Positions 1 through 64,000 of a stretch of 64,000 nucleotides of DNA are shown piece by piece. The position numbers were made by a program, and so were the translations under genes. Within the stretch, counting starts at the first letter, position 1; each line of letters begins with the position of its first letter. This DNA is from a virus, in IMG/VR virus record IMGVR_UViG_3300017991_000051, positions 105,253 to 169,252 of that record; one strand, given 5' to 3'. The notes below the pieces were generated by a model, which was given only the letters and a program-made list of their open reading frames with translations, made no database searches and was not told the DNA's origin.

Positions 1-261
1 TTTGTAGTTCTTCGCGCCGCCTGTTTGGTCGTAAGTGGTCCGAAGGGGTATGTACACCAGCACGAACGTGCCAGGCTCGTAGACGGCGAAATTGGAGGGT
101 CCAAGGGGGTTGTATGAGCCGATGCTGGCACCGGCTATACATGAGATGGGGGCCTCCGCGCCCAGCCGGACATTGTACCAACGCGGTCCGGCCAACACGT
201 CGACCACCTGCCCTATCGCCAAGTGTACAGGCGTTGGGCGAATGGTAGAAGGATCGGCCAT
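1..261 (-). CDS. Hypothetical virion protein, 3' end cut by window edge
   Basis: Open frame of 87 codons that runs off the left edge, so only the N-terminus is visible. It starts at ATG 261 behind a good Shine-Dalgarno stretch (GAGGAGCAGGGAAGG). The visible part is beta-rich, with many Gly, Pro and Val residues and no cysteine cluster or membrane segment. It directly follows the tail sheath and tail tube candidate genes in transcription order, so a tail or baseplate role is likely from context only. I do not recognise the family. Confidence 0.7.
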   Translation of the reverse strand, partial: MADPSTIRPTPVHLAIGQVVDVLAGPRWYNVRLGAEAPISCIAGASIGSYNPLGPSNFAVYEPGTFVLVYIPLRTTYDQTGGAKNYK

Positions 262-301
262 AGGTCGCCTTCCCTGCTCCTCATACTATTACTGTTGCGC
301 G

Positions 302-350
302 CGTGTAACGGCGGGGGCGTCCGTGAGGTGCGCCCCCGCCAACTTACACG
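302..350 (-). terminator. Long GC-rich hairpin downstream of the tail tube candidate
   Basis: A perfect 10-bp stem (GGCGGGGGCG with CGCCCCCGCC, 310-319 and 331-340) with an 11-nt loop. The arms continue outward as CGTGTAA/TTACACG (302-308 and 344-350) across a small internal loop. It lies between the stop of the tail tube candidate and the next start. There is no clear U tract after the stem, so it may be a transcript-stabilising or attenuating hairpin rather than a full intrinsic terminator. Confidence 0.55.
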
Positions 351-367
351 TCGATTTATCGACGGCT

Positions 368-802
368 TTAGACGGTCAGATACAGATACGTTCCGCCCAC
401 ACCCTCGTTGATGATCATATCATCGGATGTGACTGCAACGTTCACCGTGGCCGTCACGACATCGTGCAGGGTGTACTGCGCGCTGCCGCTGCCTGGATCA
501 CACAAGCCATTCTCACCACTGAATGACAATGTACCCGGGTTACACACGGTGTACTCTGCCAAGGAGCCTACGGACACGCCTGGGCCGGCGATCTTGCCGA
601 TACCCCACGTGCCGTTAGTATGGCCCGCGATGAAGAAACACTTGCCGGTCCCCAAATCCCAGATTCGGCTGAGTGCCTGCTCATAACCGATACTGATGTT
701 CCGAACGATAGCCCCACCGGTGATACCGGAGAAGTTAACGGTCGTCCCCTCAGGCTGGAAGCCGCCGCCATATGCTAGATTGCGACCAAATATATCAGCC
801 AT
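368..802 (-). CDS. Probable tail tube or tube-like virion protein
   Basis: 144 residues, starting MADIFGRN behind AAGGAG. It lies immediately downstream of the tail sheath gene, the usual place for the tail tube gene in contractile-tail phages, and its length is close to that of known tube proteins. The sequence is beta-strand rich with many Gly and Thr residues and has no signal peptide or membrane segment. A GC-rich hairpin follows the stop, which would fit a strongly expressed gene. The tube assignment rests on position, size and composition, not on a diagnostic motif; another small virion protein is possible. Confidence 0.5.
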   Translation of the reverse strand: MADIFGRNLAYGGGFQPEGTTVNFSGITGGAIVRNISIGYEQALSRIWDLGTGKCFFIAGHTNGTWGIGKIAGPGVSVGSLAEYTVCNPGTLSFSGENGLCDPGSGSAQYTLHDVVTATVNVAVTSDDMIINEGVGGTYLYLTV

Positions 803-822
803 TATTCATCTCCTTCTGCTAC

Positions 823-3624
823 TTATACCACCAAGTGGACTTCCACGTTGTTCAGTGGCTCCGGCAGATCCAGATCCAACACGATCACCACACGGTCATG
901 CAGTGTCGGATGTCGCTGGATGCTGACGATGTCTCCGCTAATCAGCTGACCACCCACGGTCGGCAGATTAGAATTGTTCACCAAGTAATCGATCGCATCG
1001 GTGATTTCAGCGCGCAGCTGGTTCATGGTCTGCTCCGTCACATTGGAGATACCAATGTACGGTGCCACCTGCGCGAGGATCACGTAGCTGATCGAATCCA
1101 AGTTGGCGCTGATCATTTCCTCCCTGCTGTTGAGATCGGTCATGTCCGTTGTAAGGTCGTGTCGGACATAGATCTCGCCAGCTGGGGATTCGGTGACGAT
1201 GCATGTACCGGAAGCGGCCATTGTATCCAGCTCGTCTTCCGTGAACATCTCGGTCGTCCGCTCGACGGAGTCGACGCCGGCGACTGCAACGTTGGTCAGG
1301 CTCCTCTGAGGGGCCGTACCGGACCGCAAACCCGCGAGGGCCGCTGCCAGGTAGAAGCCAGACACCAGATCGGTGCCGCTCTCGAAGTAGTCAGGCCAGA
1401 CGTTGGACACACGCCGGTTCGAGAAGTGTGCGCTGCCGGCTGCAACCGCGGCCGCCATCTCGGCGTCGCTGAGGTCGCGCCAGATCTCGATCTTGGCTGC
1501 GACACTGATCGGGGACGATGGACCGGTCAGGAGCCGGACGCTGTCCTCCGACAGTACGGCATCGATCGTGTACTCGCTGTACGTCACGTTCCCGAAACCG
1601 TCGGTGGAGTACTGTGCCCGGACCTTGTCGCCGGCAATCACACCCGCCGTGATGATATCGACGTCGGTCGTGATCTCCACCAGCGTGTACTGCAGTCCGC
1701 TTGTGCCCGGATCGTCGGTGATCGTCGCGAGGACGGGGTCGCCGCTCGAATCCGCGGTCACGATCCCGCTCTCTTCCGCCAGCTCCGTGGATGTCCACAT
1801 ACGCCGCCAGCGACCGAACTCTGCGGCGCTCATGGCGTCACAGTGAGCTGCCACCGCGTCGTGGATAGCGGTCGTGAAGGTCATCGGCACGAGGCCGTGC
1901 ACGTCGTTACGCTGCGTCAGCTTGCCCAGCGCGGCGTTGTAGCCCGCCAGATCGTCGGTTGGCACGCAGATGTACTTGACGTCCGTCCCGTTCGAATTCA
2001 GGAGGGCCATGTACACACCGTACGCAACCGGGTTGTCGACCGACAGCGTACCGAGCGCTGCTGCGAGGGCGCTGGTGAGGCTGATGGTGCCGACGGCAGT
2101 GCAACAGCCTTGCAGGAGAGCCCTGTAATAGACCCATGCATCCCCGCCCTTTACTGGGAGAGGCAGCATGACACCGTCGTCGTCCACCCACGTCGAATCG
2201 TAGGAGAGGATGCCGTCCGCCAGGCAGATCTCTGTGGCGGAGGTCGTCCAGTTGACGATAGGTGCGAAGCCGGTCCGGTCTTCCGGCACCTCGATATCCT
2301 TCTGGATATACAGAGTAACGGAGAGGTCGGGCACCGTCGCACATACGCCGGCGTCGTTCAGGCCGATAAGGTCGTCAGGCAGGTTGTGACCGAGCACCAG
2401 CGTCCGGATAGCACCGGCTGCTGGAGCCGTAACCGGAATGTAGTACCTGTCGCCCCTGTAGAGACCTTGGCCGGCCCCGATAAGCGATGTGAATCGGATC
2501 GTGACCCCGTAGGAGCCGATCGCAACATTCGTGTCCAGTGCGGCCACGGAATGCGGTCCGCTGGAGTCGATACCGGTTGTCGTCGAGATGGTGACCTGCG
2601 GGGTGCTCGCACCGCCGAACATACCACCTGTGGTAACCTCGATGACGTACGTGGTGTCGGAGGGCCCACTGTAGGTACCGCCGGACACAGGATCCACGTC
2701 CACGGCGCCGAAGTTGACCGTCAGTTCCCACTTCATACCGTCGACGAAGATGTCCGCGCCTGCACGGGTCCACGTCACGCTGAGGCTCTTGTTACCGAAC
2801 GGCGTCGCAACGCCCCAGTCGTTTGGTGTCAGTTCCGCCGTATCATCGGTACCGCTGGCGCTCGTCACACGGATAATCGCATCCGCCGGCGCGCCGCCGA
2901 CAATGACTTCCAGCGTATACTCATCGGATTGAACACCGTCAATGTATCCCTGCTCCGGATGGTCTGGGGGAGTCGCCGCATCCGTGATGTCCACGGAATT
3001 GCCGGCAAAGCCGATCTTGTCGATGACGATGGAGGGGTTGATAGACGAAGATTCGTCGAGAGGTGCGGATTCGTTGTTCGGATCCTCTACGGCATCCCCA
3101 ACAACACCGGGGATCTCGTCGGCCATGAAACCGGCCACGTAGGTCCACAGTGTCACGGTCTCGGCGCCGATGACGGCTTCCACCTTGGCGATATCGCCGA
3201 CGGTCACGTCACGGTTGCGGAGGGCCGCAGCGCGCGCGTACGCGCCGGAGGTCACCCAGTTGGTGTTCGCAGCCCGAATGGCGTTCTTGACTTGAGGATC
3301 ACCCACCACGTCGGGCAGGTTGCAGAAAGTAGCTTGGATTTCATCGCCGGTACTGGCTGGGTTGTGGAAGTACTGGAGCAGCGCGTCATCAATAAACACC
3401 CGGGTCCAGTCCTGATCCACCACCGCGCCCGCCGAACGATTCGGCCAGCTGTAACATGTTTCGGAGTTCGGATCGTACTCTCCGAGTGCTCCCTGTGCAG
3501 CAGTCGTCACCAGCTCATAATTCGGCCCTATGATACACGCCCGCAGCGGTTCCGTAATCGCCGTAGGCAACAGGGTGAACTCCTGGTAGACAAGTGCTTG
3601 TGGTACTACGTATGATGTAGGCAT
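823..3624 (-). CDS. Contractile tail sheath protein
   Basis: 933 residues, start ATG 3624 behind GGAGGAAAACG. The N-terminus (MPTSYVVPQALVYQEF) and the C-terminal third have the look of phage tail sheath proteins: a region near LRSGTAPQRSLTNV, a segment around LNSREEMISANLDSISYVI, and a final beta domain ending in RVVIVLDLDLPEPLNNVEV. At over 900 residues it is longer than most sheath proteins; the extra length is in beta-rich, Ig-like material in the middle, probably surface-exposed domains. It forms the outer contractile tube that drives DNA injection. It marks the phage as a myovirus. The tube candidate follows directly. Confidence 0.85.
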   Translation of the reverse strand: MPTSYVVPQALVYQEFTLLPTAITEPLRACIIGPNYELVTTAAQGALGEYDPNSETCYSWPNRSAGAVVDQDWTRVFIDDALLQYFHNPASTGDEIQATFCNLPDVVGDPQVKNAIRAANTNWVTSGAYARAAALRNRDVTVGDIAKVEAVIGAETVTLWTYVAGFMADEIPGVVGDAVEDPNNESAPLDESSSINPSIVIDKIGFAGNSVDITDAATPPDHPEQGYIDGVQSDEYTLEVIVGGAPADAIIRVTSASGTDDTAELTPNDWGVATPFGNKSLSVTWTRAGADIFVDGMKWELTVNFGAVDVDPVSGGTYSGPSDTTYVIEVTTGGMFGGASTPQVTISTTTGIDSSGPHSVAALDTNVAIGSYGVTIRFTSLIGAGQGLYRGDRYYIPVTAPAAGAIRTLVLGHNLPDDLIGLNDAGVCATVPDLSVTLYIQKDIEVPEDRTGFAPIVNWTTSATEICLADGILSYDSTWVDDDGVMLPLPVKGGDAWVYYRALLQGCCTAVGTISLTSALAAALGTLSVDNPVAYGVYMALLNSNGTDVKYICVPTDDLAGYNAALGKLTQRNDVHGLVPMTFTTAIHDAVAAHCDAMSAAEFGRWRRMWTSTELAEESGIVTADSSGDPVLATITDDPGTSGLQYTLVEITTDVDIITAGVIAGDKVRAQYSTDGFGNVTYSEYTIDAVLSEDSVRLLTGPSSPISVAAKIEIWRDLSDAEMAAAVAAGSAHFSNRRVSNVWPDYFESGTDLVSGFYLAAALAGLRSGTAPQRSLTNVAVAGVDSVERTTEMFTEDELDTMAASGTCIVTESPAGEIYVRHDLTTDMTDLNSREEMISANLDSISYVILAQVAPYIGISNVTEQTMNQLRAEITDAIDYLVNNSNLPTVGGQLISGDIVSIQRHPTLHDRVVIVLDLDLPEPLNNVEVHLVV

Positions 3625-3647
3625 CGTTTTCCTCCGTCAGATTTCCC

Positions 3648-4340
3648 TTATGCGGTTAGTGTTATACCCTTCAACTTCAGTGCTTCCGGAGTCAGTTGCC
3701 ATACGTGATTGAACGCATAGGTCACAACTACCGGCACGACCCAATGTTCTCTTGATTCCTCGAGCTTCCCGATGCCCCCTAACTCCATGACCTCGAACCT
3801 GTTCAGGTTTGTATCCTTACGGATCAGCGGAGCGAACTCCACCAGCTCAAAGAAAACTTCTGTTCCGACCGTTTCGGCTTCCGCCCCGGTCCCGCCGATA
3901 CAGAACACTGTATGGCTTCCTGCTATTATTACCTCATAACGGTATCCATTGTCAACAGCATTATCGGTCACAATGTTCGATTTGTCAATGCTCGAACGTG
4001 TGCCCAGCATATGCTTGTCCCCGATACCCAGCTTGATGCGTCCGTACCGGTTACGTTTGACGTATATCCCAGGCCGGCGTTGTATCGCCTGCGTGGGTGA
4101 TTTAGGCCACTTTGTCACGGATTCAATGGCGATCCGCGAGGCCTCCGTCTCGCTGTTCCAGATGTAGTCCTTCAGACTCGCATCAACGATCTGCGCCGGA
4201 TCGGAGAAGTGCCGGCGGATCACCCACAGTAAAACACCCGTCATGACCAGCGGAGGGTGCCCGATGGTACACAGTGCGCTGAACTCGCTATCCACCCACT
4301 GCGGGTCAATTACGCCTGTTATTGGGGATGCCAAGCTCAT
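3648..4340 (-). CDS. Virion protein, neck or tail-completion candidate
   Basis: 230 residues, start ATG 4340 with GGGAGGACG upstream. It is soluble and mixed alpha/beta with no cysteine cluster or membrane segment. It lies just upstream of the sheath gene, where myoviruses often keep tail-terminator and neck genes. The C-terminus (QLTPEALKLKGITLTA) reads like a short beta edge. No catalytic motif is visible. The role is inferred from position only. Confidence 0.45.
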   Translation of the reverse strand: MSLASPITGVIDPQWVDSEFSALCTIGHPPLVMTGVLLWVIRRHFSDPAQIVDASLKDYIWNSETEASRIAIESVTKWPKSPTQAIQRRPGIYVKRNRYGRIKLGIGDKHMLGTRSSIDKSNIVTDNAVDNGYRYEVIIAGSHTVFCIGGTGAEAETVGTEVFFELVEFAPLIRKDTNLNRFEVMELGGIGKLEESREHWVVPVVVTYAFNHVWQLTPEALKLKGITLTA

Positions 4341-4521
4341 GTAGTACGTCCTCCCACTCCGGCTCGTAGTTCAATGAAATCAGCGGCAACATCCTCGTCC
4401 CCTGTGTCCGCTCACGCCTACGCTCCCTCCTGCGGGAGGGTGGAGGCGCCGGCTCGGGCGAAGCCGGCGCACTCACGGGCGGTGACGGGCTGGCACCGGG
4501 GTTGAAAGTCTTGCGCGCCAT
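4306..4521 (-). CDS. Small Pro/Arg-rich protein, unknown
   Basis: 71 residues, start ATG 4521 behind GGAG. The first half is Pro/Ser/Ala/Arg-rich and disordered, with a basic patch (SRRRERRRERTQ); the second half is a short ordered segment. It overlaps the start of the neck candidate by 35 nt, consistent with translational coupling. GC-rich inverted repeats lie in its 5' half. No family recognised; a small virion or DNA-contacting protein is possible. Confidence 0.5.
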   Translation of the reverse strand: MARKTFNPGASPSPPVSAPASPEPAPPPSRRRERRRERTQGTRMLPLISLNYEPEWEDVLHELGIPNNRRN

Positions 4522-4558
4522 TTACTCTCCAAAGATTGTCTAGCAATGATACAAAATC

Positions 4559-5395
4559 TTAGAACCTGTCCACCTTCACGATCGCATCGAAAATGAGGTG
4601 GTCCCACTCCTCGAGCGCCTTCGGGATCAGCGCAGCGTTGTCCATCGCCCACCCCTTCTTCCGCTCGAACTGGATCCGGAGATGTTTCTTCAGCGGAAGA
4701 TTGGTCACGAAGTACTCGTGCATCTTATTCGCCGCACCCGACAACAGGATGCTTAGTATGAACCGCCCCCACTTCAGCACCGTCCACCACTTCGTGGACC
4801 CGACGGTGTTGTTCTTGCAGCGTTCACCGGTTCCGATCGAGCACAGCTCCAGCTCCGACAGCGACACCCCCAGCTTGGCGATGGAACCAACGGTGGCGAC
4901 CATGGCCGGATTGTTCGCGAACGGTCCACCGTCCGCCAGGCCCTTCCACGGCAGGAAGTAGCCTTCGGCGGCCACGGCCATGCGCACGACCTCCCACAAC
5001 CACAGCTCGCCGTCCTCCGAGTCGCCGGAGAAGAAGACCTTGAGGGTCTCTCGATTCAAATCCGCCGCGGTAATGAAAAGCGGCACCTTCACGTCCTTCA
5101 ACTTCCCCGGGAAGAGGGACTTCAGCGCCGCATTCAGCTCCTTGTCGGAGTAGCGGGGCGTGAACGGGTTGAACCGCTTCCACGTATAGCCGGCAAATAT
5201 CTTCGGCGCCTTCTCGAGGAAGAAGTCCATGAACTGCGCTTGATCGATCTTCGTGGCGATGGACGCGCCGACGATGGCTCCCACCGACGTGCCGGCCACG
5301 AAGTCGAACTTATCCAAATCCTTGACTTGGCTCAGGATCGACGCCTGCCCCACACCGAACACCCCGCCCCCGTCTAGTGCTAAACCTTTCATCAC
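4559..5395 (-). CDS. Patatin-like phospholipase
   Basis: 278 residues. It has all three marks of the patatin family: the Gly-rich oxyanion loop (DGGGVFGVG, residues 8-16), the nucleophile elbow GTSVG with Ser37, and the catalytic Asp in ADGGPFANNP (Asp155). Patatins cleave acyl chains from membrane lipids using a Ser-Asp dyad. There is no signal peptide, so action would be in the cytoplasm or from the particle. A hydrophobic stretch near residues 205-220 may help membrane binding. The start is taken at ATG 5395 behind GTGGAGCG and overlaps the HNH gene by 86 nt. Its place among tail genes suggests lysis, membrane remodelling or a virion role; bacterial anti-phage effectors use the same fold, so other roles are possible. 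Confidence 0.85.
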   Translation of the reverse strand: MMKGLALDGGGVFGVGQASILSQVKDLDKFDFVAGTSVGAIVGASIATKIDQAQFMDFFLEKAPKIFAGYTWKRFNPFTPRYSDKELNAALKSLFPGKLKDVKVPLFITAADLNRETLKVFFSGDSEDGELWLWEVVRMAVAAEGYFLPWKGLADGGPFANNPAMVATVGSIAKLGVSLSELELCSIGTGERCKNNTVGSTKWWTVLKWGRFILSILLSGAANKMHEYFVTNLPLKKHLRIQFERKKGWAMDNAALIPKALEEWDHLIFDAIVKVDRF

Positions 5396-5708
5396 TACGC
5401 TCCACTGTCTTTCGCTGTTCGCATAACTCCCTGACGTTCTCCACGTACCGCGTGGCGAAGCTACGGTTATGACCGACGATCAGATGGCACCGCCGGCACA
5501 ACGTTATGAAGTTGTCCGGATCCAACGCCAGCGACTCGTCCGCCCACAACGGAACGATGTGATGCGCCTGCAGCTTCTTTATCGCACCACACCAGCAACA
5601 GTAAGGCTCCTTCTCGATGTGCTGCCTGCATGCCTTACGCACCCTCCACGTCCTCGTGGGGTACTTCACCACGTAGGACCAGTTCCGTGTCTCCAACGTT
5701 GTAAACAC
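5310..5708 (-). CDS. HNH endonuclease
   Basis: 132 residues, GTG start at 5708 that overlaps the preceding stop by one base (TAGTG), with AAGAAGG upstream. The core is a classic HNH fold: CCWCGAIKKLQAHHIVPLW, then NFITLCRRCHLIVGHNR, giving two CxxC pairs for structural zinc and the HH...N...H metal-binding catalytic residues. Such phage HNH proteins nick or cut DNA as mobile endonucleases or packaging helpers. The Arg/Gly-rich C-terminal tail overlaps the patatin gene in another frame and may be a read-through of that overlap rather than a functional part. Confidence 0.8.
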   Translation of the reverse strand: MFTTLETRNWSYVVKYPTRTWRVRKACRQHIEKEPYCCWCGAIKKLQAHHIVPLWADESLALDPDNFITLCRRCHLIVGHNRSFATRYVENVRELCEQRKTVERSDERFSTRRGRGVRCGAGVDPEPSQGFG

Positions 5709-6025
5709 TATGCCTTCTTCTTCAGGCGGTAATGCGGAACATTCTTCAGTCGACCATTAACCATGATCCTGAACTGCTTCATCTCCGCCATACCGCTGTT
5801 CACCATCGTCTGCACGTAGCGATTCACTACCGAATGACTCTTCTGCATCACAGCCACCAGCTCGCGCATGGGATGCCAATCAGGTGGCACTTCATCCAAG
5901 TCCGGCATAGTCGCCTCCGCCGCCGCGCTCACCCACGCCTCGATGTCATCTTGTGACATCTTCACGTTTAGAGTTTCACGGTGCGGGCTTTTTGACGCTT
6001 TAGATCTGCGAGATGCGCCTGCCAT
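5708..6025 (-). CDS. Small winged-helix-like DNA-binding protein
   Basis: 105 residues. The ATG at 6025 has an excellent Shine-Dalgarno (GGAGGTTACGT), which decides it over an internal ATG at 5959; it therefore overlaps the phosphoesterase by 58 nt. The N-terminus is basic (MAGASRRSKASKS). The central part, MRELVAVMQKSHSVVNRYVQ then RIMVNGRLKNVPHYRLKK, reads as helix-turn-helix plus a beta wing. It is coupled to the HNH gene, so the pair may be a mobile DNA-binding/nuclease unit. DNA binding is inferred from the predicted fold. Confidence 0.55.
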   Translation of the reverse strand: MAGASRRSKASKSPHRETLNVKMSQDDIEAWVSAAAEATMPDLDEVPPDWHPMRELVAVMQKSHSVVNRYVQTMVNSGMAEMKQFRIMVNGRLKNVPHYRLKKKA

Positions 6026-6792
6026 ACGTAACCTCCATCCGGATTGACATCGAAGTGTACAAACCCGTAGTTAACACGTCCAGAACACTTACGTGCACCG
6101 AACTTGGTTCCCATCGCCTGCAACGCCGGCGTCGTCATAGCCAGCACGTCGTCTTCGCCACAGAACACGTGATAGTGTACGTGGCTGCGTATGATGACGT
6201 CGCCTTTCGGCTGCTCCTTGTGGTCCGACCACAGGCAGTTCCACAGGCGATCGCGCGCCAGTGCCGTGTAACGGCCGTGCGGAATCTGCGACGACCCGAT
6301 ATGGTGTTTCACATCGAATACGCAACCGTTCACGTCCACCCACTCGTGACTCCCGATCTTCACCGACTTGACGCCCTTCACGTCGCGCAACCGATCGGCG
6401 ATGATGTCTTCAAAGTCTTCCTTGTCGCCCGTATGATACGGGGTGCCGTAGGTGAGCACATAGTGCTTTGCCTTGAGCTGCTTAAGCACGTCCAGCGCCA
6501 TGTCCACCTGCGTAATCCTGTTCGTTGTAATCAGCTCTGTACCGCCCGATCGCTCGCCGCGACCATCAATCATATCCGCATTGAAGATCACGACATCGAA
6601 AGGCCCCGTTGCATTGGTCTCCTTCTCGAACCAGTTCCACGACTCGCGCTCGAGATCCGCCGCCTTATCCCGCCACGTACCACGCTGCTTCGTGTACGTC
6701 ATCTGATATTGCGGTGAGGTTAGACCAACCAAGTGGCCACAATGTGAGTCGGAGAAGATACCGACCCGTTTCGTTTTACGGCTACCACCCAT
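5968..6792 (-). CDS. Calcineurin-like metallophosphoesterase
   Basis: 274 residues. Metal-binding motifs of the family appear in order: SDSHCG (residues 14-19), FNADMIDGR (an unusual form of the GDxxD block, with Asn-Ala for Gly-Asp), YGTPYHTGDKED in place of GNHD, and RSHVHYH near the C-terminus. The third block lacks the usual Asn-His pair, so activity may be altered. Substrate is unknown; relatives cleave nucleic-acid or nucleotide phosphoesters. It is the first gene after a sigma70-like promoter and heads the run leading into the HNH, patatin and tail genes. Confidence 0.7.
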   Translation of the reverse strand: MGGSRKTKRVGIFSDSHCGHLVGLTSPQYQMTYTKQRGTWRDKAADLERESWNWFEKETNATGPFDVVIFNADMIDGRGERSGGTELITTNRITQVDMALDVLKQLKAKHYVLTYGTPYHTGDKEDFEDIIADRLRDVKGVKSVKIGSHEWVDVNGCVFDVKHHIGSSQIPHGRYTALARDRLWNCLWSDHKEQPKGDVIIRSHVHYHVFCGEDDVLAMTTPALQAMGTKFGARKCSGRVNYGFVHFDVNPDGGYVWQAHLADLKRQKARTVKL

Positions 6793-6848
6793 CGTGATGC
6801 CCTCCTTCTATTCCATCCAGCAGAACTATTCCGCCGATGGTGCTGCTG

Positions 6849-6877
6849 ATTAAACAACAAAATAACTAAGCCGTCAA
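6849..6877 (-). promoter_or_regulatory. Sigma70-like promoter before the 6792 phosphoesterase
   Basis: On the minus strand TTGACG (6872-6877) and TTTAAT (6849-6854) are separated by exactly 17 nt. Each box matches the sigma70 consensus at five of six positions. The region is clearly AT-rich compared with its surroundings. Transcription would start near 6842 and enter the phosphoesterase gene. The 230-nt gap holding it (6793-7025) shows no CDS. Confidence 0.65.
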
Positions 6878-7025
6878 GCAACAAATTAAGGAAAAAAATA
6901 ACTTATCAAATAGGCAAACGGCACGCCATATGACTAGCCAAAATAAAAGGCAAAACGCTATTACGCTGCTCCATACAAGCAGTGAGATGGCGCCGTGTAG
7001 TGCCCGTCGCCAATTCGCCCGTTTC

Positions 7026-7403
7026 CTAGAACTCTGCATTGAGTGTCAGGGTGGCTGCACCGTTCGTACTGTTCACGAACCGAAGGGTGTCGCCGTCCCG
7101 GAAGTATACCCGCCCAGGTATGTACCATGTGACATGCGTCATGTTGGTCTCCGGTACGTTCAGCAACACGTTCGTCACGTCGTTGCGGACGTACGATACC
7201 GTAAACTCATTGGTCACCGGCTCCGGGAAGCTCAACAGTACAGACGTCAGATAGTACGGACGAACCGATGTACCTGTCACTGGGATCTCCAGCGTGCCGG
7301 AGATCGCTCGAGCCGTATTGAAAATGAAGGTGTCGCCGGCGATCGCTGCAACAGCGATCAGCAGCCCCACCAATACCAGCCGTATGATCTTTTGTCGCTT
7401 CAT
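7026..7403 (-). CDS. Exported small protein with Sec signal peptide
   Basis: 125 residues. The N-terminus is a textbook signal peptide: basic MKRQKIIR, a hydrophobic core (LVLVGLLIAVAAIAG), and a possible cleavage site after AIAG. The mature part is beta-rich, Thr/Asn/Val-rich and lacks cysteine, like a small surface adhesin or fibre-associated protein. It is the last of six consecutive genes with signal peptides. No family recognised. Confidence 0.65.
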   Translation of the reverse strand: MKRQKIIRLVLVGLLIAVAAIAGDTFIFNTARAISGTLEIPVTGTSVRPYYLTSVLLSFPEPVTNEFTVSYVRNDVTNVLLNVPETNMTHVTWYIPGRVYFRDGDTLRFVNSTNGAATLTLNAEF

Positions 7404-7417
7404 GTTCGTATACTCCT

Positions 7418-7798
7418 TTACGGGAGGCGGCTCTTGCCAACCTTGATAGCAGCGCGCCTCCAGCGTACCATCTCCTGAATGCCGTTGGTCGAACCAAGCG
7501 CCTCAAGCGCGTTCTTCCACTGGGTCCGCGTGGCCTTGACCTCCAAAAACTCAAGGAGTTCGCCGTCCACGTTTATTGGTACACGGTCGCCGGCCGCGTC
7601 GCGCAGCATCACCGCGAACTCGAAGGTGTTCTCGTTCAGATCTATGAAGATCCCGCGCTTCTTCTCGAGGCGTATGCTTTCGGGCGTCCGCGATACGGTC
7701 TGCTCCGTCGTGTACGATTCCTGCTGGTCGGCTCCCATAACTATGAATGTCGCCACCAACAGTGCCAGGACTACGCCTGCTGTAATATACTTCTTCAT
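7418..7798 (-). CDS. Exported small protein with signal peptide
   Basis: 126 residues with an N-terminal signal peptide (MKKYITAGVVLALLVATFIV, likely cut near MGAD). The mature protein has a charged, probably helical C-terminal half (TRTQWKNALEALGS). It sits 14 nt from the neighbouring exported gene in the same tandem run. A homologous layout is seen in the next two proteins (signal peptide, short beta part, helical tail with Leu/Trp/Ala), suggesting they are related or act together. Function unknown. Confidence 0.65.
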   Translation of the reverse strand: MKKYITAGVVLALLVATFIVMGADQQESYTTEQTVSRTPESIRLEKKRGIFIDLNENTFEFAVMLRDAAGDRVPINVDGELLEFLEVKATRTQWKNALEALGSTNGIQEMVRWRRAAIKVGKSRLP

Positions 7799-7823
7799 CT
7801 TACCGTCTCCTTTTTCTCAAATA

Positions 7824-8150
7824 TTACTCCTGCTCCGTTTCCTCGAACGCCGCATCGGCCTCCGCCTTAGCCGCATCGATGGCGGCGTTGACGGCGTCTA
7901 CCCGCTTATGCTCGGCCAACGCTGTACGCCAGTACTCCAGAACGGCAGCGGTCGACGCGTCCTTAAACCGTGCTTGGTAGTCGCCGCCAGCGTTGTCCGG
8001 ATCGATCTTCTCGTCTAGGAGTTCCTTGACCGCGTCAACTTCAAGGCTCTTGATCGTAATCTTAATCGTAAGATCGATGTCTGCCGCCCACGCAACAACA
8101 GCAATACCAACGACACCGACCAGAACCAATATCATCAGATGTTTCTTCAT
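7824..8150 (-). CDS. Exported small helical protein with signal peptide
   Basis: 108 residues. Signal peptide MKKHLMILVLVGVVGIAVV with probable cleavage after AWA. The mature part is short and mostly helical, rich in Ala, Glu and Asp, ending in an acidic Ala-rich helix (AIDAAKAEADAAFEETEQE) that could form a coiled coil. A TAVLEYWRTALAEH-type segment resembles the helical part of its neighbour at 7418-7798. Function unknown; likely periplasmic or surface-associated if the signal is used. Confidence 0.65.
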   Translation of the reverse strand: MKKHLMILVLVGVVGIAVVAWAADIDLTIKITIKSLEVDAVKELLDEKIDPDNAGGDYQARFKDASTAAVLEYWRTALAEHKRVDAVNAAIDAAKAEADAAFEETEQE

Positions 8151-8170
8151 CTTACCGTCTCCTTGTCGTA

Positions 8171-8557
8171 TTATAGTTGATCGTATAGTGCTTTCGCCAC
8201 ACGAAGATGCGCGCGCTTAAGCGTCAGAAGAAATCCGACGTCATTCGTAGCCGCCGCGTAACCCTCTTGATTCAAACCCCACTTAAGGTTCGAGAGCGTG
8301 GGCGTCACCGCGTAGAACTCCTGATCCCCAGGGAGCTTGGTCATCTTGACCACCGTCCCGTCAGCCTTCTGGAGCTGGACGACATACTCTTGGCTCCAGT
8401 CGTTAATGTCGTAGACGAGCTTTGTGTCGTCAGCGAACACCATCTTCGCCGGTGTTTGGTCGTAAGTTTGCGGCGTGTTGTAGTCGATGGACGTACCAAG
8501 GGAAATCCCCGCGATAAGCCCCGTTACCGTCATTATAATTGCATATCTGATCTTCAT
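8171..8557 (-). CDS. Exported small protein with signal peptide
   Basis: 128 residues with signal peptide MKIRYAIIMTVTGLIAGISL. The mature part begins TSIDYNTPQTYDQTP and contains a predicted beta sheet (KLVYDINDWSQEYVVQLQKA) followed by a helical C-terminus (LTLKRAHLRVAKALYDQL). It lies directly downstream of the giant fibre-like gene. It could be a chaperone or small partner of that fibre, which is inference from position. Confidence 0.6.
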   Translation of the reverse strand: MKIRYAIIMTVTGLIAGISLGTSIDYNTPQTYDQTPAKMVFADDTKLVYDINDWSQEYVVQLQKADGTVVKMTKLPGDQEFYAVTPTLSNLKWGLNQEGYAAATNDVGFLLTLKRAHLRVAKALYDQL

Positions 8558-8578
8558 TCTTAACCTTCTCCTTCTTCT

Positions 8579-11500
8579 TTACGGGCTTACCATTAACGTT
8601 CCCGTAGCGTTTGTATAAAGCAATCCCGATGCTCCGGCAGCACTAGGAAGCGGCAGTTGGAATATAACATTATGCACGGTAGCTGTCCCGTTTACAGTTA
8701 GACGGGTTGGTGCGTTCGTTGTTCCGACACCAGTATTCCCCTGCGCCTGTGACGCTGACTCGTCCCAGTTCAAGGCGATGTGGCCAAAGCCGCTCCCCGT
8801 GTTTGTACCGGGAGCCATGTGAATGTGTGCCCCTGCTGTGTAAACTGTAGCCGTCGGGCAAGCATCTGCGGCCTCGAACACGAAGTTGCTTTGAACCTCA
8901 TCGTGATACCCGTCGGTGGCGATCACACGGAAGGCGTTCGGCATATTGTTCCTGTGGCCGTGAAGCGACATAGTAACGCCGAGGTTCTGACTCTCCTTGC
9001 CGCCATAGAGTATGAGGCTGTTCTGCGAGTTATTTCCGTCCGGTCGAATGCCATAGCCCTTTAGGTATATCGACCCAACAAGCAACGACTGGTATATCCA
9101 CGCATCACCATCCTTATCACAATTCATCCTAGTCGAACCAGAACCCGTCGTAACCTTCAATAAAACCTCGTTCACCGCTGGGTCCGCATTGTGGATATGC
9201 AGCATACAACTCGGATTATTGGTTCCGATACCCACCCAGTTCGTCGGTGATGTGCCGTACGCGTTCGTATAGTACAGATGTCCTAATGAGTTCTGCCCCC
9301 ACGTCGAGTTAGCTGAAAGATACCGTAGATTCACACACTCGAGGTCGTTTGTCGGGTCGGCCGTCAAAAGATGGTTGTCGTTCGTCCACACCATGAACTC
9401 ATCGAACCACACCGACTCATAGCGGAAGTTGGCGGTGTTGGTTCCGTGCGCCGTATAATCAGCGTTGTGGTTGTCCGACAGGACAAGCGCACCCACGAAA
9501 CCGCCGCCCTGAGATCTGCGGCCACCCATGATCTGATAAGAAGCGTCAACGTCATTCCCCTGACCGCCGATGATCGTGGCATAGTCTGAGTTTGCCGCCA
9601 TGTCATTATCATCTCCACCACCAATGACAGAGTCAGTGCAGCCGTTACCCACGCTGTGGTTACGACCGCCGCCTATCACGAGGTAGTCGGCTGTTGAGCC
9701 GATCTGGATAGACTGACCTGAGCCGATGAAGTTGTAGTCGGAGTTGATACCGCTCGACCAGCTTCGTCCGTGGTAGTTGTTGTCACTACCGTCAGCCGAT
9801 CCGTACCGTCCACTGATCCGGCAGAACTTCACCTTTGAGGTCGTTTCGTTTCTGTAACCACGAATCCATGACCACTTGGAAGCGTTGACGACGTTGGAAT
9901 GCCCGAAGACATCACACTCTTCCGCTGCGTTGCTAACAGCATTACTCTGACCACCTATCCGAGAGAAAATAACATCAGAAGCTACCGAGTGACCGCGCCC
10001 CAAGATCATGTTATTGGTTGCCGAGTTACCAGCATCGAGAACCTCTTGAAGTGTCCCAGCGCCACCGCCGCCGCCAGCAACCGCCATCGACTGGGTTACG
10101 GTGCCGTCCGCGGAGACATACAGAAGGTTTGTAGCGAGGTCACTTATCTTAGCCCCGCTCTCAAACACGAGCGAGTTGGACGCTATGTTGTATAGCGTAT
10201 TTGACATGAAGTTGAAACCTGATGCAGCTGTAATCTGGAGCATAGTTGTGCCGTCGTACATGAACTTCCAGTAGCCACCACTCGCGGCAGTCTTCTCGAT
10301 ACCGGTGTCACCGTGCGTGATTGTCGTACCAGCAACGCCGTCAAACCAGAGCTGACTCCCAGCCTGCATTGTGCCGTCACCTTTCCACGCCAAGCCCCGG
10401 AAGCCACCGCCGTATGAATGGTAGTAGAGGCCGCCGTTCCAGACGTTCATGGCCAGCGTCACGGTAATGCCGCTCCAATCAATAGCCGGCACACTTGCAC
10501 TTCCGACATACAGATCGCCACCCCGGACGCGAAGGTCCCCTTGGTTGGTCGAGATACTGCTCAATCCGCCTGCTACGGTAAACGGCGCCGTAAGCGTAAC
10601 ATTCGGCTGAAGGTTCGTGATGCCGCCGCCCCCGCCTGAGATCATGCTGTTTGTGTTCGCCCCGTCCGCCGACACGTAGAAGATATCCGTCCCCCTCGAG
10701 AAAATGCGAGAGTTATCGTCACACACCAGCATCAGGTTAGTCGACACGTTTGTAATACCGTAGCTCGACATATTGATGTTCGTCACCGCGACCTCTACAC
10801 CTACCAACGGGTTCGTGCTCACGCCGTTAGAGGACGTGTAGTAGATCTGCGTACCATCCACGGACAGCCGCGAACCGTCTACGAATTCAATCGATTCCGT
10901 GGCCACGTTCGTGATGCTGTACCCGCCAGCGTTAATATTCGTACTGGCAGGACGGTTGGCCCAGTAGTCGAAATAGGTCTTTTCCGTGATACTCCGCGTA
11001 TACAGCCGGAGGTCCCCAGACACCCTGTCCTGATAGACGATGTAAAGCACGTCGTCAATCAGTACCGAATCAAACTCGTTGTCGCAGTCGAGAGGGAGTC
11101 GCACGTACGTCATGGCGCTCACCTTGTAATCGCCACCCGCGAGTCGCGGCATCGTAAGCAGCACGAGGTCGGTGTCGGACACGGTGCCGGCACCGGTCCC
11201 GTCGTTCGGCTGGTAGAGAACGAGGACGTCGCCGTTAGTACGTACGTTTACGGAGATCGTAGCAGAGTCGGAAGGATCGGAGTCCTTGGGGCCCTTATAG
11301 GGGCTGGGAGCGAGCCCAGCGTCGTTCTGAGCGATCATGAACGACTCCCATGCCGTGTTCGTACCCTCACCAGGATACTGGAAGGCGAAGCCGAGGTTAG
11401 CGTTATCGGCCGTAATACCGTTACGGAACCAGAAGCCCTCGAAGACCGCGACCATCTGGTCGTTGTTAGTGTTACGCCCCAGCCTGACGGCGCTGAAGCC

Positions 11501-12502
11501 GAACGGGGCCTGATACGGCGAAACGCCGTTGTAGACGATCACGTTAGTAGTCGCCGGCCGCCCTCCGCTGACAGGCTGTTTCTCGTACATGATGCCGGTA
11601 TTCCGCTTCTGATAGGCGACGTGGATGTTACTGTTCTCATCGATCAGCATATCGATCGCATGCGAGTCACGACCGTCGTTCTCGCCATACACTTCAGGGG
11701 TCCCCCACGCGCCGCCGGAGCGCACATTGCGCCTGTTGTAGGTGGCTCCGCTGTTGTATCCGTTATCCTCACCCACGTGGTATAGAACGAACACGTCATC
11801 GTTGGTCTGCACCTGAATGATCTGCGGCCGTGTACCGTGCCGGGGGTTCCCGTCATCCACCTGCTCTTTCGCCAGCCACGCACCACTCTTCCGCGTATAC
11901 TGAATAGAGGTATCGCCCTTAACACCATCGAGGTTCCACGCGATGTGGGGCTGATTGTTGGTATCGATATCGATGTCGACGGTCTTCCCCTTGTAATCAT
12001 ATGCCTTCGTCTGCCCAGTATCCTCGAGGCTCCACGAGGATAGGTTGTAGACGCCGTACCGGATCGTACTCGCGTCGGAGTAGGCAAGCACGAGCCAGCC
12101 GTTGGTGTCGACAGCAACCGCCGGGGAGTAACCGGCATCGCCCACAGGCGTATCATTCGTCACGTAGACTGTCTCGAGCCCGATGTCGCGATCGTTGATA
12201 ACGCCGGAGAAGTCCTTCAGCTCAACGGAGTAGCGATTGCTGGCAGCAACCCACACGGGATCCGTCTCGAGTCCAGGAAGGCCGGCGATCGTCACGTAAT
12301 CGACCTTGGCAGTGGACCACACGGGATCCACCTCGACGCTGATACCGCCCCCGCCAGCGCCCGCGGTGTCGATCGGTCGCCCATTAACGTAGATGAAGCC
12401 GCCGCCGGTGGAAGGCTGCATTGTCGCAGACACAGCGCCTGCGAGCGCGAACAGGATCAAACTACCGACAATCAGCGGCAGTGCTTTGAATGGCCGTATC
12501 AT
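8579..12502 (-). CDS. Giant exported fibre-like protein with YadA-head-like repeats
   Basis: 1307 residues. A signal peptide (IVGSLILFALAGAVSA) is followed by a Gly-rich linker. Residues about 100-470 form repeated WD/BNR-like strands (for example HIAWNLDG, IHVAYQKRN, VLVLYQPND), as in sialidase-type beta-propellers. Then come several copies of a Thr-Asn-rich module containing FVDGSRLSVDG, DNSRIFSRG or ESGAKISD before YYTSSNG, FYVSADG or YVSADG. Around 860-1000 lie short Gly-rich repeats (VIGGGRNHSVGNG, SVIGGGDDND, TIIGGQGND) typical of trimeric adhesin heads. The C-terminus is a fibre-like beta domain. It is probably a receptor-binding or host-surface protein. A signal peptide on a phage fibre is unusual. 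Confidence 0.65.
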   Translation of the reverse strand: MIRPFKALPLIVGSLILFALAGAVSATMQPSTGGGFIYVNGRPIDTAGAGGGGISVEVDPVWSTAKVDYVTIAGLPGLETDPVWVAASNRYSVELKDFSGVINDRDIGLETVYVTNDTPVGDAGYSPAVAVDTNGWLVLAYSDASTIRYGVYNLSSWSLEDTGQTKAYDYKGKTVDIDIDTNNQPHIAWNLDGVKGDTSIQYTRKSGAWLAKEQVDDGNPRHGTRPQIIQVQTNDDVFVLYHVGEDNGYNSGATYNRRNVRSGGAWGTPEVYGENDGRDSHAIDMLIDENSNIHVAYQKRNTGIMYEKQPVSGGRPATTNVIVYNGVSPYQAPFGFSAVRLGRNTNNDQMVAVFEGFWFRNGITADNANLGFAFQYPGEGTNTAWESFMIAQNDAGLAPSPYKGPKDSDPSDSATISVNVRTNGDVLVLYQPNDGTGAGTVSDTDLVLLTMPRLAGGDYKVSAMTYVRLPLDCDNEFDSVLIDDVLYIVYQDRVSGDLRLYTRSITEKTYFDYWANRPASTNINAGGYSITNVATESIEFVDGSRLSVDGTQIYYTSSNGVSTNPLVGVEVAVTNINMSSYGITNVSTNLMLVCDDNSRIFSRGTDIFYVSADGANTNSMISGGGGGITNLQPNVTLTAPFTVAGGLSSISTNQGDLRVRGGDLYVGSASVPAIDWSGITVTLAMNVWNGGLYYHSYGGGFRGLAWKGDGTMQAGSQLWFDGVAGTTITHGDTGIEKTAASGGYWKFMYDGTTMLQITAASGFNFMSNTLYNIASNSLVFESGAKISDLATNLLYVSADGTVTQSMAVAGGGGGAGTLQEVLDAGNSATNNMILGRGHSVASDVIFSRIGGQSNAVSNAAEECDVFGHSNVVNASKWSWIRGYRNETTSKVKFCRISGRYGSADGSDNNYHGRSWSSGINSDYNFIGSGQSIQIGSTADYLVIGGGRNHSVGNGCTDSVIGGGDDNDMAANSDYATIIGGQGNDVDASYQIMGGRRSQGGGFVGALVLSDNHNADYTAHGTNTANFRYESVWFDEFMVWTNDNHLLTADPTNDLECVNLRYLSANSTWGQNSLGHLYYTNAYGTSPTNWVGIGTNNPSCMLHIHNADPAVNEVLLKVTTGSGSTRMNCDKDGDAWIYQSLLVGSIYLKGYGIRPDGNNSQNSLILYGGKESQNLGVTMSLHGHRNNMPNAFRVIATDGYHDEVQSNFVFEAADACPTATVYTAGAHIHMAPGTNTGSGFGHIALNWDESASQAQGNTGVGTTNAPTRLTVNGTATVHNVIFQLPLPSAAGASGLLYTNATGTLMVSP

Positions 12503-12517
12503 GGTCTTGCTCCGTAG

Positions 12518-15500
12518 CTACTTAACTTTTTCAACGATCAGCGACAGATCAGTAAACTCCAACTGTCGTGCGCCGGCAAACGTATTGTATAATCGAATGT
12601 CAAGAACGTCACCATCTGCTAGGTCAACAATGCGTTGCCCAGAAATGCACTGAGCCTCACCGGTATCAATAAACTGTCGCCCACCTATACGTCCGAGCTT
12701 CACACCGTCCTTATACGCATACACCTCGATGACGGTGGTCGCATCCGTATCCAAGCTGCCCGACAGTGTCAACCTGTTCTGACCGGCGCTCGTAGCGCTC
12801 ACAGTGATATTCGACGTGCTGACAGTATACCCGTCGGAGAAGCCCGCTGACAAGTTCGTTATGATGATCGTAGACGTCGCCCCAACGTTCTGCGTGCTCA
12901 CGTACGTCGTACCCAGCTCACATATGTCGAAGACGTTGGTCAGCGTCTGGTAATTGACCGCCTGCTTGCCGCTCGACGCGTCCTCAACCTCCGTGGGGGA
13001 CCCGACCAAGTAGAAGCCGTTGGTCATTCTCACGAGGAACTCTGAATCCTGCACCGATGTCATGAAGTTCCCGCCGTCGCCGTTCCAGTAGAAACCACGG
13101 TCGTGCTTGTTCAGAACCTCAACGCCCCTGCCGCCGACGAACACGTTATCCCCGCGGTTGGTAAGTCCACGGCCAACCATGAACGACTCGGTACCGTTGT
13201 CGTAGATACGACTTCCGAACGCCGCGCTCCTGTCCGCCGTTCCGGTCATAGTAATGGTATTTCCGCTCGCGAACGAGTCGGTGGCCTGCATTGAAATGGT
13301 ATCACCACCGGCAGCACTGTTGTCACCACCGCTCGTGAACGTGACGAAGCGACCCCATATAACGTTCCGGCTGGAATCAACGCTCTGATTGGACCCAACC
13401 ACAAGCCCCTGATTCGCACCGCTGTTCGCCGTGAGGGTGTTCCCAGCCATCACCATCGCAAAGGCGCTCGCGTGTATGGAGCCGCCAGCCGACCGCAGCA
13501 GGATTACGCTGTTGGAGCTGGCGATATTGCCGCCGTCTAAGCACGATTGCAGGTTGCTGACCGACCCACCAGCGCTGGTAAGGAATCCTGCGTCGTTGTT
13601 GTAGGTCGACAGGTTGGTGGATGTCCCAGCCGTACCGACCACGATATACGCATTGGTCTCGCCGTTTGTCGCAACCATGCTGATATTCGTACCATCGGAC
13701 GTGATCCTCGAGCCGTCCGTGAACTCCAAGGACGAGGGCGCGATGTTGATGATGCTCTTGCCCTTCACATCGATCACGTCGTTGCTCCACGAGAGCATGA
13801 CCGTCGAGCCATCAGTATCACGCAACTCACGGTCCTCCCAGTCGATAGCAATCGCCGGCGTGGAGTCAGACAGATGACGGCTATCCCACTCAATCGATTC
13901 ATTGAAGCTGTCATCGTACGCGGTGGTGAGGTTCCAATCCATGACGATCGATGGGCCCGATACTTGGTAGAGGTACCGGTTGTTCCAGTCGAAAGAGGCA
14001 ACGCCATTGGCGTCGAAGCTCTGCTGCTCATCCCAGTCCGTCACGATCGTCGTACCGTCCGCATCGTAACACTCGCGGTTCTGCCAATCGAGTGCGTCGT
14101 TGCCCGCTGTATCGTAGGCCACCTGCGTATCCCAATCCAGCACGATGGAGGTGCCGTCCGCATCCATTGCCTGCCGGTTCTGGTAATCGATTGCCGCATT
14201 CTCCGAGCTGTCAATAAGCTCACGCACTTCCCACCAGATCGAAGTATTGCCGGACGTATCGTAAGCGGCCGCATTGAACCAATCTACAATCTCGACCCCG
14301 ACGCTGTCATACAGCTTCATCGCCTTCGGGTCCATCCGGTTGGTCAGGTTCAGCCCCTCGATGTAATAGGAGCCCTCTCCCACGTACACGTGCCGGAAGG
14401 GCCTGTCAACGGATCCCGCATCCAGCGTGTTGCTGGTTGCAGGTAGCAGATGTTTGTTGAGCTGTACGGCGCTGTTCGAATACGAGAACACCTTAGTTAA
14501 ACCATCCTCGGCGTAGAACGTACGCTCATCCCATTCGAAACAGTTGAAGCCGCCTGCGTCATATGCCGTCCTGTTCGGCCAATCGATGGCCAAGTTGCCG
14601 GACGCATCGTTCAGGTAGCCATCATCCCACTCAACCATCTCGTTCGTGTAGCCGTCGAAGAGACCCATATTCTCGTAGTCGATGGTGTAACCGCCGGAGT
14701 CCTTGAATGCGCGCCGGTTGATGACGTGAATGCTGTAGTCCTCATCATCGTCGTAGATGATTCCATTCTGCCAGTCGTAGGCCTTACCGACCGCGACCCC
14801 GAGACGGTAGAGTATCTTGTTTTCCCAGTCCAGTGACTGTTCGGTAACGACGGATGTGTAAAGCTTCCGGTTGGACGCATCCACGTTCAGCGGCGTATCG
14901 AGAACGAAGTTGGTGCCGCCGACGGAGATGCTGCCGTTAGTAAGCCGTAGATCTGTGAAGACCTGGAAGAGATTATTCGACCACGCGAAGATCTTGGTTG
15001 TGCCGTTTTCCGCGTAACCTTCCCGGCCGTCCCAATTCAGCGACGTATCTTGACCAGCGTCATTCAACGCCATGATATCCCAATCGAGGACAATGCTCCC
15101 GTTGTCATCCAGCAGGTTCTGCAAACCCCAGTCTATGATGGTGGTTGTCCCGTCCGTTTCGTACATCCTACGCAAGCCGTAATCGATGGACAGCGCAGGG
15201 GTAGTATCTGACAACTGCCTTTGTGACCAGTCCAAGGACACGTCCTGATCCCCGTCGTTCAGGACCATCGTAAGCCAGTCAAGCACGATGTCACCGCCAG
15301 CATCAAACGCGGTTCCAAGGTTCCAGTCCAACGTGGCGACGCCGCCCGCCGTATATAACGTCATCGCCTTCGGATCCATCCGGTTCGTCAGGTTCAGGCC
15401 TTCGATGTAATAGGAACCGGGCCCAACATACACGTGCTTCACTGGGTTATCGATGGAGCCGATGTTCACGACGTTACTGGCCCACGGGATCAGGTTGGAG

Positions 15501-16852
15501 TGCAGTGTGATCGACGTATCGTTCGTCCACGACAGCATCGGAGCCCCGTTGGTCCCGATCAGCGTCTTGTTCGGTAGATCCAGCCCCTCGACGTACAGCA
15601 CGCGATAAATAGAGTTGGAGTCCGCATAAGTAACCTGCAGGTCCGGGTCCACGCGTCGCGGGTTGTACATGGAATACCCGACATCCATGGTACAGCTTGC
15701 TTGGAAGCCGGTGATGACACCCGTTATCTCACAATCCCTTATCACGAGATCGCTGTTAATATTCTCCGGGATGGCGAGGCCTAAGATATGGCCGTTCAGC
15801 GTGCACTCGATCAACGTCAGGGACCCGTTATCAGATAGTGAGAAACAGTCAGTCGCTCCGTTGATCGTCATGTACGCAAAGGTGTTCGTATAGTTGATTG
15901 TCAACTCGGCCGGCGCCGGGAGGTTGACAGTTGTCGCATCCCGACCGGCGCCTACGACGGTCACGTCAGCACCGATGGAAGGCGTAAGTGTTCCGTATAT
16001 GCCAGGCCCGACGGCCACAATATCGTTGGCTACAGCCGCGTTCAGAGCGCTGGTGAGGTTAGTTCCATACCCAGCCTTGAAGTCGCCAGTATGGGCATAG
16101 ATCTTGATGCCGTGAGCGTTGTTGGTGATGAGAGACATAATGCTCTCGCCGCCGAGAAAGAGGTTGTTGAAGTAACCGGCGTTGAACGGCCGGTCACGGC
16201 GCCCGACGCTGAGCGTATTGCTCGTAGCGGGGAAGAAGTTCATCCCCGTCAGGAAGACACCGGACGTCGATATCGTCATGTACTCCGAAACGTTCGCATT
16301 GAACAGGCGTATCTCGCTGTCGACATTCGTACTCGTACCCAAGTACAGGTCGCCGTGGTCCGTATGATCAGCAGAGTACAGGAATATATATGCTCCCGCG
16401 TTCTGTGCCGCACCCACCGGCGGAAACTTGAGATCGAGGCGGCCACCCACCGGACCCCATATGACGCTGTCCGCGTCCGTGAAGTACAGTTCATTAACGT
16501 TGGTGATGCCCTGTGAGTTAATGTCAACGGGCGCAAGTGCCGGATAGAAAGCCCACTGGGCAACAGCGTTCGTCAAACCGTTGGTAACGGACTGCCAGTT
16601 GGCAGCGTCGGTCGGGTTCACCGGATCGCCAAGGTTGAGGATCCGGAAGTTGGCCATATTCACGTTCTGGATCGCCGGCTTCGTCGACCATTCGGTGGCC
16701 ACGCCGCCGGCCTTGACCTTGTTGAAGTTCCGATTGAGTTTGTTCCGAACCTGCGTCATCGTATCATTCGGACGGATCGGTTCGAAATTGACCGCCCATA
16801 CGGCGGTGGCCAACAGGGCGGCAATGGCAGCAACACTGATAAACTTCTTCAT
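12518..16852 (-). CDS. Giant exported fibre-like protein with DW repeats
   Basis: 1444 residues with signal peptide MKKFISVAAIAALLATAVWA. After it comes a phage-fibre-like segment (PNDTMTQVRNKLNRNFNKV, then LNLGDPVNPTDAANWQ). Residues about 280-400 look like a parallel beta-helix. Most of the rest is a solenoid of roughly twenty 18-20-residue repeats of the form x-DW-x-x-R-x-L-x-D-x-x-G-x-x-x-L. A module containing YYIEGLNLTNRMDPKAM occurs twice, dividing the solenoid into two arms. It ends in a variable head containing Gly/Asn-rich repeats and a small beta domain sharing TDGSRITSDGT with its neighbour. Likely a long surface or tail fibre; the function is inferred from repeats. Confidence 0.65.
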   Translation of the reverse strand: MKKFISVAAIAALLATAVWAVNFEPIRPNDTMTQVRNKLNRNFNKVKAGGVATEWSTKPAIQNVNMANFRILNLGDPVNPTDAANWQSVTNGLTNAVAQWAFYPALAPVDINSQGITNVNELYFTDADSVIWGPVGGRLDLKFPPVGAAQNAGAYIFLYSADHTDHGDLYLGTSTNVDSEIRLFNANVSEYMTISTSGVFLTGMNFFPATSNTLSVGRRDRPFNAGYFNNLFLGGESIMSLITNNAHGIKIYAHTGDFKAGYGTNLTSALNAAVANDIVAVGPGIYGTLTPSIGADVTVVGAGRDATTVNLPAPAELTINYTNTFAYMTINGATDCFSLSDNGSLTLIECTLNGHILGLAIPENINSDLVIRDCEITGVITGFQASCTMDVGYSMYNPRRVDPDLQVTYADSNSIYRVLYVEGLDLPNKTLIGTNGAPMLSWTNDTSITLHSNLIPWASNVVNIGSIDNPVKHVYVGPGSYYIEGLNLTNRMDPKAMTLYTAGGVATLDWNLGTAFDAGGDIVLDWLTMVLNDGDQDVSLDWSQRQLSDTTPALSIDYGLRRMYETDGTTTIIDWGLQNLLDDNGSIVLDWDIMALNDAGQDTSLNWDGREGYAENGTTKIFAWSNNLFQVFTDLRLTNGSISVGGTNFVLDTPLNVDASNRKLYTSVVTEQSLDWENKILYRLGVAVGKAYDWQNGIIYDDDEDYSIHVINRRAFKDSGGYTIDYENMGLFDGYTNEMVEWDDGYLNDASGNLAIDWPNRTAYDAGGFNCFEWDERTFYAEDGLTKVFSYSNSAVQLNKHLLPATSNTLDAGSVDRPFRHVYVGEGSYYIEGLNLTNRMDPKAMKLYDSVGVEIVDWFNAAAYDTSGNTSIWWEVRELIDSSENAAIDYQNRQAMDADGTSIVLDWDTQVAYDTAGNDALDWQNRECYDADGTTIVTDWDEQQSFDANGVASFDWNNRYLYQVSGPSIVMDWNLTTAYDDSFNESIEWDSRHLSDSTPAIAIDWEDRELRDTDGSTVMLSWSNDVIDVKGKSIINIAPSSLEFTDGSRITSDGTNISMVATNGETNAYIVVGTAGTSTNLSTYNNDAGFLTSAGGSVSNLQSCLDGGNIASSNSVILLRSAGGSIHASAFAMVMAGNTLTANSGANQGLVVGSNQSVDSSRNVIWGRFVTFTSGGDNSAAGGDTISMQATDSFASGNTITMTGTADRSAAFGSRIYDNGTESFMVGRGLTNRGDNVFVGGRGVEVLNKHDRGFYWNGDGGNFMTSVQDSEFLVRMTNGFYLVGSPTEVEDASSGKQAVNYQTLTNVFDICELGTTYVSTQNVGATSTIIITNLSAGFSDGYTVSTSNITVSATSAGQNRLTLSGSLDTDATTVIEVYAYKDGVKLGRIGGRQFIDTGEAQCISGQRIVDLADGDVLDIRLYNTFAGARQLEFTDLSLIVEKVK

Positions 16853-16864
16853 TCCTATCTCCCC

Positions 16865-17680
16865 CTAGCTGGAGCTTGATTCATGATCTTCAGGTCTCTC
16901 TAAACTGTACACTATATCCGTTGTAGGAGCAAGCCTCAGTTCCACGGGATCGAAGATGAACGGGATGTCCCGGAAGTTGATTTCCTTCACCCGCTGCACG
17001 ATGTACCGCTGATCCGAATCATACTTGATCCACACGTCCCCCGTGTCCAGCCAAGGACAGTTCAAGGCCCTCACAGGCCGCACACGGTCCTCGATGACCC
17101 CCTGACCCTCCGGCTGCGTCGTCGTCCGCCTGTTGACCCCCTGCGTGCTGTCAGCGACCCAGTAAACGAGGGGATCGAAGTAGCCGGCGACGAAGCCGGT
17201 GCCGAAGCAGTCCGGGCAGTGCGCGTTCTTCACCTCGCCGGTATCGTAGTCGAGGCAGGTGGGACATTGTGTACCCCACCGCTTCCTCTTATAGAGGTAG
17301 CCGCACATACCGGCGTACTTCTGAAGCCGGAGGGTCTCCTTCCGGATGATCTCACGGTAGATGGGTAGGTCATGGTCCGACAAGTTGCCGACCATCTGCT
17401 TGTCCTCCGAATCGTAATTCACGCCATCGGCGGTCATACGTATCCGGTAGTACAGCCGCGGTGCCTTCCCGTACAGACGCCAGTTGGGGTCCTCAGCGAT
17501 GTACTGGTCGGTTACCGTCGTAACGGTCTCCCAGGCACCGGCTGTGGTGCGGGAGACCATTACGCGGAAGGTGAGAGGACCTGTCGATCTGAACATGGGA
17601 TGGAGATCCCATGCCAACAGCGCGCCGCCACGCATGCGGTAGTATACTTCAAACCTATTGAATACAGGAATGTCTGCCAT
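16865..17680 (-). CDS. Virion protein with zinc-binding Cys knuckles, head-tail joining candidate
   Basis: 271 residues. The ATG at 17680 (MADIPVFNRF) has GGGCGGG upstream and is preferred over a GTG at 17707 that lacks one. The N-terminal 110 residues resemble an Ig/fibronectin-like beta domain. Four cysteines form CPTCLDYDTGEV...HCPDCFGTGF, a zinc ribbon near residues 140-165, of a type I associate with phage structural proteins. The rest is beta-rich. Its position between capsid genes and fibres supports a neck, adaptor or baseplate role. Confidence 0.5.
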   Translation of the reverse strand: MADIPVFNRFEVYYRMRGGALLAWDLHPMFRSTGPLTFRVMVSRTTAGAWETVTTVTDQYIAEDPNWRLYGKAPRLYYRIRMTADGVNYDSEDKQMVGNLSDHDLPIYREIIRKETLRLQKYAGMCGYLYKRKRWGTQCPTCLDYDTGEVKNAHCPDCFGTGFVAGYFDPLVYWVADSTQGVNRRTTTQPEGQGVIEDRVRPVRALNCPWLDTGDVWIKYDSDQRYIVQRVKEINFRDIPFIFDPVELRLAPTTDIVYSLERPEDHESSSS

Positions 17681-17724
17681 CGTACCCGCCCGTAAATTGT
17701 GTAGCACGCTACACGGTTCGTCGC

Positions 17725-18621
17725 TTACCAGCGCGTCGAGTACGTGTAGCCGGAGCCCATTGTACCAAAACCGCCCTCGATGTTCATCTCGATTTTGCGC
17801 TCCTTCACGAACTGGCGCCAGTCGGCCAGCAACTGATTCGCCAGCTCAACGTATATCTTCGCCTTGTCCCTGTCACTGACCGTTACTCCGCCCGCCACGT
17901 AGTTCAGGTGATCCCGGGCGTACCCGCGCGCCGCGATCTCCATGAGGTAGCCGGCGGTTGCCCGCAGCCAGTGAAAACGCCATGGGAATGTTCTCGGCGA
18001 GTACGTCGTCTTCGGTTGGTACTTCTCATTGAACTCGTCAATAGGAAGCCGCATACACGCCACGATCTGAGAGTCGTTGAATTCGAAATCGTCCAGCAGG
18101 AAGTTCTGCTCTGGGCACGAATCGCGCAGGATGAGCCGCACCTCCGGAATCGTGATCGGGCCCGTGGAGGTCACGTTGAGCGACGGGTTGAACACTGCCC
18201 AGTACGGCGTATTCCATATCAGATCATCAGCTGCGTTGAATACCTGTACCTGCGCAACGAAGATGCCGGCGAAACGGGTCTGCGTCGGCGTCAGCTTGGC
18301 TAGAACGATACCCTGCGCCGCGTCGGTAATCTCGCAGGTAACGTTGAAGATGGGGAGGGAGCTGACCTCGCGGTCCTTGATAATGAACTTGACCGTAAAG
18401 GAGCCGGTGGAAAGATCCACAGCGGCTCCATTACGATCCATCACGTAGAGCTTGAAATTGGTCTTCTGACATTGGTATGTCTGAACAACGGGCCGATCGC
18501 CGAAACACTTGCTCCGGCCCATGTCGACGGTTTCGTGCGCAAGGTCATCGGACCCGCGGTTACCCGCAAACTGATCCTGGCTCCCTGTTGGGGATATCGA
18601 TCCCTGATCGCATGCCGTCAT
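17725..18621 (-). CDS. Virion protein with N-terminal beta domain, head-tail connector candidate
   Basis: 298 residues, start ATG 18621. Residues about 45-150 form an Ig-like beta sandwich of the type found in phage baseplate/appendage proteins (FKLYVMDRNGAAVDLSTGSF, then a WNTPYWAVFNPSL edge). The second half is helical (PEVRLILRDSCPEQNFLLDD, PIDEFNEKYQP, a helix ending in WRQFVKERKIEMN), like small head-tail connector proteins. The combined layout and location suggest a joining protein. No catalytic motif is visible. Confidence 0.5.
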   Translation of the reverse strand: MTACDQGSISPTGSQDQFAGNRGSDDLAHETVDMGRSKCFGDRPVVQTYQCQKTNFKLYVMDRNGAAVDLSTGSFTVKFIIKDREVSSLPIFNVTCEITDAAQGIVLAKLTPTQTRFAGIFVAQVQVFNAADDLIWNTPYWAVFNPSLNVTSTGPITIPEVRLILRDSCPEQNFLLDDFEFNDSQIVACMRLPIDEFNEKYQPKTTYSPRTFPWRFHWLRATAGYLMEIAARGYARDHLNYVAGGVTVSDRDKAKIYVELANQLLADWRQFVKERKIEMNIEGGFGTMGSGYTYSTRW

Positions 18622-18645
18622 GATTCATAACCCCGTGACACGACC

Positions 18646-19179
18646 CTAAACGGTGTGCTCCTCGAGTATGTCAATCTGCCCGCCGTTGATGAAGTTGACC
18701 GTGACCTTGTACTTGGTGTTAGGAATGTTTCGCAGGGTGATCAACGTATCAGTCAAAACACTCTGTTCGTGCATCAGGCACCAGCGACCATCGATCTCGG
18801 TCGTATCCAGCGGACCGCCCCACGCCCATACGCGGATATCCGCATGGCACCGCTCATCCATTTCGCCCAGCAAACCGTCAACCAGTCCCTGGAAGGATGC
18901 CGCGCAAACGCCGGGATCGCCGGCGTCCTCAGGCGGTGTGTAGTAGACATACAGTTCAAGGTGCCCGTTATACGCCCGGGCAGCAACCTCATGCTTCGGA
19001 GTATCACCGGAGATCGCGGTCATCTGCTCGGAGTAGTGTAACTTCGAGCTGTCGATGTCCAACCTGATCTCGGGGATGCTACCAGCATCCGGGGTTGCAT
19101 CCGCGGCCACAAGGCCCTGCCGATAAACGACCCGCTCGGTCAGGTAGGTCATGTCAAAAGTTGTGTTCCTACCAGCCAC
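18646..19179 (-). CDS. Virion protein, unknown
   Basis: 177 residues, start ATG 19179 with GGAGG upstream. Mixed alpha/beta, with a YNGHLELYVYYTPPED strand pair and a C-terminus ending in FINGGQIDILEEHTV. It has no membrane segment. It follows the capsid protein and a small helical protein, so a head-completion or neck role is plausible. I do not recognise the family. Confidence 0.5.
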   Translation of the reverse strand: MAGRNTTFDMTYLTERVVYRQGLVAADATPDAGSIPEIRLDIDSSKLHYSEQMTAISGDTPKHEVAARAYNGHLELYVYYTPPEDAGDPGVCAASFQGLVDGLLGEMDERCHADIRVWAWGGPLDTTEIDGRWCLMHEQSVLTDTLITLRNIPNTKYKVTVNFINGGQIDILEEHTV

Positions 19180-19205
19180 AAAACACCTCCGAATCGGTTC
19201 CTACC

Positions 19206-19523
19206 TTACTGAGCAAACACGCCAGCGACCTCAGGATCCTGCAGCAACGCGGCTACCTGATCCTGTGTGCCAAACGTCATACTCTCCAAGCTGGCAGCTG
19301 CAGCCTTGACGAGGTCGGCTTGCGAACCCGCTTCGGGAGCTGCTTCATTGGACTGATGCATCCGCGTCATGACGGCAATCTTCAGGAGGTCCTGAAGTTC
19401 GTCTTCACTCTGCACCTGCACGCCCAGCTCGGCCAGTTTGCTCATGAAAGCAGGCAGATACACCTTCTCGGTGATCACAGCAAGTTTCTGTTCCATCGCC
19501 TTGTTGGTATCTTCCGCTGACAT
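19206..19523 (-). CDS. Small helical virion protein, unknown
   Basis: 105 residues. The ATG at 19523 follows GAGGAG at ideal spacing, which excludes the longer upstream reading. The sequence is almost entirely helical (MEQKLAVITEKVYLPAFMSK, then VQSEDELQDLLKIAVMTRM) with an Ala/Gln-rich tail. It resembles in style the helical protein at 21246-21584 on the other side of the capsid gene. Possible capsid-associated helper. Confidence 0.5.
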   Translation of the reverse strand: MSAEDTNKAMEQKLAVITEKVYLPAFMSKLAELGVQVQSEDELQDLLKIAVMTRMHQSNEAAPEAGSQADLVKAAAASLESMTFGTQDQVAALLQDPEVAGVFAQ

Positions 19524-19558
19524 GTTGATTTCTCCTCTCTTATGGTCGAAAACCCACC

Positions 19559-19588
19559 GGGCGCCCGGCTCGGACGAGCCGGACACCC
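19559..19588 (-). terminator. Hairpin downstream of the major capsid gene
   Basis: The 7-bp core stem CCGGCTC/GAGCCGG with a 4-nt loop continues through wobble and Watson-Crick pairs (GGGTGT with GCGCCC on the minus strand) to about 13 bp. On the minus strand it lies 40 nt after the capsid stop and is followed by GGTGGGTTTTC. The U tract is short, so partial termination or transcript stabilisation is likely. Confidence 0.5.
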
Positions 19589-19627
19589 AAGGGCTGTGTT
19601 CAATTCCGTTTCACGGATGGCACTGAC

Positions 19628-20596
19628 TTAGTAGCGCCACACGTCGAGATCCTCGACCGTACCCGTGAAGTCGGCACGCGCCACGCCGGCGACGTTACCG
19701 ATTGCACTACCCAGCTCTTCGTAAGCGAAGAAGTTGAGCATGTAGGCCTTTTTCTCGATGTGCATGGTCGTGTCCTCGAGGATGAAGAACTTCCCGAGGA
19801 ACTTCGGTTCCGCGAACATGTACATGCTGCCGTCACCCACCAGATCGCGCTTGATCGTGATGATCCAGCGGACGGCGAGGAAGGTGCGTTCCGCAAAGCC
19901 GTTTCGGACGATTTCCTCGGAGAGGTCACCACCGACTTCGTCACGGCCCCACTTCTGCAGGTCCTTCACGAACACGTTGTTGATCAGGGCCGTCGAGACT
20001 TCGAGATGGCTCGGGGTCTGAGGCATGATCTTCAGCGCGTCGTTGACTGTTTCACGGGTCACGCCACCACCGAACGTGCGCCACTGGATGGTGCCCGTCT
20101 CGGGAACGACCTGATTCAGGCCCACGAGGGCCGCGATGCAGGCGCGGATGGCTTTGCCGTCTTCTTCTGCCAGCATATCCTTGATCGCGTTGTCGGACAG
20201 GACCTGACGAATGTCCATGTCCCATGTACGCAGCCGGCCCACGTCGGTCGTGAAGTTCGGCGTAACAATACGGTCGAACATAACACGGTACCGGGGACCT
20301 TGGATGTACCGGTTCATCGGAAGGGTGGCGTACGGAATGCTGATAGCCGCCGGGCTGTCAGGTTCCTTATCCACGACCTTCACGTTCTTCTCCGTGTCGA
20401 CCTGGCGATCCAGCTCATCATTGCTGATGGGCACCGGAGGAAGAATTTTGCGCCAGAAACCGTCTTCACGCATCTTCACGCGGGTGAAGTCGTTGACGGC
20501 CTGTTGGGCGTCCTTCTGAAGGGCACTGTCATCCGACGTGATCTTCTCGAAGAAAGCCTGGTTGATTGCCTTGGTTGAGTATTCTTGCTCACTCAT
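19628..20596 (-). CDS. Major capsid protein (probable)
   Basis: 322 residues. The ATG at 20596 with AGAGGTAAAGTC upstream is chosen over the longer frame. The protein has a helical N-terminus, a hydrophobic P-domain-like region and long beta segments (RWIITIKRDLVGDG, MYMFAEPKFLGKFFILED), as in HK97-fold capsid proteins. It lies just after the decoration candidate and acidic scaffold candidate and before the head-tail joining candidates, the usual place for the major head protein. A hairpin follows its stop. I infer the capsid role from size, composition and order; no single motif proves it. Confidence 0.65.
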   Translation of the reverse strand: MSEQEYSTKAINQAFFEKITSDDSALQKDAQQAVNDFTRVKMREDGFWRKILPPVPISNDELDRQVDTEKNVKVVDKEPDSPAAISIPYATLPMNRYIQGPRYRVMFDRIVTPNFTTDVGRLRTWDMDIRQVLSDNAIKDMLAEEDGKAIRACIAALVGLNQVVPETGTIQWRTFGGGVTRETVNDALKIMPQTPSHLEVSTALINNVFVKDLQKWGRDEVGGDLSEEIVRNGFAERTFLAVRWIITIKRDLVGDGSMYMFAEPKFLGKFFILEDTTMHIEKKAYMLNFFAYEELGSAIGNVAGVARADFTGTVEDLDVWRY

Positions 20597-20682
20597 GACT
20601 TTACCTCTTGTTGGTTGTTCACAACCTTGTTTGGTTCCAGCGGCCATTACGACCGCCGGAACCGGCACGTTATTGGCCACAA

Positions 20683-21213
20683 TTAGTCACTGCTTACCGG
20701 AGGGCACTCCAGTGGCGGCAGCCACACGGGCCAGAACCGAATCACTGTACGCTGGAATTCGTTCGTCAGAACACCGTCACTGACAACACCGCAAATGGTG
20801 TCCGTGTAGGCGGTCCCCGGCTTGATGACGCCGGCGTCGGCTGCGCCAGGGGCGCCCGCTGTCAGCGTATCGTTCGGGTTGTAGTTCTGATCCGAGTCGT
20901 ATTCCGTCGACTCGACCTCGAGGCCGGATACTGCGACCAGACCGGACATACGAGGGATTCCGCTGCCACTGCCGACGAGGTTGTAGTCGTCACCGACCAC
21001 ATCGTAATTCGTGCTGGTGTTCAGCAGGAAGATCGGCATTGCAGCACATTCCAAACCGAGCTGGAAGTTGCCGTTGGAGTCCAGCGACACGACCTGACCG
21101 CGGTATGCGGTGTCGTCGCCACTGTAGTCCGCGTGCTTGTCCACAGCGTACGGGCTTGGCCAACCCTTGACAGGATTGAGTTCGTGATCGTACATTTGTG
21201 CAGGTGTACTCAT
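20683..21213 (-). CDS. Capsid decoration or stabilisation protein candidate
   Basis: 176 residues, start ATG 21213. It opens MSTPAQMYDHELNPVKGWPS and is Gly/Asp/Thr/Val-rich with predicted beta strands, no cysteine cluster and no signal peptide. Phage decoration proteins have this composition (short beta barrel, RGQVVSLDSNGNFQLGLE) and are usually encoded next to the major capsid protein, as here. The C-terminus is Pro-rich (VWLPPLECPPVSSD). Role inferred. Confidence 0.5.
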   Translation of the reverse strand: MSTPAQMYDHELNPVKGWPSPYAVDKHADYSGDDTAYRGQVVSLDSNGNFQLGLECAAMPIFLLNTSTNYDVVGDDYNLVGSGSGIPRMSGLVAVSGLEVESTEYDSDQNYNPNDTLTAGAPGAADAGVIKPGTAYTDTICGVVSDGVLTNEFQRTVIRFWPVWLPPLECPPVSSD

Positions 21214-21245
21214 TTCCCTACTCCTTTGTGTTGTACCTTTCGCCG

Positions 21246-21584
21246 TTAGCCCATCAACCGGTCAACGAAGACCTGATCAGCGGACGGCTTCTCGTTATCG
21301 TTGGCCTTGGTTTCGTCGCCCTGTCCGATGGAAGGGGCCTGTACCAGTGCCGCCGTTTTCTCCAGCATCTCGAGAATTTCTACCGGGTTTTCGCTCAGCG
21401 CCTTAACCTTTGCCTCCTTCAGATGAGGACTGACGAGGCCTTGCTGTATCAGCGCGTCAACGACTGCCGGAGCCTTCTCTGAGAGCGTACTCGTCTGCTG
21501 GGATGCCTTCTCCAAAATGGATTGTGCACCACCAACATACTCTACAACCTTACGCAGCTTGTCAAGATCATAAAGAACGTTCAT
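21246..21584 (-). CDS. Small helical capsid-region protein
   Basis: 112 residues, start ATG 21584, immediately downstream of the acidic scaffold candidate. Largely helical (LDKLRKVVEYVGGAQSILEK, VDALIQQGLVSPHLKEAKV) with a polar C-terminal tail. Its acidic/helical character and place between scaffold and capsid genes suggest an assembly helper or inner core protein. No family recognised. Confidence 0.5.
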   Translation of the reverse strand: MNVLYDLDKLRKVVEYVGGAQSILEKASQQTSTLSEKAPAVVDALIQQGLVSPHLKEAKVKALSENPVEILEMLEKTAALVQAPSIGQGDETKANDNEKPSADQVFVDRLMG

Positions 21585-21587
21585 CAG

Positions 21588-22880
21588 TTATTCTCCCTTC
21601 TTGTCGTCTTCCTTCGGAGCGTCGGCGTTCCGCGCGGCAGCGATCTTCTCGACCGCCTTACGCAGTTCAGCTTTCTTCTCCTCAGTCGACATATCTTTCC
21701 AAGCCTTCTGTTCAGGCTCCGTCTTCGCTTCAGCAACCTTCGGTGCCTCCGCCTCGGCGGCGACTGCTTCCTCGGCTACTGCCGGAACCGCTGCTGCCGC
21801 TTCCGCGGGGACGGCTTCGCCACCACCCTCGGCCAGTGCCAACAGTTCTTCCGGTGTCACTCCGGCTTCGATCAACGCTTGCACGATCTGTGCGAGATCG
21901 TCCTCGGCGGGCCCCTCGGCAACCGCCCCAACGTCCGAAGCGTCTTCCATTACCGGCGCCGCGTCACCCGCCGCTTCGGGGGCAACATCTTCGACCGGCA
22001 TTGGCATGGCCGACTTGCTCTTGAATCCCTTCAAGAATTCGTCCACGTTTATAGCGTCGACCTCCGCGCTCTTCAGCACGCTGCCAACGATTTCTTCCGC
22101 TGATGCCTGTGAGGTTGCTTCCTCACCCATCTGCAACTGGTCGGTGACCAGCGATGCCGCCTCTTTGCCGGCCTCTTCGGCCTGCTTCACGGACTCGTCG
22201 GACTTGTCTTCCGCTTCAGCGGACTTTGGGCAGGGGTTATCCTCCGCCTCCGACTCGTCGTCCTTATCCTTGTCCTCGGCCTTCTCCTTCATATCCTCGG
22301 CCTTTTCCTTTAAGGCTGGGGGAAGGTCAGCAGCTGGCTTTTCCTCGGCGGACTTTTCGCCTTCGGCTGGTTGCTCAGCTTCCGCGGACTTCTCGCCCTC
22401 TTCGGCCTGCTTTTCGCCTTCGGCTGGTTTTTCCGCTGATGCCGGCTTCTCCGCAGCGGCCGTGGCCACCGCGATGTCTGCCAGGATCGTGTCGCCCATG
22501 TCACGCAACTGGGCTGCGGAGTACTTTTCGCCCATGTCAGCGCGAGCTGGCATCGACGTGCCCGGGTCATCCGGCTTCGCCTTTACGCTCGCAGTTTCAA
22601 CCGACGGATCTTCACCGGTGGGCGCAGCCTTGGTGCCAATGGAATTGGACGGAACGTTCTCGCCCCGACCAGGCCCTTCTGCCGCTGCCCCGGAAGCTTC
22701 GTCGACTGACTCTGCTGGGATCTCGGACTTCACATCGCTCTCGTTCTCTGCAGCACGAGCGCCAGTAGGAGCTGGCCGGTCACCGTCATCCACCTTAGGA
22801 AGGGCGGTAGGCGGTTCCTCAGCCTTCTTCTCCACACTTTCCAGAAGCCACTTGTCCAGATCGTCAAGAAAGCTACTCAT
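21588..22880 (-). CDS. Acidic low-complexity protein, scaffold candidate
   Basis: 430 residues, start ATG 22880. Strongly acidic and rich in Ala, Glu, Lys and Pro. The middle contains imperfect tandem repeats of the form EKPAEGEKQAEEGEKSAE, then ALKEKAEDMKEKAEDKDKDD. The C-terminal third has ordered helices (EDDLAQIVQALIEAGVTPEE) and ends in a charged helix with a lysine-rich tip (MSTEEKKAELRKAVEKIAAA). A long charged helical protein between the likely prohead protease and major capsid genes fits a scaffold or core protein. The repeats are expected to be length-variable among relatives. Confidence 0.55.
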   Translation of the reverse strand: MSSFLDDLDKWLLESVEKKAEEPPTALPKVDDGDRPAPTGARAAENESDVKSEIPAESVDEASGAAAEGPGRGENVPSNSIGTKAAPTGEDPSVETASVKAKPDDPGTSMPARADMGEKYSAAQLRDMGDTILADIAVATAAAEKPASAEKPAEGEKQAEEGEKSAEAEQPAEGEKSAEEKPAADLPPALKEKAEDMKEKAEDKDKDDESEAEDNPCPKSAEAEDKSDESVKQAEEAGKEAASLVTDQLQMGEEATSQASAEEIVGSVLKSAEVDAINVDEFLKGFKSKSAMPMPVEDVAPEAAGDAAPVMEDASDVGAVAEGPAEDDLAQIVQALIEAGVTPEELLALAEGGGEAVPAEAAAAVPAVAEEAVAAEAEAPKVAEAKTEPEQKAWKDMSTEEKKAELRKAVEKIAAARNADAPKEDDKKGE

Positions 22881-22925
22881 CGTTTCTCTCCCTTTGTTTA
22901 ACCGATTCCTTACTGTTCATAGTAA

Positions 22926-22954
22926 CAGTAACACACCTTGTGCAACAGCGTCAA
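22926..22954 (-). promoter_or_regulatory. Possible promoter before the scaffold/capsid genes
   Basis: On the minus strand TTGACG (22949-22954) is followed after 17 nt by TTACTG (22926-22931); an overlapping TTACTA also lies close by. The -35 is identical to that of the 6849-6877 promoter. The -10 is weak. It lies in the 100-nt gap before the scaffold candidate, a sensible place to boost capsid gene expression. Confidence 0.35.
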
Positions 22955-22981
22955 CCGTTTTCAACCGGCTTTTTTCACCAT

Positions 22982-24478
22982 CTAATTGCCGGGTATATAA
23001 TGCTGCAAAACGGCCCTTTCTGTCAACACCCGATTACTCATACCTACCCGCTGACAAAAGGCTACCTTGTACATCGCGTACGCAGTAGCCATACGTTCCG
23101 CCAACGGGGAAGCCGCTACCTCACTCCGTTTCTCCAACTCCAGCGGCCCCTTCATCTTGAGCGGAGATTTGCCTCGTAAGATGGTAATCGTCACACGCCG
23201 ACGTACAGGTTCATCGTCCAGCGAATTGCCGGGGATCAACTTGCAGATGGTGTCACGCGCGGCGCGCGGAAGAATACCATCGCCTAAGTCGAAATCATCC
23301 AAGTCGGAAAGTGCGCCCATCGGCTTCGCGGCAATACGGCCGAAGATGCCGGGGAGCAAATCACTTGCCTCCTCAACGTGATTTTCCACTTCACCAAATC
23401 GTCTACCGAGTATGATCTTCAAAAAATCGCGCAATGACAAGCTTATTTTCGCGTCGGCCAACGAACCGAGCAGATCGTGAACCTGGCCGCGGGGAACGTC
23501 CATCCTCCGCATGTCATCGTCATCGATACCAGTGTGCGCGTCCGGATCGAATGCGAGGATGGTCCGGTTGATAGGATGGCCGGCGTCGGCTACCGCCTCA
23601 ATATCCTTTTCAATATCCGCCAGTTTCCCGATCATCGACAGCTTCGTAAGTACGGGGCCGCCGTACAACGGATCCGGCGCTTCCACTGGAGGGAACAATG
23701 TGAACTGCTCCGACAGCTCCGAACCGGACACAATCCTCGAATCGTCGGATGCTGCCTTCAGCAGCCCGAAAGCGATGCGGTCTGCCGGCACCGTCACCTC
23801 ACTGATATCGAAGTAGAGCATGTGATCGTTCAGGACCCCGATGTTATTCCCCTGCTTCGTGATCTCGCCCATGTGGTTTTTGGCGTGGTCGCAGTACTCC
23901 TTCCGGCTCTTCGCCTTGTTGCCACACTCGGTGCAGACGTCGAAGGGGACCTTGCAGCTCATGCTGAACGGAACGTCCTCGCCCGACGCCAGCTTCTGAA
24001 TCTCATTACCCCATTTGTCGTTCACGACCTTGATCATCAGCTCGACGCGGGACATGGCGTCGTTGTGGGCGGACTTGAATACATCACCCTCCGCCTTCTT
24101 CGGATCCTTATTGACGTGATGCCGGTATACCTTCGCAAACTTCTCGAACGTCTTGTGCGTCTCGATGTTGCCCTTCGCGATCTTGACCCGACGCGTTTTC
24201 CCGTCCTTCGGGTTCGGGATATCAACGTACCGGCTCTGCTTGAGGAAGCCGTCGCCGTTCCGGTTGAATCCGTAGGCCTCCGCGTCGCCCATCGCGATCA
24301 GGTGGATGAAGGAGTGACCCTTTTCCGGCTTGATGTCGAGACCGCGGAAGACGCCGGCGGCCGCGCGCTTCGACATCCATGAGGAATCGATGCCGCGACT
24401 GTGTACGTCGACGAGTGCGCACAGCGGATCGCTGTAACCGAATGATGCGGGCAGGATTGTCTTTACGAATGGTTCCAT
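22982..24478 (-). CDS. Prohead protease-like protein (probable)
   Basis: 498 residues. The N-terminal half shows features I associate with phage prohead proteases: an NRNGDGF turn (residues 72-78), a conserved histidine region (KVYRHHVNKDPKKAEGDVF), and PFSMSCKVPFDVC, where a serine follows a beta strand. A zinc-knuckle-like CTECGNKAKSRKEYCDH comes next, then LYFDISEVTVPADRIAFGLL, like the closing strand of the protease fold. The C-terminal half is helical and may be a core domain. It stands directly before the scaffold candidate and capsid genes, as expected. Catalytic residues are not certain. Confidence 0.5.
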   Translation of the reverse strand: MEPFVKTILPASFGYSDPLCALVDVHSRGIDSSWMSKRAAAGVFRGLDIKPEKGHSFIHLIAMGDAEAYGFNRNGDGFLKQSRYVDIPNPKDGKTRRVKIAKGNIETHKTFEKFAKVYRHHVNKDPKKAEGDVFKSAHNDAMSRVELMIKVVNDKWGNEIQKLASGEDVPFSMSCKVPFDVCTECGNKAKSRKEYCDHAKNHMGEITKQGNNIGVLNDHMLYFDISEVTVPADRIAFGLLKAASDDSRIVSGSELSEQFTLFPPVEAPDPLYGGPVLTKLSMIGKLADIEKDIEAVADAGHPINRTILAFDPDAHTGIDDDDMRRMDVPRGQVHDLLGSLADAKISLSLRDFLKIILGRRFGEVENHVEEASDLLPGIFGRIAAKPMGALSDLDDFDLGDGILPRAARDTICKLIPGNSLDDEPVRRRVTITILRGKSPLKMKGPLELEKRSEVAASPLAERMATAYAMYKVAFCQRVGMSNRVLTERAVLQHYIPGN

Positions 24479-24483
24479 AGTAT

Positions 24484-25467
24484 TTACCTGATTGGTACGC
24501 TCGGGCTCACCAGCTCAGCAGGTTCGTGGCCTCGTAGCCCCCACTTGCTCCCAAGGGCCGCGCCGATGGGATCCATACCCTGGGCTGCTAACAGGACCGC
24601 GAGCGGACCGAACCTGCCAACGCGGCCGCCGATCCTACCACCGAGTCCGGCCGTGCCCTTGGCACGCTGCATCGCTTCGCGTACCGCCGGCTTGCCCTTA
24701 GCAACAACGCTCTCCCTGACAGCTTTGCTCGGTAAGGTAGCGAGGCTCGCCGGTATTGGTAGCTGTGCCCCCGGACGCTGCTTTTCCGTAACCTTCTTCA
24801 AACGCTTCAGTGTACGCAGCTTGGCGCGCTGCTGACCCATCGCCTCCGCGACTGCCTTCTCGTGCTTGAACTTCGCTGGCACCCAATGCCTGAGTATACC
24901 AGCCGCGCCGCCGACACCTTTCCCGCCAGCCCTGCCGACGCTTGCTGGAATATTCAACCGTCGAGCGCTTTCGGTAGTCCTGACACCACCTTTGTCGATA
25001 ATCTTCTTGATACGTTCTTCCGGCACCAATCCCAACACGGCGAGGGTAGCCAATATAGGGTCACGGCTGAGCGTCCGGTAATCTGTCTCCGTGGCTCCGG
25101 GCACGCCCTTTGGAGTTACGCGCCGTGTGTCGCCTTTCGGCTTCGTTACCGCTTTCACAGCTTCAGGAATAGTTGGGGTCTCGGGTTCGGCCGCCGCACG
25201 TCCGGCCAGATGACCGAGGCCACCGCCGGTTCCGGCGCCGAGCAGTAAACCGATAAGCGCGCGTTTCCGTGCCTTCTCACGATCGGTGGCGGACAGCCAG
25301 CCTGTCAAGCCGCCGAGGCCGCCGCCGACGCCAGCGCCAAGCAGGATTGATCGCCAATCCGGCCCCTGTGCTTCCTTCACCTGCAGGGTATCACCGATGG
25401 CCCGCCGGACTTCCTCCTGCGCCACCATCTGTGCTGCCAATCGCTCAGCTTCTTTCTCGATATCCAT
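24484..25467 (-). CDS. Glycine-zipper membrane-active virion protein candidate
   Basis: 327 residues, start ATG 25467 with GGGAGCATAGAC upstream. Two Gly-rich hydrophobic stretches (LLGAGVGGGLGGLTGW and ALIGLLLGAGTGGGLGHLAG) near residues 40-90 are typical glycine zippers that can insert in membranes. The rest is basic (Lys/Arg/Ala/Pro) with a second Gly-rich segment (GLGGRIGGRVGRFGPLAV) near the C-terminus. Phage internal virion proteins that form DNA-delivery channels have similar composition. Function inferred. Confidence 0.5.
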   Translation of the reverse strand: MDIEKEAERLAAQMVAQEEVRRAIGDTLQVKEAQGPDWRSILLGAGVGGGLGGLTGWLSATDREKARKRALIGLLLGAGTGGGLGHLAGRAAAEPETPTIPEAVKAVTKPKGDTRRVTPKGVPGATETDYRTLSRDPILATLAVLGLVPEERIKKIIDKGGVRTTESARRLNIPASVGRAGGKGVGGAAGILRHWVPAKFKHEKAVAEAMGQQRAKLRTLKRLKKVTEKQRPGAQLPIPASLATLPSKAVRESVVAKGKPAVREAMQRAKGTAGLGGRIGGRVGRFGPLAVLLAAQGMDPIGAALGSKWGLRGHEPAELVSPSVPIR

Positions 25468-25469
25468 GT

Positions 25470-26756
25470 CTATGCTCCCGCGGCAGCCGGCGCCCCAGGC
25501 ATCGCCATCGGGGCCAGCGGTTCACGTTCCTTCTTCAAACCAACTTCCGTAGTCACCAAGTTAGCCAGCTCATACGGATCCAGAATATCGCTCTCCACCG
25601 CCTTGCGGAGGACGCCGCGCATCATCGCCGGCGATTCCGCCATCCTCGGTGCAATGGCCGCAATCTCGTTGTAGGTGTTTACCACCCGACCGGGCTCGGC
25701 CTTGCTCAACACCTCGTCGGTGGTGAGGAAGTCGTTGAGCATCATCTGCGCTTGGATCAGCTTTCGCTCAGCCTCGTAGTCCGGAGGTAACGTGGCCGCG
25801 GCCGCGCTGGGGAACTCCTCAGCTACCGTGCTCTTCGGGAGAGCCTTGACCAAGCTTCCCAACGTCCCGCCGAAAAAAGGGGCAAGGGGACCCCCAGCCC
25901 CTAACTTCGTGAAGATCCGCCTTCGCATCTCGAGCGCGTCCCGATACTCCTTCGTGGAGCTGGACTCCTTCGAGAAATCACGGAGTGCGGTGAGATACGC
26001 GTCCCGTTGGTCCATGACGTTGGACAACAGCGCGTAAGGCTCCTTGTCCTCGTACTTGACGGGAGTCGCCGCTTCCGCACGCTTCTCACCGAACGATGCG
26101 CCCTTCGACATCTCCCACGCCGCGTTCATCAGCGGCCGGACGGGTTCGCCCCAATGCTGGAGCGCCGCACGCTCCACGCGCTCGAACGGCTCGTGGACGG
26201 TGGACCGGAAGTACGCCGCAAACTTGTTGACCTTGTCGAGGAGGGACATCCGGGCCGAGGCCATCTTGTGCCGCATCTCCTCCACGATACGCTCGCGCCG
26301 GTACAGCTCGTTGTAGGCGCGCTTGAGCAGGATATCGAAGCTCTGCTTATCCCACGAGTGCTCTTCCGGATTGTTGTCGAGCGTCGGCTGCGAATCGAGA
26401 CTGAAGAACCGCTTCTCCTCCATGTTCGTCCCCGCCGGCTCCCACTCCGCCGACTTCTTCTCCACCGGCGTCTCCACCGATTCCGGCCAGATCTGCTTGA
26501 TGATCACGTCCGGATCAGCGATAGCGAAACTGTCGGCCTTCGCCTCACCCGACGCTTCCTTCTGGTGCTTCAACGACTTCGATACGTTGAACGCCTCAAC
26601 CATCCGGCGAACAAAGTTCTGATTGTAGCCGTGGTTGGCCGCCACCTTCGCGATCGCGTCGTTCGGATGGGCGCCCTCGTTCGCAAACCCGATGGCTTCC
26701 ATTACGGAATCAACGAGTTCCGATTCCTGCTTACTGGTCATAGCCTCAATTGACAT
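25470..26756 (-). CDS. Large helical virion protein, unknown
   Basis: 428 residues. ATG 26756 follows CAGGAGCGTAACC, so the longer frame is rejected. Mostly helical and charged; residues about 130-280 look like extended helices (YNELYRRERIVEEMRHKMAS). It contains the short motif VEKKSAE and GEKRAEA, a pattern seen in several neighbouring proteins. The C-terminus is Pro/Ala/Met-rich. It lies between two glycine-zipper proteins, suggesting an inner virion or ejection role. Not a recognisable portal. Confidence 0.45.
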   Translation of the reverse strand: MSIEAMTSKQESELVDSVMEAIGFANEGAHPNDAIAKVAANHGYNQNFVRRMVEAFNVSKSLKHQKEASGEAKADSFAIADPDVIIKQIWPESVETPVEKKSAEWEPAGTNMEEKRFFSLDSQPTLDNNPEEHSWDKQSFDILLKRAYNELYRRERIVEEMRHKMASARMSLLDKVNKFAAYFRSTVHEPFERVERAALQHWGEPVRPLMNAAWEMSKGASFGEKRAEAATPVKYEDKEPYALLSNVMDQRDAYLTALRDFSKESSSTKEYRDALEMRRRIFTKLGAGGPLAPFFGGTLGSLVKALPKSTVAEEFPSAAAATLPPDYEAERKLIQAQMMLNDFLTTDEVLSKAEPGRVVNTYNEIAAIAPRMAESPAMMRGVLRKAVESDILDPYELANLVTTEVGLKKEREPLAPMAMPGAPAAAGA

Positions 26757-26758
26757 GG

Positions 26759-27328
26759 TTACGCTCCTGCATATTGTCTCACCCGGCCCCACAACTGCCC
26801 CAACGGCTTCTGGAGGTACGGCGTAGCCAAACCACCAAGCAGACCCGTCAACAACATGTTGCGAAGGTACGGTTTTCTCTCCTCATCACGTCCGCGGCCA
26901 CGAAGGGCCGTATACAAAAGTCCGCCGAGTCCCGCCGCACCCGCGCCGGCGAGTGCCTTCCCCCACGTCCCGGGATCCCCCCAGCTTACCTGCGGGATGG
27001 CCCCGGTAAAACGTTGCCACCATCCGGGCTGCTGCGCTGGAGCAGGCGTCGCTGCCGGCATAGGAGGCGGTGCACCGTATTGCTGACTGACCGCAGCCGG
27101 CTCGTCCATCTCCATAGGGGGAACGGCTTGCGGCCCGGCCGACGCTTTCTCCATGCAGGTTCCGATGGTGCCCCACAGAGCGGCGTAGGTCTCGTCATCC
27201 ATGTCCGCCGACTTACAGAAGTCGTCGACATGATCGATGAAGGTGTCGAGGGTGATTACAAACGGTTTGACCGCTGCCGCGGCCTTCTCAAATTCATCCA
27301 GCTTCTGCAGTACAGGCGTAACGTCCAT
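26759..27328 (-). CDS. Small virion protein with Gly-rich membrane segment
   Basis: 189 residues. Start ATG 27328 is behind AGGAGCTTGACC. The N-terminal half is helical (MDVTPVLQKLDEFEKAAAAV), then a Pro/Ala/Met-rich linker, then a hydrophobic Gly/Ala stretch (WGKALAGAGAAGLGGLLYTA) and a second one (MLLTGLLGGLATPYL). This architecture, coupled by 3 nt to the next gene, fits a membrane-inserting internal protein. Function unknown. Confidence 0.5.
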   Translation of the reverse strand: MDVTPVLQKLDEFEKAAAAVKPFVITLDTFIDHVDDFCKSADMDDETYAALWGTIGTCMEKASAGPQAVPPMEMDEPAAVSQQYGAPPPMPAATPAPAQQPGWWQRFTGAIPQVSWGDPGTWGKALAGAGAAGLGGLLYTALRGRGRDEERKPYLRNMLLTGLLGGLATPYLQKPLGQLWGRVRQYAGA

Positions 27329-27355
27329 GGTCAAGCTCCTATAGGTAGGCGGAGA

Positions 27356-28465
27356 CTATTTACCTTTCCTACCAGTTTTAGCGTGAATTCGACTCAATAT
27401 CAAGTTCTTTTTTCTCTCACGATCTACACGGGCCACCTCGGCACGCTTCTGCTGCGCATCCGGCAGCATATCCACTTCCGGCAATTTTGTAGCAGTGCTA
27501 CCCGGTTTCAGTGACTTCGCCAACTCGATGGCATCTTTCGCCACCTGCCGCTTCTTCATCACCGGCGCCGGCAACTCCTTCACTTCCTCGCCGGCCAGCT
27601 CCGCTACCGTATCACGCAACCGCGGTTCCGTAGCCGCCGGCACGTTCGAATCCTTCGTCGCCGCCAAGCTGAACTGGAGTGCCTGCAGCATCACCGCCGC
27701 CCCCGCCGCCATCTGCCCCTCGGGCGTGCTCGCATCCTCTTCGTCTGAAATGCTCTTGATCGCTACGTGCTCTTCCATGATCTCGTGTGCATTGAACTGG
27801 TTCGGAGACCGCACCAGCAACGCACGCGCGGTACCCCTGCTCACTTGAGCATCGATCAGGTTCTGTATGTTCTTCCTCACACAATCAGGCAGGACCTCGA
27901 AGGTCCAGAACGCCTTCAGTATGTTGGGACCATACCAGTAGCCCAACCCCTTCCAGAAAAAATCGCAATCGTTCGTCGCGTATCCATCCATCGCCGCCGG
28001 CGACAACAGCTCGTTGATGATGTACAGCTGATTGTTCAGCCGGTCCCGTACGTCATAGAAGAACGTCTCGTAAGCCGCTATGACAGCAGGCTCGCAACCA
28101 ATATCCACGGCGATCTCCGCCGGAGTCGCGCCCGTCAATATCATGGACTCGACGGCCCAGCGGAGGAACGTTCTCCGCTCCGAGATCGTAAACGCCGAAA
28201 AGAGATCCGGCCACTCCTTATGCAGCTTCATAGCCGCCGGCGCCGAATCCCGGTTCTTGGCGTTTATCGCATCCAAATACCGTTCGTGTGCGACGAAGAA
28301 ACGGAAGCCACGCCTGACCTCGTCGTCATCCAGCTTTGTAAAGCCTGCGCTCTTCCGGCCGGACGCCTTGTACTTGATGTACAGCTGCTCAACACGCTGC
28401 CAGCGCCAGTCGCGCGGCCGCAGCGGCCCCATCAGCACACATATCTCCGTCTTTCGTCCGCTCAT
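27356..28465 (-). CDS. HTH-containing protein, unknown
   Basis: 369 residues. Residues about 110-150 (ILTGATPAEIAVDIGCEPAV then IAAYETFFYDVRDRLNN) look like a helix-turn-helix with a recognition helix, a style seen in small terminase subunits and other phage DNA-binding proteins. The rest is helical with a lysine/arginine-rich C-terminus (RKKNLILSRIHAKTGRKGK). It lies next to the subtilase gene. No upstream Shine-Dalgarno is obvious, so the start is uncertain. I call it DNA-binding by inference only. Confidence 0.45.
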   Translation of the reverse strand: MSGRKTEICVLMGPLRPRDWRWQRVEQLYIKYKASGRKSAGFTKLDDDEVRRGFRFFVAHERYLDAINAKNRDSAPAAMKLHKEWPDLFSAFTISERRTFLRWAVESMILTGATPAEIAVDIGCEPAVIAAYETFFYDVRDRLNNQLYIINELLSPAAMDGYATNDCDFFWKGLGYWYGPNILKAFWTFEVLPDCVRKNIQNLIDAQVSRGTARALLVRSPNQFNAHEIMEEHVAIKSISDEEDASTPEGQMAAGAAVMLQALQFSLAATKDSNVPAATEPRLRDTVAELAGEEVKELPAPVMKKRQVAKDAIELAKSLKPGSTATKLPEVDMLPDAQQKRAEVARVDRERKKNLILSRIHAKTGRKGK

Positions 28466-28471
28466 GCGTGA

Positions 28472-29476
28472 TTACGGCATCTCCGTCGCATCCAACAACA
28501 GGACGCCGTACCCCAGTTCGGGATCCCACCCGTTCTTGTTCGTATCATCGGAGACACGCCTGAGCCACTTACGAAACTGTTTCAGTACATCCTCGCCCGT
28601 GGGCATCTTCGCCCCACCGGCTACAGCTTGTGCTTCACGCGCCTCCCTCCATCGCAACGCCACCGCCGCAAGCAGTGGTGTCGCCATCGACGTGCCAATC
28701 ATCTTCCCGTAGGTGCTCCGGCCCGGCAGGCAGCCCCAGTAGAACTCGAGGCTCGCAATCGCCACCTCCGGCTGTGCCGACTTGCGTACCGCGCCGACGC
28801 CTATGGTACTGAACCACGCCGGCAGGTCATCCTTGTTCGCCGACGCAACTGAAATTACGGTCTTGTAGGCGGCGGGATACGACGCATACATCGATCCCTC
28901 CAGCCGCTCGTTGCCGGCGGCCGCCACGGGTATTACCCCTGCGGATACTGCGTTTTCCAACGCCTCGCGCATTTCCGGGCTCGAGCTTGGGCCTCCGATG
29001 CTCATGGAGATCACACCGCAGCCGCCAGTCACGCACGCGTTCACAGCGCTCGCCAAGTCGTCGGCGACGCCCGTGCGACGATGGTCACGGCTGTCACCGT
29101 AGATCACACGGCAGTGGAGTGCCGTAGCCTCCGGCGCTGCACCGACGATACCGTGCCCGTCAGCCTTCGCTACGATTTCTCCGGTACAGAACGTACCGTG
29201 GCCGCAATCGTCACGCCATACCGGTTCCTGGCTGTTACCGCGGATAAAGCTGGCGCCCTTGACCTGTTTCCGGAGATCGCAGTGGTGGATATCACAACCG
29301 GTGTCGAGTACGCCCACTCGCTGACCCTTCCCCTTGAAAGGTATAGATTCTATACCCGCGTGGCGGATGGCCCAGTCCTTATGCTCCTTCGCCGCAAACG
29401 GCTCCATGGTGATCTCAAGGATCCGGAAATCGTCAACGCGGATCTGCGGAATGCGGTTATCTCGTGTCTCGGTCAT
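28472..29476 (-). CDS. Subtilisin-like serine protease (peptidase S8)
   Basis: 334 residues, start ATG 29476 behind GGAGAAGG. The complete catalytic triad is visible: Asp58 in VGVLDTGCD, His93 in DDCGHGTFCTG, and Ser263 in GTSMATP; the oxyanion Asn189 is in AAAGNE. No signal peptide and no long propeptide are seen, so it likely acts in the cytoplasm or in the particle. Length matches a compact catalytic domain. Possible roles are maturation of virion proteins, cleavage of a host target or release; none is shown. Its start overlaps the lipoprotein gene by 20 nt, suggesting coupled translation. Confidence 0.85.
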   Translation of the reverse strand: MTETRDNRIPQIRVDDFRILEITMEPFAAKEHKDWAIRHAGIESIPFKGKGQRVGVLDTGCDIHHCDLRKQVKGASFIRGNSQEPVWRDDCGHGTFCTGEIVAKADGHGIVGAAPEATALHCRVIYGDSRDHRRTGVADDLASAVNACVTGGCGVISMSIGGPSSSPEMREALENAVSAGVIPVAAAGNERLEGSMYASYPAAYKTVISVASANKDDLPAWFSTIGVGAVRKSAQPEVAIASLEFYWGCLPGRSTYGKMIGTSMATPLLAAVALRWREAREAQAVAGGAKMPTGEDVLKQFRKWLRRVSDDTNKNGWDPELGYGVLLLDATEMP

Positions 29477-29924
29477 ATTCCTTCTCCAGTAATTGATAGA
29501 TCAGCGACGCTGCGCTGTTCGCAAAGTCTCTGCCGGCGGCCGCCGGCTTCATACGGTGCGCCCGGCACTCCTTCCTCCACTCCTGTACGAAACGCCGATA
29601 GGCCCGGATATCGTACTTGCTGGCCACGGCCGGATAGTTCTCGTGGACCATCCCGCGCTTCCGGACCTGCTGGATGTACTTCTCGAAGTACTCGTCGTAC
29701 CCCTCCCACGTCCTGATCGGGTTGCGGCTGATATGCGATGACGTGTAGGACAGAAGTGCCGCCACCGTACTCACGTTGACGTTCTGCCTGTTCTTGAGGT
29801 AATAGGAGTATGCGGCATTGGCCGCCTGTGTCGGCGGCGTATGCAGCGGTGTCGTACAGCCGGCCAGCAGGAATACAGACGCCAGAATACACACGCATGC
29901 CGTGCGTAGGATATGCTTGTTCAT
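29457..29924 (-). CDS. Lipoprotein, unknown
   Basis: 155 residues with a clear lipoprotein signal: basic MNKHILRT, hydrophobic core, lipobox LLAG-Cys22 (SVFLLAGCTTP). Asp is absent at +2, so outer-membrane sorting is likely. The mature part is polar and helical (AANAAYSYYLKNRQNVNV, then QEWRKECRAHRMKPAAAGRD) without a membrane segment. Overlap with the subtilase gene suggests joint expression. Possibly a superinfection-exclusion, spanin-like or surface protein; the sequence does not decide. Confidence 0.65.
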   Translation of the reverse strand: MNKHILRTACVCILASVFLLAGCTTPLHTPPTQAANAAYSYYLKNRQNVNVSTVAALLSYTSSHISRNPIRTWEGYDEYFEKYIQQVRKRGMVHENYPAVASKYDIRAYRRFVQEWRKECRAHRMKPAAAGRDFANSAASLIYQLLEKEYDRDTR

Positions 29925-29928
29925 GTGA

Positions 29929-32436
29929 TTAACTCAGCTTGTCGAGGTCGACGTCCGAACCGAGTAGCGCGGCATCCGGCTCAACGGTTTTCTTCTTCAG
30001 GAAGAGCACCAAGTCGCCGACGCTCTTGAATGTGTTGCGCAGAGCGTCTTCCAGCTCACGCATTTCCTCCTCACCATAACGCTCACCGAACTTCTCGTTG
30101 TGCCAGTAGAACATGAACAGCAATCTGCCGATCCTGTCCAAACCGACAACCAGATCCGCCAAATACTTTTCGATAACGGGATCGATGTCCATCGTCTTCA
30201 CCAACCCGCCGAGCACCGAAGTATCCAGCACCTCCTTCTGACCCGTCCGCGCCGCATCGACAGCCGCCCGCGCCGTTGGGGGATCACCACGTTGTGGATC
30301 GTATACATCCATCCCCGCCAATGGCAGCCGAACGTCCTCGTAATGCGACTGGTCCGTTTCGGATAGCGCACCGATATTCTGGTCGTAGTATTTGATGTTG
30401 TCCAACATCGCTACAGACGGCGCCGTAGGCCCGGGAATCAATGGACCTCCGGCACCGGTGTAGCCTTGCGCGTACTTAACCAGGAATGTATCTGCACCTG
30501 CTTCATCGGCCCGCTTCAGCATCATACGCGCTGCACCCTTCGTGACGCCATGACGCAGTATAAGGTCGCGCATCGCATCGTCACGCTGCAGCCGCGGACC
30601 CGGTTTACCCGAATCCAGCTGATAGCCGAGACCGTCACTCCAGACCTTGATGGGCCGGAGTTCAGCATTCTTCAGTAGCGCCAGCTCAGCATCCGTAATA
30701 CACCCGGGCACGAAGTCCAAACCATCGCTGGCCTTCGATATCCGGAATGCCTTGCATGCTGAAGGAACCATCAGGGTGTCGCCGACCGACTTCAGGCGAC
30801 CGACGCTATCGGATATGACAACCGGACGGACATTGTGTTTCCACCAGTCCCTCGGCTCCGAATCAAGATCCGGTTTGTCCAGATCCTGAGACGGAAAGTC
30901 ATGATCGATAGTGCATCGATAGCTGAAGGGGTCGTCTCTCCTCATCAGGTTCCCATCGCTTTGAACGCAACCATATGGCACGTGCACATATAGGTCGTTC
31001 CCCGCCTTCTCCACAACATTGAATACCAAACTGCCATCCGCATCCTCGCTGATGAGGGCGTAAGTACCCCTCTCCTCCATGTTGGATGCGTCGATAAGCT
31101 CTTTTTCGTAGAAAGGTTTCCAGTCGGTGATCTGGTTGGTACGGACGAAGATCTTCTTCGGGTCGAAATAGCCCCAGCCCTTCCCGTCGCGCTGGATGAC
31201 GAGCACGGCGTTGGCCACGCCGGTACCGATGGTCTTCGGGCCCTTAATGATGATAACGGGATGGGACTTCCCATCCTTGCTGATCATCTCGAAGAGGCCG
31301 GAGCAGTCTGGGTTGGTCAGCTCCTGCGTCATGTTCACGTCGTAGACCTTTGACTGCTGGTCAGATGTTCGGGAATCCCGAACAACTAGACCCTCGTCCA
31401 TCAACTCACTTCGCTCCTCCGACGTCAGATCCGTCCCATCAAGACCCTCACGCCTCGTAACGATCTCGACGTCGCCTACCTCGTCCGCCGCGCGCTTCTC
31501 CACCATGGGAGCAGAAACTATTGTCGGCAGGACCTCGCGAAGGTGCGCAGCTGACTTCACGCCCAGTGACGTCAGAACACGCACCACCGTCTTATCCGTC
31601 CCGACCAGCTTATTGTAGCCGGCCCCCGCCAGCTTCGTCGCGTAGTAACGGAACAGTTGTCGGTCAAGCCCATGTTTCTGAAGCAGAACATCCGATGGTG
31701 GAAGTACCTCCTGCTCCGCTTTCTTCTCCATGGGCGGGAGTAAATCGCTGCCGTTGTAGAATCGGCCGAGCGCTTCGCCGAATTCCGGACATGTCCGGAT
31801 TTGCGCGGCGATCACCTGCGCAGCCTTCACCCCCAGCTCCGGTATCACCTTCGCCAAGTCCATACGCGCTGCCGCTTCTTTGTAAATGGGATGGTTCGGT
31901 GAGCGGAGGAACACGCGGAGCGTAGGAGTAATATCAAACTTCTGGCCGTCGCACCAGTAACCGTAACGGCTCTCGTCCGACGGGTCGTAAGAGGTAGGCG
32001 CCGAGGACGTCTTGTCCCAGCCCCGGAGCGGTGACCGCTGGTATACCCAGAAGTCGGGGATGCCGACGCCGAGGTCGGATTCGGTTTGGGACGTGCCTTC
32101 GCCCAGCACAGTAGGCTTCCGGCTGATGAGGTAGTTCACCCAGTTTTCCTGGAGTGGTACGAATGCGTCCTGCTCCTTGATGTACAGAAGCTCGTTACCC
32201 TTCAACTCCCCGTTCAGGAAGAACACAGGGGCGTAGAACCATTGGTTGCCGACCTTGAAGCCGTAGACGCCGGCGGCCTTTGTCTCATCTTCGTTCTTGT
32301 CGATTACTTGAAACCCGACGAGGAAGTCGAGCAGGCGGGGCGCTTTATCTTTCAGATAAGCATAAGCCAAGTCCGCGAACGAACGCTCGAACTGGGGATT
32401 CTGGCCGCCGCCCTGTGCTGTTTTCTCGGTTGTCAT
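29929..32436 (-). CDS. Large virion protein, unknown
   Basis: 835 residues, start ATG 32436 with AGGAGG 13 nt upstream. Predicted alpha/beta throughout, with no signal peptide or membrane segment. It contains short motifs PMEKKAEQ and MVEKRAADEV in linkers between ordered parts. The N-terminal segment is rich in Tyr/Phe/Trp (FFLNGELKGNELLYIKEQDA). It sits directly downstream of the beta-prime fragment gene, so a structural or transcription-related role is possible. I searched by eye for RNA polymerase subunit motifs and found none. Confidence 0.5.
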   Translation of the reverse strand: MTTEKTAQGGGQNPQFERSFADLAYAYLKDKAPRLLDFLVGFQVIDKNEDETKAAGVYGFKVGNQWFYAPVFFLNGELKGNELLYIKEQDAFVPLQENWVNYLISRKPTVLGEGTSQTESDLGVGIPDFWVYQRSPLRGWDKTSSAPTSYDPSDESRYGYWCDGQKFDITPTLRVFLRSPNHPIYKEAAARMDLAKVIPELGVKAAQVIAAQIRTCPEFGEALGRFYNGSDLLPPMEKKAEQEVLPPSDVLLQKHGLDRQLFRYYATKLAGAGYNKLVGTDKTVVRVLTSLGVKSAAHLREVLPTIVSAPMVEKRAADEVGDVEIVTRREGLDGTDLTSEERSELMDEGLVVRDSRTSDQQSKVYDVNMTQELTNPDCSGLFEMISKDGKSHPVIIIKGPKTIGTGVANAVLVIQRDGKGWGYFDPKKIFVRTNQITDWKPFYEKELIDASNMEERGTYALISEDADGSLVFNVVEKAGNDLYVHVPYGCVQSDGNLMRRDDPFSYRCTIDHDFPSQDLDKPDLDSEPRDWWKHNVRPVVISDSVGRLKSVGDTLMVPSACKAFRISKASDGLDFVPGCITDAELALLKNAELRPIKVWSDGLGYQLDSGKPGPRLQRDDAMRDLILRHGVTKGAARMMLKRADEAGADTFLVKYAQGYTGAGGPLIPGPTAPSVAMLDNIKYYDQNIGALSETDQSHYEDVRLPLAGMDVYDPQRGDPPTARAAVDAARTGQKEVLDTSVLGGLVKTMDIDPVIEKYLADLVVGLDRIGRLLFMFYWHNEKFGERYGEEEMRELEDALRNTFKSVGDLVLFLKKKTVEPDAALLGSDVDLDKLS

Positions 32437-32469
32437 CGTGTTGTATGGCCTCCTGTTACAACGCAGGGG

Positions 32470-32498
32470 GATATATCTCTATACCACACTGCTGTCAT
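32470..32498 (-). promoter_or_regulatory. Possible weak promoter before the 835-residue gene
   Basis: On the minus strand ATGACA (32493-32498) and TATATC (32470-32475) are separated by 17 nt in the 100-nt AT-rich gap. Box matches are five and four of six. Functional use is uncertain. Confidence 0.3.
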
Positions 32499-32536
32499 TG
32501 TTATATAAAAATCCGCGTTTGCCAAGCGTTAAAACC

Positions 32537-34408
32537 TTAGTATACACCTTTTTCCTCCAGCTCCTCACCGAAGCCCTTACTGCGTGCGAGCGCCGGTACG
32601 TACGATACGCCCCGCACCTTCGATGTTCGGCCGCGATGGAGGGCCTCCATAAGCCCGCGTTGGAGGTAGGAACCGCCGAGGCGTACCTGCCAGTCGGGTA
32701 TGACCGTCATCTGCTGCATGGCACGTACCATCTCCGGCTCGAACGGCGGAGGATCCGTATGCACGGTCAGCTCCTTCACGCCCCGTTTGTGCAGATCGTC
32801 CGACACCTTCTTCGTGATACGGGTGCCGATCGAGTACTGATGGATCGGCCTCTCGAGGTAGCTGCCGACGGCGGCCGTCGGCTTCAAGACTCTGAAACCG
32901 TATCGCGGCCGGTAGTTGCGCTCGATGGTCGTGTACTCGACGATGTCGTCCGGCAGCGCGTTGTCGATCCCGTCCAATTCTGTAACGCGCACATGGTTGA
33001 TGAGTCCACGGGTCAGCAGCTCGATGTTCCGCCGGTTGGGGGACATCCCGCTCTTCTTATAGGCGTTCTGGAATACCCTCATGAAGTCGAGCCGTCCAGC
33101 GCCCACACCCTTGTAGCGAACGAGGTCCGCCGGGTTCGGCAATCCCTTCGACAGCATATCTCCGGCTTCCACACGGTCACCGGACTTCACCGTAACCTCA
33201 AGACCCGGAGGCGCGAAGTGTTCCTCGTCACCCACGACGACAATCGTACCGCCCTGAGGTGCCGGCCGCACTTCCTTCACCGTCCCGTCCATACGCGCCA
33301 CTGCCGCACCGCCGCGGAAGCTCTTCGGGACCTGCACGAGCTGGTTGATCAGCGGGAAGCCCGTAAGCTCTCCCTCGATCTCGCCGCCGCGTACACGGCC
33401 GCCGGTATGCTTCACGTTCAGCGAGCCCTGGCTCAGCCGCTCGGACAGGGATTGCGCTGCGGCCACCCCCACGTTGTCACCGATCTCCGGGAAGTCCCCG
33501 CGCTCGCGGATACCCACACAGCGTGAGCAGACCCCGTGCTTTGCCTCACATGTCAGCGGGGACCGCACGTAGACCGTCTTGTCCTTCTTGGCCGCCGTTG
33601 CCCGCTTCAACTGCCGGGCAATCCTCGGGTCGATAACGGTGCCGGACGGAATGGAGCCGACCGGCTGGATGAGCACCGTACCGATATTGTCCGGATCGTC
33701 GGCATCAACGGGGATACCCCGATCCGTTTCACAATCATCCTCCGTTACCACCTGCCGGTGGGCGGCCTGCACCATCTGCTTCCCGAAGAAGCCGGTGCGC
33801 GCCGTAGCCAACTTGGATGAGATCGTCCCCTTCCTCGCCCCATACGCTCCGGCCCAGTACTCAAACGGATCGGTGCCGGCGGCGAAGCTCGTAAGCATCG
33901 GCGCCGGTATCAGACGGTCCTTGTGACCGGTGACCATCAAGCCACCGACGAGCATGGAACGAAGATCGCCGAGGCCGCCGCGAGATCCGGAGATAACTTG
34001 CGTAGCAAACGGGTTGCCCATGGCCTTCGTCTCCGCAAACAGCGTCTCGTCAATTCGGGGGGCAGCCTTCATCACCATGTTCTTGACCGCAGCCTCCTTC
34101 TGCTCCTCCGTCAGGTCCGAACGTTCCACCGTCTCCGTCACCTTCGCGCGGAGGGCATCCATCATCCGCTTGGTCTTCGGTGGCGTCAGCAGATCGTAGA
34201 TTGAGAAGCTGGAACCGGTCGACTGCGCGGATTGCTGACCAACCTGATGTAGAGCGTGTATGACGTCACGGTACAGCTCAGCGTCGCCCTCCTGCGCCAC
34301 CTGCTCCAACAGGTCCTTGACGCCCTTCTTGTCCAGTACCCTGTTGTAATCCCGCAGGTGCGCCGGAAGTACGCTATTTATAAGAACTTGGCCGACCGTT
34401 GTCTGCAT
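32537..34408 (-). CDS. RNA polymerase beta-prime C-terminal fragment homologue
   Basis: 623 residues. It aligns by eye with the C-terminal part of bacterial RpoC downstream of the catalytic NADFDGD motif: the opening TTVGQVLINSVLP matches TTVGRAILWMIVP of E. coli. The bridge helix follows (EYWAGAYGARKGTISSKLAT, residues 183-202). All four zinc cysteines are kept (C226, C287, C294, C297). In the trigger loop GVAAAQS is followed by a QGSLNVKHTGG segment: the catalytic His (H334) is kept, but Met932 and Arg933 of E. coli are replaced by Leu and Asn. The catalytic Asp triad is absent, so it must pair with another subunit not in this window. Its start overlaps the preceding stop (TAATG). Probably one subunit of a split phage RNA polymerase; a virion-carried form is possible. 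Confidence 0.85.
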   Translation of the reverse strand: MQTTVGQVLINSVLPAHLRDYNRVLDKKGVKDLLEQVAQEGDAELYRDVIHALHQVGQQSAQSTGSSFSIYDLLTPPKTKRMMDALRAKVTETVERSDLTEEQKEAAVKNMVMKAAPRIDETLFAETKAMGNPFATQVISGSRGGLGDLRSMLVGGLMVTGHKDRLIPAPMLTSFAAGTDPFEYWAGAYGARKGTISSKLATARTGFFGKQMVQAAHRQVVTEDDCETDRGIPVDADDPDNIGTVLIQPVGSIPSGTVIDPRIARQLKRATAAKKDKTVYVRSPLTCEAKHGVCSRCVGIRERGDFPEIGDNVGVAAAQSLSERLSQGSLNVKHTGGRVRGGEIEGELTGFPLINQLVQVPKSFRGGAAVARMDGTVKEVRPAPQGGTIVVVGDEEHFAPPGLEVTVKSGDRVEAGDMLSKGLPNPADLVRYKGVGAGRLDFMRVFQNAYKKSGMSPNRRNIELLTRGLINHVRVTELDGIDNALPDDIVEYTTIERNYRPRYGFRVLKPTAAVGSYLERPIHQYSIGTRITKKVSDDLHKRGVKELTVHTDPPPFEPEMVRAMQQMTVIPDWQVRLGGSYLQRGLMEALHRGRTSKVRGVSYVPALARSKGFGEELEEKGVY

Positions 34409-34914
34409 TAGCTTAACTCGTCTACTGCCTCAATAATGGCCTTCGCATGCGCTTCCAGACTATCGACGATCTCGATAGCCGGCGCGTTTAAGCCGCCCAT
34501 CACGAGTTTCGTTTGTATCCTTACATCCTGTTCTCGTTTGTACCCGGGCTCGATGCCTATAACGATCTTCATCGGCCGCATAGCGCCGCACTGAAATCTG
34601 GCCAGATGCCGGCCAAGTTCGTACATGCATATCGGCTGCACGCTCTCACTGGCAGAGAACCACATACTGAAGATATCGGAGATGTTCAGCGCCTGATACT
34701 CCCATGTGATCTGTTCTAGTGCTGCGTTCGGATCGTGAATCGGGAAATCTTTGCGTCGAGGGTTCAATAACGTTCCCACCATGTCCGGCGCAAGTTTCTG
34801 TATTATTGCTACTAACTCTTGCTGCCATTCCGGACATTGCGTAATACCTCCAGCCAAAAACACGAACGGTCGCGACATCCCATCCAACTTGTTTACCGCT
34901 TCAACGTAATCCAT
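34408..34914 (-). CDS. Nucleoside 2-deoxyribosyltransferase-like protein
   Basis: 168 residues. Family hallmarks are VFLAGGITQCPEWQQEL (phosphate/sugar loop), TLLNPRRKDFP, the EQITWEYQALNISD stretch with the putative catalytic Glu and Asp, and CMYELGRHLARF. Members move or cut N-glycosidic bonds of nucleosides or related molecules. A second, distant copy is at 48273-48905. Located between the RNA polymerase fragment and the ligase, it could affect nucleotide pools or act on a nucleotide signal; the substrate cannot be told from sequence. Confidence 0.75.
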   Translation of the reverse strand: MDYVEAVNKLDGMSRPFVFLAGGITQCPEWQQELVAIIQKLAPDMVGTLLNPRRKDFPIHDPNAALEQITWEYQALNISDIFSMWFSASESVQPICMYELGRHLARFQCGAMRPMKIVIGIEPGYKREQDVRIQTKLVMGGLNAPAIEIVDSLEAHAKAIIEAVDELS

Positions 34915-34929
34915 TGTTCCTTCCTCCTC

Positions 34930-37158
34930 CTATTTGCGGCGACCCATCATCGCCGCTCCGGCGCCGAACAGCGCCGGTAGTACTATGCCGGGTAGTAAGT
35001 AAGTAGCGTATGCCCGGCGCAATAAACGCTTCTGTTCCTCCGGCTTCCTCCCCTTCGGAATGCTCTCCGTAATATACTTGTTGGCCAGTTGGCTGGCCTG
35101 CAACTCGTTGATCCACGTCGGCAGGTTCGTTACCGCACCCGAAGCCATCCCCGTCAGGGCGCCCAGTATGGGGCTGCCGGTCTTCATACCCACGAAGATG
35201 CCTGGCATCGTCTTCGCCAGCCCCGCAACACTCGCCGCCGAACGGAGTGGTCCCTGCACGAAACGTGACGGACTGTACCACGGCCGGCCGTGTATCTTGG
35301 CATGACCCGCCTCGTGCGCGATCATCCCCGGCTTCAGATATTGAGGATCATACAATATCATTCCCTGACGTACAGCTCTTTTCGCCTGCGCATTGTCGAC
35401 GAGCCCGAGTTGCTGCATCTGCCCCATGAACTTCTTCCCCTCTCGAGGAGGGACGAACGCCGCGTTGCCCAAACCGGGTACGGCAACCGTCGTGAAGCTG
35501 GGGTCCAGACCCATCCGCGTATACACTCGCGGAATATAGGGACGGTACGTCCCGGGTGTGCGCTCCAGCTGTCGCCCGACACGGTTGCCCAACCACTTGT
35601 TCAACGCGACGTCCGCAGTGATACCGGTCCCGAGCAGTAGATACTTCAGCATCTGCGGGTCGAGCGCGCCGGTCTTCTCCAGTACGCGCTTGTTCGCCCA
35701 TTTCCTCATCGATGTCTTCAACGCTTGCGCCGCCTTCGCCAGCGGGTAGTCCTCGTGACGTGCAATATAGGATGGGGCGCGCCACGCCCCGCTCGGAAAT
35801 TGTTCCTGTGAACTGACGCGGGCGGTTCGGCCGATGTAATCCTCAGGATTGGTCCACATCTTCTTCCGCTCGTCATCGGAGAAACCGGTACCGACCTTAC
35901 CCACGATCGGGCCCTCCGGCGTCAGGCTGTAACGGAAACCGCCGGCACCGACGCCCTCATACTTACCCTCGCCGGGAAAAATGTCACGGATGAATACGTC
36001 GCCCTCTTCCATCTGCTTCACCTTAACGGGCTTGCCGCCCATCTCCGGGAAACCGACTACGCCCTCTCGAGTCACCGGCAGCTTACCGGTAACGACGTCC
36101 TCCCACAACCGCTTCTTGCTCTTGGCGTCGGTGGCGTACGGAGGCTGTGTGAACACGCTCTTCGGCAGGTGGCGAAGAGCATCATCCACAACCATCTTCT
36201 TCTGCTCCCACGGCAGGTTGTGCGCCTCCACGCCCTTATCCTCTTCCTGCACGCCGAAGAGGGCCATGCGCATCTTGATCTTCTTCCGCTCCTGTTCCCG
36301 CAAGCTCTTGGCCACCGCAGCGTTCAGAATCCCGCCCAGCTCGGCCGCGGGTATCGCCTTCCCCTCACGCTCCCCGTATATCTCACCGCGAAGCGTCTTA
36401 CCCTGAAGATGCTTTGGGATGTCGAACTTCTTCCCAGCGAGTCCCATCCGGTGGGTGTGTATAATCGGCTCCCCCGTCCCCTTCCGCGCGCGGTAGCTCA
36501 GGACCTGAACGTGGTCCTTCATGAGTCGGAGGAAGGCGGCCGCACCGTCGATCTTCGCGGACATGACGTAGCTGGGATCGAACAGCTTGTCGACCTGCTC
36601 CGCCGGCACCTTCTTGTAGTGCACCTTCTTGTACGACACCGGCTTCGTCTCCGTCGTGTTGAACAGGTACCACGCCGGCTTCTTCCCCGTCTTGGCGCCG
36701 AGGCGTACGAGCGTAAAATCCTCCGGGTTCTTCTTATGCGCGATCGTAAACTTGACCTTCTTCGGCGTGGCCTCGCTGATCAATACCTCACCGAGGTCGG
36801 TACGATGGACACGGCCGGCGCCGTAGCCTAATGGTATACGACCTTGGAACTTGGAGTACGCTTCGGAGTGAAGGGGTTGCTGGAAGACGGTGATCTTCTC
36901 ACCCGGTTTGGGTAAGTCCTTCTTCGTAGCGAAGGATAGCATCTTGTCCTTGCCCAGCCGGATATCATGGTGGGGGCCCGCGCGGCGCGCTATGTGCCGT
37001 TGTACCACCCACGGGACGAGCGCTCCCGGTTGGAGCATGGTAGCCTCGCCAAGGTCCTTCGGATCAGTTATCCCGGGCGCAAACTCGGCGGCCGCAGACT
37101 TCTGAATGTCGTCGTCGGTTAGCCAATAGTCCACATGCATTGTGTTGGACTGCGACAC
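34930..37158 (-). CDS. DNA ligase with LigD-type 3'-phosphoesterase domain and C-terminal HEAGH/membrane region
   Basis: About 742 residues; the GTG at 37158 behind GAGGTGATTACA is preferred. Residues about 48-150 match the LigD 3'-phosphoesterase domain: VVQRHIARRAGPHHDIRL, then LHSEAYSKFQG and GYGAGRV, with the active-site His, Asp, Arg, His and Tyr positions kept. Residues about 198-385 are an ATP-dependent ligase core: AKIDG (Lys202 nucleophile), LRGEIYGE, REGVVGF and VKVKQ, followed by an OB-fold-like part. From about 490 a new region follows with HEAGH (615-619), a zinc-metalloprotease-type motif, then Gly-rich hydrophobic segments and a C-terminal membrane helix (LLPGIVLPALFGAGAAMMG). 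Ligase and 3'-end repair activities are well supported; protease activity is inferred from one motif. Confidence 0.8.
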   Translation of the reverse strand: MSQSNTMHVDYWLTDDDIQKSAAAEFAPGITDPKDLGEATMLQPGALVPWVVQRHIARRAGPHHDIRLGKDKMLSFATKKDLPKPGEKITVFQQPLHSEAYSKFQGRIPLGYGAGRVHRTDLGEVLISEATPKKVKFTIAHKKNPEDFTLVRLGAKTGKKPAWYLFNTTETKPVSYKKVHYKKVPAEQVDKLFDPSYVMSAKIDGAAAFLRLMKDHVQVLSYRARKGTGEPIIHTHRMGLAGKKFDIPKHLQGKTLRGEIYGEREGKAIPAAELGGILNAAVAKSLREQERKKIKMRMALFGVQEEDKGVEAHNLPWEQKKMVVDDALRHLPKSVFTQPPYATDAKSKKRLWEDVVTGKLPVTREGVVGFPEMGGKPVKVKQMEEGDVFIRDIFPGEGKYEGVGAGGFRYSLTPEGPIVGKVGTGFSDDERKKMWTNPEDYIGRTARVSSQEQFPSGAWRAPSYIARHEDYPLAKAAQALKTSMRKWANKRVLEKTGALDPQMLKYLLLGTGITADVALNKWLGNRVGRQLERTPGTYRPYIPRVYTRMGLDPSFTTVAVPGLGNAAFVPPREGKKFMGQMQQLGLVDNAQAKRAVRQGMILYDPQYLKPGMIAHEAGHAKIHGRPWYSPSRFVQGPLRSAASVAGLAKTMPGIFVGMKTGSPILGALTGMASGAVTNLPTWINELQASQLANKYITESIPKGRKPEEQKRLLRRAYATYLLPGIVLPALFGAGAAMMGRRK

Positions 37159-37195
37159 TGTAATCACCTCAACGACGGATACGGGTAGCGGACAT

Positions 37196-37423
37196 CTAAA
37201 CCTTCACGACGTCCACTAACGGAAGATTCCGCTTGTTGAAACCGAGTGACTCCATCGCTTCCGCGAAGCCGGGGTCATCCGCCGTCTTCAACCAGACTCT
37301 TCCCTCAAGGTTGAGTCCGACGAGAACAGGATCACCCTCATCCGTCATCACGACAAGGGAATCAACTTCAGTCCGCTCCTCCGGAGGTGACGTTATGCCA
37401 CCTGACTGAATTCTTACTTTCAT
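37196..37423 (-). CDS. Small protein, unknown
   Basis: 75 residues, start ATG 37423. A short mixed alpha/beta protein with a SLVVMTDEGDPVLVGLNLEG strand pair and a helical C-terminal part. It overlaps the stop of the next upstream gene by 4 nt (ATGA), so it is translated with it. No motif recognised. Confidence 0.55.
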   Translation of the reverse strand: MKVRIQSGGITSPPEERTEVDSLVVMTDEGDPVLVGLNLEGRVWLKTADDPGFAEAMESLGFNKRNLPLVDVVKV

Positions 37424-38142
37424 TTACCTGGCCTGCTCCGTTTCAGGATTTCAGCCATCCTGTCCGTTACGCTCTCTCCGTCAAGTGGTCGTGGGCCGGA
37501 GGCTGCGATCTGCATGGCGCCCGGAGGTGCCATACCCTGCATAGCCTGTGCCGAACCGGGATCCATCGGACCAGCCCCGAGTGGTACGGCTCCCGCACCC
37601 TCAGCCGGCTGGCCGGCACCGGCGCCCATACCCGCTGCCGCGCCGGGAGCAGGTGCAGCCTCCTCGACGGCTTGAGACATAGCCTGCTCAGGATTGGCCA
37701 AGCCCATCATTTCCAGCACTTGTGCCAGAGCGCCCTCAACCGCGCCAAGTCGAGCTTCCATATCCTTCGCTGGTTTACTCTCACCGCCGGGAGCTGCGCC
37801 GGGCGCAACGCCCATTTCCTGTACAACCTGACGCACCGCCTGTACGATCATGTCGTACGCCGGATCCCCGCCTCCGCCAGGAGGAGGAGCAGCTGGGGCT
37901 ATTGGAGCAGCCGCCGGAGGAGGCAAGCTAACTGCAGGGCCCGCCCCAGCCGCCATCGGATCCATCGGTGCGCCGCCAGCAGCCGCCATTGCCGGATCCA
38001 TCGGCGGGGCTGCTGCTGCGCCGGCTCCTCCAGCCGGCATTGGCTCAAATGCTTCCTTGTCCATGGTCTCCCCCGGCTCCCCGCTCAGCTGTGCAAGATT
38101 CCAGAGTGCCATTTTCTGTAATTGTCCTGTCTTGTTATTCAT
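37420..38142 (-). CDS. Pro/Ala/Gly/Met-rich virion protein
   Basis: 240 residues from ATG 38142, which shares bases with the stop of the preceding gene (TAATG) and has GAGGAGG upstream. Long low-complexity stretches of Ala, Pro, Gly and Met flank a central helix (AYDMIVQAVRQVVQEMGV) and another (MEARLGAVEGALAQVLEMMG) that could form a coiled coil. Likely a flexible particle component. No family recognised. Confidence 0.5.
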   Translation of the reverse strand: MNNKTGQLQKMALWNLAQLSGEPGETMDKEAFEPMPAGGAGAAAAPPMDPAMAAAGGAPMDPMAAGAGPAVSLPPPAAAPIAPAAPPPGGGGDPAYDMIVQAVRQVVQEMGVAPGAAPGGESKPAKDMEARLGAVEGALAQVLEMMGLANPEQAMSQAVEEAAPAPGAAAGMGAGAGQPAEGAGAVPLGAGPMDPGSAQAMQGMAPPGAMQIAASGPRPLDGESVTDRMAEILKRSRPGK

Positions 38143-38327
38143 TATCGCTTGATCCTCCTCGAACGCCGCCGAGCGGCAGCGATCTCCGTGTCCCGTGTGT
38201 GATCGTATCCCGCCTTCAGGCACACGGCCTTAATGCGGGGATGCATTCTCGCCCATGACAGTTTGCCGGATCGAATGGCTTCCGGCACCCACTTCATGAT
38301 ACAGCGCTTACACAGAGGTCTAGCCAT
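38142..38327 (-). CDS. Small basic protein with CxxC
   Basis: 61 residues, start ATG 38327, overlapping the ferritin-like gene by 8 nt. It has CKRC near the N-terminus and one further Cys, and a very basic C-terminus (AAARRRSRRIKR) suited to nucleic-acid binding. Tight coupling to both neighbours suggests a real gene. Function unknown. Confidence 0.55.
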   Translation of the reverse strand: MARPLCKRCIMKWVPEAIRSGKLSWARMHPRIKAVCLKAGYDHTRDTEIAAARRRSRRIKR

Positions 38328-39624
38328 TTACCTTGTCCAGATACTCCGCCAGTTTCGTCAGCGCTGCTGCTTTCTTACCCTTAGCTGCCATGCTCTGAAA
38401 TTTGCCCTTGCCGAACTTCTTCCGGCCGATCGCGGCCGCGAGTGCTCCGGGATCCTCCACGCCCTTCTCGCCGCTCAGCTTCTTCTTGAGCGCCTTGAAT
38501 CGGCCACCCTCACCGGGAGCGTCCTTAGACGCCGGTTTCGCATCCTTCTCGAGGACGTCGTACCACTCAACAGCACGATCGATGTCGCCGTCTACCAGCA
38601 GCTCAGCAACCTTCATCAGGATCTCTTCGTGTACACTCATGACCCGCATCTCCTCCTTCGCGCCCTTGACAGACCCGCGTTCGGTGATGATGGCGGAAGT
38701 CTGATCAACTGCCTCCGTCTGCTCACCGTGCTGTGTGTCCGGCGACGTTTCCTCACCCACGGCCCCAGACATAGCCTGTATGGCCTTCTCCGGATCCGTA
38801 TCGTTCAACTTCACATTCTCGACGTCTTCGGCCGTCACCTTCGGCTTCGGCGCCGATACCGGAGTTTCCGGGGGAAGAACTGCAGCCGACTTGCTGGCCA
38901 GCTCGTGCGCGTATGCGTACACTACGGCCTCCCCAGCGTGCGGGTTAATCCCCTCTCCCTCCATCCACTCATGAAATGTTTCATCACTCAAGTTCGGGGT
39001 CTTCGCGATGTACGCACGTATTTTCTTCTTTTGCTCGGCTGTAGGCGTAGTCCCAACCTCTTCCTCGTCGCCACTCGCCTTCTTCGAGTGACCGCCGCCT
39101 TCCATCTTCTTCAGCTTGGAATAGTATTCCTTATCCTCCTGAAGATGATCCATCGCGATCTCTTTCGCCTTGACCGGATCGTTGGTGTGCTCCATCTCGA
39201 CCTTGGTTCCCATCGCAAGTTGATCCGCCGGGTACTCGGCCGGCGCATGGCCTGCCGCCAACCCGCCAGGAATATTCTTTCCTGTTGGTTTGTCAGCCAT
39301 TGTCATATCCTCCGCTGTTTTTCTCTCGGCTGTACCGATTACTTTGTTCGCCTCATCACGACCATCATCATACAGTCGCTGCTCATCCGGTGCCAACGTA
39401 TTTAACAATGTCAGAAATTCGCCGGCATGTACGATCTCCTCATTCGCGATATCGCGAAGAAGTTTAGCCGCATTCTCATTATCCGTCGACTCCGCCAACT
39501 GTATGTAAAGCTGAACGGCCTCGTACTCCGCCGACACCATGAAACGGATCGCGCGGATCAATTCCTCCGCCGTCAACTTCCTGTCGTTTGCCAGTCCACT
39601 AAATGCGTTTCCAAAATCCGGCAT
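38320..39624 (-). CDS. Ferritin-like domain protein with DUF5661-like domain
   Basis: 434 residues, start ATG 39624 behind GGAGG. Residues about 18-95 match the rubrerythrin/encapsulated-ferritin helix pair: Glu33/Glu35 in MVSAEYEAVQLY and the ExxH Glu63-His66 in IANEEIVHAGEF are iron-binding positions. Residues about 125-180 (QLAMGTKVEMEHTNDPVKAK, then DHLQEDKEYYSKLKKMEGGG) match the DUF5661 pattern. The middle is acidic and linker-like; the C-terminus has a GRKKFGKGKFQSMAAKGKK motif I associate with phage-encoded proteins. Probable iron binding or oxidation, perhaps inside the capsid; this is inference. Confidence 0.65.
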   Translation of the reverse strand: MPDFGNAFSGLANDRKLTAEELIRAIRFMVSAEYEAVQLYIQLAESTDNENAAKLLRDIANEEIVHAGEFLTLLNTLAPDEQRLYDDGRDEANKVIGTAERKTAEDMTMADKPTGKNIPGGLAAGHAPAEYPADQLAMGTKVEMEHTNDPVKAKEIAMDHLQEDKEYYSKLKKMEGGGHSKKASGDEEEVGTTPTAEQKKKIRAYIAKTPNLSDETFHEWMEGEGINPHAGEAVVYAYAHELASKSAAVLPPETPVSAPKPKVTAEDVENVKLNDTDPEKAIQAMSGAVGEETSPDTQHGEQTEAVDQTSAIITERGSVKGAKEEMRVMSVHEEILMKVAELLVDGDIDRAVEWYDVLEKDAKPASKDAPGEGGRFKALKKKLSGEKGVEDPGALAAAIGRKKFGKGKFQSMAAKGKKAAALTKLAEYLDKVNG

Positions 39625-39679
39625 CGGAATCCTCCCACCAAAACCATATCATAAACAGGGTAGTGCTATTTGTCACCAT

Positions 39680-40639
39680 TTATTTCTTACCGACATGAGA
39701 CCGCCAAAATTCAGCGATTTGCGGTCTGTATGCGTAACCAGCTCCGGCGCCGGCAGCACCCAACATCGTGAGCAACGAAATTAAAGCTTTTCTGATCCGC
39801 TTGCTTTTCTCACGCTTAGCGACATACCCAATCAGTTCCTGTGCGCTGGGTGTCCTACCCTTAAAAGCTTTCTGCGCCGATGGTAAACCGCCGCCGAGCA
39901 GCAGCTGCGCCAACCCATAAGTTCCAAGACCGCCGAGCCCCATGGCGCCCAACGTCCGTCCCATGCCGGCCCCCATCAGAGGAGCAATTTCTTTTGCCTT
40001 AGCAAGCCACCCCTCAGCTTCCGGCTTGGCCGCACTGAGCAACTCCTTACCCGCCTCCGTAAGTGGCTGTTTCAGCTCTTTACCGACGAGACCCGCAGCG
40101 CCTGCTATTGCCTTCTGTCCTTCAGGAGATTCGACGTACTTGGTAAAACCTTGAGCACCACCCTCGGCCAGCCGACTGGCATAACCCTCGGGATCGCCTG
40201 AGATCTGTCCGCCAGCTTCCGCAAGTCGCTTCACGGCATCAACCACCTCACCGGGCTCCGATTCGCCAAGCATGCGCCGGAGACCGCCGGAGATTGCAGG
40301 AGCACCACCCAACATCATCACCGACTTCGGAAGGGATAGCTGACTGCGTGGTACTACGCCCGCACCACTTGGAACGAGTACTGGATGCTTCTTCGAGAAT
40401 GCGCCACGTAAAGCCTTACGGCCCCCGCCTGCACGGGCCCACAAAAGAGCTTGAAGCATAGGACCGATCTCACGACCATAGGGAGTACGATAATCGAGGC
40501 CGCCAGCCGCTTGGTCCTGAAGCAACTTACCATAACCATACCCGGCAGCGCCAGCCGCCAGCTGCCGCGCAGGCCTGCTCTTTACCGCACGTGAAATAGC
40601 TCTGATAAGTGGAGAAAGTTTACCGGCTGATTTGTTCAT
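39680..40639 (-). CDS. Gly-rich membrane-active virion protein candidate
   Basis: 319 residues, start ATG 40639 without a clear Shine-Dalgarno. Basic N-terminus, then several Ala/Gly-rich hydrophobic segments (MGAGMGRTLGAMGLGGLGTY, and LISLLTMLGAAGAGAGYAYR near the C-terminus). It belongs with the three other glycine-zipper proteins in this block (24484, 26759 and the ligase tail). A DNA-ejection or membrane-pore role is plausible. It is the first CDS after tRNA-Trp. Confidence 0.5.
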   Translation of the reverse strand: MNKSAGKLSPLIRAISRAVKSRPARQLAAGAAGYGYGKLLQDQAAGGLDYRTPYGREIGPMLQALLWARAGGGRKALRGAFSKKHPVLVPSGAGVVPRSQLSLPKSVMMLGGAPAISGGLRRMLGESEPGEVVDAVKRLAEAGGQISGDPEGYASRLAEGGAQGFTKYVESPEGQKAIAGAAGLVGKELKQPLTEAGKELLSAAKPEAEGWLAKAKEIAPLMGAGMGRTLGAMGLGGLGTYGLAQLLLGGGLPSAQKAFKGRTPSAQELIGYVAKREKSKRIRKALISLLTMLGAAGAGAGYAYRPQIAEFWRSHVGKK

Positions 40640-40691
40640 GGCTGATAGCTAAAAAAAAAATGTTTATAACGCGTTGAACAATTGCACCCCC

Positions 40692-40768
40692 TGGCAGGCC
40701 AGGAGAGACTCGAACTCTCAGCCTTCGGTTTTGGAGACCGATGCTCTACGCAATTGAGCTACTGACCT
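40692..40768 (-). tRNA. tRNA-Trp (CCA anticodon)
   Basis: Cloverleaf folds with AGGTCAG/CTGGCCT acceptor (one G-U), anticodon stem TCGGT/ACCGA, loop CTCCAAA giving anticodon CCA, and a T-arm with TTCGAGT. The 3' CCA is encoded (40692-40694). It stands alone between a promoter-like sequence and the late genes. Confidence 0.9.
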
Positions 40769-40797
40769 ACTATGACATAGACCACGCGACAATGCAA
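40769..40797 (-). promoter_or_regulatory. Possible promoter for tRNA-Trp and late genes
   Basis: On the minus strand TTGCAT (40792-40797) and CATAGT (40769-40774) are 17 nt apart. Both boxes are four of six to sigma70 consensus. It lies between the strong terminator 40802-40834 and tRNA-Trp, where a new transcript would have to begin, but the -10 abuts the tRNA 5' end, so initiation would fall inside the tRNA; this lowers confidence. Confidence 0.25.
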
Positions 40798-40801
40798 CCC
40801 C

Positions 40802-40834
40802 AAAAAAAGGCCGGCAGGTACTACCCTGCCGGCC
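40802..40834 (-). terminator. Strong intrinsic terminator after the radical SAM gene
   Basis: Perfect 10-bp stem GGCCGGCAGG/CCTGCCGGCC with a 6-nt loop (GTAGTA on the minus strand), followed at once by seven T residues. It lies 10 nt past the radical SAM stop and closes the transcription unit that begins at the promoter near 42768. Confidence 0.9.
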
Positions 40835-40843
40835 CATAAACCG

Positions 40844-41656
40844 TTATTTCAGGATACACCCATCCGGCAATCCGTTTTCCTCTCTACAGCGTACCAGATC
40901 CCAACCAACCTGCAAGCTGGAAGCCTCAACTTTTTTATCGCCGTTGCTGCAAACCGAATAGTGACCGTGCTGATCGATGGCCATAGATGTCCGTCCTTGC
41001 TGACAACCACCGGACATCAAGTGCGTTAAGCAGGAATCTGCACATATCTGCGGACCGGCAAGAGACAGTTGCGCCATAGTCGTTCGCAAATAAGCGTCCC
41101 AACCTTCCGTACGTTCCCACGGTTTCGGCAACAATACCACCACGGTATCCACGGCACGAAGGATACGCTTATCGATATCACACGCCTCATTCAACGGCGT
41201 ATTGATAGCGACCAAGCTACCCAATCCCTTGTAGTAGTCTATCGCACGCAACACATCGATTATACGGCCTTCCGGATTATCAATGCAACCGGTCGCGCAC
41301 GTATGCATCCGATCATGACTGATATGAACGCGATCGGCCAGCACCGGCCGTAACACTACTCCGTTCGTCGTAACCGCTGTATGGATATGATGCCGAAACA
41401 GGAATACAAGCAGATCGTTCAGGAGCCGCCATTCCGTAGGCTCCCCGCCGCCGATTGCAAACCACTTAACCCGCATCGCCGCCGCCTGACGTACTATACT
41501 CTCCGCCAGCGGCCACGACCACTCTCCCGGCTCCTTCTGTTTGTAGAAGCAACCGGCGCAGTTCAAACTGCATTTCGTCGTCACCAGCGCATGAATTGTA
41601 TGGGGCGCCATATTGGACGCCCCGAATTGTTTTGCTACCTCAACGCCTTCCACCAT
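40844..41656 (-). CDS. Radical SAM enzyme
   Basis: About 270 residues from ATG 41656 (a GTG one codon upstream is equally possible). The iron-sulfur motif CxxxCxxC is VTTKCSLNCAGCFYK, about residues 29-36. A GGGEPT motif follows, characteristic of SAM binding. The C-terminal region carries several more cysteines (ICADSCLTHLMSGGC, then YSVCSNGD), as in SPASM-type or twitch extensions that hold auxiliary clusters. Such enzymes modify peptides, RNA or small molecules; the target here is unknown. It overlaps the preceding gene by 17 nt and ends at a strong terminator. Confidence 0.85.
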   Translation of the reverse strand: MVEGVEVAKQFGASNMAPHTIHALVTTKCSLNCAGCFYKQKEPGEWSWPLAESIVRQAAAMRVKWFAIGGGEPTEWRLLNDLLVFLFRHHIHTAVTTNGVVLRPVLADRVHISHDRMHTCATGCIDNPEGRIIDVLRAIDYYKGLGSLVAINTPLNEACDIDKRILRAVDTVVVLLPKPWERTEGWDAYLRTTMAQLSLAGPQICADSCLTHLMSGGCQQGRTSMAIDQHGHYSVCSNGDKKVEASSLQVGWDLVRCREENGLPDGCILK

Positions 41657-42245
41657 CACGCGGAAACTCCCTTCCAAGAAACTTCTCCATCTCGTCACAC
41701 CACGGCACGTAATCCTTGTGTTCGATCCACCAATCCTGTGAACCGTAATTTACGGTGGTAACACCGCCGTGTTCCGTACCGGGTCCGAACTCGATATAAT
41801 CCGAACAGGACGAATCGCCAACAAACCGCCATGTTACGCCGATCACCAAGCTGTCAAACTCGTCTGAATTCTCAAGCAGTATCTTCGCGATTTCCTTCAC
41901 GCCCGTAAGCCCGGGCGGCAAATGTTTAGCGCCCTCCTCCGCATCGCTCCAGAAATACAGGCCATGAATCTTATGTTTCTTCGCCATATCGGATACAACC
42001 TTGCGTGTATGCTTCGGCTTATCACCAATAGGGCTCTCGCCGTAGTGGTCGCTATCGTACAACGTTTCTCCGATAACAGCGCGAACGGAACGAACATGTT
42101 GAACCATGTCCGACTCACAAACGCGAACGATGTCACCCAGCACCGTCTCGAACAACTTACCTTTTGTGTCCGCATCGTCATAGCGGACCGGATGCGGGTC
42201 GCTCGTGCAATCCGCGGGCACAACCAGACTATACTTGACTTGCAT
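41640..42245 (-). CDS. Conserved-looking protein, unknown
   Basis: 201 residues, start ATG 42245 with AGGAGG upstream. Soluble, mixed alpha/beta, beginning MQVKYSLVVPADCTSDPHP and containing GLYFWSDAEEGAKHLPPG and a C-terminal DWWIEHKDYVPWCDEM. No membrane segment or metal cluster. It is overlapped by the radical SAM gene and could be its partner or substrate; the sequence does not resemble a leader peptide. Confidence 0.55.
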   Translation of the reverse strand: MQVKYSLVVPADCTSDPHPVRYDDADTKGKLFETVLGDIVRVCESDMVQHVRSVRAVIGETLYDSDHYGESPIGDKPKHTRKVVSDMAKKHKIHGLYFWSDAEEGAKHLPPGLTGVKEIAKILLENSDEFDSLVIGVTWRFVGDSSCSDYIEFGPGTEHGGVTTVNYGSQDWWIEHKDYVPWCDEMEKFLGREFPRDGGRR

Positions 42246-42264
42246 TAACTCCTCCTGTTTGAAA

Positions 42265-42338
42265 TAGGCCGGGACGGACTTGAACCGCCGACCACCGGCT
42301 TATAAGGCCGGCACTCTAACCAACTGAGCTACCGGCCC
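42265..42338 (-). tRNA. tRNA-Ile (UAU anticodon)
   Basis: Acceptor GGGCCGG/CCGGCCT, D stem GCTC/GAGT, anticodon stem CCGGC/GCCGG with loop CTTATAA, so anticodon UAU for AUA codons, T stem GGCGG/CCGTC. CCA is not encoded. Bacteria usually read AUA with a lysidine-modified CAU tRNA; the UAU form avoids that modification. The upstream CDS stop (TAG) is tRNA positions 8-10. Confidence 0.85.
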
Positions 42339-42718
42339 GTTGGGAACTGCCAATATTCGTACAGATCATCAAGATGATGTTTCAACGCAGTAAGCCGCTC
42401 CTCCATGTCGCTCCGCTCCGCCTGCGCGTCCATCACCTCGTCGTCCATTTCCTCCAGAGCCTGCCGCAATTCCCTCTCGAGACTGTGGGCCTGCTCCTCC
42501 CCGTCGAGCATCTTGATAATGCGTTCTTCCAGTTGCTTGATGTGCGGCTTGCGCCGGTCGTATTCCCGCAGCTCCGCGAGAATGTCCTGCATCAGCTGCT
42601 CGAGATCCGTCGACACGAAGCAGACAGACATCCAGCCGAACCGTATCCACAGCTCCGGACCGTCATGTACGATCCGAAAACCGCGGAACCTGCCGAAACT
42701 AAAGTATGCGGAAAACAT
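42329..42718 (-). CDS. Small coiled-coil protein
   Basis: 129 residues, start ATG 42718. N-terminal beta part (FSFGRFRGFRIVHDGPELWI) followed by long charged helices (LEERIIKMLDGEEQAHSLER, LEEMDDEVMDAQAERSDMEE) that read as a coiled coil. It is the first gene behind a strong promoter/operator, so it may be well expressed and regulated. Its last codons and stop lie inside the tRNA-Ile sequence. Function unknown. Confidence 0.6.
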   Translation of the reverse strand: MFSAYFSFGRFRGFRIVHDGPELWIRFGWMSVCFVSTDLEQLMQDILAELREYDRRKPHIKQLEERIIKMLDGEEQAHSLERELRQALEEMDDEVMDAQAERSDMEERLTALKHHLDDLYEYWQFPTGR

Positions 42719-42732
42719 AGGCTGCTACTAAC

Positions 42733-42757
42733 TGTCGGAATGTTACAGTTTCCGACA
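42733..42757. promoter_or_regulatory. Operator-like perfect inverted repeat
   Basis: TGTCGGAA (42733-42740) and TTCCGACA (42750-42757) are perfect complements separated by 9 nt. The repeat covers the -10 region of the promoter at 42740-42768, the usual geometry for repressor binding. The regulator is not identified. Confidence 0.6.
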
Positions 42758-42768
42758 ACGGTTGTCAA
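42740..42768 (-). promoter_or_regulatory. Sigma70-like promoter for the coiled-coil/tRNA-Ile/radical SAM unit
   Basis: On the minus strand a perfect TTGACA (42763-42768) is followed after 17 nt by TAACAT (42740-42745, four of six). Start would be near 42733. It drives 42718 down to the terminator at 40802. An operator-like inverted repeat overlaps it. Confidence 0.7.
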
Positions 42769-42787
42769 ATTGACGTACATGTGCTCT

Positions 42788-43425
42788 GGGTATCGCTTGT
42801 GCGGAAACTCACGCGTGTCGCTGGGGTATCGCTTCTACGAAGGTTCGTATAGTCATACAGGTTATCGTACTTCTGCCGACTCGCATTCCCGTTCCGGTTA
42901 CCATGAATTATCAGGTTCACACCTGCCATTTGGGGTATCACACGATCATTGGTTCATATCTGTCTAACGGAGAACACTACCAGCATAATTCACATTTTTC
43001 ATCCGGGCATCGATCGAGATATGGTTCACGTTCCAGCGACGGATAACACACTCTTCTTGATTCACTTTCCACCTATGAGTATCAAGTGTTACACAGTTCG
43101 TTTATGATCGACGGGTATCGTGGCGTCATCACCTCGTAATTCAAGGATGGGTATCAATCTCATTCGGACTCACGTCTTGCACAAGGGCAACAATTCATGA
43201 CCGGTTCACACAGTATCTGCGGGCAACACCTTGCAGTCGGTTCGTTCGGGCTGTGTGGGTAACGTCTTTAGGATAACTCACACTGGTCATATGGGCAGCA
43301 ACCTCATGTAGGTTCACGCTTCTGATACGGGTATCGTACTTATGCTGGTTCGTGCGCGGTATAAGGGTGTCACTGATAATATAACTCGTACTGGGAATCT
43401 GGGTACCACAACTCCGATAACTAAG
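42788..43425. repeat. Phased 18-nt repeat array, block 1
   Basis: Thirty-six short cores follow each other at an exact 18-nt pitch, with a single 1-nt slip between 42914 and 42933. Two core types alternate: A is GGGTATCR (starts 42788, 42824, 42860 ... 43401) and B is RRYTCRY (42806, 42842, 42878 ... 43383, last degenerate at 43419). The 10-11 nt between cores vary freely. In A, G1 and C7 are invariant in 18 of 18; in B, T4 and the purine at position 6 are invariant. Stop codons occur in all plus frames, so it is not one coding repeat despite a GY[RH]xxx/GSHxxx look in parts. It ends at the stop codon of the 43421 gene and stands just upstream of the 42740-42768 promoter. No CDS is supported in it. 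Confidence 0.9.
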
Positions 43426-44116
43426 ATTTTAACGTACACCACCACCGCCCGCTGCCGCCCGCGTAGCTCAATGCCTCCCAACGACAACCGAGAGCGCGGT
43501 CGTAAAGCTGTCTGTGCTGATGCCAGTGCCCGAAATACCATAGCGATGGCCTATACATTTTGAGGATATGCGACAGCGCCTTCCGGCATCCATCATACAT
43601 CCTGAACGAACAGTACTTGACGTCGAACTCCTCCGGACAAGTATGACTGATCACAATATCCACCCGGAGGTTCGGGTCCAGTGCATCCACCTCCGCGTAG
43701 CTGATCATCTCTTCCGGAAACCAGTCCAGCCCGATAGTCCGGTACTCCTTATCGTAGGAGGCGGCGCCTCCCATGAAGAGCACGACCCGGCCGTCCGGCA
43801 ACTCCAGTGTAGAGCCGCGGGGCTTGTAGATGACCCGCGGCCAAAACTCGTCGGTGTCGCGCAGGCCCAAGGACTCATGGTCCTCGTGGTTACCGTCGCA
43901 CCAGTAGAGCGTTGTACCCTCCGGCATTTTCGGATGCTTTGGGAGACGCCCTGCACGTATGTGCCGTTGCCGATAGTCCGGCTCCTCCATTCTCGGCCAG
44001 TAGCCGAAATCGCCGCATTGGAGAATGATGTTCGGGCGCTTCTTGTTCACCAACGTGTTCAATGCGCCCCACTCGCCATGGACGTCTCCCATCACCATGA
44101 TATCAATATTGTTCAT
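43421..44116 (-). CDS. Calcineurin-like metallophosphoesterase flanked by repeat arrays
   Basis: 231 residues with all metal-binding blocks: MGDVHGEW (residues 9-16), CGDFGYW, DGNHEDHE, ISHTCPEE and FGHWHQH. This is a complete set, unlike the 5968 paralogue. The closest role classes are nucleic-acid or nucleotide phosphoesterases. The start codon at 44116 has only a weak Shine-Dalgarno, inside the 18-nt array. Block 1 begins at its stop and block 2 at its start, so gene and array form one unit. No promoter is seen directly before it; it would be read from tRNA-Ala. Confidence 0.85.
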   Translation of the reverse strand: MNNIDIMVMGDVHGEWGALNTLVNKKRPNIILQCGDFGYWPRMEEPDYRQRHIRAGRLPKHPKMPEGTTLYWCDGNHEDHESLGLRDTDEFWPRVIYKPRGSTLELPDGRVVLFMGGAASYDKEYRTIGLDWFPEEMISYAEVDALDPNLRVDIVISHTCPEEFDVKYCSFRMYDGCRKALSHILKMYRPSLWYFGHWHQHRQLYDRALGCRWEALSYAGGSGRWWCTLKS

Positions 44117-44123
44117 TACACTC

Positions 44124-44330
44124 GGTTCTCACTATGCATCCAACTCATGTCGTCGTTCTGGGCATCGTTCTCGGTTAGGTTCACACGGTCGCCTCGGGGG
44201 CAACACCTACTCGGCGGTTTGTACGGTTATTGTGGGTATCATAGACACGATGACTCGCACTAGCTCATCGGGTAACAACTACAAAGCGGCTCGTACACTC
44301 CCGACGGGTATTATTCAAATCACGACTGGT
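44124..44330. repeat. Phased 18-nt repeat array, block 2
   Basis: Twelve more A/B cores at 18-nt pitch: A at 44124, 44160, 44198, 44234, 44270, 44306 and B at 44142, 44178, 44216, 44252, 44288, 44324 (the last is inside the tRNA-Ala 3' end and is degenerate). There is one 2-nt slip between 44178 and 44198. It fills the interval between tRNA-Ala and the phosphoesterase start. Same cores as block 1, so one family. Confidence 0.85.
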
Positions 44331-44402
44331 GGAGGCAGAGGGATTCGAACCCACGGCCCCAAGCTTGCAAAGCTCGTGCTCTACCAACTGAGCTATGCCC
44401 CC
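44327..44402 (-). tRNA. tRNA-Ala (UGC anticodon)
   Basis: Acceptor GGGGGCA/TGCCTCC (one G-U), anticodon stem CGAGC/GCTTG with loop TTTGCAA, anticodon UGC; T-loop TTCGAAT. CCA is encoded at 44327-44329. The upstream CDS stop TAG is positions 8-10 of the tRNA. Confidence 0.9.
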
Positions 44403-44584
44403 ATTTCACGCTTCTCACCGAACACTGGTTCGGTCTCCTCGGCGCCTAACCGTTTCCCCGACCATCTCCCGATGCGGAGCAGACACTTCAGGCACTGATG
44501 CTCGCTGACACCATCGTAATGGTCCGGCGAGTCATAAGGGTACTCAACGTCTATCATCAATGTTCCGCACTCGGGACACTTCAT
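44393..44584 (-). CDS. Small zinc-ribbon protein
   Basis: 63 residues, start ATG 44584. CPEC near the N-terminus and CLKC at about residue 31 form a two-knuckle zinc ribbon. The C-terminus runs into tRNA-Ala; its TAG stop is U8-A9-G10 of the tRNA. Function unknown. Confidence 0.6.
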   Translation of the reverse strand: MKCPECGTLMIDVEYPYDSPDHYDGVSEHQCLKCLLRIGRWSGKRLGAEETEPVFGEKREMGA

Positions 44585-44585
44585 G

Positions 44586-45002
44586 TTACCACGCTAACCC
44601 TATTCTGACGCCGTAAGGATGCCTTGAGGCGGAGAACCCGCCGTACACGCCCAGCTCAATGTCGTAGTCGCCGATCACGTCGTTGAAGACGGTCGAAGCT
44701 CCGTACGCGAGCGTAATGCGCAGGCCGTGATCGTCCTCGAACTTGTAGAAGGGGACAACGGCACCAAGGTCCAACTTGAGCAGGTCCTTGTATCCGATCA
44801 TGGAGAACATGCCGTAGCACGCATACTCCATACTCTCCACCTCGTCCGAGTAGGAACATAGTCCCGCGCTGAGACAGTGGTAGTTCGAGGTGTTGAAGTC
44901 CTCGATCGACTTAATCACCCACAGGCCGGATTCCTCCTCCGCCTGAACGGTGCCGACGATGCTGAAAAGCACCAGCAATGCGATAAACAACGCTCTCTTC
45001 AT
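44586..45002 (-). CDS. Exported small beta-barrel-like protein
   Basis: 138 residues. Signal peptide MKRALFIALLVLFSIVGTVQA with an Ala-Glu cleavage site, and GGAGG at the start. The mature part has alternating polar/hydrophobic strands and Gly/Tyr/Asp turns (GLRITLAYGASTVFND, then YDIELGVYGGFSAS), ending in an aromatic residue (IGLAW), which is typical of outer-membrane beta-barrels. Perhaps host-surface modification or superinfection exclusion; inference only. Confidence 0.6.
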   Translation of the reverse strand: MKRALFIALLVLFSIVGTVQAEEESGLWVIKSIEDFNTSNYHCLSAGLCSYSDEVESMEYACYGMFSMIGYKDLLKLDLGAVVPFYKFEDDHGLRITLAYGASTVFNDVIGDYDIELGVYGGFSASRHPYGVRIGLAW

Positions 45003-45020
45003 CGTTCCTCCTTCTTCTTC

Positions 45021-45137
45021 TCATCTGTTCGCCGCAATCCGGCGGGGATGCTCTATATAGGGCTCCCCGCTGAACTTGCGCGTCTGACCGGCGTGAGCTT
45101 TCTCCGCCAGCTTATCAACTTCCGCTGTCGACAGCAT
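45021..45137 (-). CDS. Mini-protein resembling the start of a RelA/SpoT-type HD domain
   Basis: 38 residues, start ATG 45137 with a strong GGAGGAG. It contains KLAEKAHAGQTRKFSGEPYI followed by EHPRRIA, matching the first helices of the HD hydrolase domain of (p)ppGpp synthetase/hydrolase proteins (AHxGQxRK, GEPYxxHP). It stops (TGA) before the catalytic HD residues, so it is too short for activity. Either a remnant of a deleted gene or a small binder. It overlaps the preceding CDS end by 23 nt. Confidence 0.55.
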   Translation of the reverse strand: MLSTAEVDKLAEKAHAGQTRKFSGEPYIEHPRRIAANR

Positions 45138-45318
45138 CGTTCTCCTCCTTCTCGATGGCCGCCGCAGCCGCCTCAGCCTTCTCCGCCTTCAACCGTGCAA
45201 TCTGCACCTCGATAGCCTCAAGCTTCTTCACCGACATGGGATCGGTATCGGAATACAGCGTATGCCGTATCGCGTACAATTCCTCCAACGATGGTTCATT
45301 CGGATGTGGCATTATCAT
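45115..45318 (-). CDS. Small helical protein, unknown
   Basis: 67 residues from ATG 45318 (MIMPHPNEPSLEELYAIRHT), with AAAGG upstream; longer reading at 45342 rejected. Charged helices (SVKKLEAIEVQIARLKAEKA), probably a coiled coil. It overlaps both neighbours by about 23 nt, consistent with coupled translation. Confidence 0.55.
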   Translation of the reverse strand: MIMPHPNEPSLEELYAIRHTLYSDTDPMSVKKLEAIEVQIARLKAEKAEAAAAAIEKEENDAVDSGS

Positions 45319-45907
45319 GCGCCTTTCTTCTGTAGAGTACAAACCAATGGTCGACCATGTCGTCTTTTATGACGATCTCTTGACGGTATGGTGCCCGCCC
45401 AAGCGTGTGCCACGCGAACGGGTCACCAGTCCGATCAGTCATCAAATATGACCACGCGTCATGCTCCTGTATCGGCTCCGGCGGATGCATTCCCAAAAAC
45501 GGTACGCCAACGATCTCATATCCGTCAGGGGCCGTGGGTTTGATCGGACATTTTTCCGCCTGCTCCTCAATGAACCGCATATACGACTTCAGCGCCTGCT
45601 CCTGCTGCGCCTTCGTCATCACCATGGTCTTATCGGATATTAAGCATAGCGCTGTCACCGGGATAAGCTGTTCGTCAGTCGCACCCAGTTGTTTACACAT
45701 CTGGACCCGATCGAGGATCTGCTCCGTCGTTCGGAACGGTTTCGGCGGGATCTTGAAGTCCGCTATGAACTCCACCTCGCACTGTTGGCAGATATGCGCC
45801 TTCATGACCGGCACAGCCTCCTTCACCGTCGAAGGGTGGCCGAACAGCAATGCGCCCGGTGCCTCCTCCACGTTGAATGTCTCTCCACATTTATTGCATA
45901 CTGGCAT
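45296..45907 (-). CDS. Zinc-ribbon protein, unknown
   Basis: 203 residues, start ATG 45907 with GGAGGAG. N-terminal CNKC and, about 35 residues later, CQQC form a zinc ribbon; an alpha/beta body follows with YEIVGVPFLGMHPPEPIQEH. No catalytic signature. Part of the dense small-gene region. Confidence 0.55.
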   Translation of the reverse strand: MPVCNKCGETFNVEEAPGALLFGHPSTVKEAVPVMKAHICQQCEVEFIADFKIPPKPFRTTEQILDRVQMCKQLGATDEQLIPVTALCLISDKTMVMTKAQQEQALKSYMRFIEEQAEKCPIKPTAPDGYEIVGVPFLGMHPPEPIQEHDAWSYLMTDRTGDPFAWHTLGRAPYRQEIVIKDDMVDHWFVLYRRKAHDNATSE

Positions 45908-45919
45908 CTTGCTCCTCCT

Positions 45920-46294
45920 TTAGTTCGCGTCCATCAACCAATATCCCTTGCCACATACTTCGGTAAGCCCCTGATCCATCAAGGTCGTTTGCTTCTCGTA
46001 GAAGGGACAGTGGTGGCAGTAGTTTCTCGTCAAGCCCGTATAATACCATGCCCTGAAATGGGCTAGCAGGCAGAACACCTGTCCCCGCCCCCTATCCCCG
46101 ATCTCCATCCTGTAACCGGGCCAGCCGTCCCACTTCCCCGTAGGACCCTGTTTGCCGTTGATGATGGTTCTGAAATCAAAATCCTTGTGGATATCATCTA
46201 CAAGATCTCGGAAACTCATCTCCCTATGGAAAGGAACCGTTTCTTCGCTCGACTTGAGTATACCCCTGTGAAGGATTTGAGTCATAACTACCAT
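45920..46294 (-). CDS. Small Cys/Trp/Gly-rich protein, unknown
   Basis: 124 residues; starts at 46294 and at 46285 are both possible. Four Cys residues (CLLAHF, CHHC, CGKG) could bind a metal; KQGPTGKWDGWPGYRMEIGD is Gly/Trp-rich. No family recognised. Confidence 0.5.
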   Translation of the reverse strand: MVVMTQILHRGILKSSEETVPFHREMSFRDLVDDIHKDFDFRTIINGKQGPTGKWDGWPGYRMEIGDRGRGQVFCLLAHFRAWYYTGLTRNYCHHCPFYEKQTTLMDQGLTEVCGKGYWLMDAN

Positions 46295-46311
46295 CCCCGC
46301 TTAGGGTGCCG

Positions 46312-46949
46312 CTACTCTTCCGTTCGATTCTTCCGGTGCCACAGGAACATCGCGCGGTTGGCAATGTCCACTTCCTTATCCCCGCCAGCGTGGCGGACCC
46401 GGATGGCATCGTCCTGCATGTCCTGCGCGATCTCCTGGACGGGATCCGTATCCCAGCCTCTCGCGCCCTGCTCGCCCCGTTCACGCAACCGCTTCTTCAT
46501 CTCGATTGCGAATGTGTCAACTGCATCATCCAATGCTGTCCTCACGTCACCCTCCTTAGATTTTGTAGCGTTGCTACCCGATGTTTCCTTGTACAGCGGC
46601 AGGCTCTTGAAGAACGCCGGCCACTCCTCGCGGGGAGCAAACACCAGCGAAACCGGCTGATTATCCAGCGCAGACTCAGTCATTATCCGGTATACAAGGC
46701 GCTGCTCCAACGCTATTCCTTGCGCCCTCTCAAACTCCTCTTCCGTAACCCGGCACACAACTTTGCGAAATGACTTGTGTACCCATTCCATGGTATCTTC
46801 AACCGCTTTACCGACGGTAACTTGGCTGTCCATCCAGTTCATAGGGTTGGTAAACGTCAATACCCGCCGAGTGAAGCATGCGCCGCACCGAGTATGGCGT
46901 GGCCCAAGTCCACCGAGTCAAGTATCAGTATGTACATCTTCAACGCCAT
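46312..46949 (-). pseudogene. PTH2-like gene interrupted by a frameshift
   Basis: A frame opens at ATG 46949 with AAGGTGG upstream and reads MALKMYILILDSVDLGHAIL then GAAHASLGGY before a TGA at 46857-46859. The next frame, entered by a -1 shift near 46858, continues LTFTNPMNW and then SFRKVVCRVTEEEFERAQ and ESALDNQPVSLVFAPREEW. Together these match the peptidyl-tRNA hydrolase 2 fold as found in phages. Restoring one T in TATTGACG would join them. A C-terminal helical domain (TFAIEMKKRLRERGEQG, then DKEVDIANRAMFLWHRKN) follows. Either a real frameshift, a sequencing error or recoding; not a usual slippery site. Confidence 0.7.
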
Positions 46950-47378
46950 CTACGCCACCTTTTTCACCTTTCGTTTAATTAGTGTCGGCGCCAACTGACT
47001 GAACAGATGCTTACCGTCCACGCTACCCCACGCCTTCCTCGTAACACTCTCCGCGTCGGCTCTCCCTTCAGGCCCCAACAACTTGCACGCGCATGTAACG
47101 CGCGCATTAAACGGTTTCAATCCCCTGTCGTGGAGAAAGCACTTACCCGTCGATGTGCTGTAGAAGATGCAGTAGCCGGACGCATAGTTGTCCGCCGGCC
47201 TCACGATGTTCGTATCAATGCCAACAATGTCGGCCTCCAGCAGTGACCGGTACCCCGCGGCCACGATCGCCTCAATCTCCGAGGGGAGCGCCCAGCAGGG
47301 CGTATCGCACATCTTCCGGCACGCGCTACAGGCGCACTCGTTGACCTCGAAGTCAACACCCATGATTCGCTCGATCAT
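46950..47378 (-). CDS. Cys-cluster metal-binding protein
   Basis: 142 residues, start ATG 47378. Clustered cysteines CACSACRKMCDTPC near the N-terminus and GYCIFYSTSTGKCFLHDRGL, CACK later resemble the YkgJ/CxxCxxCC family of putative zinc- or iron-chelating proteins. Basic C-terminus (LIKRKVKKVA). Stop abuts the start of the PTH2-like gene. Confidence 0.55.
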   Translation of the reverse strand: MIERIMGVDFEVNECACSACRKMCDTPCWALPSEIEAIVAAGYRSLLEADIVGIDTNIVRPADNYASGYCIFYSTSTGKCFLHDRGLKPFNARVTCACKLLGPEGRADAESVTRKAWGSVDGKHLFSQLAPTLIKRKVKKVA

Positions 47379-47761
47379 TCCTCTTCCCTCCCCTTATCGT
47401 GCTCCGACACGTAGTCGTTCGCGTACGACCCGGCGTGGTACGTTTTGGGATTCCGTTTGCGAAACTCGTCACATGTCTTCTTCTCCGGATCCTCGATGCA
47501 TCCGCGGAAACGGCAGAACCACCGCCTGTCCTTGAACTTCATCTTGCTGCGGAGGTACTCACAAGCCGTACAGTGCTCGTCCTCTTTCTCCTCCAACGCC
47601 TTACGTATATCCTGTGCCAGTTGTACCGAAAACTCTCTGACTTCAACACACGCCCAACCTTCGGGAATCCACGCCCGCTTGAACTTACAACGCTCACGCG
47701 TAGCATTCAGCTTCTCCTCGATCAAACCCTCGAGTACACCCTCTTGCGTTTCACTAATCAT
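47375..47761 (-). CDS. Cys-rich small protein, unknown
   Basis: 128 residues from ATG 47761 with GGAGGAGG. N-terminal helices, then CTACEYLRSKMKFKDRRWFC, CRFRGC-like Cys positions, and KTCDEF, a probable zinc site. Overlaps the next start by 4 nt. No family recognised. Confidence 0.55.
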   Translation of the reverse strand: MISETQEGVLEGLIEEKLNATRERCKFKRAWIPEGWACVEVREFSVQLAQDIRKALEEKEDEHCTACEYLRSKMKFKDRRWFCRFRGCIEDPEKKTCDEFRKRNPKTYHAGSYANDYVSEHDKGREEE

Positions 47762-47810
47762 TATTTCCTCCTCCACGAACACTACCGCTCATTTTTCAGA
47801 AGCACCTACG

Positions 47811-47885
47811 GAGCACCAGGCGAGGCTCGAACTCGCGGTCTCCAGCATGGCACGCTGGCGCTCTGCCAATTAAGCTACTGGTGCT
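47811..47885 (-). tRNA. tRNA-Gly (GCC anticodon)
   Basis: Acceptor AGCACCA/TGGTGCT, anticodon stem CCAGC/GCTGG with loop GTGCCAT, anticodon GCC; T-loop TTCGAGC. CCA not encoded. The upstream CDS stop shares its last two bases with the tRNA 5' end. Confidence 0.9.
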
Positions 47886-48183
47886 ATTTGGATATGTACC
47901 ATACGCCGTTGCTGAAGACGACGGTGCGGGCTTCGCCATAAACGTGGTAGAAGTTAGTACCGCAGAGTGTAACCACACTGGCGTATGTGTTGGTGCGTGA
48001 AATGTAGCGCACAAGTGTCGGCACCGCGTTAGTATCAATATGCGCCGGCCACACATCATGGCCTGGGTTGCCGGGAACGACATCCCGGACAGATGAGATA
48101 CCTGCCACGATGTGGCTAACCGCTACTGCGCCCAGTATGGCCATCGCAAACAGCACCCACAGTATCAAACTTAATCCTTTCAT
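47884..48183 (-). CDS. Small exported or membrane protein
   Basis: 99 residues from ATG 48183 behind AAGGAGG (which directly follows the tRNA-Asp CCA). N-terminal hydrophobic segment MKGLSLILWVLFAMAILGAV is a signal peptide or membrane anchor. The rest is Thr/Asn/Val-rich (TNAVPTLVRYISRTNTYASV), like the fibre-region exported proteins. Stop overlaps tRNA-Gly by two bases. Confidence 0.6.
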   Translation of the reverse strand: MKGLSLILWVLFAMAILGAVAVSHIVAGISSVRDVVPGNPGHDVWPAHIDTNAVPTLVRYISRTNTYASVVTLCGTNFYHVYGEARTVVFSNGVWYISK

Positions 48184-48194
48184 ATTTCCTCCTT

Positions 48195-48271
48195 TGGCGG
48201 AGACGGCGAGACTTGAACTCGCACCGCCTTGATCGACAATCAAGTGCTCTAGCCTATTGAGCTACGCCTCC
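48195..48271 (-). tRNA. tRNA-Asp (GUC anticodon)
   Basis: Acceptor GGAGGCG/CGTCTCC (one G-U), anticodon stem CTTGA/TCAAG, loop TTGTCGA, anticodon GUC. CCA encoded at 48195-48197, immediately followed by the Shine-Dalgarno of the next gene. Confidence 0.9.
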
Positions 48272-48272
48272 T

Positions 48273-48905
48273 CTACTCCGTAGTACCATATAATGGTATT
48301 TCCTGCGCCCGCTCGTTTAGCATTTTTGCTACGCCGTGGAGCGACTCGCAGACCGCAGCACCCCGTTTTCGTACGAGGGATGCCACCGCCTGCATGGATT
48401 TTATCTGTCCGGTCGTAAACGTATCCTTTTCGTCCACGCAAAGGAAGCAGAAAATGGTATGATCAGGATTCTGTACAGCATCCTCCACCAGTTCCGCGAC
48501 CGCGTATACGCCCGTCATCTTCGATGTAAGTACGTAGAGGTAGTAGTTGCATACTTCCTCCCGTTGCCGGATCTCCTCCTTCTGACACTCCGGAGTCCAG
48601 TCATCGACCACGGGGTTGAAATAGGAGAGGTTCTCCGTATCCAACATCTTGATCAGATCGTCACGCCACTTCGATCCGTTACAGGTCCCGCCGAGGAAGA
48701 CACGGACGCGCTTGGCGTCCGGATCCTGCTCCAACAGGCGCCGCATTGCATTCAGTTCATTACGACGCTGGTCGTATACGTACTGACTGCGGACTTCGGT
48801 AGCATCCATACTCCCCGTCGCAGGGTGATGCTCTCTCAGGTGTTCCCTCAAATCATACTCGGGAACCAAGTCGTCACAGATCTTACACACGAAGTATTTC
48901 GGCAC
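48273..48905 (-). CDS. Zinc-finger plus nucleoside deoxyribosyltransferase-like protein
   Basis: 210 residues, GTG start 48905 with GGGAGG. The N-terminus carries a C2H2-type finger: CKICDDL then LREHLREHH. From about residue 67, VFLGGTCNGSKWRDDLIKML, FNPVVDDW and a QREEVCNYYLYVLTSKMTG stretch followed by VAELVED match the nucleoside 2-deoxyribosyltransferase-like fold; compare 34408-34914. Substrate unknown. Stop lies one base before tRNA-Asp. Confidence 0.7.
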   Translation of the reverse strand: MPKYFVCKICDDLVPEYDLREHLREHHPATGSMDATEVRSQYVYDQRRNELNAMRRLLEQDPDAKRVRVFLGGTCNGSKWRDDLIKMLDTENLSYFNPVVDDWTPECQKEEIRQREEVCNYYLYVLTSKMTGVYAVAELVEDAVQNPDHTIFCFLCVDEKDTFTTGQIKSMQAVASLVRKRGAAVCESLHGVAKMLNERAQEIPLYGTTE

Positions 48906-49358
48906 TTATCCTCCCAGTAGTGAAAATGCAACCCACATCAGTATGAGGTGCATGGTGTTGTCGACTGCAATGTACACGGGCGCGACGAAGAAGGCCCTCG
49001 GACTGAATGCCTCGACCTCTACCTCGCCGTACGACGCCTTCCGTGTACGCATCACGGCCCCGAAGCTGGTCTGCTTGATCAGCTTCCCCCACCAGGCCGC
49101 CAGACTCCAGCGGTCGATCGGGAAGTGGGTAACATATGCCACGACGAATGCGACGGGCCACGAGAGCCCGGGATCGAACGTACGCCATCCGGCGACGACG
49201 ACACACGTCGCCACCGCCGTCGAGTACAGAAAACAATGCAGCGCGCACCCCGCCTGCCCCGCGTAACTGTGTTTCGACTTGTTCACGGCTTGGTAGTCAT
49301 TTTGTAGGATGTAGTCTCCCACAAGATGGCCGATGAGTAGCGCTATGTTGTTGTACAT
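48906..49358 (-). CDS. Membrane protein, DUF3307-like
   Basis: 150 residues. Opening LLIGHLVGDYILQND with a conserved HxxxDxxLQ, then KSKHSYAGQAGCALHCFLYS, match the DUF3307 pattern. Three to four hydrophobic segments predict an integral membrane protein. Role unknown. Stop and next start are adjacent. Confidence 0.65.
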   Translation of the reverse strand: MYNNIALLIGHLVGDYILQNDYQAVNKSKHSYAGQAGCALHCFLYSTAVATCVVVAGWRTFDPGLSWPVAFVVAYVTHFPIDRWSLAAWWGKLIKQTSFGAVMRTRKASYGEVEVEAFSPRAFFVAPVYIAVDNTMHLILMWVAFSLLGG

Positions 49359-49367
49359 ATGTCCTCC

Positions 49368-49802
49368 CTACGCTGGTTGATTCACGAGTCCGGGCGTACC
49401 GGACGCCACCGCATCGTTGATCCTGTCGAACAGGCCCTTCACCTTGCGCCCAACGCCCTTCCCCCCGTTCGCCCGCGCCGCACGTACGATCTCCAACTCC
49501 TGCTCGAGAATTGGAACACGATCCGAGTCTCGATCCTCGTCGTGAGTGAAGAGATCGATCAAACACTCGCCCTCCTGTTCTGCCCACGCCAGATACTTGT
49601 CGGGTACAATCATTCCGTGATCGAGCAACCACACCACGACGCCGAAGCGCGCCCGCGGATAAAACGAACACGCTTCGGCACGCAATACATCGTGCATGCA
49701 CTTCTCCACGTGCCGCTGTTGCGGTTTATGGATATCCGGAATCGAATGCATTAGATCCCAGCAGGCATCACTACTACAACTTTCAGGCCCCCATGCACCC
49801 AT
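49368..49802 (-). CDS. DUF4259-like protein
   Basis: 144 residues, beginning MGAWGPESCSSDACWDLM, which has the MGxWG opening and following Asp pattern of DUF4259. Charged helical C-terminus. In bacteria such proteins are of unknown function. Confidence 0.55.
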   Translation of the reverse strand: MGAWGPESCSSDACWDLMHSIPDIHKPQQRHVEKCMHDVLRAEACSFYPRARFGVVVWLLDHGMIVPDKYLAWAEQEGECLIDLFTHDEDRDSDRVPILEQELEIVRAARANGGKGVGRKVKGLFDRINDAVASGTPGLVNQPA

Positions 49803-49805
49803 TTA

Positions 49806-50036
49806 CTATTTCTCCTTCAGTTTCACATCTTCCAATTTGTCGGGGAAGCAGCCGCATGCCTCTTCCTCCACCCACTTCTCATCAGCCCACACTTCCTCGA
49901 AGTCCGACAGCGTGGCGTCCGGCACAGCCTCCTGCAGGTCAGGAATGAGCCGCAGGCTGTGACCACCGACGCTCACCTTGCCATCGATGTACAGTTGTTC
50001 CCAGTCGTCACACTTGACGATCACATACTTCTTCAT
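49806..50036 (-). CDS. Small acidic protein, unknown
   Basis: 76 residues from ATG 50036 (ATG 50039 also possible) with GGAGG. MKKYVIVKCDDWEQLYIDGK then an acidic stretch with two Cys (EEEACGCFPDKLED). Overlaps the end of the preceding gene by about 30 nt. Confidence 0.55.
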   Translation of the reverse strand: MKKYVIVKCDDWEQLYIDGKVSVGGHSLRLIPDLQEAVPDATLSDFEEVWADEKWVEEEACGCFPDKLEDVKLKEK

Positions 50037-50304
50037 CATGATACCTCCGATAATTTGATATTGCATAATGCAGCTGTCGGCGCCATATGCCAATCGCCGC
50101 CGCCCGCCTCGCCAGCTCCTTGAACACATTACGTGCGTTCTGTTCGATCAGCCCGTGTTCGCGTGATGTGGCGGGCATGATCCCGCCATTTCTTATCGGT
50201 CCGGTACAGACGGTACGATCGTACTCCTCCGTCCGCCGATGATACTCCTCTGCCAACGCCTGTAGTTCAAGACTCGGTTGAAAGAATACTCCGTCAATTT
50301 GCAT
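50008..50304 (-). CDS. Small helical basic protein, unknown
   Basis: 98 residues from ATG 50304 behind GGAGGAGG. Starts MQIDGVFFQPSLELQALAEE; the rest is helical and basic with a YHRRTEEYDRTV segment. No known motif. Confidence 0.55.
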   Translation of the reverse strand: MQIDGVFFQPSLELQALAEEYHRRTEEYDRTVCTGPIRNGGIMPATSREHGLIEQNARNVFKELARRAAAIGIWRRQLHYAISNYRRYHDEEVCDRQV

Positions 50305-50328
50305 GATCCTCCTCCAAAGTTCTGTTTG

Positions 50329-50404
50329 TCGGGGCGGCTGGATTCGAACCAGCGATCCCAAGTTCCCAAAACTTGTGCGATAAACCCGGCTTCGCTACGC
50401 CCCG
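50329..50404 (-). tRNA. tRNA-Pro (UGG anticodon)
   Basis: Acceptor CGGGGCG/CGCCCCG, anticodon stem CAAGT/ACTTG with loop TTTGGGA, anticodon UGG, T-loop TTCGAAT. CCA not encoded. Upstream stop TAG is positions 8-10. Confidence 0.9.
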
Positions 50405-50622
50405 ATAGGTTTGACCTCGCCGGATTCCACGAGAGCGGCTACCCGCTTCTCCTCCTCGGCAACGGTCTCCTTCGCGCGCTGAAGACTGCGCTTTGCCTCC
50501 GTCACCCTGTCTTCAGCACGCTTGACTCTATCACGTTCACGCTTCGCATGTCCAAAGTAAAATCCGGCATCCCACCGGCCATGCTTATGCAACGTGCTCG
50601 AGCTGACTACTCCGCACTTCAT
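50395..50622 (-). CDS. Small coiled-coil protein, unknown
   Basis: 75 residues from ATG 50622 with GGAGG. N-terminal MKCGVVSSSTLHKHGRWDAG, then charged helices (DRVKRAEDRVTEAKRSLQRA). Its TAG stop is inside tRNA-Pro. Confidence 0.55.
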   Translation of the reverse strand: MKCGVVSSSTLHKHGRWDAGFYFGHAKRERDRVKRAEDRVTEAKRSLQRAKETVAEEEKRVAALVESGEVKPIGA

Positions 50623-51062
50623 TTCTTGATATCCTCCTCCGGCACCCACAACCAAGCGGCCACGAAGGCGCCGGGGTCGCTGCCGTAGCTGACGCCGGCG
50701 TTGCCATCAACCGCTATGTCGTCACTGCCGTAGCGTTTACGGGCAGCCTCCCGATACGCCTTGGTCTTATCCGTCTCCTCATTCAGCTTCCGCTGCTCCT
50801 CGAGGATGGCACGTCGTTCTTCCTCCAGTTTCTTCAAGTCGATATCGAAGAAGCGGGCAAGAAGCTGCTCTCTTGATTCTGTGTCCGGCATGGCGTCAGC
50901 AATAGCGTCACCAAGCTGTATATCCTTATCCTCCAGCCAGTCAAAGAATTCGTTCAGTTCCGGATACCCGTGCTCGAGGGCCCAAGCCCACTTCGCACAC
51001 TCCGGATACTTCTCCTTGTCGGCATGCTCCTCCGCCAGTGCATCAACGTCTTGCTCAGCCAT
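50619..51062 (-). CDS. Charged helical protein, unknown
   Basis: 147 residues from ATG 51062 with GGAGGAG. A long Glu/Lys helix (LKKLEEERRAILEEQRKLNE) after a WALEHGYPELNEFFDWLEDK segment. Stop and next start share ATGA. No family recognised. Confidence 0.55.
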   Translation of the reverse strand: MAEQDVDALAEEHADKEKYPECAKWAWALEHGYPELNEFFDWLEDKDIQLGDAIADAMPDTESREQLLARFFDIDLKKLEEERRAILEEQRKLNEETDKTKAYREAARKRYGSDDIAVDGNAGVSYGSDPGAFVAAWLWVPEEDIKK

Positions 51063-51348
51063 CCGCTTTCTCCTCCAACGCCGAAAGGGGAACACAACCA
51101 AGGTGGAAGGCGTAACCGTTCCGAACGTATATACGTACTTTACAATTCAACTCCCGCGACATACCATCAATCTCATCAAGTGCATCGACCACGCCGACCG
51201 GCGTGCCTTTCTCCACCAGTAGCCAGTCATGCCTCGCAAGCGGCGGGAGTCTATTCAAGGCAATCCACTGCCGTTGAAGAAGCGACCGTACCTCCGCTAT
51301 ATCCAACAGTTCTATCACATGCTTCGGCCAATCATTTTCGCCAGCCAT
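51055..51348 (-). CDS. Small protein, unknown
   Basis: 97 residues from ATG 51348, behind GGAGG. Mixed alpha/beta (HVIELLDIAEVRSLLQRQW, GTPVGVVDALDEIDGMSREL). Overlaps the next gene by 8 nt. Confidence 0.55.
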   Translation of the reverse strand: MAGENDWPKHVIELLDIAEVRSLLQRQWIALNRLPPLARHDWLLVEKGTPVGVVDALDEIDGMSRELNCKVRIYVRNGYAFHLGCVPLSALEEKADG

Positions 51349-51357
51349 CATACCTCC

Positions 51358-51537
51358 TTATACCGGCAGCACCGTCGCAGTGCCCGCCTCCGTGTCAACC
51401 TCAACCGTCAGGTACTCTCCGTACCTGACCCACTTGTCACACGCCTTGTGGATCTCCACCTCGTAATCCTCCAGCCCGTCCTGCTCGATGGCGTCATCCA
51501 CCACGTCCGGCGTCTTGAATGTCAAACGCACCTTCAT
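51358..51537 (-). CDS. Small protein, unknown
   Basis: 59 residues, ATG 51537 (with an AGGAG upstream) to TAA 51358. Reads MKVRLTFKTPDVVDDAIEQD and ends TVEVDTEAGTATVLPV. Acidic, mixed alpha/beta. Compact spacing to the next gene supports it. Confidence 0.6.
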   Translation of the reverse strand: MKVRLTFKTPDVVDDAIEQDGLEDYEVEIHKACDKWVRYGEYLTVEVDTEAGTATVLPV

Positions 51538-51579
51538 TTTCGCTCCTTTTGTGCAGATTGTTTACTATACTACACAATT

Positions 51580-51885
51580 TCAGTCGTTATTGTTTACTTC
51601 AAGATATTTCTTTGCCACCTCATACGCCTCACAGACATGGAAGTCCCGCGGCGCGTGCTCACCGGACATCGCCGTAGCCAGCATCCGGGCGACGAACTTT
51701 AAATCCTGTACTTTACGACGCAACGCGAAGATAAGCGGCCACTCGGCCGCCCACTCTGTTGTACCACAGTCACAATATGCGAAGGGCTCATCCACATCAT
51801 GTACGTACTCTTTCAAACATCGCGGACATATGCCCGCTTCGGCTAAGCGATCCCGTAACCGGTCCGATTCAGCTTCTGCTTCCAT
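51580..51885 (-). CDS. Zinc-ribbon protein, unknown
   Basis: 101 residues. CPRC at about residue 20 and CDCG near residue 38 form a ribbon; helices follow (LIFALRRKVQDLKFVARMLA). Overlaps the preceding stop by 17 nt. Confidence 0.6.
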   Translation of the reverse strand: MEAEAESDRLRDRLAEAGICPRCLKEYVHDVDEPFAYCDCGTTEWAAEWPLIFALRRKVQDLKFVARMLATAMSGEHAPRDFHVCEAYEVAKKYLEVNNND

Positions 51886-52396
51886 TCTCTACCTCCCCCG
51901 CACCGCGCGGTAGTCCAACCTTATCCCATACCTCATCGGGCAGAAAGCACATACGCTTCCGGCAAATCTGATCGGCCAGTTCCGGCTGCGTTACGAGCCG
52001 CCGAAGGGCTTCCTCCTTCATGATCACCCATCCGCCTGTACGGTAGGGATTCTTCTCACCAACTTGATCGTCACGAACGGAGACGAGGATGATCCCCTTC
52101 TTCATATGCCCTTGACATTCTTGGCATATGCCGTTCTGCTCAATCTTCTCCGTATCGCGGAGTTCCTCACGCTCCCAGCCATCCCAGCCGATCTTTGCGT
52201 TGCCGCATTTCGGACACTTGTCGTTCCGCTTGACGCCACCGAAAACCCATGTGTCACATTGAGGACACTTCTCTTTGTAATTCTTGGTGCCCAACAGGGC
52301 TATCGAATCGTCTTTCCGCTCTCCGCACGCGAAGCAGCAGATGGTGATGAGCCGCGGGTTGACCCCCAGCTCCTTATGCAATGAAATACTCGACAC
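51869..52396 (-). CDS. Multi-zinc-ribbon protein
   Basis: 175 residues, GTG start sharing its first base with the preceding stop. Cys pairs: CCFACGERK, CPQCDTW, CPKCGNAK, CQECQGH give three or four ribbons. C-terminal helical part with TQPELADQICRKRMCFLPDE. Possibly nucleic-acid or protein binding. Confidence 0.6.
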   Translation of the reverse strand: MSSISLHKELGVNPRLITICCFACGERKDDSIALLGTKNYKEKCPQCDTWVFGGVKRNDKCPKCGNAKIGWDGWEREELRDTEKIEQNGICQECQGHMKKGIILVSVRDDQVGEKNPYRTGGWVIMKEEALRRLVTQPELADQICRKRMCFLPDEVWDKVGLPRGAGEVENGSRS

Positions 52397-52572
52397 TACT
52401 TGATGCTCCTCCTCACTTTCCTCAGATCCGCATGTTTGCTCAGTCCGTGGAATATCCGACGGCCTTCCGACATAGATCGGATCAGATCCTCATCTCGTGC
52501 CGCCCGGGCAAACGCTTCCGATGTTGGGTGTGCATGCCTCAACTCGCGAAGACGGTCCATCACATCACTCAT
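52396..52572 (-). CDS. Small helical basic protein
   Basis: 58 residues, ATG 52572 to TAG 52396. MSDVMDRLRELRHAHPTSEA then a basic, helical C-terminus (LRKVRRSIK). Reads straight into the next gene with TAGTG overlap. Function unknown. Confidence 0.55.
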   Translation of the reverse strand: MSDVMDRLRELRHAHPTSEAFARAARDEDLIRSMSEGRRIFHGLSKHADLRKVRRSIK

Positions 52573-52864
52573 TGTTTCTTTTCCTTTCTCCCAACGGGTT
52601 TGACGTAATAACGTAACGGGTGTAACACGATATACAAAGCCGCTCTACCTCCCTGTCGGATCCCACGTCAAGTTCGGTAAGTTGGTGCGGTTTCCCGCAC
52701 CGGCGGCATATCGTGGCATCGCCATCCGAACAGTAGACAGGAGGCGCATCCGGCTCCATATAGTCCAGCTCCGGATCATCCACGTTCTCGCAATGTAAAA
52801 CCTGCGTATGGCCGTCGCCGACCATCGTGCCCCCGCATACGGGGCATACATGACTCCTGTCCAT
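52565..52864 (-). CDS. Zinc-ribbon protein
   Basis: 99 residues, start ATG 52864 with AGGAGG. CPVCGG near the N-terminus, CRRCGK and CISCY later: two zinc sites. Overlaps the next start by 8 nt. Confidence 0.6.
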   Translation of the reverse strand: MDRSHVCPVCGGTMVGDGHTQVLHCENVDDPELDYMEPDAPPVYCSDGDATICRRCGKPHQLTELDVGSDREVERLCISCYTRYVITSNPLGERKRNNE

Positions 52865-52874
52865 AATCCTCCTC

Positions 52875-53063
52875 CTAGTCTCGGCTATCCATCAACAGCT
52901 TATTCATACGCTCGCGGCACCGTCTGCACGCCTTTTCCGGCAGCCGAATAAAGGCCACCATATCCGCCTTGTACCCGTGTGTGCCGCAAAGCGTCCCGCT
53001 TGTGTCCGGCGCCGGCGGGTGCAACTTACCCGGATACCGCTGAAGCACACTGAGTCCGTGCAT
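52875..53063 (-). CDS. Small Cys-containing protein, unknown
   Basis: 62 residues, ATG 53063 with GGAGG. Cys residues at CGTHG and CRRCRER may form a small zinc site. No family recognised. Confidence 0.55.
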   Translation of the reverse strand: MHGLSVLQRYPGKLHPPAPDTSGTLCGTHGYKADMVAFIRLPEKACRRCRERMNKLLMDSRD

Positions 53064-53094
53064 GGTCCTCCTCCAATAGGTAATTGAAAATGGT

Positions 53095-53173
53095 TGGTTG
53101 CGGGGATTGGATTCGAACCAACGACTGACCCAGCTTATGAGGCTGGCGAGCTACCTGACTGCTCTACCCCGCA
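53095..53173 (-). tRNA. tRNA-Met (CAU anticodon)
   Basis: Acceptor TGCGGGG/CCCCGCA, anticodon stem CCAGC/GCTGG, loop CTCATAA, anticodon CAU, T-loop TTCGAAT. CCA encoded at 53095-53097. Lacks the initiator GGG/CCC anticodon stem, so elongator Met, or Ile2 if lysidine-modified. Confidence 0.85.
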
Positions 53174-53218
53174 ATGTAAGAATGGTCCAATAGATTATGC
53201 CCTGATAGGCACGGACCT

Positions 53219-53494
53219 TTAATCCTTGTCCGTGATCTTGTGAATAGCGACCCACATCGCGAAACACGCCGGATTGTCACAGTAGACCTGCCGGGTGTTA
53301 CCATAGCCGGGAGCTATACATCCAAGATTTTCGGTGGTGATCACCGTCTTGCACGTTGGGCATACGACCTTACCCGACTTGTCGGGGCCATAGACGAAAG
53401 TCTTCCCCTTCCGTGTGTAGGTCCGGAAACCGAACCCGCGGAGGATCTTCCTGACGTCGCCCTTGTTGAATACTACAAAATTCGTCGGTTTCAT
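53219..53494 (-). CDS. Zinc-ribbon protein
   Basis: 91 residues. An N-terminal KGDVRKILRGFGFRTYTRKG strand/helix unit, then CPTCKTVITTENLGC and a later CDNPAC. No catalytic motif. Confidence 0.6.
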   Translation of the reverse strand: MKPTNFVVFNKGDVRKILRGFGFRTYTRKGKTFVYGPDKSGKVVCPTCKTVITTENLGCIAPGYGNTRQVYCDNPACFAMWVAIHKITDKD

Positions 53495-53501
53495 AACGCA
53501 C

Positions 53502-53576
53502 CTACATAACAGTGACGGTGATGATCCGGCGCCGAACGTGTCGCCGGCGCTTCATGGTTCTCTTCTTCGCGGCCAT
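53502..53576 (-). CDS. Tiny very basic peptide
   Basis: 24 codons, ATG 53576 behind AGGAGGAACC, a strong Shine-Dalgarno. Eleven of the first 17 residues are Lys or Arg (KKRTMKRRRHVRRR). Such peptides can bind nucleic acid. Could also be non-functional. Confidence 0.4.
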   Translation of the reverse strand: MAAKKRTMKRRRHVRRRIITVTVM

Positions 53577-53592
53577 TGGTTCCTCCTGTGTC

Positions 53593-53623
53593 TATGTTAA
53601 CCTACATCAAGTAGGTTAACATA
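53593..53623. promoter_or_regulatory. Perfect 13-bp inverted repeat
   Basis: TATGTTAACCTAC (53593-53605) and its complement (53611-53623) with a 5-nt loop ATCAA. It lies between the stop of the 53626 gene and the tiny basic peptide, in AT-rich sequence. Either an operator or a weak terminator; no U tract. Confidence 0.5.
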
Positions 53624-53625
53624 TG

Positions 53626-53910
53626 TTAATCCCGTTTGTCACTCTTGGTCTTCACACAGTTGAAGCGTTTGTCCAGCTCCTCCTCCGTCGGAACGTACCC
53701 GAAGTCGGCTATGACGTGGAGTTCGGCGGCCTGCGCGGCCTTATCGCCCCACTTTTTTCTTACCTCCTCGATGCCCTCCGCATGGTGGCGGAAGGCGCGG
53801 TGGTAGTTCAGGTAACCGGGCTTCGCAAACTCATCGAGCCAGCGGTGGACTACTTCCCACTTCTTGCCCAGCTTGGTCTCGCATTCCTTGCAATGATCAG
53901 CGTATTTCAT
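53626..53910 (-). CDS. DUF6915-like protein
   Basis: 94 residues. Features HRWLDEF, then HRAFRHHAEGIEEV and ELHVIADFGYVPTEEE, matching a phage family with paired His and a final FG-IPT-type motif (DUF6915). N-terminal CKECETK. Start is ATG 53910 with AGAGGG, directly after tRNA-Asn CCA. Confidence 0.55.
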   Translation of the reverse strand: MKYADHCKECETKLGKKWEVVHRWLDEFAKPGYLNYHRAFRHHAEGIEEVRKKWGDKAAQAAELHVIADFGYVPTEEELDKRFNCVKTKSDKRD

Positions 53911-53920
53911 AAGACCCTCT

Positions 53921-53996
53921 TGGCTCCAGCGGGAGGGATCGAACCTCCAACCTGACGGTTAACAGCCGCCCGCTCTACCGGTTGAGCTACACTGGA
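53921..53996 (-). tRNA. tRNA-Asn (GUU anticodon)
   Basis: Acceptor TCCAGTG/CGCTGGA (one G-U), anticodon stem GGCGG/CCGTC, loop CTGTTAA, anticodon GUU. CCA encoded at 53921-53923. Confidence 0.9.
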
Positions 53997-53999
53997 TTA

Positions 54000-54254
54000 T
54001 CATGACATGCCGGCCATTGCCTCGCAAAGTTTCCGGCACGTAGCCAACTGTTCATCGTCCAACTCCGGGCGCCCAACCATACTATCCGATCCACGGAAGA
54101 AGTCAACCAGCTTTCGCAGCTCCGCGCTCTCACCCTCCGGAACCGTCCGGAAGGCAAGAACCTCATAGTCGTAGAGAGCATAATCCGCGCCAGTTTTCAG
54201 GATAGTCGCCAACGCCTTCGGGCTCTCCACTTCAATCGTCACGTTCAGCTTCAT
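54000..54254 (-). CDS. Small protein, unknown
   Basis: 84 residues from ATG 54254 behind GAGGAG. MKLNVTIEVESPKALATILK then mixed alpha/beta (EVLAFRTVPEGESAELRKLV). Overlaps the preceding stop by 4 nt; its own stop is 3 nt from tRNA-Asn. Confidence 0.55.
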   Translation of the reverse strand: MKLNVTIEVESPKALATILKTGADYALYDYEVLAFRTVPEGESAELRKLVDFFRGSDSMVGRPELDDEQLATCRKLCEAMAGMS

Positions 54255-54469
54255 GTCAGCAACTCCTCTCCGTCGCGATAGCACTGTCCGGTATGGATCT
54301 CGTTGACGCACACATCATCCCGCAGCTCATCCCACGTCATCGTCGCATGCGTCTGCGTACAGTGTGTCAGCCAACCCTCCTTCAGGGTCTGGAGTGCCAG
54401 TGCCTCGGTCTCCCCGTAGGCATCGAAGTCCCAATGCCTCGTCTCCACATGTGCGTGCCATAACGTCAT
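54251..54469 (-). CDS. Small protein, unknown
   Basis: 72 residues. MTLWHAHVETRHWDFDAYGE, a beta-rich N-terminus with clustered His/Trp, then an acidic C-terminus. No family recognised. Confidence 0.55.
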   Translation of the reverse strand: MTLWHAHVETRHWDFDAYGETEALALQTLKEGWLTHCTQTHATMTWDELRDDVCVNEIHTGQCYRDGEELLT

Positions 54470-54472
54470 AAC

Positions 54473-55783
54473 CTAACTCCTCTCGCTCCACAACACCCGC
54501 GCCTTCTGGCAGCAGATATCCTGGAATTGAGCGCCCGTCGTATCCGGATGTGCATCCACGATCGGCATCCACGTGCTCTCGGGGAGATCCCCGAGGATCC
54601 GCTTCGCCATCTTGTGGCGGCCGGCTTCATCCAGCGTGTCGAAGTGCACGATGCGGTCGATACGGCCCGGACGGGTCGCACGCCCGTTCCCGCTCGCCAA
54701 AGCGGGATCCACCGTCTCCAAGTGGTTGGTGGTGATGATCGTGAGCACTCCCTCGGAATTCTCCGCCCCGTCCAGCATACTCAGCAGGCAGTTGAACGTC
54801 AGCCCCGGCCGGTCTCCCAGCTTGGCCACGTTCTCCGACTTGTTGAACACTGCGTGGAGGTCATCGACGAAGAAGATGCATGGGGACCAGTCCATCATCC
54901 GCCGCCAAGCCTGCACGAAGTCCTTGTTCGACATCGTAGCCAGATCGAAGACGAATATGGGCATATTCAGGGTCTGTCCCATTGCTCGGGCGAGCAGGGT
55001 CTTACCGGTGCCGGGCATTCCCTCAAACATGAGTCCCAGCTTCCACGGGATACCCCGCGCCTTGAACCACTCCTCGCTCTCCCGCCAGTACCTCGCGGCC
55101 TCGAACGCCGCATACCCCTCCGCCGACAGACATACGACGTCTATCGCCTCCGGCTTGTACGGTTGCCCGATCTGCTCGACGGTCCATCCCAGCGGCAACG
55201 AAGTATACTTGTCGGCCTTACCGGCGTGATCCTTCTCGTCCTCCGCCGTGGTTGAACCGCTGTCCCCATCAGACTTCGAGCTGCCACCGCCTCCGAAGTT
55301 GACGACGGAAGTCTCACCCACCGTCCCCTGCTCCCTTATGATGAAGAAGCGATTTCCACCCTCCGCATCCGTCATCTTCTGCGCATTGAAGAAGTTAACG
55401 GCATCGATGCAGAGTTGCTGGGGGTTGAACATACCGCGGATGAAGACCACCTTCACCTGCGACCACGTACGGGAGGCGGACAGCCAGCGGCCGCCCTTCC
55501 ACCACGTCGTAGCCTTCTGGGAGATGCGCTGCAGCGCTATCAGCTGATTCCGCTGTTTGGGGCGGACGTACTCGTTGTAGCCCGTGATATCCACGTCACC
55601 AATTCGCGATCGCTTGAACTGGTGGGTGAGATACATGGCCATCGCATAACCCGCCTGGTCCTCCACCGTCATCGTGATCACGAAGACGGAGTAGAAGCGG
55701 TGAAACAGCGCCTTCAGCTTCTCCCAGCCGGCGGCTATGACGCCTATGATGGCGGCACCCCCCAACACATTCGTCGAAATCAT
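54473..55783 (-). CDS. BCS1-like AAA+ ATPase
   Basis: 436 residues. A N-terminal hydrophobic helix (GGAAIIGVIAAGWEKLKALF) anchors it. Residues about 35-160 form a BCS1-N-like beta domain. A Ser/Gly/Asp linker follows. Walker A is GMPGTGKT (255-262), Walker B IFFVDD (303-308), with an ITTNHLETVDPAL sensor and a following RATRPGRIDRIVHF arginine region, as in BCS1. BCS1 translocates folded proteins across membranes. This phage version suggests a membrane translocase or disaggregase; substrate unknown. Confidence 0.75.
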   Translation of the reverse strand: MISTNVLGGAAIIGVIAAGWEKLKALFHRFYSVFVITMTVEDQAGYAMAMYLTHQFKRSRIGDVDITGYNEYVRPKQRNQLIALQRISQKATTWWKGGRWLSASRTWSQVKVVFIRGMFNPQQLCIDAVNFFNAQKMTDAEGGNRFFIIREQGTVGETSVVNFGGGGSSKSDGDSGSTTAEDEKDHAGKADKYTSLPLGWTVEQIGQPYKPEAIDVVCLSAEGYAAFEAARYWRESEEWFKARGIPWKLGLMFEGMPGTGKTLLARAMGQTLNMPIFVFDLATMSNKDFVQAWRRMMDWSPCIFFVDDLHAVFNKSENVAKLGDRPGLTFNCLLSMLDGAENSEGVLTIITTNHLETVDPALASGNGRATRPGRIDRIVHFDTLDEAGRHKMAKRILGDLPESTWMPIVDAHPDTTGAQFQDICCQKARVLWSERS

Positions 55784-55795
55784 TTAACACCCTCC

Positions 55796-56512
55796 CTAGG
55801 TTAATACCTCCAGTCTCCGTACTCGCAGTTTCCCATCCATCGTCGGAAGACCTGCAAACAATATATCCTCGGAACGAACGCGCACGTCCAGACACAGCAG
55901 TTCCATACCCGGATCGCACAGCCCGTACCATGATGGATGGTGTCCTCGCTTGAGCACATGAAGCCCGGGCCCACACTGCTGGTCCGATATCTCACCTTCC
56001 GCTTCGATGGTTGCTCCCTTAGGATACTCTATGACAGTCCCACCATCAAAGTTAGGACTTTTCCTGTCTAGCGTAACCCATTTGGAAAAGACATGCGACG
56101 CTCCATCCTTCCCGTACGCTTCACGTAACTGCTCGTTCAACATCATTGACGTAACACTGTTGCCGAGCTGGACATTGTTGCCGAGATGGACATCGTTGCC
56201 GAGCTGGACATCGTTGCCGAGCTGGACATAGTTGCCGAGCTGGACATTGTTGCCGAGCTGGACACGGTTGCCGAGATGGACACCGTTGCCGAGCCGGACA
56301 CAGTCGCCGAGCTGGACAAGGTTGCCGAGATGGACATTGTTGCCGAGCTGGACAAGGTTGCCGAGATGGACATCGTTGCCTAGCCGGACACAGTCGCCGA
56401 GCTGGACATAATTGCCGAGATGGACCCAGTCGCCATCGGGTGAAATATACCACCCGTTTTCTAGTGGCCACGAACGAATTTCGTCTACTTTTGCATTCTT
56501 GATCATTTTCAA
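55796..56512 (-). CDS. Hexapeptide-repeat protein with C-terminal CGPGLH domain
   Basis: 238 residues. Fifteen tandem hexapeptides V-x-L-G-N-x (residues 30-119), predicted to form a left-handed beta-helix or similar solenoid, precede a folded domain with CGPGLHVLKRGHHPSWYGL, a phage-typical CGPGLH module. The repeats are nearly identical at DNA level (see next feature). Function unknown, perhaps a surface or scaffold role. Confidence 0.65.
   Translation of the reverse strand: MKMIKNAKVDEIRSWPLENGWYISPDGDWVHLGNYVQLGDCVRLGNDVHLGNLVQLGNNVHLGNLVQLGDCVRLGNGVHLGNRVQLGNNVQLGNYVQLGNDVQLGNDVHLGNNVQLGNSVTSMMLNEQLREAYGKDGASHVFSKWVTLDRKSPNFDGGTVIEYPKGATIEAEGEISDQQCGPGLHVLKRGHHPSWYGLCDPGMELLCLDVRVRSEDILFAGLPTMDGKLRVRRLEVLT
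56156..56425 (-). repeat. Fifteen near-identical 18-bp in-frame repeats
   Basis: Each unit encodes V-x-L-G-N-x. On the plus strand units read like GCCGAGCTGGACATTGTT with few changes. Such arrays change length easily by slippage or recombination. Confidence 0.8.
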
Positions 56513-56518
56513 TTCTCC

Positions 56519-56920
56519 TTAGTGATGTCCACAATCGCGCGTCTTGATCCCGAGCGGCGACCACACGATACAGCCGCAATGCCGACAAACGGGTCTACCC
56601 TCTTCATCCCGCGTATCCGGTATCGGCGCGCACCCCAACGCCTTGAACAGATGCTGGTACGCCGGCGCCAACCGCTTGAATGCGTGACGCTGGCGCCACT
56701 CGTTAAACGCAGCCCGCATCCGCTCGAACAGCGGTTCCTTGACTTCCTCCACCGGAACGTACAGCGTCGTAACCTCGTTACGAGTAACGCGCACACTCGT
56801 CGGCATTGGCACTATCTCCGGTATGATCAGGCTGAGCTGTTCCATGTCGCTCCACTTCGCCAAGTTCGCCACGTTCGTGCCACAGCCGGGACACACGTAG
56901 TCCTCTTTTCGTTCCTTCAT
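56519..56920 (-). CDS. Zinc-binding protein, unknown
   Basis: 133 residues. CPGCG near the N-terminus and CRHCGC near the C-terminus, with a final CGHH. A helical middle (LFERMRAAFNEWRQRHAF). No known function. Confidence 0.6.
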   Translation of the reverse strand: MKERKEDYVCPGCGTNVANLAKWSDMEQLSLIIPEIVPMPTSVRVTRNEVTTLYVPVEEVKEPLFERMRAAFNEWRQRHAFKRLAPAYQHLFKALGCAPIPDTRDEEGRPVCRHCGCIVWSPLGIKTRDCGHH

Positions 56921-56962
56921 TATTCCTCCTCCAAGGAGCTAACGAACCGGAGCCGTGGTATG

Positions 56963-57478
56963 TTACTCCACCACGAGGCTACGATCGACGTCCCATTTTT
57001 TACCGGCCTTGATCTTCGAAATCATGGACTTGGAAACGCCGTAAGATTTGGCAAGACTTACCCCTCGTTCTCCCGCCGCGAGCTGCCTGCGTATCTCCAC
57101 CGCATCCTCGTACGTCAGTTTACGTACCTGCTTAGGCGCGTACGACGCAACAGCTCTATCGATTTGGCGTCGCCGCCTGTCACCCATGAACGGCCGGAGC
57201 ATGTTCATAAGTAACACGGCGTTGTTGCCTTTTATCGACATTATATAGGCGGGTTTCCAACCTTTTTCTTTTCCCCGGTCGGAACGACAGTAAGAATACC
57301 CAGTAAGTTTTGCCACCTTTGCTACTACGTCTTCGTCCGTCATCGACAGTGCTACCAAGGGCAAGTGGGGACGGCTCGGCGGCCCCGCTAAAAAAGATCC
57401 CTCGCCCTCGAGTAAACCTGCAAGCCAGTATAGTTCATTTTTAGTCATGTTGACCATGGTAACGCGTAACGCTACCAC
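56963..57478 (-). CDS. LAGLIDADG-type homing endonuclease
   Basis: 171 residues, GTG at 57478 behind AAGGAG. Motif LAGLLEGEG with its metal-binding Glu, then a typical beta-alpha fold. The C-terminus has a helix-turn-helix (EIRRQLAAGERGVSLAKSYG, VSKSMISKIKAGKKW). Freestanding single-motif enzymes act as dimers. It is likely a mobile element within the small-gene region. Confidence 0.75.
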   Translation of the reverse strand: MVALRVTMVNMTKNELYWLAGLLEGEGSFLAGPPSRPHLPLVALSMTDEDVVAKVAKLTGYSYCRSDRGKEKGWKPAYIMSIKGNNAVLLMNMLRPFMGDRRRRQIDRAVASYAPKQVRKLTYEDAVEIRRQLAAGERGVSLAKSYGVSKSMISKIKAGKKWDVDRSLVVE

Positions 57479-57492
57479 AGTCAACTCCTTTT

Positions 57493-57696
57493 TTAGGCTC
57501 TGAGCGAAACGCCGGCGCCCTCTCGCCTGATAATGAGTACAACGCTATGCGCGGCCATCAGCCCCTCAAGGTCATGGTCGTTCGCCCACGTCGAAGACAC
57601 GTATCCCGCGGGCGTACAGTGACCCCATACGGCCCGCTCACTGCTGGTCGCCTACACGATGAGTAACGTATCACGTCCGTTATCTCTAACGATCAT
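57493..57696 (-). pseudogene. Small gene interrupted by an in-frame amber codon
   Basis: ATG 57696 overlaps the preceding stop (ATGA) and has GGAGG. The frame reads MIVRDNGRDTLLIV then TAG (57652-57654), then continues 52 codons with clear protein-like sequence (ATSSERAVWGHCTPAGYVSS, VVLIIRREGAGVSLRA) to TAA 57493. Point mutation, error, or amber suppression; other genes here end in TAG, so general recoding is unlikely. Confidence 0.55.
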
Positions 57697-58004
57697 TCTG
57701 ATACCTCCGTCCTCGCCGCATTTATCAGCGTGCGTGCCCTGTACTTCCAGTCGATCTCCGGCGTGTACGGCAGATGCCGTCCGCCTTCGCCGTCATAGTG
57801 GCCACGGTCGTAATGCCGCGCGGCCGTCGTCTCCAGCTCACGGGCTATCAAGTCCACGAGCCAATCCTCCGAGGCCTTACGTTTGGCCTCCTCCTTCGGG
57901 TCCGGTGCCGGCAGCCACATGCAGCGGTCTGGTAGCCGCCCCAGCCTGCAGTTACGCGGCGCCCCCTCATCATACCCCTTGCATTCCTTATGCTCGCAAT
58001 CCAT
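57693..58004 (-). CDS. Cys-containing protein, unknown
   Basis: 103 residues, ATG 58004 with GGAGG. N-terminal Cys residues (MDCEHKECKGYDEGAPRNC) may form a metal site; the rest is helical. Confidence 0.55.
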   Translation of the reverse strand: MDCEHKECKGYDEGAPRNCRLGRLPDRCMWLPAPDPKEEAKRKASEDWLVDLIARELETTAARHYDRGHYDGEGGRHLPYTPEIDWKYRARTLINAARTEVSE

Positions 58005-58021
58005 TGTGCGTTTCCTCCCCC

Positions 58022-58237
58022 CTAAAAACTAATCCATTCGTTGCTGTTTACAATGTTTCGGGCGTGGCGCTGGCGCTCTTCCTTCGTCTTCGCCCTAGCC
58101 GCCGCCCCGATCAATACGTCCAGAAAGGGGTTGCCGGTCGACTCCGCCAGAGGAGGAATCTCCCGAACAATCTGGTCTTCCGGAATATCAATCACAGCCT
58201 TACCCTGTGCGCGATAATACTTCAGATTATCCGACAT
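58022..58237 (-). CDS. Small helical protein, unknown
   Basis: 71 residues from ATG 58237 behind GGAGGAGG. MSDNLKYYRAQGKAVIDIPE then a helical, basic segment (AAARAKTKEERQRHARNIVN). No family recognised. Confidence 0.55.
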   Translation of the reverse strand: MSDNLKYYRAQGKAVIDIPEDQIVREIPPLAESTGNPFLDVLIGAAARAKTKEERQRHARNIVNSNEWISF

Positions 58238-58275
58238 GAGATTCCTCCTCCACAAAGTACAATGCGTTATAAACT

Positions 58276-59145
58276 CTACGCGTTAACCGTCTTCGGCTTA
58301 AACGGTAACTCAGCCGCGGTAAACCCAGCCGCTGACCGATGTCCGCCGCCTCCCTGCTCCTTACACACCTTCGAGACGTCGACACCGTCCTTGTCACTAT
58401 ACATGCTGACAGTGAATTTATTCCCGTCATGTGCGTAGGCAATACACGCATCGTATTCCTTCATTCGGTCGCCGAAGCCCTTGCTCCCGAACTTGTAGAT
58501 GTTCGTAGCAAAGCACTTGAGCCCGCCCAGCTCCGTCTCGTACCCGAATGCGTCACGCATTTCCTTGCAGTAGGCATCCCGATACTTCATGGCCGTCCGC
58601 CCATTCTCGATGATCCGATCCAGATCCTTGTTCTGGAACTGGCGCGGCGAAAGCAGTTGACGCCATATCGCCGACTTCGGATCCTCGATGCCCGTCTCCA
58701 TCTTCAACCCCTCGAAGAAGGGCAAAGATGTAGGTTTCTTCAACGCGAACTTGTCGTAGTCGCCCAGCAAGGCTACCGCCATCGGCACCGGCTGTCCCTC
58801 AAAGAAATGGCGCCACGCCAGCTCGCAGCCGGCTTCCGCCTTATCCTTGAAGTTGCGCAGTCCCTTTATGCGAGCCTTGATCTCCGGGCCGTAGTCGTAG
58901 TCGCCGGCCGTCACGTGATGATCGATCCACGTAACGTTCTGAGTCTTCTCCCACAGCTTCTTCATGACCTCCGGTTTGAGCGAGAAGTCGACGATGATCA
59001 CCTGCTCATCGGGCTTGATCGAGTCGATATCCAGCTCGTCCTTATAGTCCATTTCCTGGAAGCGCATGTTCATACGATCATGCGCCTTCAGCACGATGGC
59101 CGCCGAACAGCGGCCGTCAGCGTCGTTGTGATGTACCACCAGCAT
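58276..59145 (-). CDS. DHH-family phosphoesterase
   Basis: 289 residues from ATG 59145 with GGGAGG. Motifs: HHNDADG near the N-terminus, IIVDFSLKP, TWIDHH and C-terminal GGGGHRSAAG (DHHA1-type). Such enzymes degrade short oligonucleotides or cyclic dinucleotides with Mn ions. Several mobile-host roles are possible, including nanoRNA turnover. No signal peptide. Confidence 0.8.
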   Translation of the reverse strand: MLVVHHNDADGRCSAAIVLKAHDRMNMRFQEMDYKDELDIDSIKPDEQVIIVDFSLKPEVMKKLWEKTQNVTWIDHHVTAGDYDYGPEIKARIKGLRNFKDKAEAGCELAWRHFFEGQPVPMAVALLGDYDKFALKKPTSLPFFEGLKMETGIEDPKSAIWRQLLSPRQFQNKDLDRIIENGRTAMKYRDAYCKEMRDAFGYETELGGLKCFATNIYKFGSKGFGDRMKEYDACIAYAHDGNKFTVSMYSDKDGVDVSKVCKEQGGGGHRSAAGFTAAELPFKPKTVNA

Positions 59146-59156
59146 ATATTTCCTCC

Positions 59157-59621
59157 CTACGCTACAAACGCGCACTCCAGCGCGCGCTTGATTCTGTTCC
59201 ACGACTCCTCGCGGTTGGATACCCCGGTTTTCTGCTTTACCTCCGGCCATGGCGTCAGGTATATGTTGACGTCCGCCATATCCTCTCTGACGTCGAAGCT
59301 CCACGCCGGAGCACACCCATACCATGGATCCATCCCGGGCATACCCAGCGCGCCAGCCGTATCGCAACACGAACGGTACTCGAATAGGAACATGTCGAGA
59401 AACTGCTTCAGCTGTTCCTTCGTCAACAACGCGACCCACTTAGCGTGAGCAACCGTCTCGTAACACGGATGATCCTGCTCCATGTTCTTCGATGTCTCGG
59501 TCTTACGCCACACGCCCCGCTGCTTCAAACGCTTTGGCTCGAAGTCCGAGAGCGTATGCTCACGCGGCTCAAACGGAGCATCCACATAGATATCGACCGA
59601 GTAGATAATGCCGAACTTCAT
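59157..59621 (-). CDS. Protein of unknown function
   Basis: 154 residues. MKFGIIYSVDIYVDAPFEPR, a Trp/Asp/Pro-rich middle and a helical C-terminus. It is coupled to the next gene by a 1-nt overlap at 59621. Confidence 0.55.
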   Translation of the reverse strand: MKFGIIYSVDIYVDAPFEPREHTLSDFEPKRLKQRGVWRKTETSKNMEQDHPCYETVAHAKWVALLTKEQLKQFLDMFLFEYRSCCDTAGALGMPGMDPWYGCAPAWSFDVREDMADVNIYLTPWPEVKQKTGVSNREESWNRIKRALECAFVA

Positions 59622-59947
59622 TAAACGTCCTCCGTCAATGGCGGGAGATACATCTTCTTCCTGAGCTTGTTCGCGTACTCCAGAGACCCCTTCGTCCCCG
59701 ACTGGACCTGCGTCCTCGACGGGACGTGGTTGCCCCAGTAGTCGTAGTGATCTTCCTTACCCAGCACGCACAGACCGTTCTCGATCATGCGCGTTGCCGT
59801 ACGGCCCATATGGCCCTCCAGCTTCCAGCAGGATCCGTCGTTGATCATCTGCTGCATCGTAGCCACTTCTTCGTCTTCCGTCAGTTCCCCCTGTACCAGT
59901 CCCAGTACATCGGGGGACATCGTCGCCAAATCATTTGGTCTCGACAC
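59621..59947 (-). CDS. Small protein, unknown
   Basis: 108 residues from GTG 59947 behind AGGAGG. Contains WKLEGHMGRTATRMIENGLC and YANKLRKKMYLPPL. No recognised family. Confidence 0.55.
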   Translation of the reverse strand: MSRPNDLATMSPDVLGLVQGELTEDEEVATMQQMINDGSCWKLEGHMGRTATRMIENGLCVLGKEDHYDYWGNHVPSRTQVQSGTKGSLEYANKLRKKMYLPPLTEDV

Positions 59948-60122
59948 TACTTGCCTCCTTTGGTTTATCAACTTCCTTCTTTTCCTCCTCCACCCATCCC
60001 TTACCGCAGTTGAAACAGTGGTACTCCCACTTTCTCACGCCGTCGACAGTAACACACCCTTCATTTTTGACGTCGGGGGCATCACAACACATTCTCTCCG
60101 GATTTCTCAGCTTATTAGTCAC
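59931..60122 (-). CDS. Small zinc-binding protein
   Basis: 63 residues from GTG 60122 with GGGGGG upstream. CCDAP and CFNCGKGW Cys pairs. Acidic/basic C-terminus. Overlaps the next gene by 17 nt. Confidence 0.5.
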   Translation of the reverse strand: MTNKLRNPERMCCDAPDVKNEGCVTVDGVRKWEYHCFNCGKGWVEEEKKEVDKPKEASSVETK

Positions 60123-60795
60123 CTGACCCCCCTGCTGGTTGCCTGACGCCACAGTGAATACATTCCTCCCACTCGTTACCGTCAAGATCGGAGTTGTGAT
60201 GGAAAACACACGTCTCTTCCGGACATTTTTCCACCCACGTCCAAGTGTGATTGCGCCCTCTTATATACAGTTGATGTGGACCGACGTGGCCACTCGCCAT
60301 ATCACACTGATATCCCTCCGGCGACACTGCCGGACACCTGTTACCGACACGACATGGTTCTACGCCGCCGTGAGCTGCCCGCCACTGCTGAACCTCATCC
60401 GGCATCAACTCCACGTTTGCCCCGTTACGACGCATGTATACGCCGGTTCCAGTAGGCTTGTCAATGGTTTTGCCGGCCTTGAACCATGTCTCAATCATGT
60501 TCATCCACTCAGCGCGGCAGTTCTTACACACCCGGAGGGTATAAACGCCACGAGGAGTCAGCTCCCCTTTACAGCGGACTGTGCCCGCCTCCAGAGTGAG
60601 TTTATGATTCTCAGGGCTGGGTAAGTCTATAACAACCGGATCCTTCGCCGGTTCACAGTCTTCTTCATCCGCTATGAACAATATCTTCTGCTCAAACGGG
60701 ATATCCAGCTCCTCCATCGCATAGAAGCAGGCCATCCACAGGGTGCGACGATCTTCCCCTATCTCCCCGCAACGCATACATTTTTCTCCACTCAC
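60115..60795 (-). CDS. Multi-zinc-ribbon protein
   Basis: 226 residues from GTG 60795 behind AAGGAGG, overlapping the preceding stop (GTGA). Cys clusters: CMRCGE, CKNCRAE, CRVGNRCPAV, CPEETC and CIHCGVR. Likely several zinc sites; function unknown. Confidence 0.55.
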   Translation of the reverse strand: MSGEKCMRCGEIGEDRRTLWMACFYAMEELDIPFEQKILFIADEEDCEPAKDPVVIDLPSPENHKLTLEAGTVRCKGELTPRGVYTLRVCKNCRAEWMNMIETWFKAGKTIDKPTGTGVYMRRNGANVELMPDEVQQWRAAHGGVEPCRVGNRCPAVSPEGYQCDMASGHVGPHQLYIRGRNHTWTWVEKCPEETCVFHHNSDLDGNEWEECIHCGVRQPAGGSGD

Positions 60796-61052
60796 TTCTT
60801 CCTCCTTACGAGCGTCCAAACCTGGCCGTTCTTCTCGATTGTCACTAACTTTTTCCCGCGGGGCACCTTCAGCACCGTAATCAAGTGATACCCTGACGAA
60901 TCCGACGCCCAGATGAACTGGTAGCCAGGCACCCCCTCCATAGCCATCCGAATCATTTCATGCTCCGGATATTCGCCAACGCGTTCGATGAATCGCTCCT
61001 TACCATGGGCGGTCAGGCTGTGACAAACCCCATCGATCTTCACAACACGCAT
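60792..61052 (-). CDS. Small protein, unknown
   Basis: 86 residues from ATG 61052 with GGGAGG. Beta-rich, MRVVKIDGVCHSLTAHGKER then a VLKVPRGKKLVTIEKNGQVW end. Resembles a small beta-barrel or RelE-type fold only in style; no motif. Confidence 0.5.
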   Translation of the reverse strand: MRVVKIDGVCHSLTAHGKERFIERVGEYPEHEMIRMAMEGVPGYQFIWASDSSGYHLITVLKVPRGKKLVTIEKNGQVWTLVRRKK

Positions 61053-61063
61053 TGACGCCCTCC

Positions 61064-61261
61064 CTACGGATTCGTCTCCGTATGTATCGTGACGCGCTTG
61101 CACTTCCGGCACTTGAACGTCAGCACCAGCTTCTTCTGAAACAGCCAGTACGGCATTTTGCTACTCCTCATGCTCCGATGCTCTACACATTCCGACGCCT
61201 GCTCGAAACCCGAGGGCATCACCGTCTTATCGATTATCTCGTCATCGTGTCTACAGAACAT
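61064..61261 (-). CDS. Small Cys-containing protein
   Basis: 65 residues with a C-terminal CRKCKRVTIHTET that may bind zinc. Start ATG 61261. Function unknown. Confidence 0.5.
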   Translation of the reverse strand: MFCRHDDEIIDKTVMPSGFEQASECVEHRSMRSSKMPYWLFQKKLVLTFKCRKCKRVTIHTETNP

Positions 61262-61270
61262 AGTTCCTCC

Positions 61271-61486
61271 TCACAGCACCATCTGCGACGTCAGTTCCTT
61301 CACCTTCGTCAACGACGGAAGTTTCCACGCGCCATCTCGAACCTCCTCCGCCTCGATAGCATGCATGATCGCACGCTCACGGGACCAGCTGTTGCAATGC
61401 TGCATCTCATCCAACGCCATAAACATGAGGTTGATGAGGTTGGCCCGCGGTAGGCTCGCTAAGTAGTTGAACAATTTGTCATCCAT
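61271..61486 (-). CDS. Small helical protein
   Basis: 71 residues, ATG 61486 with AAGGAAC upstream. MDDKLFNYLASLPRANLINL, then helical MALDEMQHCNSWSRERAIMH. No family recognised. Confidence 0.55.
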   Translation of the reverse strand: MDDKLFNYLASLPRANLINLMFMALDEMQHCNSWSRERAIMHAIEAEEVRDGAWKLPSLTKVKELTSQMVL

Positions 61487-61516
61487 CTTCCAGTTCCTTT
61501 CTGCCGAATTCGTCGG

Positions 61517-61585
61517 CTATTCCGAATCCCGTTTCGGCTTCCACGGAGCATGACACTCACCACACACACTCTCTCTGCGTAGCAT
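61517..61585 (-). CDS. Tiny CxxC peptide
   Basis: 22 codons from ATG 61585 behind GGAGG. MLRRESVCGECHAPWKPKRD, a CxxC zinc-knuckle-like fragment. Strong Shine-Dalgarno supports translation. Confidence 0.4.
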   Translation of the reverse strand: MLRRESVCGECHAPWKPKRDSE

Positions 61586-61676
61586 TTTTCCTCCAGTAAT
61601 CGATACCGGTCAACTTTTTCAGCGTATACGGCAGTTTCTGTCAACTATTTTACTGCACATCCTCCTCACGTAGCCC

Positions 61677-61871
61677 CTATCGTTCCCAGCTCCTTCTCGT
61701 CCTCTTTACCGGCGGAACGGTTGACAGACAATCCTGATATCGGAAGTGCGCAAATCCACACATATAGGACTTATCGCGCTTGCCCTTTTCCTTCTTCTCG
61801 TAGATCATCAAATGTACAGGAACCTCGATAGTTCCCAGCAATGGAATCTTCGCAATACTACCATGTCCCAT
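61677..61871 (-). CDS. Small basic protein
   Basis: 64 residues, ATG 61871 with GAGGAGG. Ends with a Lys/Arg-rich segment (VKRTRRSWER). Cys at two positions. Unknown. Confidence 0.5.
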   Translation of the reverse strand: MGHGSIAKIPLLGTIEVPVHLMIYEKKEKGKRDKSYMCGFAHFRYQDCLSTVPPVKRTRRSWER

Positions 61872-61882
61872 TAACTGCCTCC

Positions 61883-62059
61883 TCAGTTACCAAACATATT
61901 AGTTATACCACCACCTTTATTGGTTAAAGAGTGTGAGCTTTTACGCGCCGGTCGCAACCGGAGTGGATGCGTAGGCTGACGTTTGGACCGCCAGCTTGTG
62001 ACAACATCCCTGTTATTTTCTTGGGCGGGCTTCCGGGTATCTCTCCCTTCCGCGGCCAC
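61883..62059 (-). CDS. Possible small basic protein
   Basis: 58-codon frame with GTG at 62059; no Shine-Dalgarno seen. Reads like coding sequence (KSSHSLTNKGGGITNMFGN at the end). The 240-nt gap holding it contains nothing else except the palindrome. Weak support. Confidence 0.35.
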   Translation of the reverse strand: MAAEGRDTRKPAQENNRDVVTSWRSKRQPTHPLRLRPARKSSHSLTNKGGGITNMFGN

Positions 62060-62099
62060 AGGCGGTTAGCTCACGATCAACCGGGAACAACCTAAATCC

Positions 62100-62115
62100 T
62101 AGGTCATATGACCTA
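62100..62115. promoter_or_regulatory. 16-bp perfect palindrome
   Basis: TAGGTCATATGACCTA is its own complement. It lies just after the stop of the 62118 gene. Operator-like; regulator unknown. Confidence 0.45.
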
Positions 62116-62117
62116 CA

Positions 62118-62336
62118 TCACATGTGCTCTTGTGATACGGAATGTTTCTGCTTCTCCAACCACATCGCGTTCTGCACCAGTGGGTGCCACAGTGGATCGA
62201 TATCCTCTTTCCAATGTTCACGCCCCCACGTCCGAAACTCTTCCTTCTCCGTCTCGTCCAGATCGTGTCTGAACATATAACGATCAGTATCATAATGGAC
62301 GGTCAGAAGCTCTCCATCGAATTCAATGGTCTTCAC
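62118..62336 (-). CDS. Small protein, unknown
   Basis: 72 residues, GTG start behind GGAGGCACCA. MKTIEFDGELLTVHYDTDRY then DLDETEKEEFRTWGREHW. No motif. Confidence 0.55.
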   Translation of the reverse strand: MKTIEFDGELLTVHYDTDRYMFRHDLDETEKEEFRTWGREHWKEDIDPLWHPLVQNAMWLEKQKHSVSQEHM

Positions 62337-62575
62337 TCTGGTGCCTCCACTTCCTCCGCCTCCATCAACGTAGCGACCAGATCCAAGTACTCGTCGCCGA
62401 TGGGCGGATCATCCTTTTTCAGGGCTCTCCGCAGTGCCGTCACCACCGGCAGGATGTTTCTGTAGGCATGACACTTTATCGCCTCGATAATGTCCGGACG
62501 TCCTACCGAACAACCGTGTGCGTCGAGAGGCAGAACCACCGCCTTCTCGAGCGCATCTTCAAGTTTCATAATCAT
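62333..62575 (-). CDS. Small helical acidic protein
   Basis: 80 residues. MIMKLEDALEKAVVLPLDAH then helical AIKCHAYRNILPVVTALRRA. Overlaps the next start. Similar opening (MKLEKALKM) at 62976-63269. Confidence 0.5.
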   Translation of the reverse strand: MIMKLEDALEKAVVLPLDAHGCSVGRPDIIEAIKCHAYRNILPVVTALRRALKKDDPPIGDEYLDLVATLMEAEEVEAPE

Positions 62576-62979
62576 CAGCTATCCTCCTCAAACGACAATA
62601 GTAAAGCGCATATTTCCTGTAGTTCCGCCTCCATCAGAACGTCCGCTACTTGGTCAAGCGCCTCGTCATCCGTATTGCACCAATGGTCGCACTGATCACG
62701 GTGGCCGCGGAAGCAAGCGTGCACGTCACGCAGCGCCTTTATCATGGCGTCCACAAGCGGCGGCTTCCCCGGTTTAGAGGGGTCCACCGGCGTGTGGTAC
62801 GCCTTAATCAGCTCCCACTCCTTCTGCGCTCGTTCAAGCAATTCGTTCAGGTTCTTGAAGTCGATGTCCATGCTGTCACACACTTCAGCCCACGCAGCGT
62901 GCCCTACGTCGGCAGCTACCAACTCCGACGGCAACCGCGGGAACTGAAGGTCGTTTCTATCCCATAGTTCGTTGCTCAT
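62575..62979 (-). CDS. Protein of unknown function
   Basis: 134 residues. MSNELWDRNDLQFPRLPSEL then acidic helices with CFRGHRDQCDHWCN. Adjacent genes overlap it by one to four bases. Confidence 0.5.
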   Translation of the reverse strand: MSNELWDRNDLQFPRLPSELVAADVGHAAWAEVCDSMDIDFKNLNELLERAQKEWELIKAYHTPVDPSKPGKPPLVDAMIKALRDVHACFRGHRDQCDHWCNTDDEALDQVADVLMEAELQEICALLLSFEEDS

Positions 62980-63269
62980 AGTTGACTAAACTCCTCTGCA
63001 TTAGCTGCAAACGCCAATGTAGCTTCCGCCAGCACATTCCGCTCGTCCTCCGGCGGGTACTCATCACGCACATGTGTTGCCACTGTACGAAGTGTATCGA
63101 CAATCCCCGCATGAAGAAGCTCATACCCACGCGTATGCAATACGTCGTAAACTAGTTTTCGCTGGTCCACCCACGCTACGAACTCCTCCCCGGTAACGCC
63201 CGGATCATGATGCCCAGCGTTCCAGTCCTCATACTCTTTCGCCATCTTCAACGCTTTTTCCAGTTTCAT
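62976..63269 (-). CDS. Small helical protein
   Basis: 97 residues from ATG 63269 behind GGAGGGG. MKLEKALKMAKEYEDWNAGH; helical with HDPGVTGEEFVAWVDQRKLV. No motif. Confidence 0.5.
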   Translation of the reverse strand: MKLEKALKMAKEYEDWNAGHHDPGVTGEEFVAWVDQRKLVYDVLHTRGYELLHAGIVDTLRTVATHVRDEYPPEDERNVLAEATLAFAANAEEFSQL

Positions 63270-63270
63270 T

Positions 63271-63525
63271 TCAACACCCCTCCACAATCTCACAAATGTC
63301 ACCGAGCTTGACCTGCCGCCAAGGCGCGGGCTTGCCCATACCCTCCGGCGGTTCCTCACAACATACCCAGACCGTCGGCTCCATCGGAGGACACTTTGGG
63401 CAATGATTTAACCGTCCCAACGAATAACATTCGCCGTAATGGTTGGTATCGATCATCTTCTCGAACCCACAGGCCTTACACCGATACCGCTTATACCGTA
63501 TCTTCTCCGTTGTCTTGACCGTCAT
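63271..63525 (-). CDS. Zinc-ribbon protein
   Basis: 84 residues. RCKACGFEK and HCPKCPP pairs form a rubredoxin-like zinc site. Overlaps the preceding gene by 35 nt. Confidence 0.55.
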   Translation of the reverse strand: MTVKTTEKIRYKRYRCKACGFEKMIDTNHYGECYSLGRLNHCPKCPPMEPTVWVCCEEPPEGMGKPAPWRQVKLGDICEIVEGC

Positions 63526-63853
63526 CGTACTCCTTTATGATCTTCAACGCCTTCCGCCACTCGACGTGACACGGCGGCCGTCTCGTTATCGACTCTACCA
63601 ACTCCCTGTGCATGGCGATAACCGCTGGCGGCATATCCACCAGCGGCCGCTCCGACTGCGTCCCATTCTCGTATACGATACGAAACATGGGACGAGAGCG
63701 ACTGCCGTAACTGAATATCACGGTCTTAACCGATCCGTACTTGAATATGCCGGGTATCGCCTGCTCCAACGCCACGCTATCCTCCAACTGTCTGGCGAGA
63801 ATAGCCGCTTCCCTGAATTTACGGGATATGTTCCCAATTTCTTCTGCCAGCAT
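63491..63853 (-). CDS. Protein of unknown function
   Basis: 120 residues from ATG 63853 behind GGAGG. MLAEEIGNISRKFREAAILA helix, then a beta part (YGSVKTVIFSYGSRSRPMFR). No motif. Confidence 0.5.
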   Translation of the reverse strand: MLAEEIGNISRKFREAAILARQLEDSVALEQAIPGIFKYGSVKTVIFSYGSRSRPMFRIVYENGTQSERPLVDMPPAVIAMHRELVESITRRPPCHVEWRKALKIIKEYDDGQDNGEDTV

Positions 63854-63867
63854 GTAAACCTCCAATC

Positions 63868-64000
63868 TTACGCCCCTAGAGTCACGTCCGACAGTGTTTC
63901 CAGCCACTCGTGACCCACCTTTGAAAAGTATTGGTCGATCACTTCCTTCCTGGGCAGATCGGTCGGCATGTCCTCATTGGGAATCTCGCTCTCCCACCAC
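63868..64000 (-). CDS. Gene cut by right window edge
   Basis: The last 43 codons of a protein, ending EWLETLSDVTLGA with TAA 63868. Start lies outside. Function unknown. Confidence 0.45.
   Translation of the reverse strand, partial: WWESEIPNEDMPTDLPRKEVIDQYFSKVGHEWLETLSDVTLGA

Follow-up and report, generated by a model that had tools for sequence, protein, structure and literature searches.

Degenerate, tRNA-fused arrays distant from the tas gene in a phage genome: a very probable TIGR-TasA system whose edge repeats covary between neighbouring copies

INTRODUCTION

TIGR (Tandem Interspaced Guide RNA) arrays, whose 36-nt units contain two spacers and dual repeats, have been described by Faure et al. 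(2025; PMC12045711), and the targets, guide processing and array growth of the TIGR-Tas systems reported in that year are still open questions in the field. In the structure of TasR, the edge repeat takes part in a box C/D pair and in one pair more, both of them formed between the two distinct edge repeats that remain at either end of a processed tigRNA (PMC12045711). Covariation has been reported earlier between array consensus sequences (PMC12045711), and no prior report of copy-level covariation within one array was found in the literature searched.

We have analysed a stretch of 64,000 nt (hereafter, the window), which covers positions 105253-169252 of the 169,252-base viral record IMGVR_UViG_3300017991_000051, from a large phage. 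Two blocks of short repeats in it can be assigned with high confidence to the dual-repeat arrays of a phage TIGR-TasA system, read from the minus strand. TIGR-TasA itself is already known; what is new is that the arrays lie far from tas, that they are highly degenerate and one is fused to a tRNA, together with a test of guide-end pairing by evolutionary change, which holds in other viruses too. Because the arrays are so degenerate, this pairing is testable from sequence alone, and they serve as a natural mutagenesis experiment on guide boundaries.

COMPARISON WITH DESCRIBED SYSTEMS

The repeats belong to a family common to the arrays beside the tas genes of Salicola phage CGphi29 (GCGAGCCA/AAGACAACCA), Microcystis phage Mvi-JY20 (ATGCGAGCC/ACGAAACCC) and viral contigs L010-L014. 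Like the TIGR-TasA system of Mvi-JY20, whose TasA is a minimal one, the present one has 36-nt units with two spacers of 9 nt each, edge and loop repeats from the same sequence family, edges truncated at either end of the arrays, a nuclease-less Tas of Nop type, a location in a phage genome, and gene and arrays on the same strand. It differs in having its tas gene at least 13 kb from every array, three separate arrays, one array that starts from the CCA end of a tRNA, two arrays that frame an unrelated gene, repeats that are degenerate but compensated, and about 88 extra residues in TasA.

The TIGR-TasH system of CGphi29 (PDB 21kl and 9w04) shares the Nop/IS110-type core, the 36-nt units and related repeats, but there the TasH carries an HNH nuclease and the array comes straight after the gene; the present phage differs in both respects. 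The product of that TasH gene is identical to PDB 21kl over its 309 residues, and the 36-nt array directly after it was used as the positive control. With TIGR-TasR (PDB 9mty) the phage shares box C/D-like edge pairing, including the extra pair between the edge halves of one tigRNA, whereas the RuvC nuclease of TasR is absent from the phage TasA. A box C/D-type guide RNA directly downstream of a tRNA, where processing of the tRNA 3' end could release the 5' end of the guide, also recalls plant dicistronic tRNA-snoRNA genes (Kruszka 2003, as cited in PMC12045711); the likeness is one of layout only, and the snoRNA is eukaryotic and serves RNA modification.

ARRAY ANATOMY

The main features are listed below in order of minus-strand reading; coordinates are those of the window unless the record is named.

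44327..44402, minus strand, tRNA-Ala (TGC), running straight into the 5' end of array B
44111..44327, minus strand, repeat block read as TIGR array B, 6 units (12 cores, the last against the tRNA), one 2-nt slip
43421..44116, minus strand, metallophosphoesterase ORF (Pfam Metallophos, 1.4e-13), which fills the gap between arrays B and A exactly
42775..43422, minus strand, repeat block read as TIGR array A, 18 units of 36 nt (36 cores), one 1-nt slip
42806..42814, minus strand, edge repeat at the last internal unit boundary of array A, GCGTGAGTT
42788..42796, minus strand, loop repeat, last copy of array A, GCGATACCC
42265..42338, minus strand, tRNA-Ile (TAT), downstream of array A and one small ORF
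record ~17850-17985, same strand as tas, repeat block read as TIGR array C, 3 units, outside the window

The original prediction had counted 36 cores with one 1-nt slip in the first block and 12 with one 2-nt slip in the second, and both counts hold, corresponding to 18 and 6 units. It had also proposed autocorrelation at lags 18 and 36 as a check, and both lags were above shuffled sequence. Identity at lag 36 was 0.458 in the block at 42788-43425 (shuffled mean 0.251, z=12.0) and 0.415 in that at 44124-44330 (z=4.9), while lag 18 was weaker (0.315 and 0.349; z=3.7 and 3.0, respectively). The predicted 18-nt pitch is thus real as a peak, but since lag 36 is the stronger, the true period is 36, built of two alternating repeats. 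The phosphoesterase gene between the blocks gave no lag signal (z=0.5).

Per-column information revealed two 9-nt conserved stretches alternating with two 9-nt variable ones, so that a unit on the minus strand consists of a 9-nt edge repeat (consensus RHRYGARYY), a 9-nt spacer, a 9-nt loop repeat (DYGWTRCCC) and a second 9-nt spacer. The cores GGGTATCR and RRYTCRY noticed earlier are the plus-strand readings of the loop and edge repeats, respectively. The loop repeat contains a G-C pair that hardly varies (plus positions 7:2; 24/25 copies). Truncated edges are found at the ends of arrays A and B, as TIGR arrays are described; in array C the first unit is shortened and the end ambiguous. The end of array B on the 3' side is a half-edge GAAC within the start region of the phosphoesterase gene (ATGAACAAT).

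The three arrays comprise 27 units in total, and all of them lie on the same strand as tas. A lag-36 scan of the record, for which the three units of array C are too short, flagged arrays A and B and four other stretches, all in the window, and nothing outside it; none of the flagged stretches adjoins tas. The strongest of the four is a near-perfect 18-nt tandem repeat (14.8 copies, window 56159-56425) within a long ORF, which is coding and has no relation to the TIGR arrays. When a strict consensus pattern of two units was used for searching, no further viral contig came up.

The properties by which TIGR dual-repeat arrays are recognized are present here, i.e., alternating repeats of 8-12 nt, spacers of about 9 nt and about 36 nt per unit, together with a box C/D pair in both repeats and an extra edge pair between the halves of one guide. 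Constant and variable stretches also alternate in CRISPR and other known repeat-spacer systems, but a CRISPR array has repeats of one type of about 25-36 nt with similar spacers, into which 9-nt repeats of two alternating types and 9-nt spacers do not fit, and a tas gene with box C/D-type pairing fits TIGR instead. We consider the chance that these blocks are such a system to be negligible, as was argued from the shortness of the repeats when they were first noticed. Two typical, non-defining TIGR traits, a terminator after the array and a tas gene adjoining it, are lacking. No rho-independent terminator was found after array A, which counts against the TIGR-TasA reading, and array B runs into the gene.

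COVARIATION BETWEEN EDGE REPEATS

When the two halves of the edge repeat are taken from neighbouring copies, plus positions 24:21 and 25:20 form Watson-Crick pairs in 21/22 and 19/22 neighbouring pairs, in one polarity, that of the halves which bound a single guide. Within single copies the same positions pair in 14/25 and 7/25 cases, near or below the random level, and edge pairing at offsets -2, -1 and +2 gave no significant excess, and pairing within one repeat copy or at other offsets was rejected on these copy-level counts. Over all 27 units, a count that takes in the truncated terminal half-edges, the inner pair is Watson-Crick in 26 and the C/D pair in about 23-24 (a direct count gives 23, plus one G-U). 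The scored pairs amount to 50/54, against a mean of 26.6 (sd 4.4, maximum 46) for permuted half-edges, and none of 200,000 permutations reached this value. The inner and C/D pairs were the top two signals in an unbiased scan of all column pairs, and the units are mostly of two types, GC/TA and AT/CG, ten each.

The pattern was replicated in related arrays. For the inner pair, 131/136 were obtained in 14 arrays of 13 other viral loci, restricted to arrays that vary at the tested positions, against a permutation mean of 95.0 (sd 4.2, maximum of 20,000 permutations 111); the C/D pair was kept in 55/78 (mean 41.9, p=0.001). The cross-copy covariation identifies RHRYGARYY as the edge repeat, with a guide that runs from mid-edge to mid-edge and whose ends pair, and a 36-nt guide can thus be predicted from the bases alone. 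The compensatory changes point to strong selection on the pairing of guide ends, here as in other viruses. Pairing of this kind can guide searches for TIGR arrays at a distance from any tas gene, which mining by adjacency, the approach of the founding study, would overlook.

These compensatory base pairs characterize a guide-RNA array, and the possibility of a peptide repeat was rejected, in line with the earlier proposal of selection at the DNA or RNA level instead of on an encoded peptide. The same proposal had left a choice between a guide-like diversity array and a phased binding array; the former is the right one, in the form of a TIGR guide-RNA array with a tas gene in the record. If the blocks were a phased DNA-binding array, with a protein recognizing both cores on the DNA of an origin, a partition site or a nucleoid site, the regular 18-nt phase and the lag-18 excess over shuffles would follow, but neither Watson-Crick covariation of neighbouring half-repeats nor the recurrence of these motifs next to Tas genes in dozens of viruses would be expected. 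We regard this as highly improbable, and the data do not require it, even though TasA itself probably binds DNA by means of its guides.

The mean pairwise identity of the edge repeats is 0.55, against a median of 0.875 and a lowest value of 0.68 in 48 related arrays, which were found with a motif favouring regular copies; among the arrays compared, the repeats of this phage are the most degenerate. The arrays could accordingly be decaying TIGR remnants under relaxed selection, whose tas partner was lost or changed, the TasA at least 13 kb away serving otherwise. The low edge identity, the lack of an array beside tas and the TasA insert absent from the relatives aligned would suit such decay. 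Against it, pairing has been kept at 50/54 despite the divergence, mostly by two-sided changes, which means purifying selection on the guide, and the tas ORF is intact; we therefore think decay very unlikely, and favour working TIGR arrays.

THE TAS PROTEIN

A single tas gene is found in the record, at 4005-5156 on the minus strand, with an intact ORF. It was detected only with TasH as query, which gave one significant match among all ORFs of the record (phmmer, E=2.6e-8); the Pfam profiles Nop (PF01798) and Transposase_20 (PF02371) matched nothing in the record. In PDB, the product matched TasR 9mty (5.6e-7) and TasH 21kl (3.5e-6). Searching with it led to the TasA of the Microcystis phage, which has an adjacent array of the same family, and to relatives on 53 viral contigs. 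A profile of 55 relatives (those from the 53 viral contigs and two phage proteins), from which the phage TasA was left out, recovered the gene as its sole match in the record (E=6e-58), and the family alignment including it gave E=1.9e-93, again with one match only.

The protein aligns end to end with minimal Tas proteins, its extra residues being internal. It has no RuvC or HNH nuclease at the N-terminus, Pfam detects no nuclease, and in a tree it groups, on a long branch, with the nuclease-less Tas proteins of L010-L014. By its sequence, the product of 4005-5156 is of the nuclease-less TasA type. For the AlphaFold model of the relative from L014 (pLDDT 90), the only convincing PDB matches were TasH, TasR and complexes of the IS110 family (IS621 and ISCro4). 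A Nop-domain Tas, as judged from the sequence and from the fold of this close relative, is thus encoded in the same genome as the arrays.

About 88 extra residues follow the conserved LWRxxGY motif and are absent from the nine relatives aligned. Judged by position, they might lie at or near the DNA-separating wedge loop of TasR, and the activity of TasA could differ owing to this loop insert, a point that weighs against a straightforward TIGR-TasA assignment. A Cys-rich ORF directly downstream of array C (P0001; 307 aa, L001:16925-17848, with the same coordinates in the record) was a Tas candidate by position and was rejected; it has no match in Pfam, PHROGs or PDB. In distant relatives of the phage collected by DNA polymerase, no Tas was detectable, and there was no positive control among them. 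TasA relatives with an adjacent array of the same family occur also on bacterial contigs, one of Ornatilinea apprima P3M-1 (L070:4001-4807; 47% identity in the best segment) and one of a Planctomycetota MAG (L071:4001-5350; 33% in the best segment).

LAYOUT, tRNA JUNCTION AND PHOSPHOESTERASE

The tas gene is 12.7 kb from array C, the nearest, and 143 kb from arrays A and B along the record, or about 24 kb if the ends are joined. In the relatives, an array lies at most 600 bp from tas in 52/53 loci, and all regular edge chains of four or more in the fetched flanks are on the tas strand within 1.5 kb. A tas gene this distant was not seen in the relatives checked, and the separation of gene and array speaks against the TIGR-TasA assignment. 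Array C near tas carries the same repeat as arrays A and B at the other end of the record, which makes a chimeric contig unlikely.

Arrays A and B are situated inside a minus-strand run of eight tRNA genes; all eight tRNA genes of the window and the phosphoesterase gene are on this strand. A radical SAM protein gene also lies among the tRNA genes (window 40844-41698). Array B starts at the CCA end of tRNA-Ala, its first half edge being the A of CCA plus GTC. No array abuts a tRNA in the 50 relatives scanned. Array A starts at the stop codon of the phosphoesterase gene (TAGTT). Just past the end of array A and before a 129-aa ORF there is a sigma-70-like promoter (TTGACA-17-TAACAT, minus strand, window 42740-42768), and the count of such sites in the region is not above shuffles.

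The ORF at 43421-44116 lies exactly between the blocks, as had been noticed, and one of the two readings in the original prediction made it a partner of the array. One could suppose that the phosphoesterase takes part in the system, e.g., by trimming the guides, and has stayed between the arrays on that account. Its start codon overlaps the terminal half-edge of array B and its stop codon that of array A, leaving no unused bases in between, and the enzyme that makes the tigRNA ends was left unidentified in the founding study (PMC12045711). The adjacency check in relatives turned out negative, with the phosphoesterase motif in 0/53 related tas loci (fetched flanks), and no such gene was seen beside array C or tas; moreover, PHROG already has a family of phage proteins of this type, phrog_1649. 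A role in the system is very unlikely on these grounds. A search with the phosphoesterase gave one distant relative only. Because the motif is absent from the 53 related loci, the position of the gene is probably incidental and the protein probably a bystander, and the partner of the arrays would be the TasA encoded elsewhere. A second metallophosphoesterase gene (record 76352-76951; L005:352-951) lies near no array.

PROPOSED MECHANISM AND TARGETS

By analogy with the family, the arrays would be transcribed from the minus strand and their RNA presumably cut mid-edge into 36-nt tigRNAs, in the order half edge GARYY, spacer A (9 nt), loop repeat, spacer B (9 nt) and half edge RHRY. The two half edges of one guide would pair through the box C/D pair and one further pair, and the guide would be held by a dimer of TasA supplied in trans from record 4005-5156. 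The loaded complex is expected to bind an 18-bp DNA target, with spacers A and B each taking one strand. As the searches detected no nuclease domain in the protein, the expected outcome is not cutting but the blocking or bending of DNA of competitors, the host or phages.

Array B continues directly from tRNA-Ala, and so the array may draw its promoter, and its first guide its 5' end, from the transcription and 3'-end maturation of the tRNA. The arrangement suggests that tRNA 3' maturation may set this guide end, and the junction is a concrete candidate route to guide 5'-end formation. As a tentative picture, which we hold to be possible rather than likely, the arrays are a guide supply distributed over intergenic gaps, tRNA-Ala transcription and maturation make the 5' end of the first guide of array B, as a phage equivalent of the tRNA-snoRNA genes, and the one enlarged TasA acts for all arrays in trans as an RNA-guided DNA-binding regulator.

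The comparison of spacers with phage sequences, another check put forward at the outset, yielded no excess over shuffled spacer pairs, which is a further point against the TIGR-TasA reading. Self-targeting was rejected, as the record contains one site with two mismatches and five with three mismatches, not above shuffled pairings. In 1.06 Mb of related loci (460 units), there were 7 one-mismatch matches against 1-7 in controls, and no exact match.

OTHER OBSERVATIONS IN THE RECORD AND RELATED CONTIGS

The phage record contains a predicted tmRNA gene (tag ADNEALPMAA, L001:8961-9318), and a tmRNA gene is present also in the tas-carrying contig L022. A DNA polymerase A with a fused N-terminal uracil-DNA glycosylase domain is encoded at record 49603-52599 (L003:11603-14599), and the best phage matches of this fusion include SPO1-type phages, at about 25% identity. 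In the 188-kb contig IMGVR_UViG_3300032156_000001 (L051:7004-14521), four lag-36 arrays, about 100 units by length, surround a gene for a 441-aa Tas. Their repeats are of a different family (GATCGAGACA / GAGNACC), and this locus is possibly a very large TIGR guide set.
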